64,000 nucleotides of DNA. Source: Terrabacter sp. Ter38 (lineage in GTDB: Bacteria; Actinomycetota; Actinomycetes; Actinomycetales; Dermatophilaceae). Position 1 is the first letter of the stretch. Each line of letters starts with the position of its first letter. The position numbers and the translations under genes were made by a program. The notes beneath the pieces were generated by a model that was not told the DNA's origin, did not search any database, and saw nothing but the letters and a program-made list of their open reading frames with translations. This document shows positions 1-64,000 of the stretch, in pieces. The stretch is taken from NCBI RefSeq assembly GCF_024519435.1, contig NZ_JALJRZ010000001.1, positions 434,001 to 498,000 on the forward strand, read 5' to 3'.

Positions 1-408
1 GGCGAGCTGGGCGATGACGCCCTGGTTGACCGCGCCGGCTCCGCGCTCGAAGAACGCGAGGACGCCGAGCAGGAGCGCCAGCATCCATGGGGTCGTCGCG
101 AGCACCGGCGGCGCGCTGAAGACAGCCGCGCCGACCATGAACGCCGTGAGCACCCGCCGCGGGCCACGCGTGTCGCCGAGGTGCCCGGCCGGCACCTGGA
201 CGACGATGCCGACCACCGCCGACACCGACATCGCGAGCGCCACCTCGGTGGCGCTGAAGCCGACCTGGCGAGTGAAGTAGAGGGCGCTGGTCGTCAGGAC
301 GGCGCCGGCCCCGAAACGATTGGCGAACGACCCCAACGCGAGGATGCGCAGGTCGCGGTCCACCGGGATGCCCCGGCTGGTCAGCGGTTGGGTCGTCGTC
401 GCCGTCAT
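1..408 (-). CDS. MFS transporter, N-terminal part (runs off the window)
   Basis: The visible 136 residues are the N-terminal third of a major facilitator superfamily permease. After a short hydrophilic start there are several hydrophobic segments with a loop reading GHLGDTRGPRR between helices, which matches the conserved MFS loop 2-3 motif (GxLxDrxGrR). The ATG is preceded by GAGGAG at a good distance. The rest of the gene lies left of the window, so substrate and family cannot be told. A palindromic MarR-type sequence sits just upstream, which suggests control by a MarR-family repressor, as is common for drug or metabolite exporters. Membrane location is certain; the export role is inference. 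Confidence 0.85.
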   Translation of the reverse strand, partial: MTATTTQPLTSRGIPVDRDLRILALGSFANRFGAGAVLTTSALYFTRQVGFSATEVALAMSVSAVVGIVVQVPAGHLGDTRGPRRVLTAFMVGAAVFSAPPVLATTPWMLALLLGVLAFFERGAGAVNQGVIAQLA

Positions 409-432
409 GACACTCTCCTCGTCACGCATTTC

Positions 433-446
433 TCTCGACGTCAAGA
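433..446. promoter_or_regulatory. Candidate MarR-family operator
   Basis: TCTCGACGTCAAGA is a 14-bp dyad around GACGTC with a single mismatched pair. It resembles the TCTTGACGTCAAGA-type sites bound by MarR/OhrR-like repressors in actinobacteria. It lies about 25 bp before the MFS start and about 60 bp before the divergent phosphatase start, so it could control either. No MarR gene is visible in the window. Confidence 0.5.
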
Positions 447-492
447 TATCTGGCGGTGGGCACATCGGTGCAAGTCGTTGTGGAGAGTCGCA

Positions 493-498
493 TATGGT
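493..498 (+). promoter_or_regulatory. -10 hexamer for a leaderless start (tyrosine phosphatase)
   Basis: TATGGT is followed by exactly 6 nt and then the GTG start. There is no Shine-Dalgarno sequence in between, so the transcript probably begins at the start codon. Confidence 0.5.
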
Positions 499-504
499 GC
501 TGGG

Positions 505-1326
505 GTGTACAGCCCGAACTGGATCGAGCTCGACGGCGTCGTCAACATGCGTGACGTGGGCGGCATGGTGACCGCCGACGGCGACACCCTCCGACCGCGT
601 CGGCTGCTGCGCTCCGACAACCTCCAGGACCTCACACCCGGCTCCGTCGACGCCCTCGTCAACCGCTACGGCGTCAGTGACGTCGTGGACCTGCGCACCG
701 ATGTCGAGGTCGCGAAGGAGGGCGACGGCCCGCTCCGCGCGCTGGACGGCATACGACACCACCACCACACGCTCTACCGCGAGGACACGACCGAGTCGGG
801 CATCCCGGCCGCCGAGCGCGCCCTCCCCTGGGAGACCGACGAGCGTCAAGACGCCGCGGCTGCCGAGAGGAACGGTGGCCACTCTCCGAGCCACGACCAG
901 TTCTGGTCGGAGCACTACCTCGGCTACCTCGCGAGACGGCCCGACTCGGTCGTTGCCGCTCTGCACGCCATCGCCGCGAGCGAGGGTGCCGCGATCGTGC
1001 ACTGCGCCGCCGGCAAGGACCGCACCGGCACGGTCGTCGGACTCGCACTCAAGGTCGTGGGCGTGCCCGACGACCTCGTCGTGGCCGACTACGCGGCGTC
1101 GGCCGAGCGCGTCGCCGCGATCATGGACCGGCTGCGCGCCAAGGAGGCGTACGCCGCGAACCTCAAGGACAAGACCGTGGCGCAGCAGTCGCCGACCACC
1201 GACACGATGCGCCTGCTGCTCGCCGCACTCGACGAGCGCTACGGCGGCCCGCTGGGCTGGCTCGACTCCCAAGGCTGGACGGCGGCCGACACGGAGCGCC
1301 TGCGGCGCAAGCTGCTCGAGGCCTGA
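505..1326 (+). CDS. Tyrosine-protein phosphatase (Y_phosphatase3-like)
   Basis: This 273-residue protein has the layout of bacterial tyrosine/serine phosphatases of the PF13350 type. It has an N-terminal NMRDVGG motif, a VVDLRTDVE segment carrying the region of the general acid, and the active-site P-loop HCAAGKDRTG with the nucleophile near Cys167. It should dephosphorylate phosphotyrosine, phosphoserine or a phosphoinositide-like substrate by a cysteinyl-phosphate intermediate; the real substrate is unknown. No signal peptide is seen, so it is probably cytosolic. I chose GTG because it places the conserved N-terminal 'NWIELDG' block next to the start and a TANNNT box lies 6 nt upstream; longer in-frame extensions have low-complexity shadow sequence. 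It is divergent from the MFS gene and convergent with lepA. Confidence 0.85.
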   Translation: MYSPNWIELDGVVNMRDVGGMVTADGDTLRPRRLLRSDNLQDLTPGSVDALVNRYGVSDVVDLRTDVEVAKEGDGPLRALDGIRHHHHTLYREDTTESGIPAAERALPWETDERQDAAAAERNGGHSPSHDQFWSEHYLGYLARRPDSVVAALHAIAASEGAAIVHCAAGKDRTGTVVGLALKVVGVPDDLVVADYAASAERVAAIMDRLRAKEAYAANLKDKTVAQQSPTTDTMRLLLAALDERYGGPLGWLDSQGWTAADTERLRRKLLEA

Positions 1327-1391
1327 GTCGCCACGGCCCGTAGCATTGGGGGCGACAGCCCCGACCGAATCACAGAGGGCTGCGGCTGTGG

Positions 1392-3236
<1,845 letters not shown>

Positions 3237-3434
3237 GGGCGACACGTGGGACGAACCTCGCAGAGTCAGGGTGACGGGGATGGTGCTGGTCGGTGGGCGG
3301 GCGGCGCTCGAGTCACTCGAGCCGCTCGGAGAGCCCCGCAGCCACCACAGTCTCCCATGCTTTGGGGATCCGCTGCTCACGCCCTCGTGGCCCGCGCCCA
3401 CCACCGACCCGAGTCGTGACGCACAATGGCGGCC

Positions 3435-4538
3435 ATGCGCGCCCAACCCATGCAGGTCCTGCCCGTGGCCCCCGGGTCGCACCTGCCGCTGCGGCGTCAC
3501 GTGCGGCACCCGCGGGAGATCCTGACGCTCGTCGTCGCGATCATCGCCTCGTTGCTCCTGCTCCTGGCCGCCTTCGCGGAGGTGTCGGCCGCCATCCACG
3601 AGCAGCGCACGCCCGACGTCTACGCGCTGGCGCTCGTGTTCGCCCCGCTGCTCGTCTGGTTCGCACGCGGGCAGCTGTGGGCACAGCAGCGCCTGACCGG
3701 CATCAAGCTGACCCCCGAGCAGTTCCCCGAGGCGTACGCGATGCTCGTCGACGCCGCGGGACGTTCCGGCCTCTCCTACGTGCCCGACGCGTACGTCGTG
3801 CTCGGCAACGGTGTCATCAACGCGGCGGCGTCCGGACACGGCCTCCGGCGGTTCGTGTTCGTCAACAGCGACCTCCTCGAGGTCGGTGGGGCGGCGCGCG
3901 AGCCCGATGCGCTCCGGTTCGTCATCGCCCACGAGGTCGGGCACATCGCCGCGGGTCACGTCAGCTACTGGCGCGTCCTCGGCACGTTCGCCTCGCAGTG
4001 GATCCCGCTCGTCGGCTCGACGCTGAGCCGGGCCCAGGAGTACACCGCCGACAACTACGGCCACGCTCTCGCGCCCCAGGGCGCCCGGTCGGCGATGGCG
4101 ACGCTCGCCGGGGGCAAGTACCTCGGGCGGTCGGTCGACGTCGACGCGATGGCAGACCGCGCCGTCACCGAGCCGGGCTTCTTCGTGTGGGTGACCAACG
4201 CGGCTGCGAGCCACCCGGTGCTGCTGTGGCGCATGCACGCCCTGCGCGACCGGCGGCGTCCGGGGCGGCTGCTCTGGCGCCCGCGGGAGCCGTGGCTGTG
4301 GGGCGCCCCGGCCGCGCCCGGCGCGTACGCCCTCCCGGCGATGGTCGGCTTCTCGCCCACTCCACTCCCCGCGACGGTGCCGAGCCGCGAGGTGACCCAG
4401 GGCGTCCCGGTCGACGCCGTGTCGAACGGCGTTCCCGCCGTTCGACGAGGGAGTGAGGGCGTCCCCGCGCCCTACCCCGACGCGACGGCCCCGACGACGG
4501 CGCCGACGGACCGAGAGGACGAGCGATGGAGACCCTGA
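3435..4538 (+). CDS. M48-family (HtpX-like) membrane zinc metalloprotease
   Basis: This protein of about 367 residues has two N-terminal hydrophobic segments ([18 protein letters not shown] and the [14 protein letters not shown] region) and then the zinc motif [10 protein letters not shown] near residues 166-175. A downstream [11 protein letters not shown] block supplies the third zinc ligand. That is the M48 HtpX/Oma1 layout: a membrane protease facing the cytosol that degrades misfolded membrane proteins. The C-terminal ~100 residues are proline- and arginine-rich and not conserved-looking. I prefer the ATG at 3435 because CACAAT lies 7 nt before it; ATGs at 3426 and 3450 are alternatives. 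The last codons overlap the cupin gene, which suggests co-translation. HtpX activity is family inference. Confidence 0.85.
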
Positions 4539-4867
4539 TCGAGCGGGCCGACGGCCGCGACGACGGCGAGGACTGGACCGAGAACTACGAGGTGCTGCCC
4601 GGAGGTGCGGGCATCAGCATCATCCTCGAGTCCACGACGCGAGAGGGCGTGGGTCCCCGCCTGCACCGGCATCCCTACGCCGAGACCTTCATCATCCGGC
4701 GCGGGTCGGCGACCTTCACGGTCGGGGCGGACGAAGTCCTCGGACACGCCGGTCAGGTGCTCGTCGTCCCGGCCGGCACGCCGCACCGGTTCCGCACGGG
4801 GCCGGGCGGCTACGAAGCGGTCCACATCCACGCCAACGACCGCTTCGTCACCGACTGGCTCGAGTGA
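4526..4867 (+). CDS. Small single-domain cupin protein
   Basis: The 113-residue product is a lone cupin_2 fold. It has a first motif with [20 protein letters not shown] (His, His, Glu metal ligands) and a second motif [15 protein letters not shown] with the last histidine, all ligands being present. Such proteins bind Mn, Fe or Zn and may be isomerases, dioxygenases or small-molecule sensors; the sequence does not say which. The start overlaps the end of the M48 protease gene by 13 nt and has GAGGA at a suitable distance, so the two are translationally linked. It converges on the MFS gene with only about 16 bp between stops and no obvious terminator. Confidence 0.85.
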
Positions 4868-4883
4868 GCGACGCGCCCGGCCG

Positions 4884-6122
4884 TCAGGCGTTCGTCGTGG
4901 CCGAGACGGTGGGGGCCGGCTCGACCTGACGGTCGGCTTGGGTTGCTGCGACCCGGGAACGCCTCTCGAGCACCGCTGACAGCACCGCGACGCCGACGCC
5001 CATCACGGCGAGACCCGCACCGACGAGACTCGGGGCACCGTAGCCCCAGCCCGCGGCGAGCACGATCGAGCCGAGCCATGCGCCGAGGGCGTTCGCGGTG
5101 TTGAGCGTCGAGTGGTTGAGCGCGGCGGCCAGCGACTGGCCCTCGTGCGCGACGTCCATCAGGCGCGTCTGGAGCAGCGGCACGACGATCGAGGGCAGCA
5201 GGCCCAGGACGAAGACCATGAGCACCGCGAGCCAGAGGATCTGGGCGGCCCACCCGAAGAGGGCGAGGAGCACGGCGATGGCGGCGAGCGCTCCGATGAT
5301 CCCCTTGAGCACGCCGACGCGGTTGGCGACCCGGCCGCTCAGCACCATGCCGACGACCATGCCGACGCCGTAGACAGCGAGCACCCACGGGATGTAGCCC
5401 TCGTCGAGCCCGGCGAGCTCGGTCATGGTCGGCGTGATGAAGGAGTACATCGCGAACATGCCGCCGAAGCCGACGACGCCGATGAGGAGCGCGAGCCAGA
5501 CCTGGGGCCGGCGCAGTGCCTGCACCTCGGCCCGCATCGACTCCTCGCCGCTCGGCGGCTGGTGCGGCAGGAACACCGCGATGGCGGCGACGGTCACGGC
5601 CGCGATGACACCGACGAGGACGTAGGGCAGGTGCCACGAGAAACGCTGTCCGAGCAGGGTCGCGAGCGGCACGCCGACGACGTTGGCGACGCCGAGGCCA
5701 CCGAGGATGGCAGCGACGGCCGCCGTGCGGCGCCGGTGCGACACGAGGGACGCAGCCACGACCGAGCCGATGCCGAAGAAGGCACCGTGCGGCATACCTG
5801 CGAGGAAGCGGGCGGCCATGACGGTCGGGTACGTGTTCGCCGCGAGGATCGCGAGGTGCGCGACGGCGAAGAAGGCCATGAGCCCCATGAGCAGACCCTT
5901 GCGCGGCGCCTTGGCGAACGCGATGGCGATGAGCGGCGCACCGACCACGACGCCGAGGGCGTAGGCGGAGACGTAGTGACCAGCGGTGGCGATGCCGACA
6001 CCGGTCCCGTCGGCGACCTGCGGCAGCAGGCCCATCGTCACGAACTCCGTCGTGCCGATGGCGAAGCCGCCGACCGCGATGGCGAGGATGGCGAGGGTCG
6101 TGCGGCGTGCGGCGGGACTCAC
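4884..6122 (-). CDS. MFS exporter of the AraJ/sugar-efflux (DHA1) type
   Basis: The product, about 412 residues, has twelve hydrophobic segments and the N-terminal signature GTTEFVTMGLLPQVA typical of the AraJ/Cmx-like branch of DHA1 exporters. These export drugs, sugars or acidic metabolites by proton antiport; no specific substrate can be read from the sequence. I prefer the GTG at 6122 because GGAG lies 6 nt before it. An ATG at 6176 would add 18 proline- and acid-rich residues and has no ribosome site. It is divergent from the PemK/MazF-like gene with about 125 bp between the starts. Confidence 0.85.
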   Translation of the reverse strand: MSPAARRTTLAILAIAVGGFAIGTTEFVTMGLLPQVADGTGVGIATAGHYVSAYALGVVVGAPLIAIAFAKAPRKGLLMGLMAFFAVAHLAILAANTYPTVMAARFLAGMPHGAFFGIGSVVAASLVSHRRRTAAVAAILGGLGVANVVGVPLATLLGQRFSWHLPYVLVGVIAAVTVAAIAVFLPHQPPSGEESMRAEVQALRRPQVWLALLIGVVGFGGMFAMYSFITPTMTELAGLDEGYIPWVLAVYGVGMVVGMVLSGRVANRVGVLKGIIGALAAIAVLLALFGWAAQILWLAVLMVFVLGLLPSIVVPLLQTRLMDVAHEGQSLAAALNHSTLNTANALGAWLGSIVLAAGWGYGAPSLVGAGLAVMGVGVAVLSAVLERRSRVAATQADRQVEPAPTVSATTNA

Positions 6123-6234
6123 AGGGTTCTCCGGGTTCGGTCGTTCGTCGACATCCACGATGGGGGCGGGGTGCATGAGTGGTGCGGATCGCCGTCGACC
6201 CGGTTTCGGACCCCAACGGTAACGGTGACGCGGC

Positions 6235-6240
6235 TACGGT
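6235..6240 (+). promoter_or_regulatory. -10 hexamer for a leaderless start (PemK/MazF-like gene)
   Basis: TACGGT is separated by 7 nt from the ATG at 6248. The overlapping GGTGA could also act as a weak ribosome site, so the leaderless reading is likely but not exclusive. Confidence 0.45.
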
Positions 6241-6247
6241 GATTCCC

Positions 6248-6790
6248 ATGCCCAGCACCTTCGAACGCCTGGTCGGCCGCCTGCGCGGCCTCGTGCGAGC
6301 CTCGCCCTCCACGACCCACACCCGTTCGTCCGCGCCCAGCGCGCCGGAGCGTCCGCGTGCCGCGACCTGGTCCGCAACTGCGACGCCGTACCCCGGTGAC
6401 GCGACGAGCCTGCCGGACACGACGTATGCGCCGCGACCCGACGGCCGCCCCGATCCCGGCGAGATCGTCTGGACCTGGGTGCCCTACGAGGAGGACCACA
6501 GCCAGGGCAAGGACCGGCCGGTGCTCGTCATCGGGCGCGAGGGCGACTGGCTCGTGGCGCTGCCCCTGACGAGCAAGGACCACGACCGTGACGAGCAGCA
6601 GGAGCGACGCTCGGGCCGCGAGTGGGTCGACATCGGCACCGGCGCGTGGGACGGCCGAGGACGCCCGAGCGAGGTCCGGGTCAACCGGCTCGTTCGGGTC
6701 GACCCCGACAGGGTGCGCCGTGAGGGTGCCGTGCTCCCCCGCGACCGCTACGACGAGGTCGTGGCCGCCGCGCGCGGCCACCACGGCTGA
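6248..6790 (+). CDS. PemK/MazF-family protein with N-terminal extension, no partner antitoxin
   Basis: The C-terminal ~115 residues of this 180-residue protein carry the PemK/MazF fold: PGEIVWTWVPYEE at the start of the domain, then GKDRPVLVIGR, VALPLTSK and a final VRVNRLVRVDPDRV block. This family contains mRNA-cleaving toxins. The first ~65 residues are a serine-, proline- and arginine-rich extension that is not part of the toxin fold. No antitoxin-sized gene lies next to it, since the neighbours are an MFS gene and rpsT. So it may be a domesticated or solitary family member rather than a working toxin. Starting at ATG 6248 agrees with the TANNNT box just upstream; an earlier ATG at 6179 would run back over the divergent MFS leader. 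Confidence 0.75.
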   Translation: MPSTFERLVGRLRGLVRASPSTTHTRSSAPSAPERPRAATWSATATPYPGDATSLPDTTYAPRPDGRPDPGEIVWTWVPYEEDHSQGKDRPVLVIGREGDWLVALPLTSKDHDRDEQQERRSGREWVDIGTGAWDGRGRPSEVRVNRLVRVDPDRVRREGAVLPRDRYDEVVAAARGHHG

Positions 6791-6799
6791 GACGCAGAT

Positions 6800-6829
6800 C
6801 GGGCCCGTCACCACGAGGTGACGGGCCCG
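6800..6829. terminator. Bidirectional hairpin between the PemK/MazF-like gene and rpsT
   Basis: A 13-bp perfect stem (arms 6800-6812 and 6817-6829, core GGGCCCGTCACC) with the loop ACGA sits between the two convergent stops. There is no T-run, as is usual for actinobacterial terminators. Confidence 0.8.
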
Positions 6830-6850
6830 TTCAGACGAATGGGTGGTGCG

Positions 6851-7111
6851 TCAGAGCGACGCGACCTTCTTCGCCAGCGTCGACTTCTTGTTGGCAGCCT
6901 GGTTCTGGTGGATGACACCCTTGCTGACAGCCTTGTCGAGCTTCTTCGAGGCGGTCTTGAGGGCGTCGGCAGCAGCGTCCTTGTCGCCGGAGGCCGTGGC
7001 CTCGCGGACCTTGCGGACCCACGTGCGAAGCTCGCTCTTGACGGCCTTGTTGCGCTCGGTGCGCGTCGCGTTCGTCTTGATGCGCTTGAGCTGCGACTTG
7101 ATGTTTGCCAC
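6851..7111 (-). CDS. rpsT: 30S ribosomal protein S20
   Basis: This is a complete 86-residue S20, beginning [13 protein letters not shown] after a GTG start and ending [12 protein letters not shown], highly basic throughout. S20 binds 16S rRNA early in 30S assembly. The GTG start is fixed by the conserved ANIKSQ beginning; AAAGAAA upstream is a loose ribosome site. It is a single gene: holA upstream on the same strand ends 226 bp away, and the shared hairpin closes it downstream. A GTATGCCG octamer lies in the gap before holA. Confidence 0.97.
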
Positions 7112-7337
7112 GTTGATGGTTTCTTTCGTTCGGTCGGATGGTTGCCGTTAGAGGGCGGCAAAGCTGCTCGGGACCGGGCGTGGGGACACCCTGCGTGAGC
7201 GGCTCTGGATGGTGCATGCATGCGCGCACGACCTGAGCGCGCACGCAAGGGTCAAAGTTACCAGCGGGCGGGGCGCTCGACCAAACCGGAGGTATGCCGT
7301 CCGCCGCGGTCCGCGCGGTCGTCCGGTGCGCTCGGCC

Positions 7338-8297
7338 TCAGCGGGCCGCTCGCGCGCGGGAGATGGTCAGGATCGCCCGCTCGACGGCATACACGGGGTC
7401 GCGGCCGCCGCCCTTGACCTCGAAGTCCGCTGCGGCCACGGCCTGGACGGCGACCGCGAGCCCGTCGGCGGTCCAGTGGCCGACGGCGCGGCGAGCCTTG
7501 TCGACCTGCCACGGGGCCATGCCGAGGCTCTTGGCGAGCTGGGCCGAGCTGCCCCGGCCGGCCGCGCCGACCTTGATGAGCTGGCGCAGCTGCGAGGCGA
7601 TGACGGCGACGATCGGGACGGGGTCGACCCCGGTGGCGATGGCGTGTCGGAGCAGGCGCAGCGCCTCTGCGGAGTGCCCGGCGATCGTCGCGTCGGCGAC
7701 CCGGAATCCCGTGGCCTCGACCTTGCCCCCGTGGTAGGTGTCGACGACGGCGTCGTCGACGGTGCCCTCGGTGTCGGAGACGAGCTGGGAGCAGGCGGCG
7801 GCGAGCTCGCGGACGTCCTTGCCCACGGCCTCGATGAGCGCGCGCACGCCCTCGCTCGTGATCTTGCGCCGAGCGGCCGAGAACTCCTTCATGACGAAGT
7901 CGGTCTTGTCGCGGTCGGTCTTGATGGCGGGGCACTCGATGACGCGGGCACCAGCCTTCTTCATCGTGTCGAGGACCTTCTTGCCCTTCATCCCTCCCCC
8001 GTGTGCGACGACGAGACCGACGTCGGGGTCAGGCGCCGCCAGGAGCGCCAGCAGGTCGAGCTGGAGCTCGTCGGGTGACTCGTGCAGGTCGCGCACGACG
8101 ATCGTCTTGGTGCCGCCGAAGAGCGAAGGGCTGGCGTGCATCTGCAGGGCGCCGGACTCGTAGGTCGCGGCCTCGATGCGGATGACCTCGACGTCGGCCT
8201 CCTTGGCGCCGGCGAGGACGCCCGCGACGGCCCGCTCGACGAGGACGCCCTCGGGGCCGGTCACGAGCACGAAGGGAAGGATGGCCGGGTCGGTCAT
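7338..8297 (-). CDS. holA: DNA polymerase III subunit delta
   Basis: The 319-residue protein is the clamp-loader delta subunit. It has an N-terminal AAA+-like domain without a Walker A motif (it begins ILPFVLVTGPEGVLVERAV), the LHESPDELQLDLLALL segment and a helical C-terminal domain rich in alanine and arginine. Delta opens the beta clamp and links it to the clamp loader at the replication fork. Length is normal for actinobacterial HolA. The ATG at 8297 gives the usual N-terminus; an upstream in-frame start would add about 10 residues. It is followed by rpsT, the common pairing in this phylum. Confidence 0.9.
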   Translation of the reverse strand: MTDPAILPFVLVTGPEGVLVERAVAGVLAGAKEADVEVIRIEAATYESGALQMHASPSLFGGTKTIVVRDLHESPDELQLDLLALLAAPDPDVGLVVAHGGGMKGKKVLDTMKKAGARVIECPAIKTDRDKTDFVMKEFSAARRKITSEGVRALIEAVGKDVRELAAACSQLVSDTEGTVDDAVVDTYHGGKVEATGFRVADATIAGHSAEALRLLRHAIATGVDPVPIVAVIASQLRQLIKVGAAGRGSSAQLAKSLGMAPWQVDKARRAVGHWTADGLAVAVQAVAAADFEVKGGGRDPVYAVERAILTISRARAAR

Positions 8298-8367
8298 GGC
8301 GGCAACTCTGCCATGGGACGCCGACACCCCGGGACCCCCGGGATCCCGGCAAGCCCGGTGACGCGTG

Positions 8368-10608
8368 TCAGTCGAAGAGGGCGCCCGACGCGAGGGTGAG
8401 CCCGAGCTGCTCGACGCGAGCGACGATCGTCTCCTCGGGCAGCTCGAAGTGGTCGACGAGCTCGTCGAGCTGCATGCCGGTCTCCGCCGCGTCGCGCAGC
8501 TCCTCGTCCTGCTCGTCGGTCCACGCGTGCCCGGACGTGACCGCGCTGCGCGAGGAGATCGGAGCCGGCGGGGCCACCGCGACCGGCCTCGGGTGCTCCG
8601 TGCCGTCGGCGTCGGAGCGCGCCCCGGTCAGGGACCGCAGGGCCGGCTCCTCGACGGGGACGGGCGGCGGTGCCATGGCGTCGAGCCGGGACAGCGCGGA
8701 CAGCACCATCTTCTGGTCGGTCGTCGGGTAGAAGGGCGGCAGCGAGCGCTGGAGGAAGCCGGCATACCTCGCCGTCATCATCCGGGAGTCGAGGAAGGCC
8801 ACGACGCCCCGGTCGTCGGCGCGGCGCACGAGACGCCCGGCGCCCTGGGCGAGGCGCAGCGCCGCGTGGGTGGCCGAGACGGCCATGAAGCCATTGCCGC
8901 CCATCCGCGCGATCGCCTGCGACCGGGCGGAGGCGAGCGGGTCGTCGGGTCGCGGGAAGGGGATGCGGTCGATGATGACGAGCTGGCACGACGAGCCCGG
9001 CACGTCGACGCCCTGCCACAGGGTCAGCGTTCCGAACAGACAGGTGCGGGGGTCGCGCGCGAACTGGCGCACGAGGGTCGTGATCTGGTCCTCGCCCTGG
9101 CAGAGGACCGGGATGTCGTCGCCGAACCGCGCGCGCATGACCTCGGCGGCCGTCTGGGCCGCGCGCATCGACGAGAAGAGGCCGAGGGTGCGGCCGCCGG
9201 CGGCACGCACGAGCTCCTCGATCTCGTCGAGCGTGTCGTCGCCGGCGCCGTCACGTCCGGGCGGCGGCAGGTGGGCGGCGACGTAGGCGATGGCCTGCTT
9301 CGGGTAGTCGAAGGGGCTGCCGACGTCCAGGCCCTGCCACCTCGGGGCGCCCTCACCGCGCAGCCCGATGGTGCCGGCCACGGCGTCGAACGTGCCGCCG
9401 AGCTCGAGCGTCGCGGACGTGAGGACGACGGTGCGCTCCTCGAAGACCTTGTCGCGCACGAGCATCGCGACGCTCATCGGAGCGACGCGCAGGACCGGCC
9501 CGCGGCGCTGGTCGCGGCTGAGCCAGACGACGTCGAGCTCGCGCTCCTCGAGGATCCGCTCGGCGTTCTCGTGGATCTCGTCGACGGCCGCGCGGGCCAC
9601 CTGACGGGCGCCGTCGGCCTCCTGCCCGGCTGGTGGCTTGAGGTCGCTCTGGACGGTGCGGGCCGTGTCGCGCACGCGGGCCAGCGCGAGCCCGACGGAG
9701 TCGGGGATGCCGAGCATCCGCCCCTCCTCGAGCGGCTCGAGCGCCTGGGCGAGCATCTCCCCGGCCTCGTCCATGGCCGCAGTGTTCTCGGACATGCGGC
9801 CGGCCTTCTTCGCGGCCGTCATGACCATGGTGCCGGTCAGCTCGTCGGTGATCGTCGCGGTGACGCGGTCGACGAGCTCGTGGGCCTCGTCGACGACGAG
9901 CACGTCGTGCTCGGGCAGCATCTGCCGGCCCTCGAAGGAGTCGATGGCCATGAAGGAGTGGTTGGTGACGATGACGTCGACGTCCTTGGCGGCCTCGCGG
10001 GCGCGCTCGACGAAGCACTCGGCGACGAGGGGGCACTTGCCGCCCATGCACTCGTGCGCCGACACCGAGACCTGCCGCCACGCGCGCTCCGAGACGCCGG
10101 GCACGAGCTCGTCGCGGTCACCGGACTCGGTCGTGCTCGCCCACTCCCGCAGCCGGACGACCTCCTGGCCGAGACGGCCGACGGCGGCGTCGACCTGCCC
10201 GACCGACAGCAGGCCGTCCTCGTCGTCGGGGAAGCCGCCCTCGAGCTTGTTGAGGCACACGTAGTTGCGCCGCCCCTTGACGAGGGCGTAGGTCGGTCGT
10301 CGCCCGAGCACGGGCGCGAGCGCGTCGGCGACCCGCGGCATGTCGCGGTCGACGATCTGCGCCTGCAGCGCCAGGGTCGCGGTCGCGACGACTGCGGGCT
10401 TGCCCGCCTCGAAGGCGTGCGCGACGGCAGGCACGAGGTAGGCGAGCGACTTGCCGGTGCCGGTCCCGGCCTGCACGAGCAGGTGCTCGCCGCCGTCGAT
10501 GGCGTGCGCGACGGCCTTGGCCATCTCGACCTGCCCGGGGCGCTCGACACCTCCGACCCCCGACACCGCGGCGTGGAGGAGGTCGTCGAGCGCGGGTCGC
10601 TGAGGCAT
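8368..10608 (-). CDS. DinG/XPD-type ATP-dependent DNA helicase with C-terminal extra domain
   Basis: The 746-residue protein is a superfamily 2 helicase of the DinG/XPD group. It begins with ERPGQVEMA and Walker A GTGTGKSLAYLVPA, then DEAH (VVDEAHEL), a likely iron-sulphur cluster segment with spaced cysteines (YVCLNKLEGG, HECMGGKCPLVAECF), and helicase motifs V-VI ending QGAGRLVRR. It should unwind DNA, including R-loops or repair intermediates. The last ~90 residues are a linker and a separate small helical domain starting WTDEQDEELRDA and ending EQLGLT, which looks like a Myb/HTH-type DNA-binding unit. The ATG at 10608 has TACGCT 6 nt upstream. No LexA box is seen. Confidence 0.92.
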   Translation of the reverse strand: MPQRPALDDLLHAAVSGVGGVERPGQVEMAKAVAHAIDGGEHLLVQAGTGTGKSLAYLVPAVAHAFEAGKPAVVATATLALQAQIVDRDMPRVADALAPVLGRRPTYALVKGRRNYVCLNKLEGGFPDDEDGLLSVGQVDAAVGRLGQEVVRLREWASTTESGDRDELVPGVSERAWRQVSVSAHECMGGKCPLVAECFVERAREAAKDVDVIVTNHSFMAIDSFEGRQMLPEHDVLVVDEAHELVDRVTATITDELTGTMVMTAAKKAGRMSENTAAMDEAGEMLAQALEPLEEGRMLGIPDSVGLALARVRDTARTVQSDLKPPAGQEADGARQVARAAVDEIHENAERILEERELDVVWLSRDQRRGPVLRVAPMSVAMLVRDKVFEERTVVLTSATLELGGTFDAVAGTIGLRGEGAPRWQGLDVGSPFDYPKQAIAYVAAHLPPPGRDGAGDDTLDEIEELVRAAGGRTLGLFSSMRAAQTAAEVMRARFGDDIPVLCQGEDQITTLVRQFARDPRTCLFGTLTLWQGVDVPGSSCQLVIIDRIPFPRPDDPLASARSQAIARMGGNGFMAVSATHAALRLAQGAGRLVRRADDRGVVAFLDSRMMTARYAGFLQRSLPPFYPTTDQKMVLSALSRLDAMAPPPVPVEEPALRSLTGARSDADGTEHPRPVAVAPPAPISSRSAVTSGHAWTDEQDEELRDAAETGMQLDELVDHFELPEETIVARVEQLGLTLASGALFD

Positions 10609-10614
10609 TGGATC

Positions 10615-10620
10615 AGCGTA
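10615..10620 (-). promoter_or_regulatory. -10 hexamer for a leaderless start (helicase)
   Basis: On the minus strand TACGCT is followed by GATCCA and the ATG at 10608, a 6-nt spacing with no ribosome site. The box overlaps one of the CGGCATAC octamers. Confidence 0.5.
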
Positions 10621-10708
10621 TGCCGCGGGGCCGACTCGCCGTGCCACCCGTCCCCCGCGTCGCGTGACCCGCGGTCCGGTCTGCCCGCAGTGGCTGTGGC
10701 GCGGAGGC

Positions 10709-11383
10709 TCAGTGACTCCGCGCCCATCGTTCGCCGAGCTCGGTGCCCGTCGGCGCGGTGGCGTCGAGCGTCGAGGGCTCGGGCGTGCGCAGCGCGTCGA
10801 GCTGAAGGGCGAGGTAGCGGCGCCGGAGGGCGACGGTCCGCGCGGGGTCGTCGACGCGTACGGCGGTCAGCTGCTCGAGCAGCATGGGGACGTCTGCTGC
10901 CTCGACGTCGCGGCGCAGGCGACCGGTGGCCTGCGCTCGCCGCACCAGGTCGTCGACGAGGTCGCCGCCGCGGACGGCGAGCTCACGCAGCTCGACCGTC
11001 GACCGGAACGTGCCGCCCAACCGGACGGTCAGGGCGTGGACGTCGGCGTCGACCACGTGGCCGAGAAAGGCCTCGAAGGCGGACCACGCGTCACGGTCGT
11101 CGGCGAGCGCCTGCTCGGCCAGCTCGACGAAACGACGCAGCCCGTCGCCACACACCCGCTGCAGCAGCTCGTCGCGGCCGGCATACCGACGGTAGAGACC
11201 ACCGACACCGACTCGCGCCGCCTGGGCGATCGCGGCCATCGAGGCCTCCGGGTCGCGCAGCAGCACCTCCCGCGCGGCCTCGACGATGGCAGTGTCGTTG
11301 CGCGTCGCCTCGGCGTGGCGACCGCGTCGCGGGCGGTCCCGGGCCTCGTCGGTCGTGGGCTCTCCTGACGTGCGGCTGGGCAT
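10709..11383 (-). CDS. TetR/AcrR-family transcriptional regulator
   Basis: This 224-residue protein has a TetR helix-turn-helix at about residues 30-75: NDTAIVEAAREVLLRDP, then ASMAAIAQAARVGVGGLYRRYAGRDELLQRV. A helical ligand-binding domain follows. Ligand unknown. It is divergent from the TIGR03086-type gene, and the 84-bp gap between them holds two copies of one 17-bp palindrome, so it most likely represses both itself and that neighbour. Its own start has TACGGT 6 nt upstream, and operator 1 lies just behind that box, where it would block RNA polymerase. Confidence 0.9.
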   Translation of the reverse strand: MPSRTSGEPTTDEARDRPRRGRHAEATRNDTAIVEAAREVLLRDPEASMAAIAQAARVGVGGLYRRYAGRDELLQRVCGDGLRRFVELAEQALADDRDAWSAFEAFLGHVVDADVHALTVRLGGTFRSTVELRELAVRGGDLVDDLVRRAQATGRLRRDVEAADVPMLLEQLTAVRVDDPARTVALRRRYLALQLDALRTPEPSTLDATAPTGTELGERWARSH

Positions 11384-11389
11384 GGACCG

Positions 11390-11395
11390 ACCGTA
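11390..11395 (-). promoter_or_regulatory. -10 hexamer for a leaderless start (tetR gene)
   Basis: TACGGT on the minus strand is followed by CGGTCC and the ATG, a 6-nt spacing. Operator 1 begins 10 bp upstream of it. Confidence 0.5.
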
Positions 11396-11404
11396 CCACT
11401 TGAA

Positions 11405-11421
11405 CGGAACGTTCCATTCCG
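11405..11421. promoter_or_regulatory. TetR operator 1 (candidate)
   Basis: CGGAACGTTCCATTCCG has CGGAA and TTCCG arms around a 7-bp spacer. The same 17-bp pattern recurs 29 bp further right. On the plus strand it falls between a TTGAAC (11400-11405) and a GATAAT (11421-11426), a plausible promoter for the neighbour gene. Confidence 0.7.
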
Positions 11422-11433
11422 ATAATGTTTTTT

Positions 11434-11450
11434 CGGAACGAACCATTCCG
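11434..11450. promoter_or_regulatory. TetR operator 2 (candidate)
   Basis: CGGAACGAACCATTCCG differs from operator 1 at only two spacer positions and has the same CGGAA-N7-TTCCG arms. It sits 18 bp before the start of the plus-strand gene, covering its likely transcription start. Confidence 0.7.
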
Positions 11451-11467
11451 TAAAGAGAGGCACCCTG

Positions 11468-12061
11468 ATGGAGACGACGCCGACCACCTGGACGATCCTC
11501 GACGGGGCGCACACCGCCTTGCGCGAGACCGTGACCAGGGTGGGCACCGACCAGTGGGACGGTCCCACGCCCTGCTCCGACTGGACCGTGGCGCAGGTGC
11601 TCCAGCACGCAACCGGCGACCAGCAGGCCTACGCCGCGCTGCTCGGCGAAGGAGACTTCCCGGCCTACGACCCCTTCTCCCCCACGGGCATCCTGGAGAC
11701 GAGCGCGCTCGAGCTGCTCGACGCGCCGCTCGCGGCCGCCCGGGTCGCCTTCTCGCGCGTCGACGCCGCCGACCCCGCCGTCCCCGTGCCGCTGCCGCAG
11801 GGACGGCTTGCCGCCCCGGTCGCCGTGGGTGGGGCCGCGCTGGACGCAGCGGTGCACGCCTGGGACATGGCCGTCGCGACCGGCCAGCCGTCCCCCCTGG
11901 ACGCCGCGCTCGCCGAGCAGCTGTATGCCGTGGCTCTCGAGATCGTCGAACCCCTCCGCGGATTCGCTTATGCAGCAGCCCTTCCCGGGGTCGGCTCAGA
12001 CGGCGTCGATCGGCTGCTGCGCTACCTCGGACGCGATCCCCGCTGGTCACCGAAGGCCTGA
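11468..12061 (+). CDS. TIGR03086-type DinB-like metal-binding protein
   Basis: The 197-residue protein matches the mycothiol-dependent maleylpyruvate isomerase/DinB-like four-helix family known as TIGR03086. It shows PTPCSDWTVAQVLQHATGDQQAY near residues 35-55, with a metal-ligand histidine, and a later VHAWDMAVATGQP block. These proteins bind a divalent metal, and some use mycothiol, the actinobacterial thiol, as cofactor or substrate. The exact reaction is not known. GAGAGG lies 8 nt before the ATG. Twin TetR operators in its promoter suggest it is induced by a small molecule, perhaps for detoxification; that is inference. Confidence 0.8.
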   Translation: METTPTTWTILDGAHTALRETVTRVGTDQWDGPTPCSDWTVAQVLQHATGDQQAYAALLGEGDFPAYDPFSPTGILETSALELLDAPLAAARVAFSRVDAADPAVPVPLPQGRLAAPVAVGGAALDAAVHAWDMAVATGQPSPLDAALAEQLYAVALEIVEPLRGFAYAAALPGVGSDGVDRLLRYLGRDPRWSPKA

Positions 12062-12178
12062 GCGACGCTCCCCCGTCGTCCTCGACCCTCCCCCCGGTCA
12101 TCCCCTCTGGGACGCACGTCACGCCACCGTTTCGCCGATCTCGTTGTGCCGAGGCAGGTCCGGGAGTTGTATCGAGGC

Positions 12179-13882
12179 ATGAGCGCACCCCTGCCCACCG
12201 ACCTCGACATCGCGAACGCGGCGACCCTGCGTCCGCTCGCCGACGTCGCAGCCGATCTCGGCGTCACGTCCGACCACCTCGAGCCGTGGGGTCGTGACGT
12301 CGCGAAGATCGACCTCGCCGTCCTCGACGAGCCACGCCGCCAGCCCGACGCGAAGTACGTCGTCGTCACCGCGATCACCCCGACGCCGCTCGGCGAGGGC
12401 AAGACGACGACCTCGGTCGGGCTCGCCCAGGCGCTGCAGCGGCTCGACAAGCGTGCCGTCGTCGCGCTGCGCCAGCCGTCGATGGGGCCGACGTTCGGGA
12501 TCAAGGGCGGTGCGGCCGGCGGCGGCTACAGCCAGGTCGTCCCGATGGAGCGGCTCAACCTGCACCTGACGGGCGACTTCCACGCCGTCACGTCGGCCCA
12601 CAACCTGCTCGCCGCGATGATCGACAACCACCTGCACCACGGCAACACGCTCGGCCTCGACGTCCGCAACATCACGTGGCGCCGGGTGCTCGACGTCAAC
12701 GACCGGGCCCTGCGCAACGTCGTCATCGGGCTCGGTGCACGTCAGGACGGCGTGGCCCGCGAAACGGGGTTCGACATCACGGCCGCGAGCGAGGTCATGG
12801 TGCTGCTCACCCTCGCGACCTCGTTGCACGACCTGCGCGAGCGCCTCGGCCGGATCGTCGTCGGCTACACGACGGAGGGCAAGGGCGTCAGCGCCGACGA
12901 CCTGCACGCCGCCGGGGCGATGACGGCGGTCCTCGCGGACGCCCTCAAGCCCAACCTGCTCCAGACGCTCGAGGGCGGACCGGCCATCATCCACTGCGGG
13001 CCGTTCGGCAACATCGCGACGGGGACGTCGTCCGTCACGGCTGACCTCATCGCCATGCGCGGCAGCGACTACGCCATCACCGAGGCCGGCTTCGGGGCCG
13101 ACATGGGGGCCGAGCGCTTCTTCGACGTCAAGTGTCGCGTCAGCGGGCTCAAGCCCGACGTCGCCGTGATCGTGGCGACGGTCCGCGCGCTCAAGACCCA
13201 CTCGGGGAGGTATGCCGTCAAGGCCGGGAAGCCGCTGCCCGCGGGCCTGCTCAAGGAGAGTCCCAAGGACGTCGAGGCCGGGTTGGCCAACCTGCGCAAG
13301 CACGTCGAGATCGTGCGGCGCTTCGGCGTGCAGCCCGTCGTCGCGATCAACGCGTTCCCGGACGACCACGACTCCGAGCACGCCGTCATCCGCCGCTTCT
13401 GCAACAGTCTCGGAGTGCGTTCGGCAGTGACCCGTCACGTCGCCGAGGGCGGGGCGGGGGCACTGGAGCTCGCCCAGGTCGTCATCGAGGCCGCGCACGA
13501 GCCGACGAGCTTCGAGTTCCTCTATCCCCTCGACCTGCCGCTCGAGCAGAAGATCGAGGCCATCGCCACACAGATCTACGGCGCCGACGGCATCGACGTG
13601 AGCCCGGCGGCGGCCAGGGCGCTCAAGGACTACGAGCGCCTCGGCTACGGCGGCCTACCCGTCGTCATCGCCAAGACGCACCTGTCCATCTCGTCCGACC
13701 CCTCGCTGCGCGGGGCGCCGCGCGGATGGCGGATGCCGGTCCGCGAGGTCAGGGCTGCGGTCGGCGCCGGCTACGTCTACGCGATCTGCGGAGACATGCG
13801 GACCATGCCGGGCCTGCCGACCTCCCCCAACGCCGAACGCATCGACATCGACGAGGACGGCTCCGTCACCGGCTTGTCCTGA
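12179..13882 (+). CDS. fhs: Formate--tetrahydrofolate ligase
   Basis: This 567-residue protein is full-length 10-formyl-THF synthetase. The P-loop TPTPLGEGKTTTSVGLAQAL lies near residues 60-80, followed by RQPSMGPTFGIKGGAAGGGYSQV and, near the end, GDMRTMPGLPTSPNAE. It makes 10-formyltetrahydrofolate from formate, THF and ATP, feeding purine and initiator-tRNA formylation, and fits with thyA and folA elsewhere in the window. The ATG gives a short N-terminus; an in-frame GTG at 12146 would add 11 residues without a better ribosome site. It appears to stand alone. Confidence 0.97.
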   Translation: MSAPLPTDLDIANAATLRPLADVAADLGVTSDHLEPWGRDVAKIDLAVLDEPRRQPDAKYVVVTAITPTPLGEGKTTTSVGLAQALQRLDKRAVVALRQPSMGPTFGIKGGAAGGGYSQVVPMERLNLHLTGDFHAVTSAHNLLAAMIDNHLHHGNTLGLDVRNITWRRVLDVNDRALRNVVIGLGARQDGVARETGFDITAASEVMVLLTLATSLHDLRERLGRIVVGYTTEGKGVSADDLHAAGAMTAVLADALKPNLLQTLEGGPAIIHCGPFGNIATGTSSVTADLIAMRGSDYAITEAGFGADMGAERFFDVKCRVSGLKPDVAVIVATVRALKTHSGRYAVKAGKPLPAGLLKESPKDVEAGLANLRKHVEIVRRFGVQPVVAINAFPDDHDSEHAVIRRFCNSLGVRSAVTRHVAEGGAGALELAQVVIEAAHEPTSFEFLYPLDLPLEQKIEAIATQIYGADGIDVSPAAARALKDYERLGYGGLPVVIAKTHLSISSDPSLRGAPRGWRMPVREVRAAVGAGYVYAICGDMRTMPGLPTSPNAERIDIDEDGSVTGLS

Positions 13883-14014
13883 CGACGACCGCGACGCTGA
13901 GGACGTGCACGAACCTGCACGCCGGACCTCCTCCGTACGTCGCCCCGCGGCGCTACAGTCTGCTCGTCAGTCCGCGCCGCTTCGCCGAACACCGCACGAC
14001 ACAGGGGCCTTCCG

Positions 14015-15829
14015 TTGATCTCGTCTCGCTCTTGCACGCCTGCCCACCCACCCGGTGACACCCGGTTCCGCCGGGGCCTGCGCGCACGACCACAGCTGCG
14101 CGGACGCGCGCTCGTCGGTGGCGTCGCCGCCGCCGTGGCGACGACGCTGCTGACGGCGTCCCCCGGTCTCACGGCGCCGCAGTCGGCCACGGTCGACCTC
14201 CTCACCTCCGTGACGTTGGCGGGAACACCGACGATCGGTGGCACGCTCAAGGCCGTCACGACGCCGGCGCTCGACGGAGCCGACCCGAGCGTGCGCTACC
14301 GCTTCGTCTGGAAGGACGGCGACGTACCGCTCACCGGCTACACGGGTTCGACGATGTACCTCAACTGGCTGCAGTACGGGTCGACGCTGAGCCTCACGGT
14401 CACCGCGACCGGCCCCGACGGCGTCGAGCAGTCCGCGACGTCGACACCCGTCGGTCCGATCACTGCGGTGGGCACACCGTCGGCCGTCACGCTCGGGTCG
14501 ACGGGCGACGACGTCACGGCCGCCGGAACCCCGACCGTCGCGGCGACGACCGTCAGCACGAGGCACGGGGATGTCTCCCTCGAGCGCACGTGGCTCCGGG
14601 ACGGGGTCCCGGTCGCGGCGACCGGGCAGACCGAGAAGCACGTCTTCGGGCAGGGCGACAGCGGGCACCGACTCAGCTTCCGACTGACCGCACGACAGCC
14701 CGCCTCCGGATACACCGGATCGCTGGCGAGCCCCAGCACCCCAGTGGTGGGGACGATCACTCCGGCACCGTTCCGTCTCACACCGACCACCAGCGTCAAG
14801 CAGCTCGAGACCATCGACATCGACCTGGCATCCGTGTCACGCACGCTCTATCCGCCCACGGACGCGGACTGCACGTGGACCCCCACGTGGTATCGCGACG
14901 GGCAGGCGATCCCGAACTTCCCCTACGTGTACAAGCAGGTCCAGACGACCGAAGGTGGGGCTCGCATCACGGCCACGATCCGCACCACCTGCAAGACCCT
15001 GGGTGGGGTGACGTTCACCCCGTCGGTCAAAGCGGCCTCGAACACCGTGACCGTGACCGGCCGCCCCGTGACCTGGACTCCCTGGGGCCCCGACTCGTAC
15101 CGCGACGTCGTCGTCCGTCGCTCCCAGCAGAAGCACTACCAGGCCTTCTACGGCAACAAGGACTACGGCCCCTATCAGCTCGACTACGTCGAGGAGCTAC
15201 CAGAGTTCGACGGCATGACGCGTGTCGTCACCGGCGGCGACCTCAACGGCGACAGCGAGGGCGACGCACTGGCCCAGACCTCCACGGGCGACCTCTACCT
15301 CTACACCGTCGGGGGCGACACGTCCCGGCGCCTCTGGAAGGTCGGCAGCGGCTGGGGCTCGATGAACCTCGTCTTCCTCGCCGGCGACCTCGACGGCAAC
15401 CACGCGGGCGACATCCTCGCGCGGCGGGCCAGCGACGGGGCGCTGCTCCTCTACAGCGGCAACGGCGCGCGGGTGCTCCCTGGACGGGTCGTGGGCACCG
15501 GTTTCCGCACCGCGACGAAGATCGCGGTGAGCCCCGACGTCACGGGCGACTCGATCCCCGACCTCTACGCCACCTGGCCCGACGGCTCTCTGCGGATGTA
15601 CCCGGGCACGGGACGCGGTGGCTTCAGGTCCGGTGTCGTCGTCGGCTGGAGCGGCTGGAACTCCATGGCGTTCATCACCGATGGGGGTGATGCCAACGGC
15701 GACGGCAAGGGTGACCTCTACGCCGTCGACCGGAGCAACCGGGCCTGGGTCTACTACGGCAAGGGCAACGGCACGCTCGGCTCGCGTGCCGTCATCGCGA
15801 ACGGCTGGTACTTCACCGCCTTTCGCTGA
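14015..15829 (+). CDS. Secreted FG-GAP/VCBS repeat protein with Ig-like N-terminal half
   Basis: The 604-residue product begins with an arginine-rich stretch and a hydrophobic core (LVGGVAAAVATTLLTASPG) ending near alanines, so a Sec signal peptide is likely. Residues ~50-360 form repeated beta-rich modules (TLAGTPTIGGTLKAVT, VRYRFVWKDGD, LSLTVTATGPDG) like actinobacterial Ig/cadherin-like surface domains. The last ~220 residues are four FG-GAP repeats with calcium-binding loops such as GDLNGDSEGDA, GDLDGNHAGD and GDANGDGKGD. It probably acts outside the cell in binding or adhesion; no enzyme domain is seen. The TTG start is chosen because AGGGG precedes it at about 8 nt; TACAGT near 13953 may be its -10 box. 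Confidence 0.8.
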   Translation: MISSRSCTPAHPPGDTRFRRGLRARPQLRGRALVGGVAAAVATTLLTASPGLTAPQSATVDLLTSVTLAGTPTIGGTLKAVTTPALDGADPSVRYRFVWKDGDVPLTGYTGSTMYLNWLQYGSTLSLTVTATGPDGVEQSATSTPVGPITAVGTPSAVTLGSTGDDVTAAGTPTVAATTVSTRHGDVSLERTWLRDGVPVAATGQTEKHVFGQGDSGHRLSFRLTARQPASGYTGSLASPSTPVVGTITPAPFRLTPTTSVKQLETIDIDLASVSRTLYPPTDADCTWTPTWYRDGQAIPNFPYVYKQVQTTEGGARITATIRTTCKTLGGVTFTPSVKAASNTVTVTGRPVTWTPWGPDSYRDVVVRRSQQKHYQAFYGNKDYGPYQLDYVEELPEFDGMTRVVTGGDLNGDSEGDALAQTSTGDLYLYTVGGDTSRRLWKVGSGWGSMNLVFLAGDLDGNHAGDILARRASDGALLLYSGNGARVLPGRVVGTGFRTATKIAVSPDVTGDSIPDLYATWPDGSLRMYPGTGRGGFRSGVVVGWSGWNSMAFITDGGDANGDGKGDLYAVDRSNRAWVYYGKGNGTLGSRAVIANGWYFTAFR

Positions 15830-15957
15830 CCTCGCGCTACCTGCGCCGCTGCTTCCATCCCCGGCGGCCGTCCCGTCGCCGTGGCCTCGGCATGGCGACC
15901 TGCCCAGTCGTGACCGTCTCGCAGCCGCGCTGAGGGCGACGAGCGGTGCGTCGACGC

Positions 15958-17028
15958 TCACGACAGCGGAGTCCCGTCCACGCGCCGCGCCATCGCGACG
16001 TCGTCGCGGTAGTCGGTGGCACTGAGGCGAAGGCCGCGCGGCACCCGACCGACCTCGCTCCAGCCCGCCCGGGCGTAGAAGTCTCCCAGCCCCAGACCGT
16101 CGCGGTAGTCGAGGCGCAGCAGCTCGACCCACGGCAGCTCTCGTCGGGCGATGCCGACCATGCCACCGAGGAGGATGCGCCCGAGGTTGCGGCCCTGGGC
16201 GGCCGGGTCGACCATGAGGCGTTTGAGGCCTGCCACGTGGTCGTAGGGAAAACCTCTCGAGTGCTCCCAGAAGCCGAGGCCGAGCAGGGACCCGTCAGGC
16301 TCCCTGAGCACGCAGAGCTGCGAGCGCCGCTCGTGGACGTCGGCGAGGTGCCGGTCGAGCGCGGCCGCTACGTCGCGTCGTGCGGCGCCGGGTAGGAAGC
16401 CGACCGACCCACCGGCGTCGTTGACCCGCACCCAGAGGTCGACGGCATCCTCACCGAGCTCGGCGCCGAGGCCTTCACGAGGCACGGAGGCGACGCTCGG
16501 CGCCTCGAAGTACGGCATCGGCTCGCCGTCCGGCTCGTCCTTCATCCGGCGCGAGCCGACCTGGACGAGTCCCGCCGACACCGCCGTTCGCATCGACGCC
16601 GTGTTGACGGCGTCGACCATCGCCGTCACGAGCGCGTCCGGGCGGTGCTCGACGCCCCACGCCACGACCGCGCGCGAGATCTCCCGCCCGAGTCCCGCAC
16701 CCAGGCGGTCGTGCGCGAGTCGGTAGTAGAGGTTGAGACTCGAGGCGTCGGAGTCCTTGTGCCGCAGGCCCGCCCACCCGATGACCGCACCGGTCGCGCG
16801 GTCGACGGCGGCGGCATACCCCAGCTCGTCCCGCTCCCAGTCAGCGATGTCGTCCGCGAGACGCTCACGGCAGCGCTCGGGGCTCGGCATGCTCGACGGC
16901 GAGTGGGCATAGGTGCGCGGGTCGCTGTGGAGGCGCACGTAGTCGTCGAGGTCGTCGGCCCGCGGACGCCGCAGCTCGAGGCGCTCGGTCGTCAGCCAGA
17001 CCCCACCCCGGTCATCCGCCGCGGTCAC
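15958..17028 (-). CDS. Tandem GNAT acetyltransferase (RimJ-like plus second GNAT)
   Basis: The 356-residue protein contains two acetyltransferase folds. The first begins WLTTERLELRRPRADDLDDY and continues with YAAAVDRATGAVIGWAGLR, as in RimJ/RimL-type proteins. The second holds LKRLMVDPAAQGRNLGRILLGG, an acetyl-CoA binding motif in the classic Q/RxxG/A form, then FYARAGWSEVGRVPRGLRL. Double GNATs include mycothiol synthase, but the N-half here is RimJ-like, so I do not assign that function. The GTG start overlaps the stop of the zinc-ribbon gene by 4 nt (GTGA), so translation of the two is coupled. Confidence 0.8.
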   Translation of the reverse strand: MTAADDRGGVWLTTERLELRRPRADDLDDYVRLHSDPRTYAHSPSSMPSPERCRERLADDIADWERDELGYAAAVDRATGAVIGWAGLRHKDSDASSLNLYYRLAHDRLGAGLGREISRAVVAWGVEHRPDALVTAMVDAVNTASMRTAVSAGLVQVGSRRMKDEPDGEPMPYFEAPSVASVPREGLGAELGEDAVDLWVRVNDAGGSVGFLPGAARRDVAAALDRHLADVHERRSQLCVLREPDGSLLGLGFWEHSRGFPYDHVAGLKRLMVDPAAQGRNLGRILLGGMVGIARRELPWVELLRLDYRDGLGLGDFYARAGWSEVGRVPRGLRLSATDYRDDVAMARRVDGTPLS

Positions 17029-17180
17029 GGCGCCTGTCGCTGGGGCGCGCGCGTCTCGCAGACGCCCAGGGGTGCGCCGTCGCAGCAGGGCTCGATGTAG
17101 AGGCACTTCGGGCAGCGGTTGTGCGCCTGCTCGGCATACATCTGGGTGCCGCAGTAGGGGCACGGGATCTCGAGGGCCAT
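17025..17180 (-). CDS. 51-residue zinc-ribbon protein
   Basis: This small ORF encodes ALEIPCPYCGTQMYAEQAH followed by RCPKCLYIEPCCDGAP and a basic tail. Two CxxC pairs spaced about 15 residues apart, plus CC and a last Cys, make a zinc or metal ribbon. There is no helix-turn-helix or enzyme motif. GGAGG sits 9 nt before the ATG, and its stop overlaps the GTG of the double GNAT, so it is a real translated gene. The role is unknown; it may bind the GNAT or supply a metal site. An ATG two codons upstream is too close to the GGAGG. Confidence 0.8.
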   Translation of the reverse strand: MALEIPCPYCGTQMYAEQAHNRCPKCLYIEPCCDGAPLGVCETRAPQRQAP

Positions 17181-17228
17181 GGCCCTCATCCTCCCCGACA
17201 GCCCCGACGCCAGGACACCGACATGCCG

Positions 17229-17254
17229 AAGGACCCCCCGGTGGAGGGGTCCTT
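17229..17254. terminator. Hairpin after hflX
   Basis: Arms AAGGACCCC and GGGGTCCTT form a 9-bp perfect stem with an 8-nt loop, 18 bp beyond the hflX stop in its direction of transcription. Confidence 0.75.
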
Positions 17255-17271
17255 CGACGGTGCCTTCGACG

Positions 17272-18777
17272 TCAGCTGGCGACGACGGTGTATGCCGCGA
17301 GGTCGGGCTCCATGCTCGGCGTGACCTTGGCGCGCAGCCGGGTCCCCTCGGCCACGTGCTCGCTCTCGAGGATCTCGCCCTCCTCGTGGAGCCGCGAGAT
17401 GAGGTCCCCGCGCTCGTAGGGCACGAGCACCTCGACCTCGATGTCGGGCTTCGGCAGCTCGTGGTCGATGAGGGCACGCAGCTCGTCGAGCCCGGCGCCG
17501 GTACGAGCCGAGACGGTGATGCAGTGCTTCTCGTGGCGGCGCAGCCGGTCGAGCACCTCCGGGTCGGCGATGTCCGCCTTGTTGACGACGATGATCTCCT
17601 TGATCTGGTCGCCGCCGACCTCCGCGAGCACCTCGCGCACGGCCGAGATCTGGCCTTCGGGATCGGGGTGCGAGCCGTCGACGACGTGCAGGAGCAGGTC
17701 CGAGTCGCCGACCTCCTCGAGCGTCGAGCGGAACGCCTCGACGAGCTGGTGGGGCAGGCTGCGCACGAAGCCGACGGTGTCGGCGAGCGTGTAGACGCGC
17801 CCGTCCTCGGTCTCGGTGCGGCGCACCGTCGGGTCGAGGGTCGCGAAGAGCTGGTTCTCGACGAGGACGCCGGCGCCCGTGAGGCGGTTGAGCAGCGAGC
17901 TCTTGCCCGCGTTGGTGTAGCCGGCGATGGCGACCGACGGGACGCCGCCAGCGCGGCGCGAGTGGCGACGCGTGTCACGGCTCGTCTTCATGCCCTTGAT
18001 GTCGCGGCGCAGCTTGGCGATCTTCGTGTTGATGCGGCGGCGGTCGAGCTCGATCTTCGTCTCACCGGGTCCACGCGAGCCGATGCCCTCACCGCCGGCG
18101 ACACGGCCACCGGCCTGACGGGACATCGACTCACCCCAGCCACGCAGGCGCGGCAGGAGGTACTGGAGCTGGGCCAGCTCGACCTGGGCGCGACCTTCGC
18201 GGCTCTTGGCGTGCTGGGCGAAGATGTCGAGGATCAGCGCCGTGCGGTCGATGACCTTGACCTTGACGACGTCCTCGAGGGCGCGCCGCTGGCTCGGGGC
18301 CAGCTCGCCGTCGCAGATGACGGTGTCGGCGCCCTCCTCGACGACGATGTCGCGCAGCTCGATCGCCTTGCCCTTGCCGAGCCAGGTCGCCGGGTCGGGC
18401 TTCTGACGACGCTGGACGACGCCCTCGAGCACGGTCGAGCCGGCGGTCTCGGCGAGCGCAGCGAGCTCACGGATGGAGTTCTCGGCATCGTCGGCGGTGC
18501 CCTCGGTCCAGACACCGGCCAGCACGACGCGTTCGAGGCGCAGCTGGCGGTACTCGACCTCGGTGATGTCCTCGAGCTCGGTCGAGAGGCCCTGGACGCG
18601 GCGGAGCGCGGCGCGCTCCTCGCGGTCGAGCTGGTCGCCGTCGTAGAGCGGGTACGCCGTCTCGTCGGTCTCGTTGAGCTCGTCGGCCAGCGCGTCGGCG
18701 CGGGTGGCGAAAAGGGTGCGCTCGCGCTGCGCGGCGCGGTCGGTGTCGCTGGTGTGGTTCGTGTGGTTGCTCGTCAT
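17272..18777 (-). CDS. hflX: Ribosome-splitting GTPase HflX
   Basis: The 501-residue protein has an acidic N-terminal extension and the HflX nucleotide-binding domain (VVLAGVWTEGTADDAENS, GKGKAIELRDIV). The glycine-rich GSRGPGETKIELDRRRI segment comes before the Ras-like G domain with GYTNAGKSSLLNRL, DTVGFVRSLPHQL and NKAD. HflX splits stalled 70S ribosomes after stress, powered by GTP. I use the ATG at 18777, which has GGGAG close upstream; an ATG at 18810 would add 11 residues. It is divergent from the RsmC-like methyltransferase and terminated by the hairpin at 17229-17254. Confidence 0.95.
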   Translation of the reverse strand: MTSNHTNHTSDTDRAAQRERTLFATRADALADELNETDETAYPLYDGDQLDREERAALRRVQGLSTELEDITEVEYRQLRLERVVLAGVWTEGTADDAENSIRELAALAETAGSTVLEGVVQRRQKPDPATWLGKGKAIELRDIVVEEGADTVICDGELAPSQRRALEDVVKVKVIDRTALILDIFAQHAKSREGRAQVELAQLQYLLPRLRGWGESMSRQAGGRVAGGEGIGSRGPGETKIELDRRRINTKIAKLRRDIKGMKTSRDTRRHSRRAGGVPSVAIAGYTNAGKSSLLNRLTGAGVLVENQLFATLDPTVRRTETEDGRVYTLADTVGFVRSLPHQLVEAFRSTLEEVGDSDLLLHVVDGSHPDPEGQISAVREVLAEVGGDQIKEIIVVNKADIADPEVLDRLRRHEKHCITVSARTGAGLDELRALIDHELPKPDIEVEVLVPYERGDLISRLHEEGEILESEHVAEGTRLRAKVTPSMEPDLAAYTVVAS

Positions 18778-18885
18778 GTTCTCCCTATGGTCCCACTCGT
18801 CCAACGCCACGAGCCACTCGTTTGTGCCCGAACCGGAGTGCAGGGCACCACGATCAGGGTTCCGCAGAGGACGGCTCGGGGCCGA

Positions 18886-18891
18886 TACCGT
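18886..18891 (+). promoter_or_regulatory. -10 hexamer for a leaderless start (RsmC-like gene)
   Basis: TACCGT is followed by 7 nt (GACCGTG) and the ATG. No ribosome site is present. Confidence 0.5.
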
Positions 18892-18898
18892 GACCGTG

Positions 18899-19510
18899 AT
18901 GAGCGAGCCGACCGACCACTACTTCACCGCCGAGCCGGCCACCCCGGACGAGCGTCGCACCATCGAGGTCACCCTCGACGGGCAGCGGTTCACGCTGACG
19001 ACGGCCCGGGGCGTCTACTCCCCCGACCGCCTCGACCCGGGCACGGCCGTGCTGCTCCACGGTGCTCCCGCCCCGAGCCCGACCGGCGACCTGCTCGACA
19101 TCGGCTGCGGGTGGGGCCCGATCTCTTTGACCCTCGCGCTCCGCTCCCCCGGCGCCAGGGTCTGGGGTGTCGACGTCAACCGCCGGTCGCTCGACCTGGC
19201 CCGCACCAACGCCGCGGCGGTGGGGGTCGACAACACGACCTTCTGCGAGCCGGACGACGTGCCGGACGACGTGCGCTTCACGACGATCTGGTCCAACCCG
19301 CCCATCCACGTCGGCAAGGCCGCCCTCCACGCCCTTCTCGAGCGGTGGCTCCCCCGCCTGGCCGACGACGGCGTCGCGCACCTCGTCGTCCAGAAGCACC
19401 TCGGCTCCGACTCGCTCCAGCGGTGGATCACCGAGCAGGACTGGGGCCTCAGATGCACTCGCCTGTCCTCCGCCAAGGCGTTCCGCATCCTCGAGGTGCG
19501 TCGTGCCTGA
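18899..19510 (+). CDS. RsmC/RlmG-like class I SAM methyltransferase
   Basis: This 203-residue protein matches the catalytic half of RsmC-type 16S rRNA guanine-N2 methyltransferases. An N-terminal FTLTTARGVYSPDRLDPGT precedes the SAM motif LLDIGCGWGPISL, an acidic SAM contact VWGVDVN, and the N6/N2-type catalytic SNPPIH motif. The pseudo-methyltransferase N-domain of enterobacterial RsmC is absent, as is normal for this actinobacterial form. The target is probably rRNA but not proven. Its last 8 nt overlap the nucleotidyltransferase gene, so the two are co-expressed. Confidence 0.88.
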   Translation: MSEPTDHYFTAEPATPDERRTIEVTLDGQRFTLTTARGVYSPDRLDPGTAVLLHGAPAPSPTGDLLDIGCGWGPISLTLALRSPGARVWGVDVNRRSLDLARTNAAAVGVDNTTFCEPDDVPDDVRFTTIWSNPPIHVGKAALHALLERWLPRLADDGVAHLVVQKHLGSDSLQRWITEQDWGLRCTRLSSAKAFRILEVRRA

Positions 19511-20261
19511 CGTGGACCTCGCCGTCGACGACGCGCGGGACCTCGTGGCGCGCTGGTTTCCCGAGGCGCGGGCTGCCTGGCTCGGCGGCAGCGTCGTCCT
19601 CGGCTCCGCCACCCCGGGCTCCGACCTCGACGTGACGGTGCTCCTGCCCGGACCACCAGCGCCGTATCGCGATGCCCGGCGCTTCCGCGACTGGCCGGTC
19701 GAGCTCTTCGTGCACACCGAGACGTCGCTGGGCCACTACGTGCGGCGCGACGTCGCCGCAGGACGGCCCACCATGGTGCGGCTCCTCGGGCGCTCGGTCG
19801 TCCTCCTCGACCGCGACGGCTCCGGTGCCCAGTGGCAGCTCACGGCGCAGCAGCTGCTCGCTGCAGGACCTCCCCGGCTCACCGGCGACGACCTCGACAC
19901 CATGAGGTATGCCGTCACCGACCTGCTCGACGACGTCACCCACGCGCACGACGCCCACGAGCGGCTCGTCTGCGCCGTGCTGCTCGCCGACGAGGCCGCC
20001 CACCTGCTCCTGCACGGATCCGGTCACTGGTGGGGCCGCGGCAAGTGGGTGTCGCGCGAGCTGGCCGACTTCGACCAGCGCGAGGGCGGCACCTGGCGGG
20101 AGCGACACGAGCAGGCACTCGTCACCGCGGCTGCCGGCGACGTGTCGCTGCTGCTCGGCTTCGCCGACGACGTGCTCGCCCGCAACGGTGGACCGCTGTT
20201 CGAGGGCCATCGGCTCGCGGGCACCGACCCTGCTGCGCCAGCGGCTCCCGGTTCGACCTGA
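19503..20261 (+). CDS. Nucleotidyltransferase-domain protein
   Basis: The 252-residue product has the polymerase-beta-type nucleotidyltransferase signature: a GGS motif (AAWLGGSVVLGSATPGSDLDVTVLL) with the two metal-binding aspartates in SDLDVT. The rest is helical and tryptophan-rich (HLLLHGSGHWWGRGKWVSREL), like kanamycin nucleotidyltransferase-fold proteins of unknown substrate. It may adenylylate a small molecule or tRNA. The GTG start overlaps the methyltransferase stop by 8 nt and has GAGGT upstream, so it is coupled. It converges on dapF with a 49-bp gap and no clear terminator. Confidence 0.8.
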   Translation: MPDVDLAVDDARDLVARWFPEARAAWLGGSVVLGSATPGSDLDVTVLLPGPPAPYRDARRFRDWPVELFVHTETSLGHYVRRDVAAGRPTMVRLLGRSVVLLDRDGSGAQWQLTAQQLLAAGPPRLTGDDLDTMRYAVTDLLDDVTHAHDAHERLVCAVLLADEAAHLLLHGSGHWWGRGKWVSRELADFDQREGGTWRERHEQALVTAAAGDVSLLLGFADDVLARNGGPLFEGHRLAGTDPAAPAAPGST

Positions 20262-20310
20262 TCCCGAGCCGCGGGTGGCTGCCGCCACCACCCGAACTGG
20301 GCGACGGTCG

Positions 20311-21162
20311 TCAGAGCGGGAAGTCCCCGTCGGCGACGAGGACCGCGGGTCCTGCGAGCTCGACCCGCTGGCCTGCCAGGGGCGTCACCGTCAGGCGCCC
20401 ACCCGGCACGTCGACCGTCCACGGGGTGAGGTCCTCCACGCCCGACCAGAAGCGCGTCGCGAGGGCGGCCGCAGCAGCGCCCGTGCCGCACGACCGCGTC
20501 TCGCCGACCCCACGCTCGTGGACGCGCATGGCGATGTGACCGGGTCCGACGGCCCGGACGAACTCGACGTTGGACCCGTCGGCCGGCTCCGGATGGAGCT
20601 CCGGGGCCTCACCGAGGTCGAGGTTCTCCAGGGCGATGCCCTCGGGCAGCATGACGACGGCGTGCGGATTGCCGAGGTCGAGGGTCAGCGCCGGCACGGG
20701 CTTGCCATGGCGCGGCTTCACCATGACGTCGAAGCCGTCGCGGCGGGCACCCTCCTCGTCGCCGAGACGCCACGGCCCGAGGTCGACGGCATACCCGTCC
20801 TCGACGACGCGCACCGTCTTGACGCCGGCGCGCGTGGCGATGCTGAAGGTCGAGCCGAAGGCGAGCCCCTCCCGGCGCAGGTACTCGGCGAAGACGCGCG
20901 TGCCGTTGCCGCACATCTCGGCGAGCGACCCGTCGGCGTTGCGGTAGTCCATGAACCATTCGGCCTCGCGCGACTGGGCGCGGACGGTCTCGTCGGTCGA
21001 CAGCGCCGTGCGCACGACCCTGATGACGCCGTCGGCGCCGAGCCCGGCGTGCCGGTCGGCGATGCGCTGCACCTGGGCGGGGGTGAGCTCGAGCGAGCCC
21101 TCGAGGTCGGGGACGAGCACGAAGTCGTTCTCGGTGCCGTGGCCCTTGGTGAAGCGCGTCAT
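20311..21162 (-). CDS. dapF: Diaminopimelate epimerase
   Basis: The 283-residue protein starts TRFTKGHGTENDFV and carries both catalytic cysteines: MCGNGTRVF (near Cys84) and GETRSCGTGAAAAAL. It converts LL- to meso-diaminopimelate for lysine and peptidoglycan. The start at 21162 has GGAG about 10 nt upstream inside miaA; an ATG at 21171 overlaps miaA more and is too close to that GGAG. It is the last gene of miaB-def-miaA-dapF, the usual actinobacterial order, and works with dapA and dapB seen elsewhere in the window. Confidence 0.97.
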   Translation of the reverse strand: MTRFTKGHGTENDFVLVPDLEGSLELTPAQVQRIADRHAGLGADGVIRVVRTALSTDETVRAQSREAEWFMDYRNADGSLAEMCGNGTRVFAEYLRREGLAFGSTFSIATRAGVKTVRVVEDGYAVDLGPWRLGDEEGARRDGFDVMVKPRHGKPVPALTLDLGNPHAVVMLPEGIALENLDLGEAPELHPEPADGSNVEFVRAVGPGHIAMRVHERGVGETRSCGTGAAAAALATRFWSGVEDLTPWTVDVPGGRLTVTPLAGQRVELAGPAVLVADGDFPL

Positions 21163-21163
21163 G

Positions 21164-22129
21164 TCAGTCATTCTCCGGTATGCCGTCGCGCACCCGCGCA
21201 TCCGCCTCGCGAACCGCCGAGAGGGCCCGGTCGAGCAGGTCCGGGCTCGTGGCGTCGAGCCACTCGATCCGCGGGTCGGGCCGGAACCACGACTCCTGCC
21301 GACGCGCGTAGCGGCGCGTCGCCTGGGCCGTGTCGCTGCGCGCCGTGGCCTCGTCCAGGGTGCCGTCGACGACGGCGATGGCCTGGCTGTAGCCGATGGC
21401 CCGGCTCGCGGTGACTCCCTCGCGCAGACCCTGCGCGAGGAGGGCCTCGGTCTCGGCACGCAGCCCCTCCTCCCACATGCGCTCGACACGCCGCTCGATG
21501 CGTTCCACGAGGAGGTCGCGGTCGACGCGGAGGCCCAGGACCACTGCCGGAGAGACGAACTCGCGCGTCGGCATCGACGCACTGAACGGGCGGCCGGTGA
21601 GCTCGATGACCTCGAGGGCCCGGATCACGCGTCGGCGGTTGCCGGGCAGGATCGCGGCGGCGGCCTGTGGGTCGAGAGCGAGCAGCCGGGCGTGCATCGC
21701 GTCTCCGCCGACCGCCTCGGCCTCGGCCTCGAGGCGCCCGCGCACGGCGGCGTCGGTGGGCGGGATCTCGAGCCGGTCGAGGGCGGCCCGGACGTAGAGT
21801 CCCGAACCGCCGACGAGGAGTGGCCGGTGGCCCCGGCTGCGGATCGCGGCGATGTCGGCGCGCGCTGCCGCCTGGTAGCCGGCGACGCTGGCCTCCTCGG
21901 TCACGTCGAGGACGTCGAGCTGGTGGTGCGCGATGCCGCGCCGCTGGACGGCGGGGAGCTTGGCCGTGCCGATGTCCATACCACGGTAGAACTGCATGGC
22001 GTCGGCGTTGACGACCTCGCCAGCGAGCCGCGCGGCGAGGTCGAGGGCCAGGTCGGACTTGCCCGTCGCCGTCGGGCCGACGACCGCGACCACCGGGGCG
22101 GCCACCGTCGGCGCGCTCTCAGGCGTCAC
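21164..22129 (-). CDS. miaA: tRNA dimethylallyltransferase
   Basis: This 321-residue MiaA has the P-loop VVGPTATGKSDLALDLA, the DAMQFYRGMDIGTAK segment, GGSGLYVRA and the tRNA-contacting RRYARRQESWFR motif. It adds dimethylallyl to A37 of tRNAs reading UNN codons; the miaB product then methylthiolates it. Start is a GTG with no clear ribosome site, so translation may depend on the upstream genes. Its stop lies one nt before the dapF start. The C-terminal codons include a rare ATA within a CGGCATAC octamer. Confidence 0.97.
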   Translation of the reverse strand: MTPESAPTVAAPVVAVVGPTATGKSDLALDLAARLAGEVVNADAMQFYRGMDIGTAKLPAVQRRGIAHHQLDVLDVTEEASVAGYQAAARADIAAIRSRGHRPLLVGGSGLYVRAALDRLEIPPTDAAVRGRLEAEAEAVGGDAMHARLLALDPQAAAAILPGNRRRVIRALEVIELTGRPFSASMPTREFVSPAVVLGLRVDRDLLVERIERRVERMWEEGLRAETEALLAQGLREGVTASRAIGYSQAIAVVDGTLDEATARSDTAQATRRYARRQESWFRPDPRIEWLDATSPDLLDRALSAVREADARVRDGIPEND

Positions 22130-22174
22130 GACGGTCCGGGCGCGAGCAGGTCGGTGCTGTCACGAGGCCGGTGC

Positions 22175-22789
22175 TCAGCCGATGAGGTCGTCGGCGTACT
22201 CGTCAGCCTCGTCCTCGTCGTGACCGAACGGGTCCTTGTCGACGCCCGGGTGCCACGAGCTGCCGGGCTTGCCCCAGCCGTTGCGCTTGACGGCCTTGCG
22301 GGCCTTCTTGGACTGACGGTCGTCGAGACGGTCGACGTAGAGCGTGCCGTTGAGGTGGTCGTACTCGTGCTGCATGCACCGCGCGAACCATCCGGTCGCG
22401 TCGAACTCGACGCGGTCGCCGTCGACGTCGAAGCCGATGACGTGGGCGCGGTCGGCCCGCTTGAGGGGGAAGGCCTCGCCGGGCACCGAGAGACAGCCCT
22501 CGGTCTCCTCGTCGGGGTTCGGGCGCTCCTGCGGGATCTTCGAGGTGGTGACGGTGGGGTTGATGACGTGCCCCTGCTCGGGCACGCCGTCCTCGTTGGC
22601 CATCTTCCAGATGAAGACCCGCAGCCCGACCCCGATCTGGGGTGCCGCGAGGCCGACGCCGTTGGCCGCGACGTTCGTCTCGTACATGTCCTCGACGAGG
22701 GTGCGGAGCTCGTCGTCGAAGTCCGTGACGAGGGCCGCGGCCCGGTGCAGGACGGGTTCGCCGGTGATGACGATGGGGCGCACACTCAT
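22175..22789 (-). CDS. def: Peptide deformylase
   Basis: The 204-residue protein shows all three deformylase motifs: GVGLAAPQIGV, EGCLSVPGE and QHEYDHLNGTLYVDR, where Cys and the two His bind the Fe/Zn. It removes the formyl group from new proteins. A charged C-terminal tail of about 35 residues (KKARKAVKRNGWGKPG, then an acidic stretch) extends past the core, as in other actinobacterial type I enzymes. The ATG gives the standard SVRPIVITGEPVL start. It sits between miaB (42-bp gap) and miaA (45-bp gap). Confidence 0.96.
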   Translation of the reverse strand: MSVRPIVITGEPVLHRAAALVTDFDDELRTLVEDMYETNVAANGVGLAAPQIGVGLRVFIWKMANEDGVPEQGHVINPTVTTSKIPQERPNPDEETEGCLSVPGEAFPLKRADRAHVIGFDVDGDRVEFDATGWFARCMQHEYDHLNGTLYVDRLDDRQSKKARKAVKRNGWGKPGSSWHPGVDKDPFGHDEDEADEYADDLIG

Positions 22790-22831
22790 GCGCCAAGTCA
22801 AGCACGTGGGGACGTGCTGGCCCGAATCGGC

Positions 22832-24403
22832 TCAGACGACAGAGCAGCCCGGGGCCACCGGGGTGACGGCCGGTCGCCCGATGGACGGCATGCCGAGGCT
22901 GACGGCCGGCTTGCCCGTCCCCTGCGGCGCGTCCTGGAGCGCCGCCCAGGCGTCGCCGCCGGGAGTGCGCCGGACGGCATACGTCCCGCCTCCGAGACCC
23001 GAGTCCGCCACGAGGTGGTGCGGCGCGCCGTAGGTGACCTCCACGGTGACCATGTCGCCGGGCCGGGGCACCTCCGCGCCCTCGGGGACGGCGAAGTGGA
23101 CGAGCCGGTTGTCGCGGGCCCGCCCGGACAGCCGCTTCGTCTCGACGTCCTTGCGACCCTCGGACGGCGCTACGAGCACCTCGACCTCACGGCCCTCGAC
23201 GGCCCGGTTGCCGGCCCAGCTGACCTCCTCCTGCACGGCGATGAGTCGCTCGAAGCGCTCCTGCACGACGGCCTTGGGGACCTGGTCGTCCATCGTCGCC
23301 GCGGGAGTGCCGGGGCGGATGGAGTACTGGAAGGTGAAGGCGCTGGAGAAGCGTGACTCGCGCACGACGTCGAGCGTGCCCTGGAAGTCCTCCTCGGTCT
23401 CGCCGGGGAAGCCGACGATGATGTCGGTCGTGATCGCCGCGTCCGGGATGTGCCGGCGGACGTTCTCGATGATCCCGAGGAACTTCGTGCTCCGGTAGGA
23501 GCGGCGCATGTCCTTGAGCACCTTGTCCGAGCCGGACTGGAGCGGCATGTGCAGGCTCGGCATGACGTTGGGCGTCTCGGCCATGGCGAGGATGACGTCC
23601 TCGGTGAAGGCGGCCGGGTGCGGGCTGGTGAAGCGGACGCGCTCGAGGCCCTCGATCTCGCCGCACGCACGCAGCAGCTTGCCGAAGGCGAGCCGGTCGC
23701 CGAACTCCACGCCGTAGGTGTTGACGTTCTGACCGAGCAGGGTCACCTCGACGACGCCCTGGGCCACGAGTGCCTCGATCTCGGCGAGGATCTCACCCGG
23801 GCGACGGTCCTGCTCCTTGCCGCGCAGGCTCGGCACGATGCAGAAGGTGCACGTGTTGTTGCAGCCGACCGAGATGGAGACCCAGGCGCTGTAGGCGGAG
23901 TCACGACGGGTCGGCAGGGTCGAGGGGAAGACCTCGAGGCTCTCGAGGATCTCGACCTCGGCGCGCTTGTTGTGGGCCGCCCGGTCGAGCAGGGCCGGCA
24001 ACGAGCCGATGTTGTGCGTGCCGAAGACGACGTCGACCCACGGCGCGCGCTGGACGATGGTGCCGCGGTCCTTCTGGGCCATGCAGCCGCCGACGGCGAT
24101 CTGCATGCCCGGGTTCTTCTGCTTCGCCGGGCGCAGCTGCCCGAGGTTGCCGTAGAGCTTGTTGTCGGCGTTCTCGCGCACGGCGCACGTGTTGAAGACG
24201 ACGACGTCGGCGACCTCCGGCCGCTCTCCCGTCGGCAGGCTCGCGAGGTCGACGTAGCCCGCCGTCTCGAGCAGCCCGGCGAGTCGCTCACTGTCGTGGA
24301 CGTTCATCTGACACCCGTGCGTGCGTACGTCGTAGGTGCGGGGCGAGCCGGCGGGCGCGGTGGTGGCGGCCCTGGGCGTGGGCGCGAAGTTCTGCGTTGT
24401 CAT
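22832..24403 (-). CDS. miaB: tRNA-2-methylthio-N6-dimethylallyladenosine synthase
   Basis: This 523-residue radical-SAM methylthiotransferase has an N-terminal UPF0004 domain ([36 protein letters not shown] supplying three cluster cysteines), the radical SAM motif [12 protein letters not shown] and a C-terminal TRAM domain. It methylthiolates i6A37 made by MiaA. A TACCCT lies 10 nt before the ATG, giving at most a very short leader. It is first in the miaB-def-miaA-dapF operon and is divergent from the YceI-like gene. The C-terminal ~55 residues after the TRAM domain are weakly conserved and glycine/alanine-rich. Confidence 0.97.
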
Positions 24404-24531
24404 GGCACCGACAAGGGTACGTCGTGCAGCCGGCTCCCACGTGCGGGCGCGGTCGACGCTCCGGTCCGGCCTCGATCCCAGCGCGCGAGACGAAGGAATA
24501 GGGGCGGTGGTGGACCCGTTGAAGCCATTGC

Positions 24532-24579
24532 TTGACAGTTCAACAACTTGGAGGCATCATAGTTGTTGAAGATTCAATA
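24532..24579. promoter_or_regulatory. Promoter with overlapping inverted repeats before the YceI-like gene
   Basis: A consensus -35 TTGACA (24532-24537) is followed by a perfect 10-bp inverted repeat, TTCAACAACT at 24539-24548 and AGTTGTTGAA at 24561-24570, spaced 12 bp. A second dyad overlaps its right arm: GTTGTTGAA-GA-TTCAATAAC, 8 of 9 pairs, around 24562-24581. The AT-rich, TTGAA/TTCAA-type arms look like MarR- or similar winged-helix operators. Such sites are common before yceI genes, but no regulator gene is adjacent. Confidence 0.65.
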
Positions 24580-24600
24580 ACCTACTCCGAAGGACACATC

Positions 24601-25206
24601 ATGGGCCTGTTCAACCGCACCAAGGACGAGACCGTCTCCGAGACCCCCTCGGTCGCTGTCGAGAACATCTCCGGCGACTACACCCTCGACCCGAGCCACA
24701 CGCGCGTCGGCTTCTCCGCCCGCCACGCGATGGTCACGAAGGTCCGCGGCCACTTCGACGAGTTCGAGGGCTCGGCCCACGTCGACACCGTGACGCCGGC
24801 GAACTCTTCGGTCACCGTGACGATCCAGGCCGCCAGCGTCACCACCGGCAACGAGCAGCGCGATGGTCACCTCAAGACCCCCGACTTCTTCGACATCGCC
24901 AACTACCCGCAGATCACGTTCGTCTCGACGAACGTCGAGCGCGACGGTGCCGAGTGGGACATCACCGGCGACCTGACCATCAACGGCGTCACCAAGTCCG
25001 TGACGATCCCCTTCGAGGAGACCGGCTCGGCCAAGGACCCGTTCGGCAACACGCGCGTCGGCTTCGAGGGTGACGTCACCATCGACCGCACCGAGTGGAA
25101 CCTCTCCTTCAACGCGGCCCTCGAGACCGGTGGCGTCCTCGTGAGCGAGAAGGTCAAGCTCGAGTTCGACGTCTCCGCGATCGCCAACGTGCCCGCCGAG
25201 GTCTGA
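24601..25206 (+). CDS. YceI-family polyisoprenoid-binding-like protein
   Basis: The 201-residue protein is a single YceI lipocalin-like barrel: ISGDYTLDPSHTRVGFSARHAMVTKVRGHF, then GHLKTPDFFDIANYPQITF and LTINGVTKSVTIPFE. YceI proteins bind long isoprenoid or amphiphilic ligands. Here there is no signal peptide, only ~25 polar residues before the barrel, so it is probably cytosolic, unlike the periplasmic E. coli protein. AAGGA lies 6 nt before the ATG. It has its own promoter with large inverted repeats and its own terminator, so it is a regulated single-gene unit, likely responding to stress or a hydrophobic compound. Confidence 0.9.
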   Translation: MGLFNRTKDETVSETPSVAVENISGDYTLDPSHTRVGFSARHAMVTKVRGHFDEFEGSAHVDTVTPANSSVTVTIQAASVTTGNEQRDGHLKTPDFFDIANYPQITFVSTNVERDGAEWDITGDLTINGVTKSVTIPFEETGSAKDPFGNTRVGFEGDVTIDRTEWNLSFNAALETGGVLVSEKVKLEFDVSAIANVPAEV

Positions 25207-25232
25207 GCAGCACCGCACCGCAGCACGCCCAA

Positions 25233-25262
25233 GGGGGTGAGGACCACACGGTCCTCACCCCC
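25233..25262. terminator. Strong hairpin between the YceI-like gene and recX
   Basis: GGGGGTGAGGACC and GGTCCTCACCCCC pair perfectly (13 bp) around an ACAC loop. It lies between two convergent stops and should work both ways. Confidence 0.85.
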
Positions 25263-25305
25263 TCGTGGTGTCCTCAGAGCGTGGCGTGAAGGACCGCGCC
25301 GCCCC

Positions 25306-26220
25306 TCAGTCGCGACGGTGCTCGGGCAGCCCGTCGACCGCGTCGCGGATGATCGGCCACGCGACCTCCCCCGAGTAACCCTTGCGAGCGAGCAGCCCGG
25401 CCAGACGTCGGGTCTGGACCTCGGGAGCCAGCCCGCGCATCGAGCGCAGCTTCTTGGCCACGAGCTGCTCGGCCCGCAGCCTCTCGTCCCCGGCACCCAC
25501 CTGACCGAGCGCCTCGTCGGCGATCTCCTGGTCGATGCCCTGCTTGCGCAGCTCGTGCGCGAGCGCGCGCCGGGCCAGGCCCTTGTCCGACTGCTTCGAG
25601 CGGACGAGCATCTGGGCGTAGGCCTCGTCGTCGATGAGACCGACCTCGGTCATCCGGTCGAGGACCTTCGCCGCCACGTCGTCCTCGCAGCCGCGCTGTC
25701 GCAGCCTCTTCTCGAGCTGGGCACGGCTGCGCGGCGCCATGCTCAGCTGGCGCAGGACGATCGCGCGCGCCACCGACTCGGCATCGGCCTCGGGCACCGC
25801 CGTCTCGACGTCCTCCGGCGGAGGCGCCCAGTCGGGTCGCTCCCCCACGTCATCGGAACCCCAGCCCGAGCGCGGCGTGGCAGACCGGCGCCCCCGACGG
25901 CCGGAGGCGCCGGAGCTGCCCGACCGCCCGGAACGCCCGCCGCCGACGCCTCGCCACGAGCCCGACCCGCCGGATCGGGTCGCGTGCGTGCTCGCGGGAC
26001 GACCCTTCTCAGGCCCGGTCGGCTCGACGCGGGCAGACACGGACCACGGCACTCCGGGTAGGCTCGCGACGTCCTCGGACGCCGACTCCCCCGACGCTGC
26101 GCTCGAGCCGTCACCCGACGCGCCGCCGGCTCGCACCCCCGCCACCCCCTCGGCCTGCGCCAGGGCGGCCGCGGCGCGAGCCAGACGGTCCCGTGCGGTC
26201 TCCTCTTCGGAGAGACCCAT
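25306..26220 (-). CDS. recX: RecA regulator RecX with long disordered N-terminus
   Basis: The C-terminal ~165 residues are a normal RecX made of tandem three-helix repeats (AIVLRQLSMAPRSRAQLEKRLRQRG, AKVLDRMTEVGLIDDEAYA, LAHELRKQGIDQEIADEAL). It binds in the groove of RecA filaments and damps RecA. The first ~140 of 304 residues are low-complexity: serine-, glycine- and arginine-rich with segments such as GGGRSGRSGSSGASGRRGRR. No other fold is visible there. It starts 2 nt after the recA stop, so the two are one transcript under the LexA box upstream of recA. Confidence 0.92.
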   Translation of the reverse strand: MGLSEEETARDRLARAAAALAQAEGVAGVRAGGASGDGSSAASGESASEDVASLPGVPWSVSARVEPTGPEKGRPASTHATRSGGSGSWRGVGGGRSGRSGSSGASGRRGRRSATPRSGWGSDDVGERPDWAPPPEDVETAVPEADAESVARAIVLRQLSMAPRSRAQLEKRLRQRGCEDDVAAKVLDRMTEVGLIDDEAYAQMLVRSKQSDKGLARRALAHELRKQGIDQEIADEALGQVGAGDERLRAEQLVAKKLRSMRGLAPEVQTRRLAGLLARKGYSGEVAWPIIRDAVDGLPEHRRD

Positions 26221-26222
26221 GG

Positions 26223-27272
<1,050 letters not shown>

Positions 27273-27449
27273 GTCGGTCACCTATCTGCCGTCTGCGTTG
27301 CGGTCGTCTACCTTCGACCCGGGCCACGGCCTCGTGCTGCGAGGTCCGCTGTCGGGTCAGACGCTAGGTGCCGGCGCCGACATCGGGAGGATCCACGAGA
27401 CGGCCTGTGGACGATGCGGGTGGTGGCGCAGGACCTGTGGAGAACACTA

Positions 27450-27465
27450 CCGAACAGGTGTTCGA
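27450..27465. promoter_or_regulatory. LexA (SOS) box of recA
   Basis: CCGAACAGGTGTTCGA matches the actinobacterial SOS box TCGAACRNNYGTTCGA at all but the first base, read on the plus strand. On the minus strand it is followed directly by TAGTGT, a good -10, so LexA bound here would cover the promoter. The leader to the recA ATG is then about 170 nt. Confidence 0.9.
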
Positions 27466-27491
27466 AGTCCGCACGACACGCCGATCCCGGG

Positions 27492-28040
27492 TCAGCGTGT
27501 CTCTCTCAGCTGCCTCAGCGCCCGGTCGAACGCGGCGTAGGCCGGGTCGGAGAAGAGCCAGAACCGCGCCTCGCGCACCCCGACGTGCACCGTCAGCGCG
27601 GCCGCGAGCGCCTCGAGCGAGACCGCCGCCGCCGCGTCGAGCGGGTAGCCGTAGACCCCGCACGAGACGGCGGGAAAGGCGAGCACCGCGCAGCCGGCGG
27701 CGTCGCCCACCTCGACCGACCGCACGTAGCAGCTCGCCAGGAGCTCCGGCTCACCGGCCCCTCCCCCGCGCCAGACCGGGCCGACCGTGTGGATGACGTG
27801 CCGCACGGGCAGCCGCCCGGCGCCGGTGATCTTCGCGTCGCCGGTGTCGCACCCGCCGAGCAGCCGGCACTCGGCGAGCAGGGCCGGTCCCGCCGCCCGG
27901 TGGATCGTCCCGTCGACACCGCCGCCGCCCAGCAGGGACCGGTTCGCGGCGTTGACGATGGCGTCGGCCGAGTCGTCGCTCGTGATGTCGCCGTGCCGCA
28001 GGGTGATCCGCGACAGACCGGGGTCGAGCGGCGCCGGCAT
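27492..28040 (-). CDS. Macrodomain protein (ADP-ribose binding/hydrolase)
   Basis: The 182-residue protein is a single macrodomain of the MacroD/YmdB type. It starts with [22 protein letters not shown], then the glycine-rich loop [16 protein letters not shown], the [17 protein letters not shown] segment and [13 protein letters not shown]. The NAAN and GGGVDGxIH motifs are the active-site elements of mono-ADP-ribosyl hydrolases and O-acetyl-ADP-ribose deacetylases. The ATG overlaps the DUF3046 stop (ATGA), so both are co-translated. Its position between DUF3046 and recA suggests possible use in DNA-damage NAD metabolism, but that is inference. Confidence 0.92.
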
Positions 28041-28288
28041 CAGCGACCGGCCTGACCGCCCTGGGCTCCCCGGGCGACGCGGGTGTCACGTCCGAGACGT
28101 CGCTCCGGTGGCACGTCCATGTCGACGCACAGCGCCTCCCACACGGCGCGCGGCGCCTCGCCCTCGGCGAGGGCCCGCACCACGGTGCGGTTGCCGAGCG
28201 CACCCAGCACGTGGTCACGGGCGAGCGACCCGGCATACGCCGCGCCGAACTCGTCGTCCATCAAGGTCCAGAAGTGGCTGATCCGCAC
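28040..28288 (-). CDS. DUF3046 protein
   Basis: The ~82-residue protein begins [27 protein letters not shown] and continues [34 protein letters not shown], the DUF3046 signature found next to recA across actinobacteria. Function unknown. Two GTG codons stand side by side; the second (28288) gives the usual N-terminus and has CACACT 6 nt upstream, suggesting a leaderless message. It overlaps the macrodomain gene. Confidence 0.9.
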
Positions 28289-28444
28289 CACTGCAGTGTG
28301 CCACCCGTGGCACCGGAACCGTTCCGCGCGAACCCGTCGTCGGAGCGTTACCGGAACCGGCCGCGAACGTCCGGCGCTGCCGGTATCGTCCTCTCGTCCC
28401 GCGCGCAGCCGCGAGGCACATCGAACTCTTCAGGGGAGCACACC

Positions 28445-30055
28445 ATGACCGAGCCCACGAGGCCCAGCGAGCCCACCGACCCCAGCGCCGAGGCGCACGG
28501 AGCGAGCCGGCCCTACACCTACCCGACTCCCACCGAAGCAGCCGAGACCGTCCCCGGCGAGGTCACCCTCACGGACGACCCGCAGCCGCCCACGTCCGGA
28601 GGCCGCAGGCGCACGGGTCTGATCGTCGGCGGCGTCGTCACCGCCCTCGTCCTCGGCGGCGCGGGCGCCTTCGCCTTCCAGACGCTGAGCGGCGGTGGCT
28701 CCCAGCCGGCCGACGTGCTGCCCGGCGACGCCTACGCCTACTTCCGTCTCGACATCGACCCGTCCGCCGGCCAGAAGATCGCCGCCGTGCGCTTCCTGGG
28801 CAAGCTGCCCCAGGTCAAGGACACGCTCGGTGCCGACGACCCCCGCAAGCAGCTGTGGCAGCTTGCCTCGAAGGACGCGAGCAACGACTGCGTCGCCAAG
28901 TTCGGCTACGACACGGACATCGCGCCGTGGCTCGGTGACCGTGTCGGCGCCGCGATCCGTCCCGGGGGCACGGCGGACGCGCCCAACGTCGCCATCGCGA
29001 TCCAGGTCAAGGACGAGTCCGCCGCCAAGGACACCCTGACCCGGCTGTTCGCCTGCGACAAGGGTGGGTCCGACACCGAGCTGCGGATGAAGGACGGCTA
29101 CGCCATCGTCACGCCGCGCGGCGTGGGCGACGCCACCCTCGCGGCTGCCACCAAGGGCACGCTCGCGCAGAATGCCGACTTCACCTCCGACATGGCGGCC
29201 CTCGGCGAGCAGGGCATCCTGTCGGCCTGGTTCGACATGGGCACCGGCCTGAAGGAGATCCAGAAGTTCAGCGGCACGACCGGTATGGACGCGACGGCCC
29301 TGGCCTCGGCCAAGGGACGCTTCGCGACGGCGGTCCGCTTCGACGCCGACTACGTCGAGATGGCCGGCGTCGTGCGCGGCGCCGACGCGACGAAGTCCGT
29401 CAAGGGCGACGGCAGCGAGGTGGCCTCGCTGCCCGCCAACACGATGGCTGCCGTCAACGTCTCCGGCGCCGACCAGATGCTCGACTCGGCGTGGCCCCAG
29501 CTGAAGAAGCAGATCGAGAGCCTCGCCGCCGCCGACGGTGAGTCCGACCCGATCGGCATGGTCGAGAAGCAGCTCGGCATCACGCTGCCCGACGACCTCA
29601 AGGTGCTGCTCGGCCGGTCCTTCACCCTGGCCATGCCCGAGCAGGACCTCAAGAGCGACGTGCCGGTCCTCGGCGCCAAGGTCGTCTCGAGCGACGCCAA
29701 GCGCGCCGACGAGCTCGTGGGCCGACTCATGGAGTCGGCCGGTGTCGGCAACGACGTGCTGACCCACAAGGTCGAGGGCGACAAGGTCTTCGTGGCGACG
29801 ACGCCCGACTACGCCGACGACCTCAAGGCGGGGGGCAAGCTCGGCGACAGCGACACCTTCAAGGTCGCCGTGGGTGACGTCAGCAACGCGACGGCGACGC
29901 TTTTCGTCGACCTCGACAAGGTCGACGCCATGGTCAAGGGCGACGTCCACGGCGAGGCCAAGTCCTTCCTCGAGTCGATGCGTGCCGTGGGCTTCACCGC
30001 CACCAACACCGGCAACGGTGAAGGCTCCTTCACGCTGCGCGTCCTGGGCGACTGA
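28445..30055 (+). CDS. DUF3352 membrane-anchored protein
   Basis: The 536-residue product has a proline- and threonine-rich cytoplasmic N-terminus of ~55 residues, one membrane helix (TGLIVGGVVTALVLGGAGAFAF), and a large outside domain beginning PGDAYAYFRLDIDPSAGQKIAAVRFLGKLP. That is the DUF3352 layout. Repeated segments of alternating beta and alpha suggest two related halves (for example the LDIDPSAG and FVDLDKVDAM regions). No enzyme motif is seen; a cell-envelope role is inferred from topology only. AGGGGAG precedes the ATG at 7 nt. It has its own terminator. Confidence 0.85.
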   Translation: MTEPTRPSEPTDPSAEAHGASRPYTYPTPTEAAETVPGEVTLTDDPQPPTSGGRRRTGLIVGGVVTALVLGGAGAFAFQTLSGGGSQPADVLPGDAYAYFRLDIDPSAGQKIAAVRFLGKLPQVKDTLGADDPRKQLWQLASKDASNDCVAKFGYDTDIAPWLGDRVGAAIRPGGTADAPNVAIAIQVKDESAAKDTLTRLFACDKGGSDTELRMKDGYAIVTPRGVGDATLAAATKGTLAQNADFTSDMAALGEQGILSAWFDMGTGLKEIQKFSGTTGMDATALASAKGRFATAVRFDADYVEMAGVVRGADATKSVKGDGSEVASLPANTMAAVNVSGADQMLDSAWPQLKKQIESLAAADGESDPIGMVEKQLGITLPDDLKVLLGRSFTLAMPEQDLKSDVPVLGAKVVSSDAKRADELVGRLMESAGVGNDVLTHKVEGDKVFVATTPDYADDLKAGGKLGDSDTFKVAVGDVSNATATLFVDLDKVDAMVKGDVHGEAKSFLESMRAVGFTATNTGNGEGSFTLRVLGD

Positions 30056-30069
30056 CAGCATCGGCAGCA

Positions 30070-30103
30070 CACGAAGGGCCCCGCTCCAGCAGGGCCCTTC
30101 GTG
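30070..30103. terminator. Bidirectional hairpin between the DUF3352 gene and the rimO-clgR operon
   Basis: A 12-bp perfect stem (CACGAAGGGCCC with GGGCCCTTCGTG) and a 10-nt loop lie between two convergent stops. Confidence 0.85.
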
Positions 30104-30121
30104 CGTGCGGCGTGCGATGCG

Positions 30122-31228
30122 TCAGTCGCGGTGGACGAATCCGCTGATCCCCAGACCGTCGGCCATCGGCACCCGGATCTGGTTGCCCGAGTAGTCGATT
30201 CCGCCGACGACGGGTGAGGTGACCGACCACCAGGCGGCGTCGAGGTCGCTCACCTCGGTCGTGGGTTCGGCAGCCACGAGCGCTGCCGCGGCCCCGACCC
30301 CGACGTGGCTCTCCATCATCGATCCCACGATGGTGCGCAGGCCTGCGTCGTGGGCGCGGCGCAGCATGTCGCGCCCCACGGTGAGCGATCCGCACTTGGC
30401 GAGCTTGACGTTGACGAGGTCCGCCGCGCCGAGTCGGATGATCCGCTCGAGGTCGTAGAGCCCGTAGCAGGACTCGTCGGCCATGACCGGCAGCCCGACG
30501 CGCTGCCGCACCCACGCCAGGCCCTCGACGTCGTCCGCCACGACCGGCTGCTCGACGAACTCGACCCCGAGGTCGGCGACCTCGAGCGCGCGGATGACCT
30601 GGACGGCCTCCTCGCGGGTCCACCCCTGGTTGGCATCGAGCCGGATGGCGACGTCGGGTCCGACGGCGTCGCGCACCGACGCGACGCGCTGCACGTCGGT
30701 GCTCGCGTCGGTGCCCACCTTCATCTTCAGGGTGCGGAAGCCGTCGGAGACCCGCGCACGGGCCGTGTCGGCAAGCGCGTCAGCCGCACCTGCCGACAGG
30801 GTGACGTCGGTCGTCAGCACGTCGCGTATGCCGTCCGGCCGAGTCGCGAGCAGCGCCGCCACCGACGTGCCCTCCGCCTGGGCGACGAGGTCGTGCAGGG
30901 CCGCGTCGACAGCGGCCTTGGCACCGAAGTTGCGCGCCACGGCCCGCTGGACGGCGGCGGCGGCATGGGCGAGGTCGCTGCGGTCGTCGAGCCGGTGGCC
31001 CGTGACGGCGGGCGCAAGCATCTGCTCGACGCACGCCGTGGCGCTCGCGAGCGACTCACCCGTCACCTGCCACACCTGGGGCGCCTCGCCCCAGCCCGTG
31101 CGGCCGTCGCTGTCGGTGACCGTCACGACGACCGTGTCGGTGGTCTCGGTGCGGCGCAGGGCCGTGACGAACGGCGTGTGGAGCCGCACGGACGAGGTCG
31201 TCGTCGTGACCCGCGCGACGGTCGTCAT
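30122..31228 (-). CDS. Dipeptide epimerase (enolase superfamily, L-Ala-D/L-Glu type)
   Basis: The 368-residue enzyme belongs to the muconate-lactonizing subgroup of the enolase superfamily. It shows KMKVG (catalytic KxK), RLDANQGW, EFVEQPV and MADESCYGLYDLERI (metal ligands D, E, D), VNVKLAKCGS (second catalytic lysine) and a C-terminal SDLDAAWW, the DxD motif typical of dipeptide epimerases. It should invert one residue of a dipeptide such as L-Ala-D-Glu from murein. GGAGAG lies 6 nt before the ATG. It starts 1 nt after the beta-lactamase-like gene, so the two form a peptide-handling pair. Substrate stereochemistry is inference. Confidence 0.88.
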   Translation of the reverse strand: MTTVARVTTTTSSVRLHTPFVTALRRTETTDTVVVTVTDSDGRTGWGEAPQVWQVTGESLASATACVEQMLAPAVTGHRLDDRSDLAHAAAAVQRAVARNFGAKAAVDAALHDLVAQAEGTSVAALLATRPDGIRDVLTTDVTLSAGAADALADTARARVSDGFRTLKMKVGTDASTDVQRVASVRDAVGPDVAIRLDANQGWTREEAVQVIRALEVADLGVEFVEQPVVADDVEGLAWVRQRVGLPVMADESCYGLYDLERIIRLGAADLVNVKLAKCGSLTVGRDMLRRAHDAGLRTIVGSMMESHVGVGAAAALVAAEPTTEVSDLDAAWWSVTSPVVGGIDYSGNQIRVPMADGLGISGFVHRD

Positions 31229-31229
31229 G

Positions 31230-32114
31230 TCAGCTCTCCTCGGTGGGGTGCTCGGCGCGCCAGAGGTCCCGGGCGATGCCGGAGACGAAGACGGCAGCCT
31301 CCGTCTCGTCGAGGTCGATCGTCGTGCAGACGGCGATGACGAACGGTTCCTCGCCCACCGGCCGCACGAGCGCGACGTCGTGGGAGACGCCCGGGATCCA
31401 GCCCGACTTGCTCGCGGTCGGGGTGCCGGGCGGCAGGCCTGCCGGCACCTGGTCGACGTGCACCTGGCGGGCCAGCATCTCCTCGACGGGCGCCAGCACC
31501 TCGTCGCCACCGAGCGCGGGCTCGCGGCGCCCGACGGCGGCCATGACGAGCCCGAGGTCGGCGGCGGTCACGGTGTTGGTGATACCGGCTCGACGGGCCA
31601 CGGCGTCCTCGATGCCGCGCCCGACCACGGTGGCCGGCGAGCAGCCGACGATGCGCAGCACCTCGGCGACCTCGTCGAGACCGACGGCGTCGACGAGCAG
31701 GTTGGTCGCGATGTTGCTCGAGTGGGTGATGGCCCGCTCCGCCAGCTCGCCCAGCGTGCAGCTGCCACCGAGCGCCGCCCACGTCTGCGGGTCCTGGTCC
31801 TCGGACTCGTCGAGGTCGAACGAGGAGCCGTCGTGCACGGAGGCGAAGGTGCCGGTCACCGTGACCGGCGCGTCGAGGTCGAGCTCGCCTCGCACGACGC
31901 GCCGGAAGGCCGCGATGACGAGGGGGAGCTTCATCGTGGACGCGGCGTAGTGCGGCGTCAACGCGTCGTGCTCGTAGCGGGGCCGGCCGTCGAGGTCGCC
32001 CAGCCACACCGACACCGCGGCGTCAGGGTTCGAGGGGTTCGAGGGGTTCGAGGGGTCCGAGGCGGACACGGCGCGGTCGAGACGTGAGTCGAGGTCCGAG
32101 AAGGGGCTGGGCAC
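31230..32114 (-). CDS. Class A beta-lactamase-like serine hydrolase without signal peptide
   Basis: The 294-residue protein has the class A beta-lactamase/PF13354 active site: ASTMKLP (SxxK nucleophile), ITHSSNIATNLL (SxN) and ASKSGWIPGV (KSG, in place of KTG). There is no signal peptide: the N-terminus is acidic with a short Ser-Asn-Pro repeat encoded by four 9-bp units. A cytosolic location is therefore likely, which argues against antibiotic defence and for peptide or ester hydrolysis. GTG start, 17 bp after clgR. It is directly followed by the dipeptide epimerase, as in murein-peptide recycling sets. Confidence 0.85.
   Translation of the reverse strand: MPSPFSDLDSRLDRAVSASDPSNPSNPSNPDAAVSVWLGDLDGRPRYEHDALTPHYAASTMKLPLVIAAFRRVVRGELDLDAPVTVTGTFASVHDGSSFDLDESEDQDPQTWAALGGSCTLGELAERAITHSSNIATNLLVDAVGLDEVAEVLRIVGCSPATVVGRGIEDAVARRAGITNTVTAADLGLVMAAVGRREPALGGDEVLAPVEEMLARQVHVDQVPAGLPPGTPTASKSGWIPGVSHDVALVRPVGEEPFVIAVCTTIDLDETEAAVFVSGIARDLWRAEHPTEES
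32027..32062. repeat. Four 9-bp tandem units inside the beta-lactamase-like gene
   Basis: GGTTCGAGG occurs three times head to tail, then GGTCCGAGG. On the coding strand it encodes Ser-Asn-Pro repeats preceded by a Ser-Asp-Pro, near residue 20. The unit is in frame, so slippage would change length without a frameshift. Confidence 0.9.
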
Positions 32115-32131
32115 CCCAGCACGGTAGACGA

Positions 32132-32434
32132 TCAGGCAGCGGAGGCGGACACCACGTCGCCCGACGGGACGGGCAGCGAGACGGTCGGGGCGAGGCCCTC
32201 GCTCTCGGCCATCCGGCTGGACACGTCGATGAGGACCTGCGACAACGGCAGGGCCAGCGCCCCGCAGATCGAGGCGAGCAGCTCGGACGAGGCCTCCTTC
32301 TCGCCGCGCTCGACCTCGCTGAGGTAGCCGAGGGAGACGGAGGCCGTCGCGGAGACCTCACGGAGGGTGCGGCCCTGGGCGCGCCGGCGCTCACGGAGGA
32401 CGTCGCCGAGCTCGCGCCGCAGCAGTGTCGTCAT
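32132..32434 (-). CDS. clgR: ClgR, activator of clp protease genes
   Basis: This 100-residue XRE-type regulator matches Clg[42 protein letters not shown] is the HTH, followed by [27 protein letters not shown]. ClgR activates clpP, clpC and related genes in actinobacteria and is itself degraded by ClpP. The protein ends SASAA, an Ala-Ala end that could be a Clp degron. A perfect AAGGAGG stands 5 nt before the ATG, stronger than for its operon partners. The position after pgsA and cinA is the conserved actinobacterial one. Confidence 0.93.
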
Positions 32435-32445
32435 GTCGTCCTCCT

Positions 32446-33030
32446 TCAGGTCGCTGGTGTCGTGCGTCCAGATGCCGTGCCGTCGTCAGGGTGACCCGAC
32501 AGACCTACCGTACCCCGAGGCTCCCACGGCGGCGCAGGTGTTTGGCGCGTGGCGCCCGTCTCCTCCACCGCGAGCCGGAGCACCGCGTCGACGGTGGCCG
32601 ACCGGATCTCGGCCCTGGTCCCGTTCAACTCCAGCGCACGCGTCACTGTTCCCGACGGACCGGAGACGGCCACGTGGACGGTGCCCGCGGGCTTGCCCTC
32701 CGAGGGTCCCGGGCCGGCCACACCGGTGGTGGCAAGGCCCCACGTGGAGCCGAGCCGACGGCATACGCCCTCGGCCATGAGCGCAGCCACCTCGGGGTCG
32801 ACGGTGCCCACCCGCGCGACGAGGTCGGCGGGCACGTCGAGCAGCGCCGTCTTCACCTCGGCGGCATACGCGACGACCCCACCCAGGAGCACCACGGACG
32901 CGCCGGGGGTGTCGGCCACCGTGGCGGAGACGAGTCCCGCGGTCAGCGACTCGGCGCAGGCCACGGTCTCGCGCGCCTCGGTCAGCAGGGCCACGAGACG
33001 TGCCCCTGGCGCCTCGGACACGTCGTCCAC
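32446..33030 (-). CDS. cinA: CinA C-terminal family protein (nicotinamide-nucleotide amidase)
   Basis: The 194-residue protein consists only of the CinA C-terminal (PncC) domain. It has [30 protein letters not shown] with the catalytic Ser and nearby Thr, then [21 protein letters not shown] and [12 protein letters not shown]. It deamidates NMN to NaMN in NAD recycling; in several bacteria it is tied to competence. The long CinA N-terminal molybdopterin-like domain is absent, as usual in actinobacteria. The C-terminal ~30 residues are proline-rich. GTG start, 1 nt after the pgsA stop. Confidence 0.93.
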
Positions 33031-33031
33031 G

Positions 33032-33748
33032 TCAGTCCCGCTTCGCCGTCCGAGGCGGTGCCGGGTCGCCCGTGGAGCCCTCCGGCCTCTCGGACCTCGC
33101 CTCCCGGGCGGCGGCGCGCGCGGCCCGCCGGGCCAGCGTGCGCTCGCTCGTCTCGCGCAGCCGTGCCGCCTTGAAGACGTAGTCGACGCCGCTGACCACG
33201 GTCATGACGAGCGCCGCGCCGAGCACGACGTAGGCCACGAGCAACCACGCACTGCCGAACGGGAGCACCCAGAGCGGGAAGGTGAGGGCCCCGAGAGACA
33301 GCGTCTGGAGCATCGTCTTGAGCTTGCCGCCGCGACCGGCCGGCATGACGCCGTGCCGGATGACGACGAAGCGCAGCACGGTGATGCCGATCTCGCGGAC
33401 GAGGATGACGACGGTCACCCACCACCAGACGACCCCGAGCAGCGACAGCCCGATGAAGGCCGTACCGGTCAGCGCCTTGTCGGCGATGGGGTCGGCGACC
33501 TTGCCGAAGTTCGTGATCTCCCCACGTCGCCGCGCGATCTTGCCGTCGACCCCGTCGGTGACGGCAGCGAGCGCGAAGACCACCCAGGCCCAGAAGCGCC
33601 ACCACGGCTCGTCGCCGCCGTCCTGGAAGAGCAGCACGGCGTAGACCGGGACGAGCAGGAAGCGCAGGACCGTCAGGGCGTTGGGCAGGTTCCAGTCGGT
33701 CGGTCGGGGCGCCGGCCCCTCCCCCCGGTGGAAGGTCTGTGGCGTCAT
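33032..33748 (-). CDS. pgsA: CDP-diacylglycerol--glycerol-3-phosphate 3-phosphatidyltransferase
   Basis: This 238-residue integral membrane enzyme carries the complete CDP-alcohol phosphotransferase motif, DGVDGKIAR then G-x3-D-x3-D in [11 protein letters not shown]. Several membrane helices follow an [17 protein letters not shown] start. It makes phosphatidylglycerol phosphate, the first committed step to PG and cardiolipin. A basic, alanine- and arginine-rich tail of ~45 residues ([17 protein letters not shown]) faces the cytosol. The ATG overlaps the rimO stop (ATGA), so translation is coupled. Confidence 0.94.
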
Positions 33749-35214
33749 CGCGGCTCCGCGACGAGGTCGATCCCCTCGGTGCCGACGACGACGGCCGGCA
33801 CGAGGTCGCCGACCTGAGGGGCCGGAGCGCCCTCGGGGACGTGCACGATGGTGACGCCGTCGACGTCGGGGCCCTGGAAGTCGGCGCGGCCGACGACGGT
33901 GCCCTCCTCGTCGTCGATCTCCTCGACGAGGACGAGGACGCGCTCGCCGACGCGCTCCTCGGCGCGCTGGGCGTTGAGCTCCTCGACGAGGCGGGTGAAG
34001 CGGTCGAGGCGCTCGGCGACGACCTCGGGGCCCAGCTTGCCGGCATACCCCTCGGCCTCGGTGCCGTCCTCGTCGGAGTAGCCGAAGACGCCGACGACGT
34101 CGAGGCGGGCCTCGGTGAGGAAGGCCTCGAGCTCGTCGAGGTCGGCCTCGGTCTCGCCGGGGAATCCGACGATGACGTTGCAGCGGATGCCGGCCTCGGG
34201 GGCGTCGGCGCGCACCCGGCCGAGGAGCTCGAGGAAGGCCTCCCGCGAGCCGAACCGCCGCATCGAGCGCAGGAGCGGCTCGGACGCGTGCTGGAAGGAG
34301 ATGTCGTAGTAGGGCACGACCCCGGGGGTGTCGGCCATGGCGCGCAGCAGGCCCGGGCGGATCTCGGCCGGCTGGAGGTAGGAGACGCGGACGCGCTCGA
34401 TGCCCTCGATCGCGGTCAGCTCGGGGAGCAGCTTCTCGAGCAGGGCGAGGTCGCCGAGGTCCTTGCCGTAGCTCGTGGAGTTCTCGGAGACGAGGAAGAG
34501 CTCCTTGACGCCCTGCTCGGCGAGCCAGCGGCCCTCGGCCACGATGTCGGCGGGACGGCGGGACAGGAAGGCGCCGCGGAACATCGGGATGGCGCAGAAC
34601 GAGCAGCGCCGGTCGCAGCCCGACGCGATCTTGAGCGGCGCCCACGGGCGGCCGTCGAGGCGAGCGCGGATGACGCGGGGACCGGAGGCGGGGGTCGGGA
34701 CGTCGCCGAGGTCGGGGCGGGCGTCGCCGTGGCCCGGCAGGGCGACGGACGCGGAGCCCTGCTGGCGCTCGACCGGGGTCAGCGGGAGCAGCGTGCGGCG
34801 GTCGCCGGGTGTGTGGCTCTCGACGTGGCCGCCCGCGAGGATCGTCTGCAGGTGTGCGCTCATGTCGCGGTAGGAGTCGAAGCCGAGCACGGCGTCGGCC
34901 TCGGGCAGCTGGTCGGCGAGCTCCTTGCCGTAGCGCTCGGCGAGGCAGCCGACGGCGACGACCTTCTGCGTGCGGCTGCCCTCGCCCTTGAGGTCGGAGG
35001 CCTCGAGCAGGGCGTCGATGGAGTCCTTCTTGGCCTGCTCGACGAAGCCGCACGTGTTGACGACGGCGACGTCGGCCTCGGACGCGTCGTCGACGAGACG
35101 CCATCCCTCCGCGAGCAGCCGACCGGCCAGCTCCTCGGAGTCGACCTCGTTGCGCGTGCACCCGAGGGTGACGAGTGCGACGCTCTTGTCGGCGCTCGGG
35201 TGGGGAGGGGTCAT
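33745..35214 (-). CDS. rimO: Ribosomal protein S12 methylthiotransferase
   Basis: This 489-residue radical-SAM enzyme has the UPF0004 cysteines ([40 protein letters not shown]), the radical motif [17 protein letters not shown] and a C-terminal TRAM domain. It methylthiolates Asp of ribosomal protein S12. It is a paralogue of miaB in the same window and is told apart by its [11 protein letters not shown] and AIPMFRG signatures. The start has TAGAGT 6 nt upstream, so the message is probably leaderless. It heads a six-gene operon through the dipeptide epimerase. Confidence 0.96.
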
Positions 35215-35220
35215 GCGTCC

Positions 35221-35226
35221 ACTCTA
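35221..35226 (-). promoter_or_regulatory. rimO: -10 hexamer for a leaderless start (rimO)
   Basis: TAGAGT on the minus strand is followed by GGACGC and the rimO ATG. The whole gap to the divergent dipeptidase gene is only 28 bp, so both promoters are packed here. Confidence 0.55.
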
Positions 35227-35242
35227 GATGCCGGGGTGTTCA

Positions 35243-36463
35243 ATGGCCGACATGCTCGGAACCGCCCCCCACGGCCACGACGACCTGCTCACGAAGGCGC
35301 GCGACCTGCTGCGAGCGCACCCCCTCGTCGACGGCCACAACGACCTCCCGTGGGAGGCGCGCGAGCAGACCGGCTACGACTTCGAGACCCTCGACATCTC
35401 CGGGCGCCTCACGACGACGCAGACCGACCTGCCTCGCCTCACCGAGGGCGGGGTCGGCGCACAGTTCTGGTCGGTCTTCGTGCCGAGCACGCTCCAGGGC
35501 GACTCGGCCGTCACGGCGACGCTCGAGCAGGTCGACGGCGTGCACCGGATGATCGGGTCGTATGCCGACCGGCTGGCGCTCGCCCGCACCGCGGACGAGG
35601 TGGAGGCCGCCACCGCGACGGGCCGCGTGGCGTCGCTCCTCGGCGCCGAGGGCGGGCACTCGATCGGCTGCTCGATCGGCACCCTGCGGATGCTCCACGT
35701 GATCGGCGTGCGCTACCTGACGCTGACGCACAACGACAACACGCCGTGGGCCGACTCGGCCACCGACGTCCCCGTCGTCGGCGGGCTCAGCGAGTTCGGC
35801 CGCGAGGTCGTGCGCGAGATGAACCGCCTCGGGATGATGGTCGACCTCAGTCACGTCGCGGCGACGACGATGCGGGACGCGCTCGCGACGACCGACGCAC
35901 CGGTCATCTTCAGCCACTCCTCGGCGCTGGCTCTGTGCGACACCCCTCGCAACGTGCCCGACGACGTGCTCGGCGCGCTGCCCGCCAACGGCGGCGTGTG
36001 CATGGTGACCTTCGTCCCCGAGTTCGTCTCTCCCGCGACCGCCGCCTGGCGCGTCGAGGCCGCTGCCGCCGCGGCGGAGGTCGGCGTCGAGGCTCGCGAC
36101 TGGGAGGCGTTCGGCCGCTTCACCGCCGGCTGGCAGCGTGAGCACCCCAAGCCCGACGCGACGGTCGAACAGGTCGTCGCCCACCTGGAGCACGTCCGCG
36201 AGGTCGCCGGCATCGAGCACATCGGCATCGGCGGGGACTACGACGGCACCGACACCTTCCCCGTCGGGCTCGAGGACGTCAGCGGCTACCCGCGACTCGT
36301 CGCCGCCCTGCTCGCGCGGTCGTGGTCGGAGTCCGACGTCGTCCAGCTCGTCCGCGGCAACACGTTGCGCGTCATGCGCGACGTCGAGGCCGTGGCCCGC
36401 GACCTCCAGACGACCCGCACCCCGAGCCTGCGGACCTTCGCCGAGCTCGACGGCACCCGCTGA
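35243..36463 (+). CDS. M19-family membrane-type dipeptidase
   Basis: The ~406-residue protein is a renal-dipeptidase (M19) amidohydrolase. It has [10 protein letters not shown] near the start (metal ligands His and Asp), a GAEGGHSIG segment with the bridging Glu, [22 protein letters not shown] and [10 protein letters not shown] (further His ligands) and [12 protein letters not shown] (Asp). It hydrolyses dipeptides, including those with a D-residue. No signal peptide is visible, so it is cytosolic. The start at 35243 is chosen for GGGGTG just upstream; ATGs at 35228 and 35252 are possible. Next to the epimerase operon it suggests shared dipeptide catabolism. Confidence 0.9.
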
Positions 36464-36532
36464 GCCGGCCGCCGAGCACCGCTGCAGCGCGACCCGGGCA
36501 CACGGCATACGCCCTCGGTGGGGCGTGATCCG

Positions 36533-37279
36533 CTACTGACGGAAGCGGGCGATGGTGAGCCCGACGAGGCGGGCGACGACGAGGGCGACGTAGAGCATGC
36601 CGGCGATCTGCTGGAGCAGCACGAACGAGCGGGCGTGCGGGGTCACGGCGTAGATGTCGGAGAGGCCGGTGGAGGTCATCGTCGTGATCGAGAGGTAGAG
36701 CAGCTCGTACCAGGTGCGCACCCCCGGCAGGGTCTCGCCGTAGATGGTGAACGAGTTCGGCCAGAGGAACTGCACGGCGACGTAGAGGTAGGCGAAGCCC
36801 CAGGCGACCACGGTGAACGTCGCGCCCGTGGCATAGAGCTCGTCGCGGGTCACCCAGTTGTCGGCGAACATGTACCGCAGCAGGCCGTAGCCCGTGTAGA
36901 AGTAGAAGAACGCGTGCAGCAGGGCGCTCCAGAAGGCGATCGGGTCGCTGTCGGGCCAGACCGCCTCCGCCACGGTGAGCAGGACGACCGGTCCGCCCAG
37001 CACGACGGCGACCCACGTGAGCGCAGGGGTCGCCCGCACCGCGCGCACGGCGAGGAAGAGCACGAGCAGGCCGATGAGGCCGAAGACCGCGCGTCCCGCC
37101 TCGCGGTAGTCACCGAGGGTCGCGGTCTCGACGAAGGGGTAGGCCAACAGCGCACCCAGCTGGACGAAGAGGAGCAGGGCGCACGGCAGCTCGTTGACCT
37201 TGCGCCGCAGCTGGTCGAGCCGTGAAGGCGGCCCGGCGCGACGGGGCGATGACGGCCAGAGCTCCAGCGACGCACTCAC
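36533..37279 (-). CDS. Two-helix-pore ion channel protein with unusual filter
   Basis: The 248-residue membrane protein has about six hydrophobic segments. The last pair flanks a pore loop, YLSITTMTSTGLSDIYAVTP, in the position of a potassium-channel filter. The filter reads TSTGLSD rather than the canonical TVGYGD, so selectivity for potassium is uncertain. There is no RCK/TrkA domain. It lies back to back with kdpFABC, and its start has TAGAGT 7 nt upstream next to a direct-repeat array that could bind KdpE. A role in potassium or other cation flow is inferred from fold and place. Confidence 0.78.
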   Translation of the reverse strand: MSASLELWPSSPRRAGPPSRLDQLRRKVNELPCALLLFVQLGALLAYPFVETATLGDYREAGRAVFGLIGLLVLFLAVRAVRATPALTWVAVVLGGPVVLLTVAEAVWPDSDPIAFWSALLHAFFYFYTGYGLLRYMFADNWVTRDELYATGATFTVVAWGFAYLYVAVQFLWPNSFTIYGETLPGVRTWYELLYLSITTMTSTGLSDIYAVTPHARSFVLLQQIAGMLYVALVVARLVGLTIARFRQ

Positions 37280-37286
37280 GACTCGG

Positions 37287-37292
37287 ACTCTA
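37287..37292 (-). promoter_or_regulatory. -10 hexamer for a leaderless start (ion channel)
   Basis: TAGAGT is followed by CCGAGTC (7 nt) and the GTG. The repeats at 37304-37342 lie just upstream of it. Confidence 0.5.
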
Positions 37293-37303
37293 GTGGCGGG
37301 CCC

Positions 37304-37342
37304 GTCAAGAACGCGTCAAGAGCCGTCAGCGCGCGGTCAACG
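37304..37342. promoter_or_regulatory. Direct-repeat array, candidate KdpE operator
   Basis: GTCAAGA occurs at 37304 and 37315, GTCAGCG at 37325 and GTCAACG at 37336. The steps of 11, 10 and 11 bp put all four on one face of the helix, as for OmpR-family response regulators. It lies between the divergent channel gene and kdpF. Confidence 0.6.
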
Positions 37343-37380
37343 GCTGCAGGGCGCCCGGCGGGCGACCTTAGGAAGGAGTC

Positions 37381-37467
37381 ATGTTCACCTCCCTCCTCCT
37401 GTTCGTGGTCGGGGTCGCCGTGCTGGTGTACCTCGTCCACGTGCTCCTCCACGCGGACCGCTTCTGA
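37381..37467 (+). CDS. kdpF: KdpF small subunit
   Basis: This 28-residue peptide, FTSLLLFVVGVAVLVYLV then HVLLHADRF, is a single membrane helix. It is KdpF, which stabilises the KdpFABC complex. A strong AGGAAGGAG ends 2 nt before the ATG, and its stop overlaps the kdpA ATG (ATGA arrangement). It is too short for most gene callers. Confidence 0.92.
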   Translation: MFTSLLLFVVGVAVLVYLVHVLLHADRF

Positions 37468-39113
37468 TGAGCGACACCGTCAGTGGGCTGCTCACGATCG
37501 CCGTCCTCGTCGCCGCCCTCGCCGCCGCCCACGTGCCCCTCGGGTCGTGGATGGCGAGGGTCTTCACCGACGCGCGCCACTGGCGGGTCGAGCGCCTCGT
37601 CTACCGCCTGTGCCGTGTCGACCCGTCGTCGGAGCAGCGCTGGAGCACGTATGCCGTCGCCGTCCTCGGCTTCTCCGTCGTGGGGGTCGTCCTGCTCTTC
37701 ACGCTCATCGCCCTGCAGGGTGTCCTGCCGTTCGCGCGCGGGGCGACGATGAACCTCGACACCGCGCTCAACACGGCCGTCTCGTTCGTGACGAACACGA
37801 ACTGGCAGTCGTATGCCGGTGAGTCCGGCACGTCCCCGCTCGTCCAGACGCTCGGACTGACCGTCCAGAACTTCGTCTCCCCGGCCGTGGGCCTCGCGGT
37901 GGCCGTGGCGCTCGTGCGCGGCCTCGCGCGCTCGAGCGGGGCCGAGATCGGCAACTTCTGGGTCGACCTCGTCCGCGGCACCGTGCGCGTGCTGCTGCCG
38001 CTCGCCGTCGTCGGTGCGGTCGTCCTGCTGCTCGGCGGCGTCATCCAGAACCTCGCGTCGCCGACGGAGGTCACGACCCTCTCCGGCGGGTCGCAGGTCA
38101 TCCAGGGTGGCCTCGTCGCGTCGCAGGAGGCCGTCAAGGAGCTCGGCACGAACGGCGGTGGCTACTTCAACGCCAACTCGGCCCACCCCTTCGAGAACCC
38201 CACCGCCTTCACCAACCTCGTCGAGATCTTCCTGCTGCTCGTCATCCCGTTCTCGCTGCCGCGGACCTACGGGATCCTCGTCGGCGACCGCCGGCAGGGC
38301 TGGACGGTGCTCGGCTTCATGGCCACCCTCTGGGGGCTCATGGTGGCCGCCGTGACGTGGGCCGAGGTCAGCGCGGCGAGCGGCCCGCTCGGCGGCCTCG
38401 AGGGCAAGGAGGTGCGTTTCGGCGTCTGGCCGTCCGCCCTCTTCGCGGCGAGCACGACCGGCACGTCGACCGGCGCCGTCAACTCGATGCACGAGAGCTA
38501 CAGCGCCCTCGGCGGAGGCGGCGCACTCTTCTCGATCCTCCTCGGCGAGGTCTCCCCCGGTGGCGTCGGCTCCGGGCTCTACGGCGCGCTGCTGCTGGCC
38601 GTGCTGACCGTCTTCATCGCGGGCCTCATGGTCGGGCGCACTCCCGAGCTGCTCGGCAAGCAGGTCGGTCGCCGAGAGATCACCCTGGTCGCGCTGGCCC
38701 TGCTCGTCATGCCGTCGCTCGTGCTCGTCTTCACGGGCATCGGCATGGTTGCGCCCCTGGTGTCGTCGCAGATGCTCGCGAGCGGCCCGCACGGGCTCAC
38801 CGAGGTGATGTACGCGTACGCCTCCGCCGCCAACAACAACGGCAGCGCGTTCGCCGGCTTCTCGGCCGACACGCCGTACACGAACCTCACCCTCGCCCTG
38901 TGCATGTTCCTCGGCCGCTTCGTGCCGATCGTCCTCGTGCTCGCCCTGGCCGGTTCCCTGGTGGCGCAACGACGTCGGCCGGTCAACGCCGGCACCCTCC
39001 CCACCCACACACCCACGTTCGCGGGCCTCTTCGTCGGAGTGGCGATCATCGTCGCGGGACTCACGTTCTTCCCGGCACTGGCCCTCGGTCCCCTCGCGGA
39101 GGCACTGTCATGA
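37467..39113 (+). CDS. kdpA: Potassium-transporting ATPase subunit A
   Basis: The 548-residue KdpA is the channel-like subunit, with ten or more helices and the four quasi-repeated pore loops. Visible pore motifs include [55 protein letters not shown] and [14 protein letters not shown]. It selects potassium at micromolar levels. It overlaps kdpF and kdpB by a few nt, so the operon is tightly coupled. It has two GTATGCCG octamers within its first 350 nt. Confidence 0.98.
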
Positions 39114-41278
39114 CCCCGTCCCCGACGACGACCCCGTCGTCCCCCGACGCCACTGCCCCGCATGTCGGCGGCGCCCACGGCGGCTCGACCCACCGACGCG
39201 GGGACTCCGTCCGCGAGACGTCCCTCATCAGGTCGGGAAAGGCGCTGTCGCTCGGCACGCTCGCGCGCCAGCTGGTCGCGACCTTCCCCGAGGCCGTGCG
39301 CAAGCTGGACCCGCGTCACGTGTGGCACAGCCCCGTCGTCTTCGTCGTGTGGATCGGGTCGCTCCTGACCACGGTCGACGCCGTCGTCGACCCTTCGTGG
39401 TTCGCGTGGAGCATCACCGTGTGGCTGTGGGCCACGGTGCTCTTCGCCAACATGGCGGAGGCCGTCGCCGAGGGCCGTGGCAAGGCGCAGGCGGCCACCC
39501 TGCGCGCCACCCGGACCACGACGACCGCGCAGCGCCGGCGCGCCGACGGCTCCGTCGAGGCCGTGGCTGCCTCCGACCTCACGATCGGCGACGTCGTCGT
39601 CGTGCGTCCAGGCGAGGTCATCCCCGGCGACGGGGACGTCGTCGAGGGCATGGCCACCGTCGACGAGTCGGCGATCACCGGTGAGTCCGCTCCCGTCATC
39701 CGTGAGTCCGGTGGCGACCGCTGCGCCGTCACGGGTGGCACGACGGTGCTCTCCGACGGCATCACCGTGAGCATCACCACCCGCCCCGGCGAGACGTTCA
39801 TCGACCGGATGATCGCCCTCGTCGAGGGCGCCGCCCGGCAGAAGACGCCGAACGAGATCGCCCTGACGATCCTGCTCACGACCCTGACGATCATCTTCGT
39901 CCTGGCCGTCATGGCCATCCAGCCGCTCGCGATCTACTCCGGCCAGGAGCAGTCGGTCGTCGTCCTCGTCGCCCTGCTCGTCTGCCTCATCCCGACGACC
40001 ATCGGGGCCCTGCTCTCGGCCATCGGCATCGCCGGCATGGACCGTCTCGTGCAGCACAACGTCCTGGCCATGTCGGGACGGGCCGTGGAGGCGGCCGGTG
40101 ACGTGTCGACCCTCCTGCTCGACAAGACGGGCACCATCACCTTCGGCAACCGGCGCGCCAGCGAGCTGCTCGCGGCGCCCGGGCTTCCCGGCGTGGAGGT
40201 CACCGAGGCGGCATACCTCGCGTCACTGGCCGACGAGACGCCCGAGGGGCGCTCGATCGTCGAGCTGGCCGGGCGTGGACTGGCCGACGAGACGCGTGCC
40301 CGCCTCGACGGAGTCCGGCGCGAGGGTGCCGTGTTGGTGGAGTTCACCGCCCACACCCGCATGTCGGGGATCGACCTGCAGGACGGCACGGCCGTGCGCA
40401 AGGGCGCCTCCGATGCCGTGTGCCGCTGGGCTTCCGACCACGGGGGTGGCGTCCCGTCCGGGGTGCTCACCGAGGTCGCCGGGATCGCCAGCTCAGGCGG
40501 CACCCCTCTGGTCGTCGCGTCGATGCAGCCCGGCGAGCCGGCCCGGGTGCTCGGCGTCATCCACCTCAAGGACGTCGTCAAGCCCGGCATGAAGGAGCGC
40601 TTCGCCCAGCTGCGCGCGATGGGCATCCGGACCGTCATGATCACCGGCGACAACCCGCTCACGGCACAGTCGATCGCGGCCGAGGCCGGCGTCGACGACT
40701 TCCTCGCGGAGGCGACGCCCGAGGACAAGATGGCGCTCATCAAGAAGGAGCAGGCGGGCGGTCGGCTCGTCGCGATGACGGGTGACGGCACGAACGACGC
40801 CCCCGCGCTGGCGCAGTCCGACGTCGGCGTGGCGATGAACACCGGCACCTCTGCGGCGAAGGAGGCGGCCAACATGGTCGACCTCGACTCGGACCCTACG
40901 AAGCTCATCGACATCGTCTCGATCGGCAAGCAGCTGCTCATCACACGGGGTGCCCTGACGACGTTCTCGATCGCCAACGACATCGCGAAGTACTTCGCGA
41001 TCATCCCGGCGATGTTCGTCGTGCTGTTCCCCGGCCTCGACGCGCTCAACATCATGGGCCTCTCGACGCCGAAGTCGGCGATGCTGTCGGCCGTCATCTT
41101 CAACGCTCTCATCATCGTCGCGCTGATCCCCTTGTCGCTGAGGGGCGTTCGCTACCGGCCATCCGGCAGCACCGCCCTGCTTCGACGCAACATCCTCGTC
41201 TACGGCCTCGGGGGCGTGATCGCCCCCTTCATCGGCATCAAGCTGATCGACCTCGTCGTGAGCCACCTCCCGCTGTGA
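39110..41278 (+). CDS. kdpB: Potassium-transporting ATPase subunit B
   Basis: The 722-residue P-type ATPase has the phosphorylation site [13 protein letters not shown] (Asp near residue 338), TGES in [31 protein letters not shown] and membrane helices. It hydrolyses ATP to drive potassium through KdpA. The N-terminus has a ~40-residue serine/threonine/histidine-rich extension before [10 protein letters not shown]. It begins inside kdpA (ATGA) and its end overlaps kdpC. Confidence 0.98.
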
Positions 41279-41871
41279 ACAGGAATGATGTGAGACTCGT
41301 GAACACCGTCATCAGGCAGTCCGTCGCCGGCCTCCGGGCCATGCTCGTCCTCACCGTGCTGCTAGGCGTGCTCTACCCCGCGGTCGTGTGGGGCGTCGGC
41401 CAGGTCGTGGCTCGCGACCAGGCCGCCGGGTCCCCCGTGTCGTTCGGCGGGAAGGTCGTCGGGTCGAGCCTCCTCGGCCAGCAGTGGCAGGGGGACGAGT
41501 GGTTCCACGGTCGCCCCTCGGCCAGCGACTACGCCGGGGACACGAGCGGTGGAACCAACCTCGGGCCCGGTGCTGACCTCGACGCCGAGGTCAGCACGCG
41601 CGCTGCAGCAGCGGGTCTCGACCCATCGACCGCTCCCGCCGACGCACTGACCGCATCGGGCAGCGGGCTGGACCCCCACATCACCCCGGCCTATGCCGCG
41701 GCGCAGGTCGAGCGGGTCGCCGCAGCCCGTGGCCTCGACGTCGGGCAGGTGCGATCGCTCGTCGTCTCGCAGACACAGGACCGCTCGGTCGGCTTCCTCG
41801 GACAGCCGCGCGTCGACGTCCTCGAGCTCAACGTCGCGCTCGCGCGCCTCACGGCGCCGAGTGCGGGGTGA
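41275..41871 (+). CDS. kdpC: Potassium-transporting ATPase subunit C
   Basis: The 198-residue KdpC has one N-terminal helix ([25 protein letters not shown]) and the outside domain with [23 protein letters not shown] and [17 protein letters not shown]. It assists KdpB in coupling. The GTG at 41275 overlaps the kdpB stop (GTGA). Two later GTGs (41290, 41299) are possible starts, the first with AGGA upstream. Confidence 0.95.
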
Positions 41872-41888
41872 CCTGAGAGGATCGACGC

Positions 41889-44537
41889 ATGGGGCGTGGG
41901 TCGCTGCGGATCTATCTCGGGGCAGCGCCGGGAGTCGGCAAGACCGTGGCGATGCTGGATGAGGCGCACCGGCGCCTCTCGCGGGGCACGGACGTCGTCG
42001 TCGGCTACGTCGAGACGCACGGGCGGCCCCACACGGCGGCCATGCTCGACGGGCTCGAGGTCCTCCCCCGTCGCACGGTCGAGTACCGCGGCAGCCGCCT
42101 CACCGAGCTCGACGTCGCCGCTGTCCTCGCCCGCCGACCTCACGTGGTCCTCGTCGACGAGCTCGCCCACACCAACGTCCCCGGATCGCCCGCCGCGTCG
42201 GGGGACGGCGACGCGTCGGATGACCGGCACGGGAAGCGCTGGCAGGACGTCGAGGAGATCCTCGAGGCCGGGATCGACGTCATCTCGACCGTCAACATCC
42301 AGCACCTCGAGTCACTCAACGACGTCGTCGAGTCGATCACGGGCATCCGCCAGCAGGAGACCGTCCCCGACGAGGTCGTGCGCCGGGCCGACCAGGTGGA
42401 GCTCGTGGACATGTCACCCGAGGCGCTGCGCCGTCGGATGGCGCACGGCAACATCTACGGGCCCGACAAGGTCGATGCCGCCCTCGCCAACTACTTCCGC
42501 ACCGGCAACCTCTCCGCGCTGCGCGAGATCGCGCTGCTGTGGCTCGCGGACCGGGTCGACGAGGCGCTCGAACGCTACCGGGCCGACCAGGGCATCAGCG
42601 AGCAGTGGCCCACTCGCGAACGCGTCGTCGTGGCGCTCACCGGGGGCGCCGGCAGCGAGACGCTGCTCCGACGTGGTGCCCGCATCGCCACCCGGGCGGC
42701 CGGCGGTGACCTCATCGCCTGTCACGTTCGGTCGTCCGAGGGCCTCACGTCGACCGACCCTGCCGTGCTGGTCCGTCTGCGCCAGCTGGCTCGCGACCTC
42801 GGGGCGGAGTTCCAGGACGTCTCGGGCCCGGACGTCGCCGAGGCGATCCTCGACCACGCCCGCGGCGTCAACGCGACGCAGATCGTCGTCGGCGTCAGCC
42901 GGCGAGGCAGGTGGCAGCAGATCCTGCGTCCGAGCATCGCCTCCGAGGTCGCCGACGGCTCGGGCGACATCGACGTCCACCTCGTCCCCCACGAAGGGTC
43001 GAAGGTCGCCAGCCGTCGCCGGAACGCCACTGGCCTGCCCGCCCGCCGGGTGCTCGGCGGGATGCTGTTCGCTGTCGTGGCCCTCGTCGGCCTGACCGCC
43101 GTGCTCGTCGCGACCCAAGAAGGGCACACCCTGTCGCTCGACCTGCTCCTCTACCTCGCGCTGACCGTCGTCTGCGCGCTCGTCGGCGGCATCTGGCCCG
43201 CGCTCTTCTGCGCCGTCGTCGGGTCGCTCGTCGTCAACTGGTTCTTCACCGAGCCCCACGGCACCCTGACGATCAGTGACCCACCCAACGCCCTGGCGCT
43301 CGCCGTCTTCGTGCTCGTGGCCACGGCCGTGTCGTCCGTCGTCAACGTCGCCGCCCGCCGCACCGAACAGGCGATCTCGGCCGAGCGCGAGTCGTCGGCG
43401 CTCGCCGCGATGAGCCGTGACCTGCTCGCGGAGCCGCGCCCGCTGCCCGCCCTGCTCGACCGGGCCCGCGACGACCTGGGCATGCGGGCCGCCGTGCTCG
43501 CCGAGATGCATGCTGACAGGCCCTCGACCGTCGTCGCCTCGACCGACCCGAACCTGCCGGCCGGTGGCGTGCTGCCGCCCGGCGGCGCGTGGTCGCTCGA
43601 CGTGACGGTCGACGACGGCGTGCACCTGCTGCTCGACGGACCGCCCGTGGCGGCAGAGGACCAGCGCGTCGTCAACGCGTATGCCGCCCACGCCGCGATC
43701 CTGCACGGCCGCGAGCAGCTCGTCCGGGCTGCCCGCGAGGCGGCCGGGCTCGCCCGCGACAACGCCGCGCGCACGACGCTGCTGGCCGCCGTCTCGCACG
43801 ACCTCCGCACGCCCCTCGCGAGCATCAAGGCCGGCGTCTCGACCCTGCGCCAGTCCGGTCTCGACCTGACCGCCGACGACGAGGCGGAGCTGCTCGAGTC
43901 GATCGAGGAGAGCGCGGACCGCCTCGACGCCCTCATCGGCAACCTCCTCGACCTGTCCCGGCTGGAGACCGGTGCCGTGCGCGCGCACCACCACTCGATC
44001 GACCTGCTCGACGCCGTCGTCTCGACGGTGCGCACCACCTCCGCCCCGCAGCGCGTCGAGGTCGACCTCGAGCCGGACCTCCCCCTCGTCCGCACCGACC
44101 TCGGGCTGCTCGACCGGGTGCTCGCCAACGTCGTCGAGAACGCCCTGAGGCACAGCGGCGACGCAGAGGTCCGCATCACGGCGGGTCGCATCGGAGACAC
44201 GGTGCAGCTGCGGGTCATCGACCGCGGACCGGGCGTGTCCGACGCCGACAAGGAGCGGATCTTCGCCGCGTTCCAGCGCGCCGGGGATGCCCCGCAGGGC
44301 GACGGTCTCGGCCTCGGGCTGGCCGTCGCCCGGGGGCTGATGACCGTGCTGGGCGGCTCCCTCGAGCCGGAGGACACCCCGGGTGGTGGGCTCACCATGG
44401 TCGTCGAGCTGCCGCTCACTCCGGTCCGGCAGACCCCGACCGGCCCCTCGGTTCGAGGTGATGGCGACACCGACGTGGCCGACGGCATCTCCTCGAACGC
44501 GCCGACGGAGCCGGCCGACACGAAGGAGGACGCGTGA
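41889..44537 (+). CDS. kdpD: Sensor histidine kinase KdpD
   Basis: The 882-residue protein is full-length KdpD. It has the N-terminal KdpD domain with the P-loop GAAPGVGKT at residues 11-19, a USP-like domain (VVVALTGGAGSETLLRR), four membrane helices around residues 385-500, a GAF-like region and a HisKA/HATPase_c kinase with SHDLRTPLASIKAG (His near 637) and VENALRHSGDAEV. It senses low potassium or turgor and phosphorylates KdpE. GAGAGG is ~9 nt before the ATG, and the gene starts 17 bp after kdpC. Confidence 0.97.
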   Translation: MGRGSLRIYLGAAPGVGKTVAMLDEAHRRLSRGTDVVVGYVETHGRPHTAAMLDGLEVLPRRTVEYRGSRLTELDVAAVLARRPHVVLVDELAHTNVPGSPAASGDGDASDDRHGKRWQDVEEILEAGIDVISTVNIQHLESLNDVVESITGIRQQETVPDEVVRRADQVELVDMSPEALRRRMAHGNIYGPDKVDAALANYFRTGNLSALREIALLWLADRVDEALERYRADQGISEQWPTRERVVVALTGGAGSETLLRRGARIATRAAGGDLIACHVRSSEGLTSTDPAVLVRLRQLARDLGAEFQDVSGPDVAEAILDHARGVNATQIVVGVSRRGRWQQILRPSIASEVADGSGDIDVHLVPHEGSKVASRRRNATGLPARRVLGGMLFAVVALVGLTAVLVATQEGHTLSLDLLLYLALTVVCALVGGIWPALFCAVVGSLVVNWFFTEPHGTLTISDPPNALALAVFVLVATAVSSVVNVAARRTEQAISAERESSALAAMSRDLLAEPRPLPALLDRARDDLGMRAAVLAEMHADRPSTVVASTDPNLPAGGVLPPGGAWSLDVTVDDGVHLLLDGPPVAAEDQRVVNAYAAHAAILHGREQLVRAAREAAGLARDNAARTTLLAAVSHDLRTPLASIKAGVSTLRQSGLDLTADDEAELLESIEESADRLDALIGNLLDLSRLETGAVRAHHHSIDLLDAVVSTVRTTSAPQRVEVDLEPDLPLVRTDLGLLDRVLANVVENALRHSGDAEVRITAGRIGDTVQLRVIDRGPGVSDADKERIFAAFQRAGDAPQGDGLGLGLAVARGLMTVLGGSLEPEDTPGGGLTMVVELPLTPVRQTPTGPSVRGDGDTDVADGISSNAPTEPADTKEDA

Positions 44538-45211
44538 CCCGAGTGCTCGTCGTCGACGACGACCCGCGGCTGCAACGCACCCTGACGATCGCGCTGCGGG
44601 CCCATGGCAACGAGGTCGTCACGGCCGCCGACGGTCGCACCGCGGTGCAGTCGGTGCTCGAGGACGCACCCGATGTCGTCATCCTCGACCTCGGGCTGCC
44701 CGACCTCGACGGCACCGAGGTGTTGCGCCGCATCCGCGCCGCGTCGGTCGTCCCCGTCATCGTCCTGTCGGCGCGGCACGAGTCCGACGACAAGATCGAG
44801 GCGCTCGACCTCGGTGCCGACGACTACGTCACGAAGCCCTTCGGCGTCGAGGAGCTCCTTGCCCGGGTGCGCGCGGCCGTGCGCCGCGGCGGTGACCTCG
44901 GCCGACACCTCGGCCCGATCGTCACCGACCACTTCGTCCTCGACTTCGCCGAGCGGAGGGCGACCGTCGAGGGCGAGGACGTCCGGCTCACGCCCACCGA
45001 GTGGCGGGTGCTCGAGGCGTTGTGCCGCGAGCCCGGTCACCTCGTCCAGCAGCAGGACCTGCTCCGAGCGGTCTGGGGCCCGTCCTACGGTCGCGAGTCC
45101 AACTACCTGCGCGTCTACGCCAACCAGCTGCGCCGCAAGCTCGAGCCCGACCCGGCGAACCCGCGTCACCTCGTCACCGAGCCTGGCCTCGGCTACCGCT
45201 TCAACCCCTGA
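44534..45211 (+). CDS. kdpE: Response regulator KdpE
   Basis: The 225-residue OmpR-family regulator has a receiver domain with VVDDDPR, phospho-acceptor Asp52 (VVILDLGLP) and LGADDYVTKPFG, and a winged-helix domain with LTPTEWRVLEALCREPGHLV and YLRVYANQLRRKLEPDP. It activates kdpFABC. The GTG overlaps the kdpD stop (GTGA) with GGAGG just upstream. The likely target is the repeat array at 37304-37342. Confidence 0.97.
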   Translation: MTRVLVVDDDPRLQRTLTIALRAHGNEVVTAADGRTAVQSVLEDAPDVVILDLGLPDLDGTEVLRRIRAASVVPVIVLSARHESDDKIEALDLGADDYVTKPFGVEELLARVRAAVRRGGDLGRHLGPIVTDHFVLDFAERRATVEGEDVRLTPTEWRVLEALCREPGHLVQQQDLLRAVWGPSYGRESNYLRVYANQLRRKLEPDPANPRHLVTEPGLGYRFNP

Positions 45212-45226
45212 CCCCACCTCCACACC

Positions 45227-45338
45227 GTCGAGGGGCCACGTCCTGCCGTCTCCCGCGCGTCGAGAGGCACTTTCGTACGCGGCGAGTCGTGGCCTCTCGA
45301 CGGTTGCCTCAGGGCGAGTCGTGGCCTCTCGACGGTTG
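45227..45338. repeat. Intergenic repeat cluster with hairpins between kdpE and ftsK
   Basis: Two identical 26-bp direct repeats (45281-45306 and 45313-45338, each starting GGCGAGTCGTGG and ending CGACGGTTG) follow two left-hand arms, GTCGAGGGGCCAC (45227-45239) and GTCGAGAGGCAC (45259-45270). The left arms are complementary to GTGGCCTCTCGAC within each direct repeat. So several alternative stem-loops can form. It separates two convergent genes and should stop transcription both ways. It looks like a partly duplicated palindromic intergenic repeat. Confidence 0.75.
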
Positions 45339-45345
45339 AGAGGGG

Positions 45346-48276
45346 TCAGTAGCGCTCGCGGGGGCCGCGATCGGTGAGGTTCCAGGCGTCCTCGGACTCC
45401 TCGTCCTCCTCGTCGACGGTGCGCGTCATGTCGCCCGGCGTCCACCGGGTCGTCGGCACCGCGGTCGTCTCGTCCTCGTGGGCGCGCTGCTCGCCCCGCT
45501 CGGCGACGAGCGCGGCCGTGCGCTGGGGCGCGGCCGCCTCGGGGTCGTCGGTGTAGCCCGCCGACATGTCCGGGGGCTCCACGTCGACGGCAGGTGCGGC
45601 ATACGGCTCGGCGGGCTCGATGATCCCGGCGAGCTCGTCGGCGTCGACGGGCTCGTTGGGGTGCGGCACGTCCTCGCCGCGCAACAGCGCGAGCGTCTGC
45701 TCGAGGTCGTCCGGGCGCACGAGCACGTCGCGGGCCTTGGACCCCTCGCTCGGGCCGACGACGCCGCGCGACTCGAGCAGGTCCATGAGCCGCCCCGCCT
45801 TCGCGAAGCCCACGCGCAGCTTGCGCTGGAGCATCGACGTCGAGCCGAACTGGGTCGTGACGACGAGCTCTGTGGCCTGGAGCAGCACGTCGAGGTCGTC
45901 GCCGATGTCGTCGTCGATCTGCTTCTTGGGCGCCGCGACGGTGACGTTCTCGACGTAGTTGGGCTTGAGCTGGGTCGTGACGAACTTGACGACCTCGTGG
46001 ATCTCGGACTCGTTGACCCACGCGCCCTGGACACGCATCGGCTTGCTCGCGCCCATCGGCAGGAAGAGCGCGTCACCCTGGCCGATGAGCTTCTCGGCCC
46101 CGGGCTGGTCGAGCACGACGCGGGAGTCCGCGAGCGAGGACGTCGCGAAGGCCATGCGCGAGGGGACGTTGGCCTTGATGAGGCCCGTGACGACGTCGAC
46201 CGACGGACGCTGCGTCGCGAGGACGAGGTGGATGCCGGCGGCGCGCGCGAGCTGGGTGATGCGCACCACCGACTCCTCGACATCGCGCGGGGCGACCATC
46301 ATGAGGTCAGCAAGCTCGTCGACGACGACGAGGAGGTACGGGTAGGTCGTGATCTGGCGCTCCGAGCCCGGCAGCGGCTTGACCTTGCCGGCACGGACCG
46401 CCTTGTTGAAGTCGTCGACGTGCTTGAAGCCGAAGGCCGCCAGGTCGTCGTAGCGCTGGTCCATCTCCTTGACGACCCAGGCGAGGGCCTCGGCAGCCTT
46501 CTTCGGGTTCGTGATGATCGGCGTGATGAGGTGCGGGATGCCTTCGTAGGCCGTCAGCTCGACGCGCTTCGGGTCGACGAGGATCATCCGGACCTCCTCG
46601 GGCGTCGAGCGCATGAGGATCGAGGTGATCATCGAGTTGACGAAGCTCGACTTACCGGAACCGGTGGCGCCGGCGACGAGCAGGTGGGGCATCTTCGCGA
46701 GGTTGGCGATGACGTAGGCGCCCTCGACGTCCTTGCCGACCCCCATGACCATCGGGTGCTCGTTGGTGCGGGCCGTGTTGCTGCGCAGCACGTCGCCGAG
46801 CGACACGTTCTCGCGGTCGAGGTTCGGGATCTCGATGCCGATGGCGGACTTGCCCGGGATGGGGCTGAGGATGCGCACGTCGGCCGAGGCGACGGCATAC
46901 GCGATGTTCTTGGAGAGCGCGGTGACGCGCTCGACCTTGGTGCCGGAGCCGAGCTCGACCTCGTAGCGCGTCACCGTCGGACCACGGGTGAACCCGGTGA
47001 CGGCGGCGTCGATGTCGAACTGGTCGAAGACGTTGGTCAGCGACTCGACGACGCGGTCGTTGGTCTCGCTGCGCGTCTTGTGCGGCGGGCCCGGCGTCAG
47101 CATCGAGTGGTCGGGCAGCTGGTAGGTGATGTCGCCGCCGAGGCTCAGCTGCTCGACACGAGCCGGCAGGTCGGACATGGGCGGCGGGATGAGCTCGGCC
47201 TTGGGACCGACCTTGCTCGTGTCGGGGGCGCCGAGGGTCTTGGGGTCGGTGGCGTCGATGACGCGCTCGGCGCCCTTCTCGCCGCCGGGGCGCGGAGCGA
47301 GCAGACCGGGGGGCGTCGGGCGCTTCTCGCCCGGTCGCAGCTGCGTCGTCGCTTCGTCCTCGAGCGCCTTCTGCGCGGCCTGGCGGAACGCCTCGTCACC
47401 GTCGCGGTCGGCGAGGTCGACGGCCTTGCGTCGCGCCCGCTTGACCGCGGCAGCGGGGGCGTCGAGCGTCTCGTCGGGCCGCTCGTCGACGTGGTCGCGG
47501 TCGATGACGAGGGCTCGCAGCTGCCGCAGGCGGGTCGGGATCATGTTGACCGGCGTCGCCGTGATGACGAGCAGGCCGAAGAGCCCCAGCAGGATGAGCA
47601 GGACGAGCGCGCCGTAGGTCGAGACGGCCGCCGCGAGGGGGCTCGACGCGAGGAAGCCGAGGATGCCGCCGGCGGCCCGCATGCCGTCGGCGCCGTCGGG
47701 CGGGTTGGGGATGCCGTCGGCGAGGTGCGAGAGGCCGCACGCGGCGAAGGTCAGCGCGATGGTGCCGACGACGATGCGGTTGGTCGCCGCGTCGTCCTGC
47801 GAGGCGCGCAGCATGCGCAGGCCGAGGGCGAGCAGCACGAGCGGGACGGCGTACGCGACGCGGCCGAAGGTGCCGGCGAAGACGGCGTGCACGACCTGAC
47901 CGAAGGTGCCGGAGACGCCCCACCACTCACGGGCGGCGACGACGACGGCGAGCGCGATGAGCGCGAAGCCGATGCCGTCGCGGCGGTGCTCCGGCTCGAG
48001 GTCGGCGGCGCTGTGGCCGACGCGGCGCACCGCTCCCCCCGCCATGTGCGAGACGCCCATCCACGTGTTGCGCATCGCCCCCAGCGGGAAGGGGAGGCCG
48101 CCGCCCCGCGTCTTGGACGCGGCCTTGGCGGCAGGCTTGCGGGCCGCGGGCTTGCGCTGCGCGGGCCGGCCACCCCGGGCTGCCGGAGGGCGCGACGAGG
48201 CGCTGCCCGCCGACCCCTTGGCGCGGGTGGCCGCGGCGGAGCTCGAGCGCTGGCTGGTGGACGGACGTGACGCCAT
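45346..48276 (-). CDS. ftsK: DNA translocase FtsK
   Basis: The 976-residue protein has an alanine-, arginine- and proline-rich start, four membrane helices in residues ~100-265, a linker, the alpha-beta motor with LLVAGATGSGKSSFVNSM (Walker A near residue 530), LLVVVDELADLMM (Walker B) and ATQRPSVDVVTG, and the DNA-reading gamma domain (ELVVTTQFGSTSMLQRKLRVGFAKAGRLMDLL). It moves the chromosome terminus through the closing septum. A further ~110 acidic residues follow gamma. The ATG at 48276 has TACGGT 6 nt upstream. It converges on kdpE. Confidence 0.97.
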   Translation of the reverse strand: MASRPSTSQRSSSAAATRAKGSAGSASSRPPAARGGRPAQRKPAARKPAAKAASKTRGGGLPFPLGAMRNTWMGVSHMAGGAVRRVGHSAADLEPEHRRDGIGFALIALAVVVAAREWWGVSGTFGQVVHAVFAGTFGRVAYAVPLVLLALGLRMLRASQDDAATNRIVVGTIALTFAACGLSHLADGIPNPPDGADGMRAAGGILGFLASSPLAAAVSTYGALVLLILLGLFGLLVITATPVNMIPTRLRQLRALVIDRDHVDERPDETLDAPAAAVKRARRKAVDLADRDGDEAFRQAAQKALEDEATTQLRPGEKRPTPPGLLAPRPGGEKGAERVIDATDPKTLGAPDTSKVGPKAELIPPPMSDLPARVEQLSLGGDITYQLPDHSMLTPGPPHKTRSETNDRVVESLTNVFDQFDIDAAVTGFTRGPTVTRYEVELGSGTKVERVTALSKNIAYAVASADVRILSPIPGKSAIGIEIPNLDRENVSLGDVLRSNTARTNEHPMVMGVGKDVEGAYVIANLAKMPHLLVAGATGSGKSSFVNSMITSILMRSTPEEVRMILVDPKRVELTAYEGIPHLITPIITNPKKAAEALAWVVKEMDQRYDDLAAFGFKHVDDFNKAVRAGKVKPLPGSERQITTYPYLLVVVDELADLMMVAPRDVEESVVRITQLARAAGIHLVLATQRPSVDVVTGLIKANVPSRMAFATSSLADSRVVLDQPGAEKLIGQGDALFLPMGASKPMRVQGAWVNESEIHEVVKFVTTQLKPNYVENVTVAAPKKQIDDDIGDDLDVLLQATELVVTTQFGSTSMLQRKLRVGFAKAGRLMDLLESRGVVGPSEGSKARDVLVRPDDLEQTLALLRGEDVPHPNEPVDADELAGIIEPAEPYAAPAVDVEPPDMSAGYTDDPEAAAPQRTAALVAERGEQRAHEDETTAVPTTRWTPGDMTRTVDEEDEESEDAWNLTDRGPRERY

Positions 48277-48282
48277 GCTGGC

Positions 48283-48288
48283 ACCGTA
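48283..48288 (-). promoter_or_regulatory. ftsK: -10 hexamer for a leaderless start (ftsK)
   Basis: TACGGT is followed by GCCAGC and the ATG on the minus strand, with no ribosome site. Confidence 0.5.
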
Positions 48289-48440
48289 CGTCAACGCACC
48301 CCTGAACTCACGCGTCACACGCGCAACAGGACTGACCAGTCGGACAGGTCGCGGCATGCCGTGGACGCACCGGTCGGCCGGGACGGGCCTCCCCTCGCCA
48401 CGGTCGGCGTCTCAGATCGCGACACCCACGGACCGACGGG

Positions 48441-48470
48441 TGGACAGGCGCCGACCGAGCCCTTTATCGT
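48441..48470 (+). promoter_or_regulatory. Promoter of the SAM-IV riboswitch transcript
   Basis: TGGACA (48441-48446), an 18-bp spacer and TATCGT (48465-48470) place the transcription start near 48477, directly at the first base of the riboswitch. Confidence 0.6.
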
Positions 48471-48478
48471 CGTGCGCA

Positions 48479-48603
48479 GGTCATGAGTGCCAGTGACAAG
48501 CCCCGGCTCGCTGGCCAGCAACCCTCCTCCGCGGTGGGGTGCTCCGGGTGACGACCAGGCCGCCCTCGGTCCGATACGTCATCGAGGTCGGCAAGCGCGG
48601 ACC
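48479..48603 (+). ncRNA. SAM-IV riboswitch
   Basis: The leader begins GGTCATGAGTGCCAG, then CAAGCCCCGGCTCGCTGGCC, CAGCAACCCTCC, GCGGTGGGGTGCTCCGGGTG and ACGACCAGG, and ends GGCAAGCGCGGACC. This is the order and sequence I recall for the actinobacterial SAM-IV class: P1 closing GGTCAT/ACGACC, the SAM-binding core shared with SAM-I, and the distal pseudoknot segment CAAGCGCGG. It should bind S-adenosylmethionine and lower expression of the following aminotransferase, ending 36 nt before its ATG. The match is from memory, not a covariance search. Confidence 0.9.
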
Positions 48604-48639
48604 TGCACCGGGCGGGTCCCATGACCCAGGAGCACTCCC

Positions 48640-50037
48640 ATGTCGGTCCTTCCCTCGACGCACCCCGCCGCCTCCCTCTGCGGCGGCTCGCCCGCACCCG
48701 TCGTGCGCACCCGCGCCCTCCACGTCGTTCCCGAGGCGCGAACCCTGCCCTCCGTCGTGGGCGCGGGACTGCGCGTGCCCACCCTCCACGGCGAGACGGC
48801 ATACGCCAACCTCGACCACGCGGCCTCGACACCGGCGCTCGAGACGGTCAAGGCCGCCGTCGACCGCGCTCTCGAGACGTACTCCTCCGTGCACCGCGGC
48901 GCCGGCTTCGCCTCGCGGCTGACGAGCGCGTGGTACGAGCAGGCCCGCGCCGAGGTCGCCGCCTTCGTCGGCGCCCGCGAGGGTGACGCCGTCATCTTCA
49001 CCCGGACGACGACCGACTCCTGGGCGTTGCTGAGCAAGGCGCTGCCGAGCCGCACGACGGTCTTCGTCTTCGGCACCGAGCACCACTCGACCCTGCTGCC
49101 GTGGGGCCGCTTCCGCACCGTGCGCCTCCCCGTCCCGCAGACGGTCGAGGACGCGCACGCCCTGCTCGAGGAGGCGCTGGCCGACCACCCGTCGCGCCAC
49201 CGCCTCGTCGTCGTCGCGGCCGCCTCGAACGTGACCGGCGAGGTCTGGCCGATCGAGCGCTTCGCCACCCTGGCCCACGAGCACGGCGCCCGGATCGCCG
49301 TCGACGCCGCCCAGCTCTCGGCGCACCGCCCCATCGACCTCGCCGCGTGGGACGCCGACTACGTCGCGTTCTCGGGGCACAAGACGTACGCCCCGTACGG
49401 CGTGGGCGTCCTCGCCGGGCGCTCAGACTGGCTCGACGCCGGCAACCCCTACCTGCTCGGTGGCGGCGCGACGCGCTCGGTGACCGAGGACGGCACGACG
49501 TGGGCCACGGGTCCGGCGCGCCACGAGGGCGGCAGCCCCAACGTCATCGGCGCCATCGCCCTCGCGGCGGCCTGCTCGACGATCAGCCGTCACCGCGAGG
49601 CCATCGAGGAGCACGAGACCCGCCTGCTCGAGCGGCTCCGCGCCGGTCTCGAGGGTGTCGCCGGTGTCGAGGTGCTCTCGATCTTCGGTGACGACAGCGA
49701 CCGGGTCGGCGTCGTGGCTTTCACCATCGACGGCTGGGACTCCTCGCTCGTCTCGCAGGTCCTCTCCGTCGAGCACGGCATCGGCGTGCGGGACGGTAAG
49801 TTCTGCGCCCACCTGCTCATCGACGAGCTCCTCGAGGACCCGTGGGGCGAGCGATCCTCCACCGCCGTCCGCGCCAGCATCGGCCTGGGCAGCACGCTCG
49901 AGGGGGTCGAGCGTCTCGTCGCGGCCGTCGCGACGCTCGTCGAGCACGGCACCGACGCCGACTGGACGCTCACCGAGAGCGGTTGGGCGCTCGAGGGCAC
50001 CGACCCGCGCGACGTCGAGGTCGAGCGACCCTGGTGA
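48640..50037 (+). CDS. Class V aminotransferase / cysteine-desulfurase-like PLP enzyme
   Basis: The 465-residue protein has the SufS/NifS-type fold: ANLDHAASTPALETVKAAVD near residue 57, TEHHSTLLPW, AAASNVTGEVWPIE, VDAAQLSAHRPID, the PLP lysine in FSGHKTYAPYGVG, and HEGGSPNVIGAIAL. A late RDGKFCAHLLIDELL contains a possible active-site Cys. It should act on a sulphur amino acid or similar substrate. Control by a SAM-IV riboswitch supports a role in cysteine/methionine sulphur flow. AGGAG sits about 8 nt before the ATG. It stands alone. Confidence 0.88.
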   Translation: MSVLPSTHPAASLCGGSPAPVVRTRALHVVPEARTLPSVVGAGLRVPTLHGETAYANLDHAASTPALETVKAAVDRALETYSSVHRGAGFASRLTSAWYEQARAEVAAFVGAREGDAVIFTRTTTDSWALLSKALPSRTTVFVFGTEHHSTLLPWGRFRTVRLPVPQTVEDAHALLEEALADHPSRHRLVVVAAASNVTGEVWPIERFATLAHEHGARIAVDAAQLSAHRPIDLAAWDADYVAFSGHKTYAPYGVGVLAGRSDWLDAGNPYLLGGGATRSVTEDGTTWATGPARHEGGSPNVIGAIALAAACSTISRHREAIEEHETRLLERLRAGLEGVAGVEVLSIFGDDSDRVGVVAFTIDGWDSSLVSQVLSVEHGIGVRDGKFCAHLLIDELLEDPWGERSSTAVRASIGLGSTLEGVERLVAAVATLVEHGTDADWTLTESGWALEGTDPRDVEVERPW

Positions 50038-50048
50038 ACGCGGGCCGA

Positions 50049-50092
50049 CGGTCCTGAACCGGTCCTGAGCCGGTCCTGAGCCGGTCCTGAGG
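50049..50092. repeat. Four 11-bp tandem units
   Basis: CGGTCCTGAAC, CGGTCCTGAGC twice and CGGTCCTGAGG follow each other exactly, starting 11 bp after the aminotransferase stop. The 11-bp period is near one helical turn. Confidence 0.9.
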
Positions 50093-50100
50093 TGGACTGC

Positions 50101-50128
50101 CCCTGTCAGTGCGCTTGCGCTGCCAGGG
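50101..50128. terminator. Imperfect hairpin between aminotransferase and EEP-phosphatase genes
   Basis: CCCTG and CAGGG arms enclose an inner GCGC-TT-GCGC stem with small bulges. It lies between two convergent stops, 24 bp before the minus-strand one. Confidence 0.5.
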
Positions 50129-50151
50129 AGTTCGGGGTCTCTGGTGTCAAG

Positions 50152-51237
50152 TCAGCGCGCCGGCAGGGCGTAGCTCGCCCAGACCGCGGCGTGGTCGGCC
50201 CGGTTGAGAGCCACCTGCCCGGCCTCGACGACGGTGAGGCCGCGGCTCAGCACGTGATCGAGCTGCACGAAGGCCGGGAGCCGGTTGCCCGCGAAGGGCC
50301 AGGTGCGCACCCACCCCTGCCCGTCCGTGCGCTGCGCGTCGTCGAGGCCCGCGGCGAGGTCGCGGAAGCCGGGGTGGCCGAAGCCGGCGTTGAAGTCGCC
50401 GGTCATGACGAGGAGCTCGTCGCCGTCGAGACGCTGCTTCCACGACTGGAGCGCCCGCAGGCCCGCGCGCCACTCGACGGTGTCACCGGGCACGGGCGCC
50501 GCGGGATGGGCGACCTTGAGACGCACCGTGCCGTTGGGAACGGTCACGTCGACCTCGGGTTGGACGCTCCGGGTGCCCTCGATCGCCGGGTCGGTGCCGA
50601 GACTGCGCACCGAGAGCGGGTAGCGCGACAGGACCATCGTCCCCGTGGAGGTGCTGGCCCGGGCGACACCCTGCCGTTGGCTGAAGTAGTCGGCCGCACC
50701 CTCGGCATCGAGCCGCCGCAGGAACGCCGGTGTCGCCTCGGTGAGGACGAGGACGTCGACGGAGTGGAAGTGCACGGCATCCATGAGCTGGCCCGCGTTG
50801 GCAGACCCGATCCAGACGTTGGCCGACATGACCGTGAGGTCGCGGTCGGCCTTCGGCGAGGTGGTGGCCCGGAAGGCCGGCGCCGCGACCGTCGTCGCCA
50901 CGACGAGCGCGACGACGACGGGGACGACCATCCACCACCGCCGCAGCACGAGCGTCGCAACGGCGAGCAGGCCCAGGCCGATGACGACGAAGGGCCCTGC
51001 CGTCTGGAGCACGACGACGACGTATGCCGTCGAGTCGTACCAGCGCAGCGCGCCGACCGCGACGAGCCCCAGCAGGACGACGCCGATGACGACGTCGAGC
51101 CATCGCCGGCGGGGACGACGCCCGAGGGGCTCCGCCGTCGACGACTCGGCGGGCTCCCCCGGTGGACCGGGGGGCCCGTCGTGGGCGTCGTCGCGGTCGA
51201 CGTGCTCGGTCTCCCCGGCGACCTCCTGCACCGTCAC
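50152..51237 (-). CDS. Membrane-anchored endonuclease/exonuclease/phosphatase-fold protein
   Basis: The 361-residue protein has a polar N-terminus of ~45 residues, three closely spaced membrane helices (VVIGVVLLGLVAVGAL, FVVIGLGLLAVATLVL, VVPVVVALVVATTVAA) and an outside EEP domain. That domain shows MSANVWIGSANAGQL, LVLTEATPAFL (metal Glu), VMTGDFNAGFGHPGF and LDHVLSRG with a final NRADHAAVWASYAL (catalytic His). It resembles the YafD/vancomycin-resistance-linked EEP family. It may cut a phosphodiester in lipids or nucleotides outside the cell. GTG start 1 nt after rnj. Confidence 0.85.
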   Translation of the reverse strand: MTVQEVAGETEHVDRDDAHDGPPGPPGEPAESSTAEPLGRRPRRRWLDVVIGVVLLGLVAVGALRWYDSTAYVVVVLQTAGPFVVIGLGLLAVATLVLRRWWMVVPVVVALVVATTVAAPAFRATTSPKADRDLTVMSANVWIGSANAGQLMDAVHFHSVDVLVLTEATPAFLRRLDAEGAADYFSQRQGVARASTSTGTMVLSRYPLSVRSLGTDPAIEGTRSVQPEVDVTVPNGTVRLKVAHPAAPVPGDTVEWRAGLRALQSWKQRLDGDELLVMTGDFNAGFGHPGFRDLAAGLDDAQRTDGQGWVRTWPFAGNRLPAFVQLDHVLSRGLTVVEAGQVALNRADHAAVWASYALPAR

Positions 51238-51238
51238 G

Positions 51239-52924
51239 TCAGGCCTGCAGCACGACCGGGATGATCATCGGCCGGCGCCGGATCTTGCCACCGACCCACG
51301 AGCCGACCGCGCGCCGGATGACCTGCTGCAGCTGCTGGTCGTCGCGGACACCCTTCGAGACGGCCTCCTCGATGGCTCGCTCGACCTTGGGGATCACCTG
51401 CTGGAAGATCTCGTCGTCCTCGACGAACCCGCGGGCCGTGATCTCCGGGCCGCTCGCGATCTTGCCGGTTGCGGCGTCGAGCACCACGACGCAGGTGATG
51501 AAGCCCTCGTCGCGCAGGATCCGGCGGTCCTTGAGCAACGCCTCGTCGGCACCGCCGACGCTGCTGCCGTCGACGTAGACGTAGCCGCACTCGACGACAC
51601 CGCTCACCTCGGCGACCCCGTTGACGAGGTCGACGACGACGCCGTCCTCGGCGAGCACGACGTTGTCCTCGTGGACGCCGGACGCGATGGCGAGCTGGGC
51701 GTTGGCATACATGTGCCGCCACTCGCCGTGGACGGGCAGGACGTTGCGCGGCTTGACGATGTTGTAGCAGTAGAGCAGCTCGCCGGCGCTGGCGTGGCCC
51801 GAGACGTGCACCTTGGCATTGCCCTTGTGCACGACGTTGGCGCCGAGGCGCATCAGGCCGTTGATGATGCGGTAGACGGCGTTCTCGTTGCCGGGGATGA
51901 GGCTGCTCGCGAGCAGGACCGTGTCGCCGGGACCGACGTCGATGCGGTGCTCGCGGTTCGCCATCCGCGAGAGGGCGGCCATCGGCTCACCCTGGGAGCC
52001 GGTGCAGATGAGGACGAGCTCGTCGTCGCGCAGGCTGTCGATCCTCTTGATGTCGATGAGGATGCCGTCGGGCACCTTGAGGTAGCCGAGCTCGGCGGCG
52101 ATGCCCATGTTGCGCACCATCGACCGGCCGACCATGGCGACCTTGCGTCCGGCCTTCTCCGCGGCGTCGAGCACCTGCTGCACGCGGTGCACGTGGCTGC
52201 TGAAGCAGGCGACGATGATCCGTCGCTCGGCGTGCCGGAAGACCTTGTCGATGGCCGGTGCGATCTCGAGCTCGGGCGTCGTGAAGCCGGGGACGTCGGC
52301 GTTCGTCGAGTCGGTGAGGAAGAGGTCGACGCCCTCCTCGCCGAGGCGGGCGAAGGCACGCAGGTCGGTGAGGCGGCCGTCGAGCGGCAGCTGGTCCATC
52401 TTGAAGTCGCCGGTGTGCAGCAGCGTGCCGGCCTCGGTGCGCACGAAGACGGCGAGCGCGTCGGGGATCGAGTGGTTGACCGCGATGAACTCGAGGTCGA
52501 AGACGCCGAGCTTCTCGCGCTGCCCCTCCTTGACGGCCATGGTGTACGGCCGGATGCGGTGCTCCTTGAGCTTGGCCTCGATGAGCGCGAGGGTCAGCGT
52601 CGAGCCGATGATCGGGATGTCGCCCTTGAGCTTGAGCAGGTAGGGCACCGCGCCGATGTGGTCCTCGTGGCCGTGCGTCAGGACGATGGCCTCGATGTCG
52701 TCGAGCCGGTCGGCGATGTAGGTGAAGTCCGGCAGGATGAGGTCGACTCCGGGGTGGTGGTCCTCGGGGAAGAGCACGCCGCAGTCGATGACGAGCAGCT
52801 TGCCCTTCGTCTCCAGCACGGCCATGTTGCGGCCGACCTCGCCGAGCCCACCGAGCGCGACGACCCGCAGGCCGTTGTCGGGGAGGGCGGGGGGTGTGGT
52901 CAGCTCAGGGTGGGGGTGGCTCAC
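51239..52924 (-). CDS. rnj: Ribonuclease J
   Basis: The 561-residue enzyme has the metallo-beta-lactamase core with LTHGHEDHIGAVPYLL (HxHxDH), HTGDFKMDQLP, the beta-CASP region and the RNase J signature HVSGHASAGELLYC, plus a C-terminal domain. It has 5'-3' exo- and endonuclease activity in mRNA decay and rRNA ripening. GTG start with AGGA about 6 nt upstream. It lies 54 bp after dapA and 1 nt before the EEP gene; dapA-rnj is the usual order in actinobacteria. Confidence 0.97.
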   Translation of the reverse strand: MSHPHPELTTPPALPDNGLRVVALGGLGEVGRNMAVLETKGKLLVIDCGVLFPEDHHPGVDLILPDFTYIADRLDDIEAIVLTHGHEDHIGAVPYLLKLKGDIPIIGSTLTLALIEAKLKEHRIRPYTMAVKEGQREKLGVFDLEFIAVNHSIPDALAVFVRTEAGTLLHTGDFKMDQLPLDGRLTDLRAFARLGEEGVDLFLTDSTNADVPGFTTPELEIAPAIDKVFRHAERRIIVACFSSHVHRVQQVLDAAEKAGRKVAMVGRSMVRNMGIAAELGYLKVPDGILIDIKRIDSLRDDELVLICTGSQGEPMAALSRMANREHRIDVGPGDTVLLASSLIPGNENAVYRIINGLMRLGANVVHKGNAKVHVSGHASAGELLYCYNIVKPRNVLPVHGEWRHMYANAQLAIASGVHEDNVVLAEDGVVVDLVNGVAEVSGVVECGYVYVDGSSVGGADEALLKDRRILRDEGFITCVVVLDAATGKIASGPEITARGFVEDDEIFQQVIPKVERAIEEAVSKGVRDDQQLQQVIRRAVGSWVGGKIRRRPMIIPVVLQA

Positions 52925-52978
52925 AGGTGTCCTGTCATTCGATGGTGCTGCCGGGCCGTCAGGGGCTCCGGTCGGAGG

Positions 52979-53893
52979 TCAGGGGGCGGTCGTCCGACCG
53001 CCCGGGTGGGCCGCGACGGTGGCGAGAGCGGCGCGGACAAGCGCGGTCTGATCCTCGTCGGCAGGCACGAGCGGCAGGCGCACGGCCGCCGACTCGATGA
53101 TGCCCTGCTCGGCGAGGCCGGCCTTGGCCATGATGGCGCCCTGGGTGACGTTCATGACGGCGTTGACGATCGGGGTGAGGCGTCGGTGCACGGCGCGGGC
53201 GTCGTCCCAGCGCCCGTCGACCACGGCGTCGGCCATCGCGCGGTAGGCCGCCGGGGCCACCTGCGACGTGACGCCGACGAAGCCGACCGCCCCGTTGACG
53301 AAGTGGCCGAGGTTCATGGCGTCGTCGCCGGAGTACCAGTCGAGGCCGGTCTCCTGCATCATCTCGCTCGCGAACCACAGGTCGCCGCGGGCGTCCTTCA
53401 CGGCGGCGATGCGGTCGTGCTCGGCGATGCGCAGGTAGGTCTCACGCGCGATGGCGATGCCCGAGCGGCCGGGGATGTCGTAGACCATGACGGGCAGGTC
53501 GCTCGCGTCGGCGAGCGCCGTGAAGTGGGCGACGAGGCCGGCCTGCGGCGGCTTGTTGTAGTACGGCGTCACGGCGAGCACGGCGTCGGCACCGGCCTTC
53601 TGCGCGTGGCGCACCGCCTCGACGCTCTTGGCGGTGTCGTTGCTGCCGGCTCCGGCGATGACGACGCAGCGGTCGCCGACGGCCTCGATGACGGCGCGGA
53701 GCAGCTCGTCCTTCTCGTCGGACGAGGTGGTGGGCGACTCGCCGGTGGTGCCCGAGACCACGAGGCCGTCGTGACCGGCCTCGACGAGGTGGGTCGCGAC
53801 CCGCTGGGCGGCGTCGAGGTCGATCGAGCCGTCAGGCCGCATGGGCGTGACCATCGCCGAGAGAACACGTCCGAGGGCGGGTGCGTCAGCCAT
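52979..53893 (-). CDS. dapA: 4-hydroxy-tetrahydrodipicolinate synthase
   Basis: The 304-residue TIM-barrel enzyme has GTTGESPTTSSDEK, PYYNKPPQAGL, YDIPGRSGI with Tyr139, and the Schiff-base Lys166 in AAVKDARGD. It condenses pyruvate with aspartate semialdehyde, first in the diaminopimelate route; dapB and dapF are also in this window. TAACCT stands 7 nt before the ATG. The long hairpin at 53979-54020 separates it from folA. Confidence 0.97.
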   Translation of the reverse strand: MADAPALGRVLSAMVTPMRPDGSIDLDAAQRVATHLVEAGHDGLVVSGTTGESPTTSSDEKDELLRAVIEAVGDRCVVIAGAGSNDTAKSVEAVRHAQKAGADAVLAVTPYYNKPPQAGLVAHFTALADASDLPVMVYDIPGRSGIAIARETYLRIAEHDRIAAVKDARGDLWFASEMMQETGLDWYSGDDAMNLGHFVNGAVGFVGVTSQVAPAAYRAMADAVVDGRWDDARAVHRRLTPIVNAVMNVTQGAIMAKAGLAEQGIIESAAVRLPLVPADEDQTALVRAALATVAAHPGGRTTAP

Positions 53894-53900
53894 GAGGCCA

Positions 53901-53906
53901 AGGTTA
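53901..53906 (-). promoter_or_regulatory. dapA: -10 hexamer for a leaderless start (dapA)
   Basis: TAACCT is followed by TGGCCTC (7 nt) and the dapA ATG, without a ribosome site. Confidence 0.5.
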
Positions 53907-53978
53907 GCGCCCGGGCCCTCGCTCACGACGCCACGCCCACGCCGCAGGCCCGGGCCGCTTCGCTGGGGGCAGGACAGA

Positions 53979-54020
53979 GGCGAGGCACTACTCGCTCGGG
54001 GGTCCGAGTAGTGCCTCGCC
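53979..54020. terminator. 16-bp perfect hairpin between folA and dapA
   Basis: GGCGAGGCACTACTCG and CGAGTAGTGCCTCGCC pair fully around a 10-nt loop. It lies after folA and before dapA on the minus strand and probably ends the thyA-folA message. It has no T-run. The GAGGCACT core also occurs in the kdpE/ftsK intergenic repeat. Confidence 0.75.
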
Positions 54021-54096
54021 ACTCCTACATCGGCGGGTTCGCCCGGGTGTTACAGCCTGATCCGGGTTTTCTTTCCGAGAGATCGCGTATGCCGTG

Positions 54097-54576
54097 TCAG
54101 CCGCGCCGCTCGTAGGTGACCCAGGCGAAGCCCGGCCGCTCGTCGCGGGCGGTCTCGGTCCAGATGGCAGGGTCGATGGCCGGGAAGGTGACCGAGCCCT
54201 CCGGGGACTGGTCGACGTCAGTCACGAGGAGGCGGACGGCATACGGCATGGCCTGGCGGTAGATCTCTCCCCCGCCGACGACGAAGACCTGCTCGGCGTC
54301 GGCCACGAGCGCGAGCGCCTCGGTGAGGGAGTGCGCCACCTCGACGCCGGGAGCGCTCCAGTCGCGCTGTCGGGTGACGACGACGCTGCGCCGGCCGGGG
54401 AGCACACCCATCGAGTCGAAGGTGCGCCGACCCATGACCATCGGGTGGCCCATCGTCGTTCGCTTGAAGAACCTCAGGTCCTCGGACAGGTGCCACGGCA
54501 TCGTCAGCCCGTCGCCGATGACGCCGTTGCGTCCGACGGCGGCGATCATCGTCACGTTCGGCAGCGCGGTGGTCAT
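54097..54576 (-). CDS. folA: Dihydrofolate reductase
   Basis: The 159-residue enzyme shows MIAAVGRNGVIGDGLTMPWHLSEDLRFFK, VMGRRTFDSMG, GRRSVVVTR and FVVGGGEIYRQAM. It regenerates tetrahydrofolate after ThyA makes dihydrofolate. It follows thyA by 28 bp on the same strand and is closed by the hairpin at 53979-54020. Start ATG with no strong ribosome site. Confidence 0.96.
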   Translation of the reverse strand: MTTALPNVTMIAAVGRNGVIGDGLTMPWHLSEDLRFFKRTTMGHPMVMGRRTFDSMGVLPGRRSVVVTRQRDWSAPGVEVAHSLTEALALVADAEQVFVVGGGEIYRQAMPYAVRLLVTDVDQSPEGSVTFPAIDPAIWTETARDERPGFAWVTYERRG

Positions 54577-54604
54577 GGCGGCAAGGGTCCCAGACTCGGA
54601 CCGC

Positions 54605-55420
54605 TCAGACGGCGATGGGGGCCTTGATGCCCGGTTCGGCGACGTAGTCGACGAGCTCGAAGTCGTCGAGGTCGAAGTCGTCGATGTTCGTCTTGCCGGG
54701 CGTGATGCGCATCGTCGGGAGCGCATGCGGCGTGCGGGTCAGCTGCAGGCGGGCCTGGTCGAGGTGGTTGAGGTAGAGGTGGGCATCGCCGAGCGTGTGC
54801 ACGAACTCCCCCGGCTCGAGATCGGTCAGCTGGGCCACCATCTGCGTCAGCAGGGCGTAGCTCGCGATGTTGAACGGCACGCCGAGGAAGATGTCTGCGC
54901 TGCGCTGGTAGAGCTGGCACGAGAGGCGGCGGCCGCCGTCGGGTCCGGGCGGCGAGACGTAGAACTGGAACATCGTGTGGCACGGCGGCAGGGCCATGTC
55001 GTCGACGTCGGCGACGTTCCAGGCCGAGACGATGAGGCGGCGGCTGTCGGGGTTGGTGCGGATCTGCTCGATCACCTTGGCGATCTGGTCGACCCGGCGG
55101 CCGTCGGGCGTGGGCCACGAGCGCCACTGGTAGCCGTAGATCGGGCCGAGGTCACCCGTGTCGGGGTCGGCCCACTCGTCCCAGATCGAGATCCCCCGCT
55201 CCTGGAGCCAGCGCACGTTGGTGTCGCCCCGCAGGAACCACAGCAGCTCGCCGATGATCGAGCGCAGGTGCAGCTTCTTCGTCGTCATGGCCGGGAAGCC
55301 GTCGGCGAGGTCGAAGCGCATCTGGTGGCCGAACACGCTGAGCGTGCCCGTGCCCGTCCGGTCGGACTTCTCCTGACCGTGGGTCAGGACGTGGTCGAGG
55401 AGATCGAGGTACTGCCGCAC
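54605..55420 (-). CDS. thyA: Thymidylate synthase (ThyA type)
   Basis: The 271-residue protein is classical Thy[36 protein letters not shown], the active Cys147 in [39 protein letters not shown] and THALG-equivalent [12 protein letters not shown]. It methylates dUMP with methylene-THF. The GTG start makes [11 protein letters not shown] line up with E. coli ThyA and has TAGGCT 7 nt upstream. The AbiEi/DUF559 unit begins about 60 bp upstream. Confidence 0.97.
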
Positions 55421-55427
55421 GATCCGC

Positions 55428-55433
55428 AGCCTA
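55428..55433 (-). promoter_or_regulatory. thyA: -10 hexamer for a leaderless start (thyA)
   Basis: TAGGCT is followed by GCGGATC (7 nt) and the GTG start. It supports the choice of that start. Confidence 0.55.
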
Positions 55434-55482
55434 ACCCTGACCCCGACGCCCACCGCCGTAGGCCGCCGCCGACGCACCGTCA

Positions 55483-55524
55483 TGTGTGCACCGATGGGTG
55501 CCAGGCCCACGATCCGTGCACACA
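55483..55524. repeat. Left 42-bp inverted repeat of the AbiEi/DUF559 unit
   Basis: The segment begins TGTGTGCACCGATGGG and ends CCGTGCACACA, so it has its own dyad of TGTGTGCAC and GTGCACACA. Its reverse complement matches 56577-56618 at 35 of 42 positions. Confidence 0.85.
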
Positions 55525-55594
55525 CCGGAGCCTCGAGTGGACTGCCTGTGCACGGCGGAAGCGGCGCGGCGCGAGCGGTCGGCAGCATGGTCGC

Positions 55595-56569
55595 GTGCTC
55601 GCCGACCGTGTCATCGAGGAGTCGCCCCGGCTCCGGGCCCGGGTGTCCGGCCAGTCCGGGCTCATCAGCCGTGCTCAGGCCCTCGAGGCGGGGATCGGCG
55701 GCGAGGCCATCCGGTGGGCCGTCGCGTCCGGCCGTTGGACCACGTCGCACCCGGGTGTCTACCTCACCACCCCGGGCCGGGACGACTGGGAGGTCCGGGC
55801 CGTCGCCGCCCTGCTCTTCGTGGGGCGCCCAGCCGCCCTCGCCGGACCGAGTGCAGCACTGGCCTGGGGGCTGGAGCGGCGCGAACCGGAGTCGGTCCAC
55901 CTCGTCGTCCCGGCCGGCCGGCGGGCGAGCACCCGCGGCGGCATCGACGTCATGCGGTCGAGACGCTTCGACGAGCGCATCGACGACCGGGCGTGGCCGC
56001 ATCGGACCACGGTCGAGCACACGGTTCTCGACCTCGGCATGCGCTCACCCCTGGATCGGGTGCTGGCGCTCGCCGCTCGAGCGTGCCAGCAGCGCCTCAC
56101 CGACGAGGCTCGACTCGCGCAGGCGCTCGCAGGCCGCCCGGACCAGACGCACCGCGCCCTGCTCCGGGAGTGCCTCACCGACCTGGGCACCGGCGCCGAG
56201 AGCGCCGCCGAGGTGCGCTACATCCGCGACGTCGAGCGCGCGCACGGTCTGCCGACCGCACTGCGGCAAGAACACATCGGGTCCGGCCGTCGCTGCGACA
56301 ACCTCTACGACGCCGAGCAGGTCGTGCTCGAGGTGGACGGGAGGCTCGGGCACGAGGGGTGGGCCGCACGGGTCCGCGACGGCATCCGTGATCGCGGCTC
56401 GGCGCGGCTGGGACGGGTCACGGTGCGGGTCTTCTGGACCGACGTGGCCGTCACTCCCTGCGAGCTCGCGGCGGAGGTCGGCGACCTGCTGCGCGTCCGA
56501 GGGTGGCGAGGTTCGGTGCGGCCGTGCCGCAGACGCGGTTGCTCGTCGATCATGCGTACTGCGGCCTGA
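55595..56569 (+). CDS. AbiEi-like antitoxin domain fused to DUF559/Vsr-type endonuclease-like domain
   Basis: The ~324-residue protein has an N-terminal winged-helix AbiEi-type domain ([35 protein letters not shown]). A middle region ([23 protein letters not shown]) and the basic VIPA-like block follow. The C-terminus has [18 protein letters not shown] and RVFWTDV, resembling the DUF559/Vsr nuclease-like fold with an acidic E-x-D-G site. No AbiEii-type toxin lies next to it. GTG start with no ribosome site. The gene is enclosed by 42-bp inverted repeats and breaks the spacing between thyA and the paa operon, suggesting a small acquired unit. Function is unknown. Confidence 0.78.
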
Positions 56570-56576
56570 CTCCCGC

Positions 56577-56618
56577 TGTGTGCACGGACCGGCGTCCTGG
56601 CACCAATTGGTGCACACG
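56577..56618. repeat. Right 42-bp inverted repeat of the AbiEi/DUF559 unit
   Basis: It begins TGTGTGCACGGACCGG and ends TTGGTGCACACG, 7 bp after the AbiEi/DUF559 stop. It is the inverted, 83% identical partner of 55483-55524, and both carry the shared core CCTGGCACC in this orientation. Confidence 0.85.
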
Positions 56619-56638
56619 GCGGACGTGGCCCGGGCCGG

Positions 56639-57799
56639 TCAGGCGTCGTAGTCGAGGCTGACCTCGTCGGTGACCGGGTGGGACTGGCAGGCGAGCACGA
56701 TGCCGGCCGCCACCTCCTCCGGCTCGAGCGCGTAGTTGCGGTCCATCCGGACCTCGCCCGACACGAGCCTGGCCCGACAGGTGCCGCACACGCCACCCGT
56801 GCACGAGTAGGGCGCGTCGGGCCGGGCGCGCAGGGTCGCGTCGAGGATCGTCTCCTCGCGGCTCGGCATCGGGATGACGGTCGTGCGCCCGTCGAGGTTG
56901 ACCGTGACCATGGCCTCGGGAGGCGCGCCGGCGTCGACGACGACCTTGCGCTTCGGCTCGGTGCCGTCGTCGACGTGGAAGATCTCGTGGTGGATGTGCC
57001 GCGGGTCGACGCCCTGACCGGTGAGCAGGGCCTCCGCTCCGGTCACCATGCCGAACGGCCCGCAGAGGTACCACTCGTCGACGGAGCCGACCGGCAGCAG
57101 CGTGCCGAAGATCGCCTCGAGCCGCTCCGTGTCGAGCCGGCCGTGGAAGAGCTCGACGTCCTGGGCCTCACGGGACAGGACGTTGACGAGGTGGAAGCGC
57201 CCCGGGAAGCGGTTCTTGAGGTCCTCGAGCTCTTCGAGGAACATGATCGAGCTGGTGCGGCGGTTGCCGAAGAGCAGCGTCGCGCGCGACCCGGGCTCCT
57301 CCTCCAGCGCCGTCGTCAGCAGCGAGATGACGGGCGTGATGCCCGAGCCGGCCGCGATCGCGACGTGATGGCGTATGCCGTCCGGCCGGGTCGGGCACGT
57401 GAACGAGCCCGCTGGCGTCATGACCTCGACGACGACGCCGGCCGAGACGCCGTCGTTGAGCCAGTTCGACATGCGACCCTCGGGCACGCGCGCAGCCGCG
57501 ACCCGGAGGCTGCGTCCAGCAGGGTCGGCCCGGCGTGACTGGCAGATCGAGTAGGACTGGCGCACCTCCTCACCGCGGATCTCGGCGCGGAGCGTCAGGT
57601 GCTGGCCTGGCTCGAAGACGAACTCGTCGACGAGGTCCTCGGGCACGGCGAAGGTGACCGCGACGGCCTCGTCGGTGAGGCGCTCGACCGACGAGACAGC
57701 CAGCCGGTGGAAGCGCGCGCGGTGGCGGACGCTCGTGGCCTGGCCAGGGGCCGCGTCCGCGGCGGGACCGGTTGCGGTGGGGGTGGAGACGTCGGTCAT
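56639..57799 (-). CDS. paaE: Phenylacetyl-CoA epoxidase reductase subunit PaaE
   Basis: The 386-residue protein has a ferredoxin-reductase front (FHRLAVSSVERLTDEAVAVTF, FEPGQHLTLR, RQSYSICQS for FAD), an NADPH domain (IAAGSGITPVISLLTTAL, LLFGNRRTSSIMF, YLCGPFGM) and a plant-type 2Fe-2S domain (PYSCTGGVCGTCRARL and a last Cys in LACQSHP). It passes electrons to PaaA. It directly abuts the paaD stop. Residue Ile in PDGIRHH uses the rare ATA codon within an octamer. Confidence 0.96.
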   Translation of the reverse strand: MTDVSTPTATGPAADAAPGQATSVRHRARFHRLAVSSVERLTDEAVAVTFAVPEDLVDEFVFEPGQHLTLRAEIRGEEVRQSYSICQSRRADPAGRSLRVAAARVPEGRMSNWLNDGVSAGVVVEVMTPAGSFTCPTRPDGIRHHVAIAAGSGITPVISLLTTALEEEPGSRATLLFGNRRTSSIMFLEELEDLKNRFPGRFHLVNVLSREAQDVELFHGRLDTERLEAIFGTLLPVGSVDEWYLCGPFGMVTGAEALLTGQGVDPRHIHHEIFHVDDGTEPKRKVVVDAGAPPEAMVTVNLDGRTTVIPMPSREETILDATLRARPDAPYSCTGGVCGTCRARLVSGEVRMDRNYALEPEEVAAGIVLACQSHPVTDEVSLDYDA

Positions 57800-58309
57800 T
57801 CAGATGGCCTTGAACTCGTCGAAGGGCTCGAGACACGCGTTGCAGCGGCGCAGGGCCTTGCACGCGGTCGAGCCGAAGTGGGCGATCTCGGTCGTGTCGG
57901 CGGAGCCGCACCGCGGGCAGGCGACGACGTGGCGGCTCAGGGTGACGGCCACGGGACCGTGCGGCTCCCCCGCCGGCACAGCGCCCGGGGGCGCGATCCC
58001 GAAGCGCAGCAGTGCCGCTCGCCCTTCGTCGCTCATCCAGTCGGTCGTCCACGCCGGCGACAGCTGCGTGCGGACGTCGGCGGCATACCCCATGCGGTCG
58101 GCCTCGAAGACGATGCGCGAGGCGATCGCCTCCATGGCGGGGCACCCGCTGTAGGTCGGGGTGATCGTCACGGCGACGGTGTGCGCCTGCTCGTCGACCT
58201 CCACGGCTCGCAGGATGCCGAGGTCGGAGATGCTGATGACGGGCACCTCGGGGTCCGGGATTCGCGAGATCGTCTCCGCGACAGCGGACTCCACGGCCAC
58301 GGTGGTCAC
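57800..58309 (-). CDS. paaD: PaaD, phenylacetate 1,2-epoxidase assembly subunit
   Basis: The 169-residue protein has a MIP18/DUF59 domain (ISRIPDPEVPVISISDLGILRAV, PTYSGCPAMEAIASRI) and a C-terminal zinc ribbon (CPRCGSADTTEIAHFGSTACKALRRCNAC). PaaD is thought to help iron-sulphur or metal assembly of the epoxidase. GTG start overlapping the paaC stop (GTGA). Confidence 0.94.
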   Translation of the reverse strand: MTTVAVESAVAETISRIPDPEVPVISISDLGILRAVEVDEQAHTVAVTITPTYSGCPAMEAIASRIVFEADRMGYAADVRTQLSPAWTTDWMSDEGRAALLRFGIAPPGAVPAGEPHGPVAVTLSRHVVACPRCGSADTTEIAHFGSTACKALRRCNACLEPFDEFKAI

Positions 58310-59217
58310 CACGTCGCGCCGGGATGCGACCGTGCGATGTGCTGCATCTCGGCCAGGAGTGAGCCCATGGGGCGTGAGTGGATGCCGGCACGGCCTCCGC
58401 GCGAGCGCCACCGTGACCCGTCGGGCAGCCTCAACGTCGCCTGCTCGACGACGCGCGCGACCCGGGCCACGACGGCGTCATGGAGGGTCGAGGGCAGCAC
58501 GCCGACCTCGAGGCCGGCCGCGAGCACCGAGGCCTCGTCGTCGTCGAAGAGCTCGGGCAGGTGCGGTAGGACGCGCTCGAGCGCCGCCTGCATACGGCGG
58601 TGCGACTCCCCGGTGCCGTCGCCGAGGCGCACGACCCAGAGCGAGGCATGGTCGAGGTGGTAGCGCACCTCCTTGAGCGCCTTGCCTGCCACGCCCGCCA
58701 CGACGTCGTCCCCCGAGCCGCTCAGGCCGGTGTGCAGCTCGACCTGGTAGGCGGAGAACCAGAGCAGCCGGGCCATCTCGTCGGCGAAGTCACCGCGCTC
58801 CTGCTCGACGAGGTGGACGTTGCGCCACTCCCGCTCGTCGCGCTGCATGGCGTAGTCGTCCTCGCCGCGACCGGTGCCGTCGATGGAGCCGATGTAGGGG
58901 TAGAGCCCGCGCGCCTGACCGAGGAGGTCGAGTGCGATGTTGCCGAGCGCCATGTCCTCCTCGATCTGCGGGGCGTTCGTCATCCACTCGCCGAGGCGCT
59001 GGGCGTAGACCATGGCGTCGTCGGCGAGCCCGAGGAGGTAGGCGCCGTACGGCTTGGCGCCGGGGTCGCCGCCGGTGTTCTCGGCAGCCCCGGGCAGCGG
59101 CTCACGCTGCGCGGACTCCGAGGCGGAGGCCGCCGCGCCGGTGACCGGCTCGGTGACCGGCTCGGTGACCGACGTGGTGCCGGTGTCGGTCGGGGTCGGG
59201 GTGGCTGGGGTGCTCAC
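58306..59217 (-). CDS. paaC: Phenylacetyl-CoA epoxidase structural subunit PaaC
   Basis: The 303-residue protein is a ferritin-like four-helix subunit that binds PaaA but lacks a full diiron site. It shows YLLGLADDAMVYAQRLGEWMTNAPQIEEDMALGNIALDLLGQAR, DFADEMARLLWFSAYQ and KEVRYHLDHASLWVVRLGDGT. A ~45-residue threonine- and proline-rich extension precedes the core, longer than in E. coli. Overlaps paaB and paaD by 4 nt each. Confidence 0.95.
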   Translation of the reverse strand: MSTPATPTPTDTGTTSVTEPVTEPVTGAAASASESAQREPLPGAAENTGGDPGAKPYGAYLLGLADDAMVYAQRLGEWMTNAPQIEEDMALGNIALDLLGQARGLYPYIGSIDGTGRGEDDYAMQRDEREWRNVHLVEQERGDFADEMARLLWFSAYQVELHTGLSGSGDDVVAGVAGKALKEVRYHLDHASLWVVRLGDGTGESHRRMQAALERVLPHLPELFDDDEASVLAAGLEVGVLPSTLHDAVVARVARVVEQATLRLPDGSRWRSRGGRAGIHSRPMGSLLAEMQHIARSHPGATW

Positions 59218-59555
59218 AGGTACTCGACATCCTCGGGCACGTCGTAGAACGTCGGGTGTCGGTAGATCTTGTCGCCGGCCGGGTCGAAGAAGGAGTCCTT
59301 CTCGGACGGGCTGCTCGCGGTGACGTCGTCGGCCTTGACGACCCAGATCGAGACGCCCTCCTGACGGCGGGTGTAGACGTCCCGGGCGTTGCGCAGGGCG
59401 AGCTCGGCGTCGGGGGCGTGGAGCGAGCCGACGTGCACGTGCGACAGTCCGCGCTTGCCACGGACGAACACCTCCCAGAGGGGCCAGCTGCGCTCCCCCT
59501 GGGCAGGCTCGGACGGGGCCCCGGCACCGGTGGACGGGGTGGTGGCTCCGCTCAC
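59214..59555 (-). CDS. paaB: Phenylacetyl-CoA epoxidase subunit PaaB
   Basis: The 113-residue PaaB has the conserved [41 protein letters not shown] followed by [15 protein letters not shown]. It bridges epoxidase subunits. About 25 serine/proline-rich residues precede the core. The GTG overlaps the paaA stop. Confidence 0.95.
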
Positions 59556-60622
59556 GCGGCACTCTCCTTCTGCTGCTGCTGCTCCCGCTCGCGGGTGGCC
59601 TGCTTGGCGGCGTACGCGTTGGCGGCCTCGCGCACCCAGGCGCCCTCGTCGTGGGCCCGGCGGCGGTGCTCGATGCGCTCGGCGTTGCACGGGCCGTCGC
59701 CGCGCAGGACCTGCCAGAACTCGTCCCAGTCGATCTCGCCGAAGTCCCAGTGGCCGCGCTCGTCGTTCCAGCGCAGCTCGGGGTCGGGCAGCACGATGCC
59801 GAGCTTCTCGGCCTGCGGCACCATCATGTCGACGAACTTCTGGCGCAGGTCGTCGTTGCTGAAGCGCTTGATGCCCCAGGCCATCGACTGCTCCGTGTGG
59901 CCACCCTTGGCCGCTTCACCGGTGTCGGGCGGCCCGAACATCGCGAGCGCCGGCCACCACCAGCGGTCGGCGGCGTCCTGGGCCATCGCCTTCTGGGACT
60001 CGGTGCCGCGCATGAGGTTCCAGAGGATCTCGAAGCCCTGCCGCTGGTGGAAGGACTCCTCCTTGCACACGCGGACCATGGCGCGGGCGTACGGGCCGTA
60101 GGAGCAGCGGCACAGCGGCACCTGGTTCATGATCGCCGCACCGTCGACGAGCCAGCCGATGGCGCCGCAGTCGGCCCACGTCAGCGTCGGGTAGTTGAAG
60201 ATCGAGGAGTACTTCTGCTTGCCGTCGTGGAGCCGCTCGAGCAGCTCCTGCCGGTCGATGCCGAGCGTCTCGGCCGCGGAGTAGAGGTAGAGCCCGTGGC
60301 CGGCCTCGTCCTGGACCTTGGCGATGAGGATCGCCTTTCGGCGCAGCGAGGGGGCGCGCGTGATCCAGTTGCCCTCTGGCTGCATGCCGATGATCTCGGA
60401 GTGCGCGTGCTGGGCGATCTGGCGGATCAGCGTCTCGCGGTAGTCGTCGGGCATCGCGTCACGCGGCTCGATGCGCTGGTCGGCGGCGAGCAGGGCGTCG
60501 AAGTCGTCGCCGACGGCGTCCCGACCGTCCCGCTGGTCGTCGTGCTCGGCCGCCGCGTCGTAGTCGGCGGTCTCGGCCGCGTTCAGCGGTTCGTTCGGGT
60601 CGATGACGTCATTGCCATACAT
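59552..60622 (-). CDS. paaA: Phenylacetyl-CoA epoxidase catalytic subunit PaaA
   Basis: The 356-residue subunit carries the diiron site: [35 protein letters not shown] (ExxH) and [16 protein letters not shown] (ExxH). With PaaC, B and E it oxidises phenylacetyl-CoA to the ring epoxide. It has an acidic N-terminal extension of ~50 residues and a C-terminal run of glutamines. First gene of paaABCDE, all coupled by 4-nt overlaps or direct abutment. The ATG has CATACT 6 nt upstream. Confidence 0.97.
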
Positions 60623-60628
60623 GAGTCC

Positions 60629-60657
60629 AGTATGCGAGATGCAGCCGAAGGCGTCCA
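60629..60657 (-). promoter_or_regulatory. paaABCDE promoter
   Basis: On the minus strand TGGACG (60652-60657), a 17-bp spacer and CATACT (60629-60634) lie 6 nt before the paaA ATG, so the transcript is probably leaderless. No PaaR site was recognised. Confidence 0.55.
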
Positions 60658-60715
60658 AAGCCGGGGTGCGCCGGGGGTGGACAGCGGGCGCGTCCACGCC
60701 TGAGAGGATGCCGGG

Positions 60716-61489
60716 GTGGCACACGAGGACGCGAACGCACACCGGCACGGGCACGACCACGGACCCGACGAGGGACACGACCACGCGCACGAGCGCGGGC
60801 CCGTCGCCGACGCGTCGGTCCGGGTCGCTCGCGGCTCCGACGCCCCCGCGGTGGGCCTCGTGCAGGCCGTCGTGTTCCGGCAGGCGTATGCCGCCGTGCT
60901 CGCTCCCGAGGTGCTCGCCACCTTCGAGCCCCGGGCGTTCGCGAACGCCTGGCGCGCGACGCTCGAGGGCGAGAGCTCCGGCGACGGCGTGCTGCTCGTG
61001 GCGTGCGCGGGCGAGCAGGTCGTCGGCTTCGCCGCGGTGGGCGCGTCCGATGACGCCGACACCGATGCCGGCACCGCCGAGCTGATCGTGCTCGGGGTCC
61101 ACCCCGAGGCACGCCGCCAGGGGCACGGCTCGCGCCTGCTGCACGCGGTCGTCGACACGGCCCGCGCTCGTGGGCGCCATGAGCTCACCGCCTGGCTGCT
61201 CGCCGCGGACGACGCCACGCGCGGTTTCCTCACGGCTGCCGGGATGGTGGCCGACGGTGCGCACCGCCAGCGCGTGGTGTCGCCGGACGGCGGGACTGCG
61301 GGCGAGCTCCGCCTGTCCGCGGTCCTCGCCGACGCCCCTGCCGACGCCCCTGCCGACGCCCCTGCCGACGCCCCTGCCGACGACACCGCCAACGAGACCG
61401 CCGAGGCGACCACCGACGCGTCCGCCCGACCGTCCGCCGACGACCAGGCCCCGGCCGCGGCCGACGTCAGGACCCCGGAGGGACCGTGA
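60716..61489 (+). CDS. GNAT acetyltransferase with His-rich N-terminus
   Basis: The 257-residue protein has a histidine/aspartate-rich start ([23 protein letters not shown]), likely to bind metal. A GNAT fold ([53 protein letters not shown]) follows, then a low-complexity tail with four Ala-Asp-Ala-Pro repeats. The acceptor is unknown. GTG start with GAGAGG ~8 nt upstream. The stop overlaps azlC (GTGA), linking it to an amino-acid exporter. Confidence 0.85.
61328..61375 (+). repeat. Four 12-bp tandem units inside the GNAT gene
   Basis: GCCGACGCCCCT is repeated four times without change, encoding Ala-Asp-Ala-Pro. In frame, so copy changes would keep the reading frame. Confidence 0.95.
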
Positions 61490-62175
61490 CCGCGACGGCC
61501 GACCCGGGGGCACGACGGGCCGTCGTGCGCCAGAGCCTGTCCGTCGGGGTCGCCACCGGCGCCTATGGCATCAGCTTCGGCGCCCTCGCCGTCGCGGCCG
61601 GCCTCGACACGTGGCAGGCGATGGCGCTCTCCCTGCTGATGTTCACCGGCGGCTCACAGTTCGCCTTCGTCGGCATCATCGCGAACGGCCTGCACGCCGC
61701 ACCCGCGGCGATCGCGGCCTCGTCGATGCTCGGCATCCGCAACGGCCTCTACGCCCTCGAGCTGACGCACCTGCTCGGCGTCCGTGGCACCCGTCGGGTC
61801 GCGGCCGCGCACCTGACCATCGACGAGTCGACGGCGGTCGCCGTGGCCCAGGACGACCAGCGCACGTCGCGGCTGGGGTTCTGGCTCACCGGCTTCACCG
61901 TGTTCGCCCTCTGGAACCTCAGCACCCTCGTCGGCACCCTCATCGGCACCCACGTCGGCGACCCGCGCACCTACGGACTGGACGCCGCCGCCTGCGCCGC
62001 CTTCACCGCCCTGCTCTGGCCGCGCCTGCGCAACCGGGACGCCGTGGCGATCGCCGTCGTCGGCGCCGTCGTGGCGGTGCTGCTGTCACCGACGGTGCCA
62101 CCCGGCATACCCGTCGTGGCTGCAGCTGCCGCCTCCCTGCTGGCGTGGCGTACCCCCACGAGGGAGCAGGCATGA
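61486..62175 (+). CDS. azlC: AzlC-family branched-chain amino acid exporter, large subunit
   Basis: The 229-residue membrane protein matches Azl[40 protein letters not shown], then [15 protein letters not shown] and [11 protein letters not shown], with about six helices. With AzlD it exports leucine, isoleucine, valine or analogues. GTG overlaps the GNAT stop, and its own stop overlaps azlD (ATGA). Ile in PPGIPVV uses ATA within an octamer. Confidence 0.93.
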
Positions 62176-62486
62176 GCCTCTGGACCGCCGTGCTCGTCGC
62201 GGCCGCCATCGCCTTCGGGCTCAAGCTCGCTGGACACCTCGTGCCCGCGCACCTGCTCGGCGCGCCACGCGTCCGCCGCATCACGGCCGCCCTGCCGATC
62301 GCACTGCTCGCCGCCCTCGTCGCCACCCAGGCGTTCACCGGACCCGGCGGGTCGTTCGTCCTCGATGCGCGGGCGGCTGCCGTGGGCGTCGCGATCGTGG
62401 CGCTCCTGCTGCGCGCCCCGTTCATCGTCGTCGTCGTGCTCGGCGCCGCCACCGCGGCCCTCCTGCGCGCCCTGGGTTGGGCCTGA
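62172..62486 (+). CDS. azlD: AzlD-family exporter, small subunit
   Basis: This 104-residue protein with three to four helices (WTAVLVAAAIAFGLKLAGHLVP, ITAALPIALLAALVATQAF, RAAAVGVAIVALLLRAPFIVVVVLGAATAALLR) is AzlD, the partner of AzlC. ATGA overlap with azlC. Confidence 0.92.
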   Translation: MSLWTAVLVAAAIAFGLKLAGHLVPAHLLGAPRVRRITAALPIALLAALVATQAFTGPGGSFVLDARAAAVGVAIVALLLRAPFIVVVVLGAATAALLRALGWA

Positions 62487-62489
62487 CCG

Positions 62490-62846
62490 GTGGCTGATCA
62501 GGACGACGTGCGCCGGCTCGCCCTCGCGCTGCCCGGCGTCGAGGAGATCGCCAGTGCGGGCTTCGACTTCCGGGTGGGCGGGCACGGCTTCGTCTGGTCC
62601 TATCCCGAGCGCGTCCCGGGACAGCGGCGCGTCATCCGCACGGACGTCGCCGTGCTCTACGTCGGCGACGAGGCCGAGAAGCAGGCCCTCGTGCTCGGTG
62701 AGCCGGACTTCTTCTTCACGACGCCCGGTTACGACGGGTCACCCCTCGTCATGGTCCGGCTCGAGCGCGTCGACGTCGACCGGCTCGAGGAGCTCGTCAG
62801 CGACGCCTGGCGGATGCGCGCCCCCGCCGACCTCCTCGATGACTGA
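62490..62846 (+). CDS. MmcQ/YjbR-family protein
   Basis: The 118-residue protein has the YjbR DNA-binding-like fold: DDVRRLALALPGVEEIASAGF, an FRVGGHGFVW segment and PDFFFTTPGYDGSPLVMVRLERVD. Function unknown in the family; DNA binding is only suggested by structure. GTG start 3 nt after azlD, so probably the last gene of the GNAT-azlCD unit. Confidence 0.85.
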   Translation: MADQDDVRRLALALPGVEEIASAGFDFRVGGHGFVWSYPERVPGQRRVIRTDVAVLYVGDEAEKQALVLGEPDFFFTTPGYDGSPLVMVRLERVDVDRLEELVSDAWRMRAPADLLDD

Positions 62847-62957
62847 GGCGACCGCTTCGCGGCTGGGCCCCCACGACACATGAACCAGGGCTCGACACGG
62901 CCATCGCAGCACCACGGCACCGAGACCGGCCGGGTTGGTGTGTCGGGACGGCCCGCG

Positions 62958-63821
62958 TCAGGCGTGCGCGTCGCAGACCGGCTGGAGCGGACGACCCGGA
63001 AGGTCCTCGCGGTTGTGCATCCGGCTCGTCGGCGCCGCGCAGACGTGGCAGGCCGCGAGGTGGACGGCCTCGTCGCTGAACCCCACGCTCATCCGCTCGT
63101 CGAAGACGTAGAGGTGGCCCTCCCAGAGCCCGCGGTCACCCCGCTCCTCGCCGTAGCGCACGATGCCCCCGTCGAGCTGGTAGACCTCCTCGAAACCCCT
63201 CGCGCGCATGAGGCTCGTCAGCACCTCGCAGCGGATGCCGCCCGTGCAGTAGGTGACGACGGGGCGCCCCTTGAGCTCGTCCCACCGACCGGCGTCGAGC
63301 TCGCGCACGAAGTCGCTCGTGTGGCGGATGTCGGGCACGACGGCTCCGCGGAAGCGCCCCACCGCCGCCTCCACGGCGTTGCGCCCGTCGAAGAGCACGA
63401 CGTCGTCGCCGCGCTCGGCCACGAGGGCGTCGAGCTCGGCAGGGCGCAGCCGGGCACCTCCACCGACGACGCCCTGCTCGTCGACGACGACCTCGTCGGG
63501 CACCCCGAACGACACGATCTCCTCGCGCGCCTTGACGACGAGTCGCGGGAAGTCGAGGCTGCGGCCCTCGGCGTCGAGCCCGGTGCCGTCGCTCCACCGG
63601 ACGTCGACGTCGCGGAAGGGTGCGTACTCCTTCGTCTTGCGGACGTACGTCTTGAGCACGGTGACGTCGCCACCCACCGTCGCGTTGATCCCGTGGCGCG
63701 AGAGCAGGATCCGCCCGCGCAGGCCCAGTCCCTCGCAGAGGTCGCGCTGCCAGAGGCGGAGCGCGTCGGGGTCGGCGAGCGGGCGGAACGCGTAGAAGAG
63801 GACGACCTTGGGGATGGCCAC
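62958..63821 (-). CDS. trhO: tRNA uridine(34) hydroxylase TrhO (rhodanese-fold)
   Basis: The 287-residue protein is TrhO/YceA-like. It has an N-terminal domain ([46 protein letters not shown]) and a rhodanese domain with the active Cys in [19 protein letters not shown]-terminal Cys-rich tail (CHVCAAP, final VCDAHA) follows. It makes 5-hydroxyuridine at tRNA wobble position 34 using oxygen. GTG start with no clear ribosome site; gap of 26 bp to dapB on the same strand. Confidence 0.93.
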
Positions 63822-63847
63822 GTCGGTCTCGTCGGCTGCGCGGCGGC

Positions 63848-64000
<153 letters not shown>

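Follow-up and report, generated by a model that had tools for sequence, protein, structure and literature searches.

Among bacterial repeats, REP palindromes are common, and HUH (RAYT) enzymes have been linked to their spread. In the systems as these sources present them, a nuclease gene lies between inverted palindromes, cognate palindromes occupy intergenic positions, often near the 3' ends of genes, and enzyme and palindrome diverge together (PMC2817692, PMC3733652). RAYT and TIRYT units have both been described (PMC3733652), and TnpA-REP was reported to process its cognate REPs (PMC8266576). The same account mentions CGTC-tagged REPs of Caulobacter and others, reported there without a dedicated transposase, and one large REP superfamily without a known enzyme (PMC3733652). 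In a different context, the AbiEi antitoxin fold was reported to bind inverted repeats and to autoregulate through them (PMC7319586). A paper on palindromic repeats in Frankia was not relevant (PMC4447401).

The window analyzed here, a stretch of 64,000 nucleotides from Terrabacter sp. Ter38, carries a gene for an AbiEi-nuclease protein enclosed by two inverted palindromes (Table 1). We consider it probable that this gene, together with its two ends, serves as source for a family of REP-like palindromes, a REPtron-like arrangement in which the enzyme is unrelated and the palindromes would be copied through its activity. The first-pass annotation had described 42-bp inverted copies around the gene, each with an internal dyad, and a direct count agrees: the reverse-complemented left end is identical to the right end at 35/42 positions, and both ends are imperfect palindromes in themselves (GTGTGCAC ... 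GTGCACAC). The left-end palindrome lies 70 bp from the GTG start codon and the right-end palindrome 7 bp from the stop codon. An inverted-repeat search returned arms of 45 nt (55484-55528 and 56573-56617) that are 84% complementary; among the 14 inverted pairs of at least 30 nt lying no more than 3 kb apart in the window, this pair alone reaches 40 nt with more than 80% complementarity. The pattern GTGTGCA-N(20-32)-TGCACAC occurs at two places in the window, which are the two unit ends, and at none in 100 shuffles, and the end-pair score of the unit is 27.5 against a maximum of 16.0 among 144 sham intervals from related loci. A chance origin of the end pair was rejected on these three counts (shuffles, sham intervals and the survey of inverted pairs). 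The annotation was also correct in placing the unit between thyA and paaE without a transposase, as the AbiEi-nuclease gene is the single gene between the ends; a PaaD-like gene comes next after the PaaE-like gene. Rfam gave no match over positions 54000-58000. Comparison of three Terrabacter copies shows purifying selection on the gene (dN/dS 0.13-0.17), whose nearest homologue in the named genomes is that of Terrabacter sp. Root85, at 93% protein identity.

Table 1. Features of the AbiEi-nuclease unit in the window, and sites at which the same neighbors enclose a unit in opposite orientations in different species.
Feature	Position	Strand	Remarks
thyA (thymidylate synthase), neighbor outside the unit	54605..55432	-	Pfam E 6e-124
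Left-end palindrome	55483..55524	.	GTGTGCA-N26-TGCACAC at 55484-55523
AbiEi-nuclease gene (P0001)	55595..56569	+	324 aa
AbiEi antitoxin fold, residues 1-198	55595..56188	+	predicted, structure model
Vsr / I-Bth0305I / NGO0050-type nuclease domain, residues 202-304	56198..56506	+	predicted, structure model
Right-end palindrome, inverted copy of the left	56577..56618	.	35/42; arms at 56578-56617
PaaE-like FAD/NAD/2Fe-2S oxidoreductase gene, neighbor outside the unit	56639..57799	-	
Opposite-orientation site, thyA-paaE			Humibacillus (L028, L029) vs Terrabacter and Intrasporangium
Opposite-orientation site			L072 vs L064, L083, L084
Opposite-orientation site			L082 vs L090
Opposite-orientation site			L045 vs L038 and L142

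The nuclease domain is assigned from the structure model, which gives it the fold of the homing endonuclease I-Bth0305I. The annotation had read the protein as AbiEi joined to DUF559/Vsr; the AbiEi fold and a Vsr-type domain are both predicted by the model, but Pfam does not call DUF559 in the protein. Searched down to E 1, Pfam-A returned AbiEi families and no others (AbiEi_4 at residues 12-57, E 1e-7), and an NCBIfam search gave no match. Residues E206, D235 and E246 of the Vsr-like domain are kept in 62/62 alignment rows, and D248 and H253 in 61/62; these conserved residues are presumed to be catalytic. I-Bth0305I, Vsr and the DUF559-like NGO0050 belong to the Vsr-like (EDxHD) nucleases. 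Homologues of the unit protein are present in 147/186 genomes of one bacterial family (E 1e-15). Among the matches listed, 12 homologues are interrupted by an internal stop codon and others are in pieces. The gene is thus often broken, which would be expected of a dispensable element.

Flanked units recur at homologous loci. From 80 loci in named genomes, 78 were surveyed (L069 and L097 were left out because of short flanks), and an inverted pair upstream and downstream of the gene scored at least 15 in 47/78, compared with 1/144 sham intervals and 6/468 mismatched pairs, some of which may be near-identical loci; about five of the 47 are doubtful for their position, length or want of self-complementarity (L046, L066, L082, L034 and L052). 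The 31 loci without a pair by score include 8/9 of one Streptosporangiales/Trebonia clade, and diverged ends are still visible in some of the 31 (L025, L027, L028 and L030). With the five loci flagged by position or length set aside, 42 loci remain; in these the left end lies 25-113 bp upstream of the estimated start, and the right end has its beginning anywhere from 40 bp ahead of the end of the stop codon to 47 bp past it. Self-complementarity of at least 70% was found in 71/94 ends, against 1/94 shuffled ones. The first-pass annotation was right that the ends go with the gene.

Each unit, however, has ends of its own. The similarity of left and right end within one unit has a median of 28 in 41 units, a value inflated by their selection for a score of at least 16 (6 of the 47 loci were left out), whereas between units the median is 9, both at 60-80% protein identity (13 pairs) and at 50-60% (48 pairs); the two pairs with proteins more than 80% identical have their ends in common (median 39). 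Since similarity within units far exceeds that between them, our comparison shows that the ends turn over fast, and both together. The source genome (G000) itself holds several units with differing end types side by side: a paralogue (C50) 40% identical to the window protein has 43-bp inverted repeats of quite different sequence that are 95% complementary, and a second paralogue, 27% identical, is flanked by yet another repeat set. The flanks of this second paralogue (L011, in the region of G000:C11:621226) bear several CAGACAGCGGATCAGTCGGC-type repeats in both orientations (L011:972-1127 and 2229-2337), which form a cluster and not one pair. Palindromes of the C50, L012 and GGCATAC types were sought within the window, and none was present beyond chance. 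CCWGG-centred palindromes were considered as Vsr/Dcm sites and rejected, as they are found in some Dermatophilaceae types only and other types have other centres.

The palindromes also lie away from the units, each in the genome of its own unit. The left ends of 24 units were searched against 23 genomes (the genome of L062 was left out), with up to 18 candidates scored per genome; the best 150 rows, less 35 opposite-strand duplicates, gave 115 sites. There are thus at least 115 distinct palindrome sites, and among the matches listed 115/115 lie in the genome whose own unit bears that palindrome and none elsewhere. Of these, 38 are unit ends and at least 77 are dispersed, in at least 16/23 genomes; per genome, the matches listed include 0-16 dispersed copies, mostly single ones, and none in 7/23 genomes. 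Fifty non-unit regions of 1.6-4.8 kb each, covering 51 of the 77 copies, contain no unit-like protein, and tblastn over the regions covered gave no unit remnants at the dispersed palindromes. Where they align, these 51 copies match at 84-100%, and their flanks are unrelated; 38/51 are intergenic and 13/51 lie inside a gene called by a crude gene caller. Many dispersed copies are situated 3' of genes or between convergent genes. In the Kineosporiaceae MAG G207, 16 dispersed copies show 95-100% identity over 41-44 bp. An exact-arm search for the Knoellia type gave 13 sites in G192, of which two are unit ends and 11 dispersed, two sites in G210, a relative whose unit occupies the same site, and none in 16 other genomes; the backward control gave none in all 18 genomes. 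The anatomy of the unit, its specific ends and the dispersal within its own genome are well supported by these observations.

The window type was counted in nine Terrabacter genomes with the pattern GTGTGCA-N(22-30)-TGCACAC. The source genome has the two unit ends and three dispersed sites (C11:353838, C22:200928 and C53:117343), with no unit-like protein within about 1.5 kb of the latter; exact-arm counts are low for this type as well as for the Knoellia type. Extra sites are also present in G001, G005 and G008. In G006 (74% complete) the palindrome is confined to the two ends of the unit, with no dispersed copy, and G003, G004 and G007, in which no unit is seen at thyA, have no site. G002 has no unit at thyA yet has two sites, which counts against strict co-occurrence of unit and palindrome. 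The backward control found none in eight genomes and one in G007. Spacing is fixed in the types tested: the spacer is exactly 26 in 20/22 window-type sites, and all Knoellia-type matches are 52 bp long though 13 spacings were permitted. A palindrome GTGTGCA-N25-TGCACAC with a different interior occupies one orthologous site in two genomes (L256, G001:C5:140717; L261, G005:C15:32915), apparently just upstream of a gene start, and may be an operator of something else.

For the C50 type, dispersed sites A-D all carry the palindrome in the source genome. At site D it is present in 5/5 genomes with a C50 unit (broken in G008) and in 0/4 genomes without a C50-like match above about 1e-27 among the matches listed (G006 being incomplete), site C has it in two genomes and site E in one. 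This comparison covers one genus, in which unit and palindromes may simply have common ancestry. The 16-mer TCGTGGCGGTCCGTCG, which flanks the paralogue L012 (C33:537931), was seen by eye to recur at L152 (about 1890-1960, G000:C22), where it adjoins a C50-type palindrome and where the neighbor gene of G002 and G004 is missing.

Columns were analyzed in 20 window-type sites (the two N25 palindromes of G001:C5 and G005:C15 were excluded), with the arms fixed by the search. The arms are followed by five variable positions and then by an inner dyad, in which one G/C pair is invariant. The five positions pair at 0.35-0.55, compared with a shuffled mean of 0.28-0.39; for two of them the observed pairing was reached in 21-22 of 500 shuffles, so some pairing is kept there. 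The C50, L044 and L053 types follow a similar plan, in which a variable band lies between conserved outer arms and an inner part; in the G207, L040 and L065 types the palindrome is almost unbroken. Palindromes built of arms, variable band and inner part look more like the site of a multimeric protein than like a plain hairpin.

Such a site could be an operator. The unit could encode a self-regulated defence or regulatory protein, with the ends and the dispersed palindromes forming its regulon and the nuclease restrained or aimed at invading DNA. The modelled AbiEi fold, the match of PADLOC AbiEi models to the protein and the fixed spacing of the arms, suggestive of a multimer site, all fit this explanation, as does the autoregulation of AbiEi antitoxins through inverted repeats in the account cited above (PMC7319586), and the data are compatible with the self-regulated gene of the first-pass annotation, the product of which would bind both ends. 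However, neither immediate neighbor of the window unit is a toxin, many dispersed copies lie 3' of genes, and presence at given sites varies between species. Moreover, near-identical copies of 41-57 bp whose flanks are unrelated are more suggestive of copying than of selection at each site. We therefore regard a regulon as an unlikely explanation of the whole pattern.

The position of many copies 3' of genes or between convergent genes would instead suit ordinary hairpin terminators that are alike within a genome, with the gene merely lying between two of them. The other hairpins seen by eye at C50-type site C in relatives also suggest that terminator function may contribute. The left end, however, is upstream of the gene, and the 16 dispersed copies in G207 are 95-100% identical. 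One continuous RNA hairpin was rejected for the window type, given the weak pairing inside the outer arms and the lack of G-U bias in the stem mismatches (GT 56, AC 53), and in several types the variable band separates conserved outer arms from the inner dyad at fixed spacing. The palindromes are also specific to their units, and a single genome may have several types next to several units. The first-pass annotation had itself named, as an opposing view, repeats lying around unrelated genes as terminators; the palindromes do occur beside unrelated genes, but those listed are all in the genome of their own unit, so they are not generic terminators. Taken as the full explanation, terminators seem to us quite improbable.

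The history of the sites bears on mobility. G000, G005 and G001 have the unit at thyA-paaE, and in G008 it is, by eye, degraded there; in G006 it adjoins what by eye is the apparent start of thyA, and paaE follows 1.2 kb further on (L027). By eye, G003 has a solo palindrome-like relict beside paaE and lacks the gene, and G002 and G004 have other sequence with an apparent short ORF; G007 is rearranged. The annotation had proposed looking in related genomes for empty thyA-paaE sites; no clean empty site is present among the Terrabacter genomes compared. It had also proposed aligning copies to find borders and target duplications, and neither a duplication nor a clean junction is evident in the flanks of the dispersed copies. 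On a protein tree built by a quick method, site and orientation labels are strongly clustered, with 10 changes for 11 groups against a shuffled mean of 20.4; thyA-site rows do not form one clade (the forks are open), and the inverted L072 groups with L084, which has the other orientation. Units largely follow host groups and sites. We show four sites at which the orientation of the unit between the same neighbors is reversed from one species to another (Table 1), and the unit can accordingly flip or re-enter; the end pair is not convincingly detected in L029 and L082. L039/L041 was rejected as a case of a moved unit, as the flanks are common to both.

Searches of mobile elements gave no match in 72,556 plasmid records and, with one peptide pattern only, six stretches in viral contigs, none of them a relative. 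A phage collection gave one match (L142, MT835975.1), a 'Bacteriophage sp.' from human feces on an unannotated 14-kb scaffold; its unit has end repeats and the same neighbors as a Phycicoccus locus, so the scaffold is probably bacterial and mislabelled as phage. The unit protein of L079, in a Verrucomicrobiia MAG, is 99% identical to that of L076 (Micropruina glycogenica) and the downstream neighbor 100% identical; its presence in a MAG named as another phylum is probably a binning error. A homing-like or transposon-like mobile gene, with the ends as terminal inverted repeats and solo palindromes as empty or vacated sites, has in its favor the modelled homing endonuclease fold, the two orientations at one site, the relict in G003 and the internal stops, but it is very unlikely given units that follow host groups and sites, their absence from plasmids and from the viral contigs as searched, and dispersed palindromes with neither unit remnants nor visible target duplications. 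The mobile unit of the first-pass annotation is not supported in the form proposed: we found no recent movement, the unit sits at one site in several Terrabacter species, and plasmid records gave no match; the flanked unit that it observed is confirmed and its interpretation partly supported. The palindrome, rather than the gene, seems to be what gets copied.

All of this leads us back to a probable source locus from which a private palindrome would be spread. In such a system the AbiEi half would recognize the palindrome, probably via its outer arms, and the Vsr-like nuclease half would probably nick or cut at or near the inner dyad. Cutting followed by host repair could then place copies of the palindrome between genes, often on their 3' side, could keep both ends and the dispersed copies alike, and could occasionally flip the whole unit. 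We infer the binding from what is reported of AbiEi proteins (PMC7319586), the cleavage from the predicted fold and conserved residues, and the role of the protein in dispersal from the genome-by-genome specificity of the palindromes.

The likeness to REP-RAYT systems (REPtrons and TIRtrons) lies in a gene set between two inverted palindromes, at the window and by score at most of the homologous loci surveyed, in cognate palindromes dispersed at low copy number in their own genome, and in co-divergence, with ends mostly common to close proteins only and both ends changing together. The enzyme differs, being AbiEi plus a predicted Vsr-like nuclease and not a Y1/HUH transposase of the IS200/IS605 group. 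Classical REPs exceed 100 copies per genome and are paired as BIMEs/REPINs, whereas the palindromes here, of about 40-57 bp and in several types with outer arms and inner dyad, number 0-16 among the matches listed and, in the copies examined, hardly ever occur as tight pairs; no GTAG or CGTC tag is evident in the consensus stretch of the palindromes. With layout, dispersal and co-divergence as in a REPtron, but no HUH enzyme and few copies, the system is REPtron-like and not a member. It resembles AbiE type IV toxin-antitoxin systems in its modelled AbiEi fold, but the window unit has no adjacent AbiEii nucleotidyltransferase toxin, both neighbors are on the other strand, the AbiEi part is fused to a nuclease, and palindromes lie on both sides and dispersed. 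It shares a predicted homing-endonuclease-type catalytic domain with homing endonucleases, but differs from Vsr, I-Bth0305I and NGO0050 in its AbiEi half and cognate palindromes, and from insertion sequences in having no transposase. The CGTC-tagged REPs are similar as dispersed palindromes without an HUH partner, in other organisms and with other sequences. DUF559 model matches were observed in a Caulobacter control genome, a genus with CGTC REPs.

Among the titles listed from searches of open-access full texts, we found none linking an AbiEi/DUF559-nuclease to flanking or dispersed palindromes, and to our knowledge no earlier REP-like system is run by anything other than an HUH transposase. 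An unrelated nuclease here shows the same genomic signature as REP-RAYT, and we lean towards the view that AbiEi-Vsr/I-Bth0305I-like fusions are a second, independently evolved class of repeat-spreading enzyme, which would recognize, cut and disperse, in the chromosomes of actinobacteria, private palindromes that change along with it. If true, this would be the first REP-like system without an HUH transposase, and it may give a lead to the enzyme still missing from other 'orphan' palindrome families. Natural enzyme-substrate pairs are on offer in many genomes, which makes recognition, cleavage, copying and the co-evolution of protein and site directly testable. By homology alone, AbiEi-nuclease proteins would be classed as antitoxins or abortive-infection proteins; the finding gives them a function to test.
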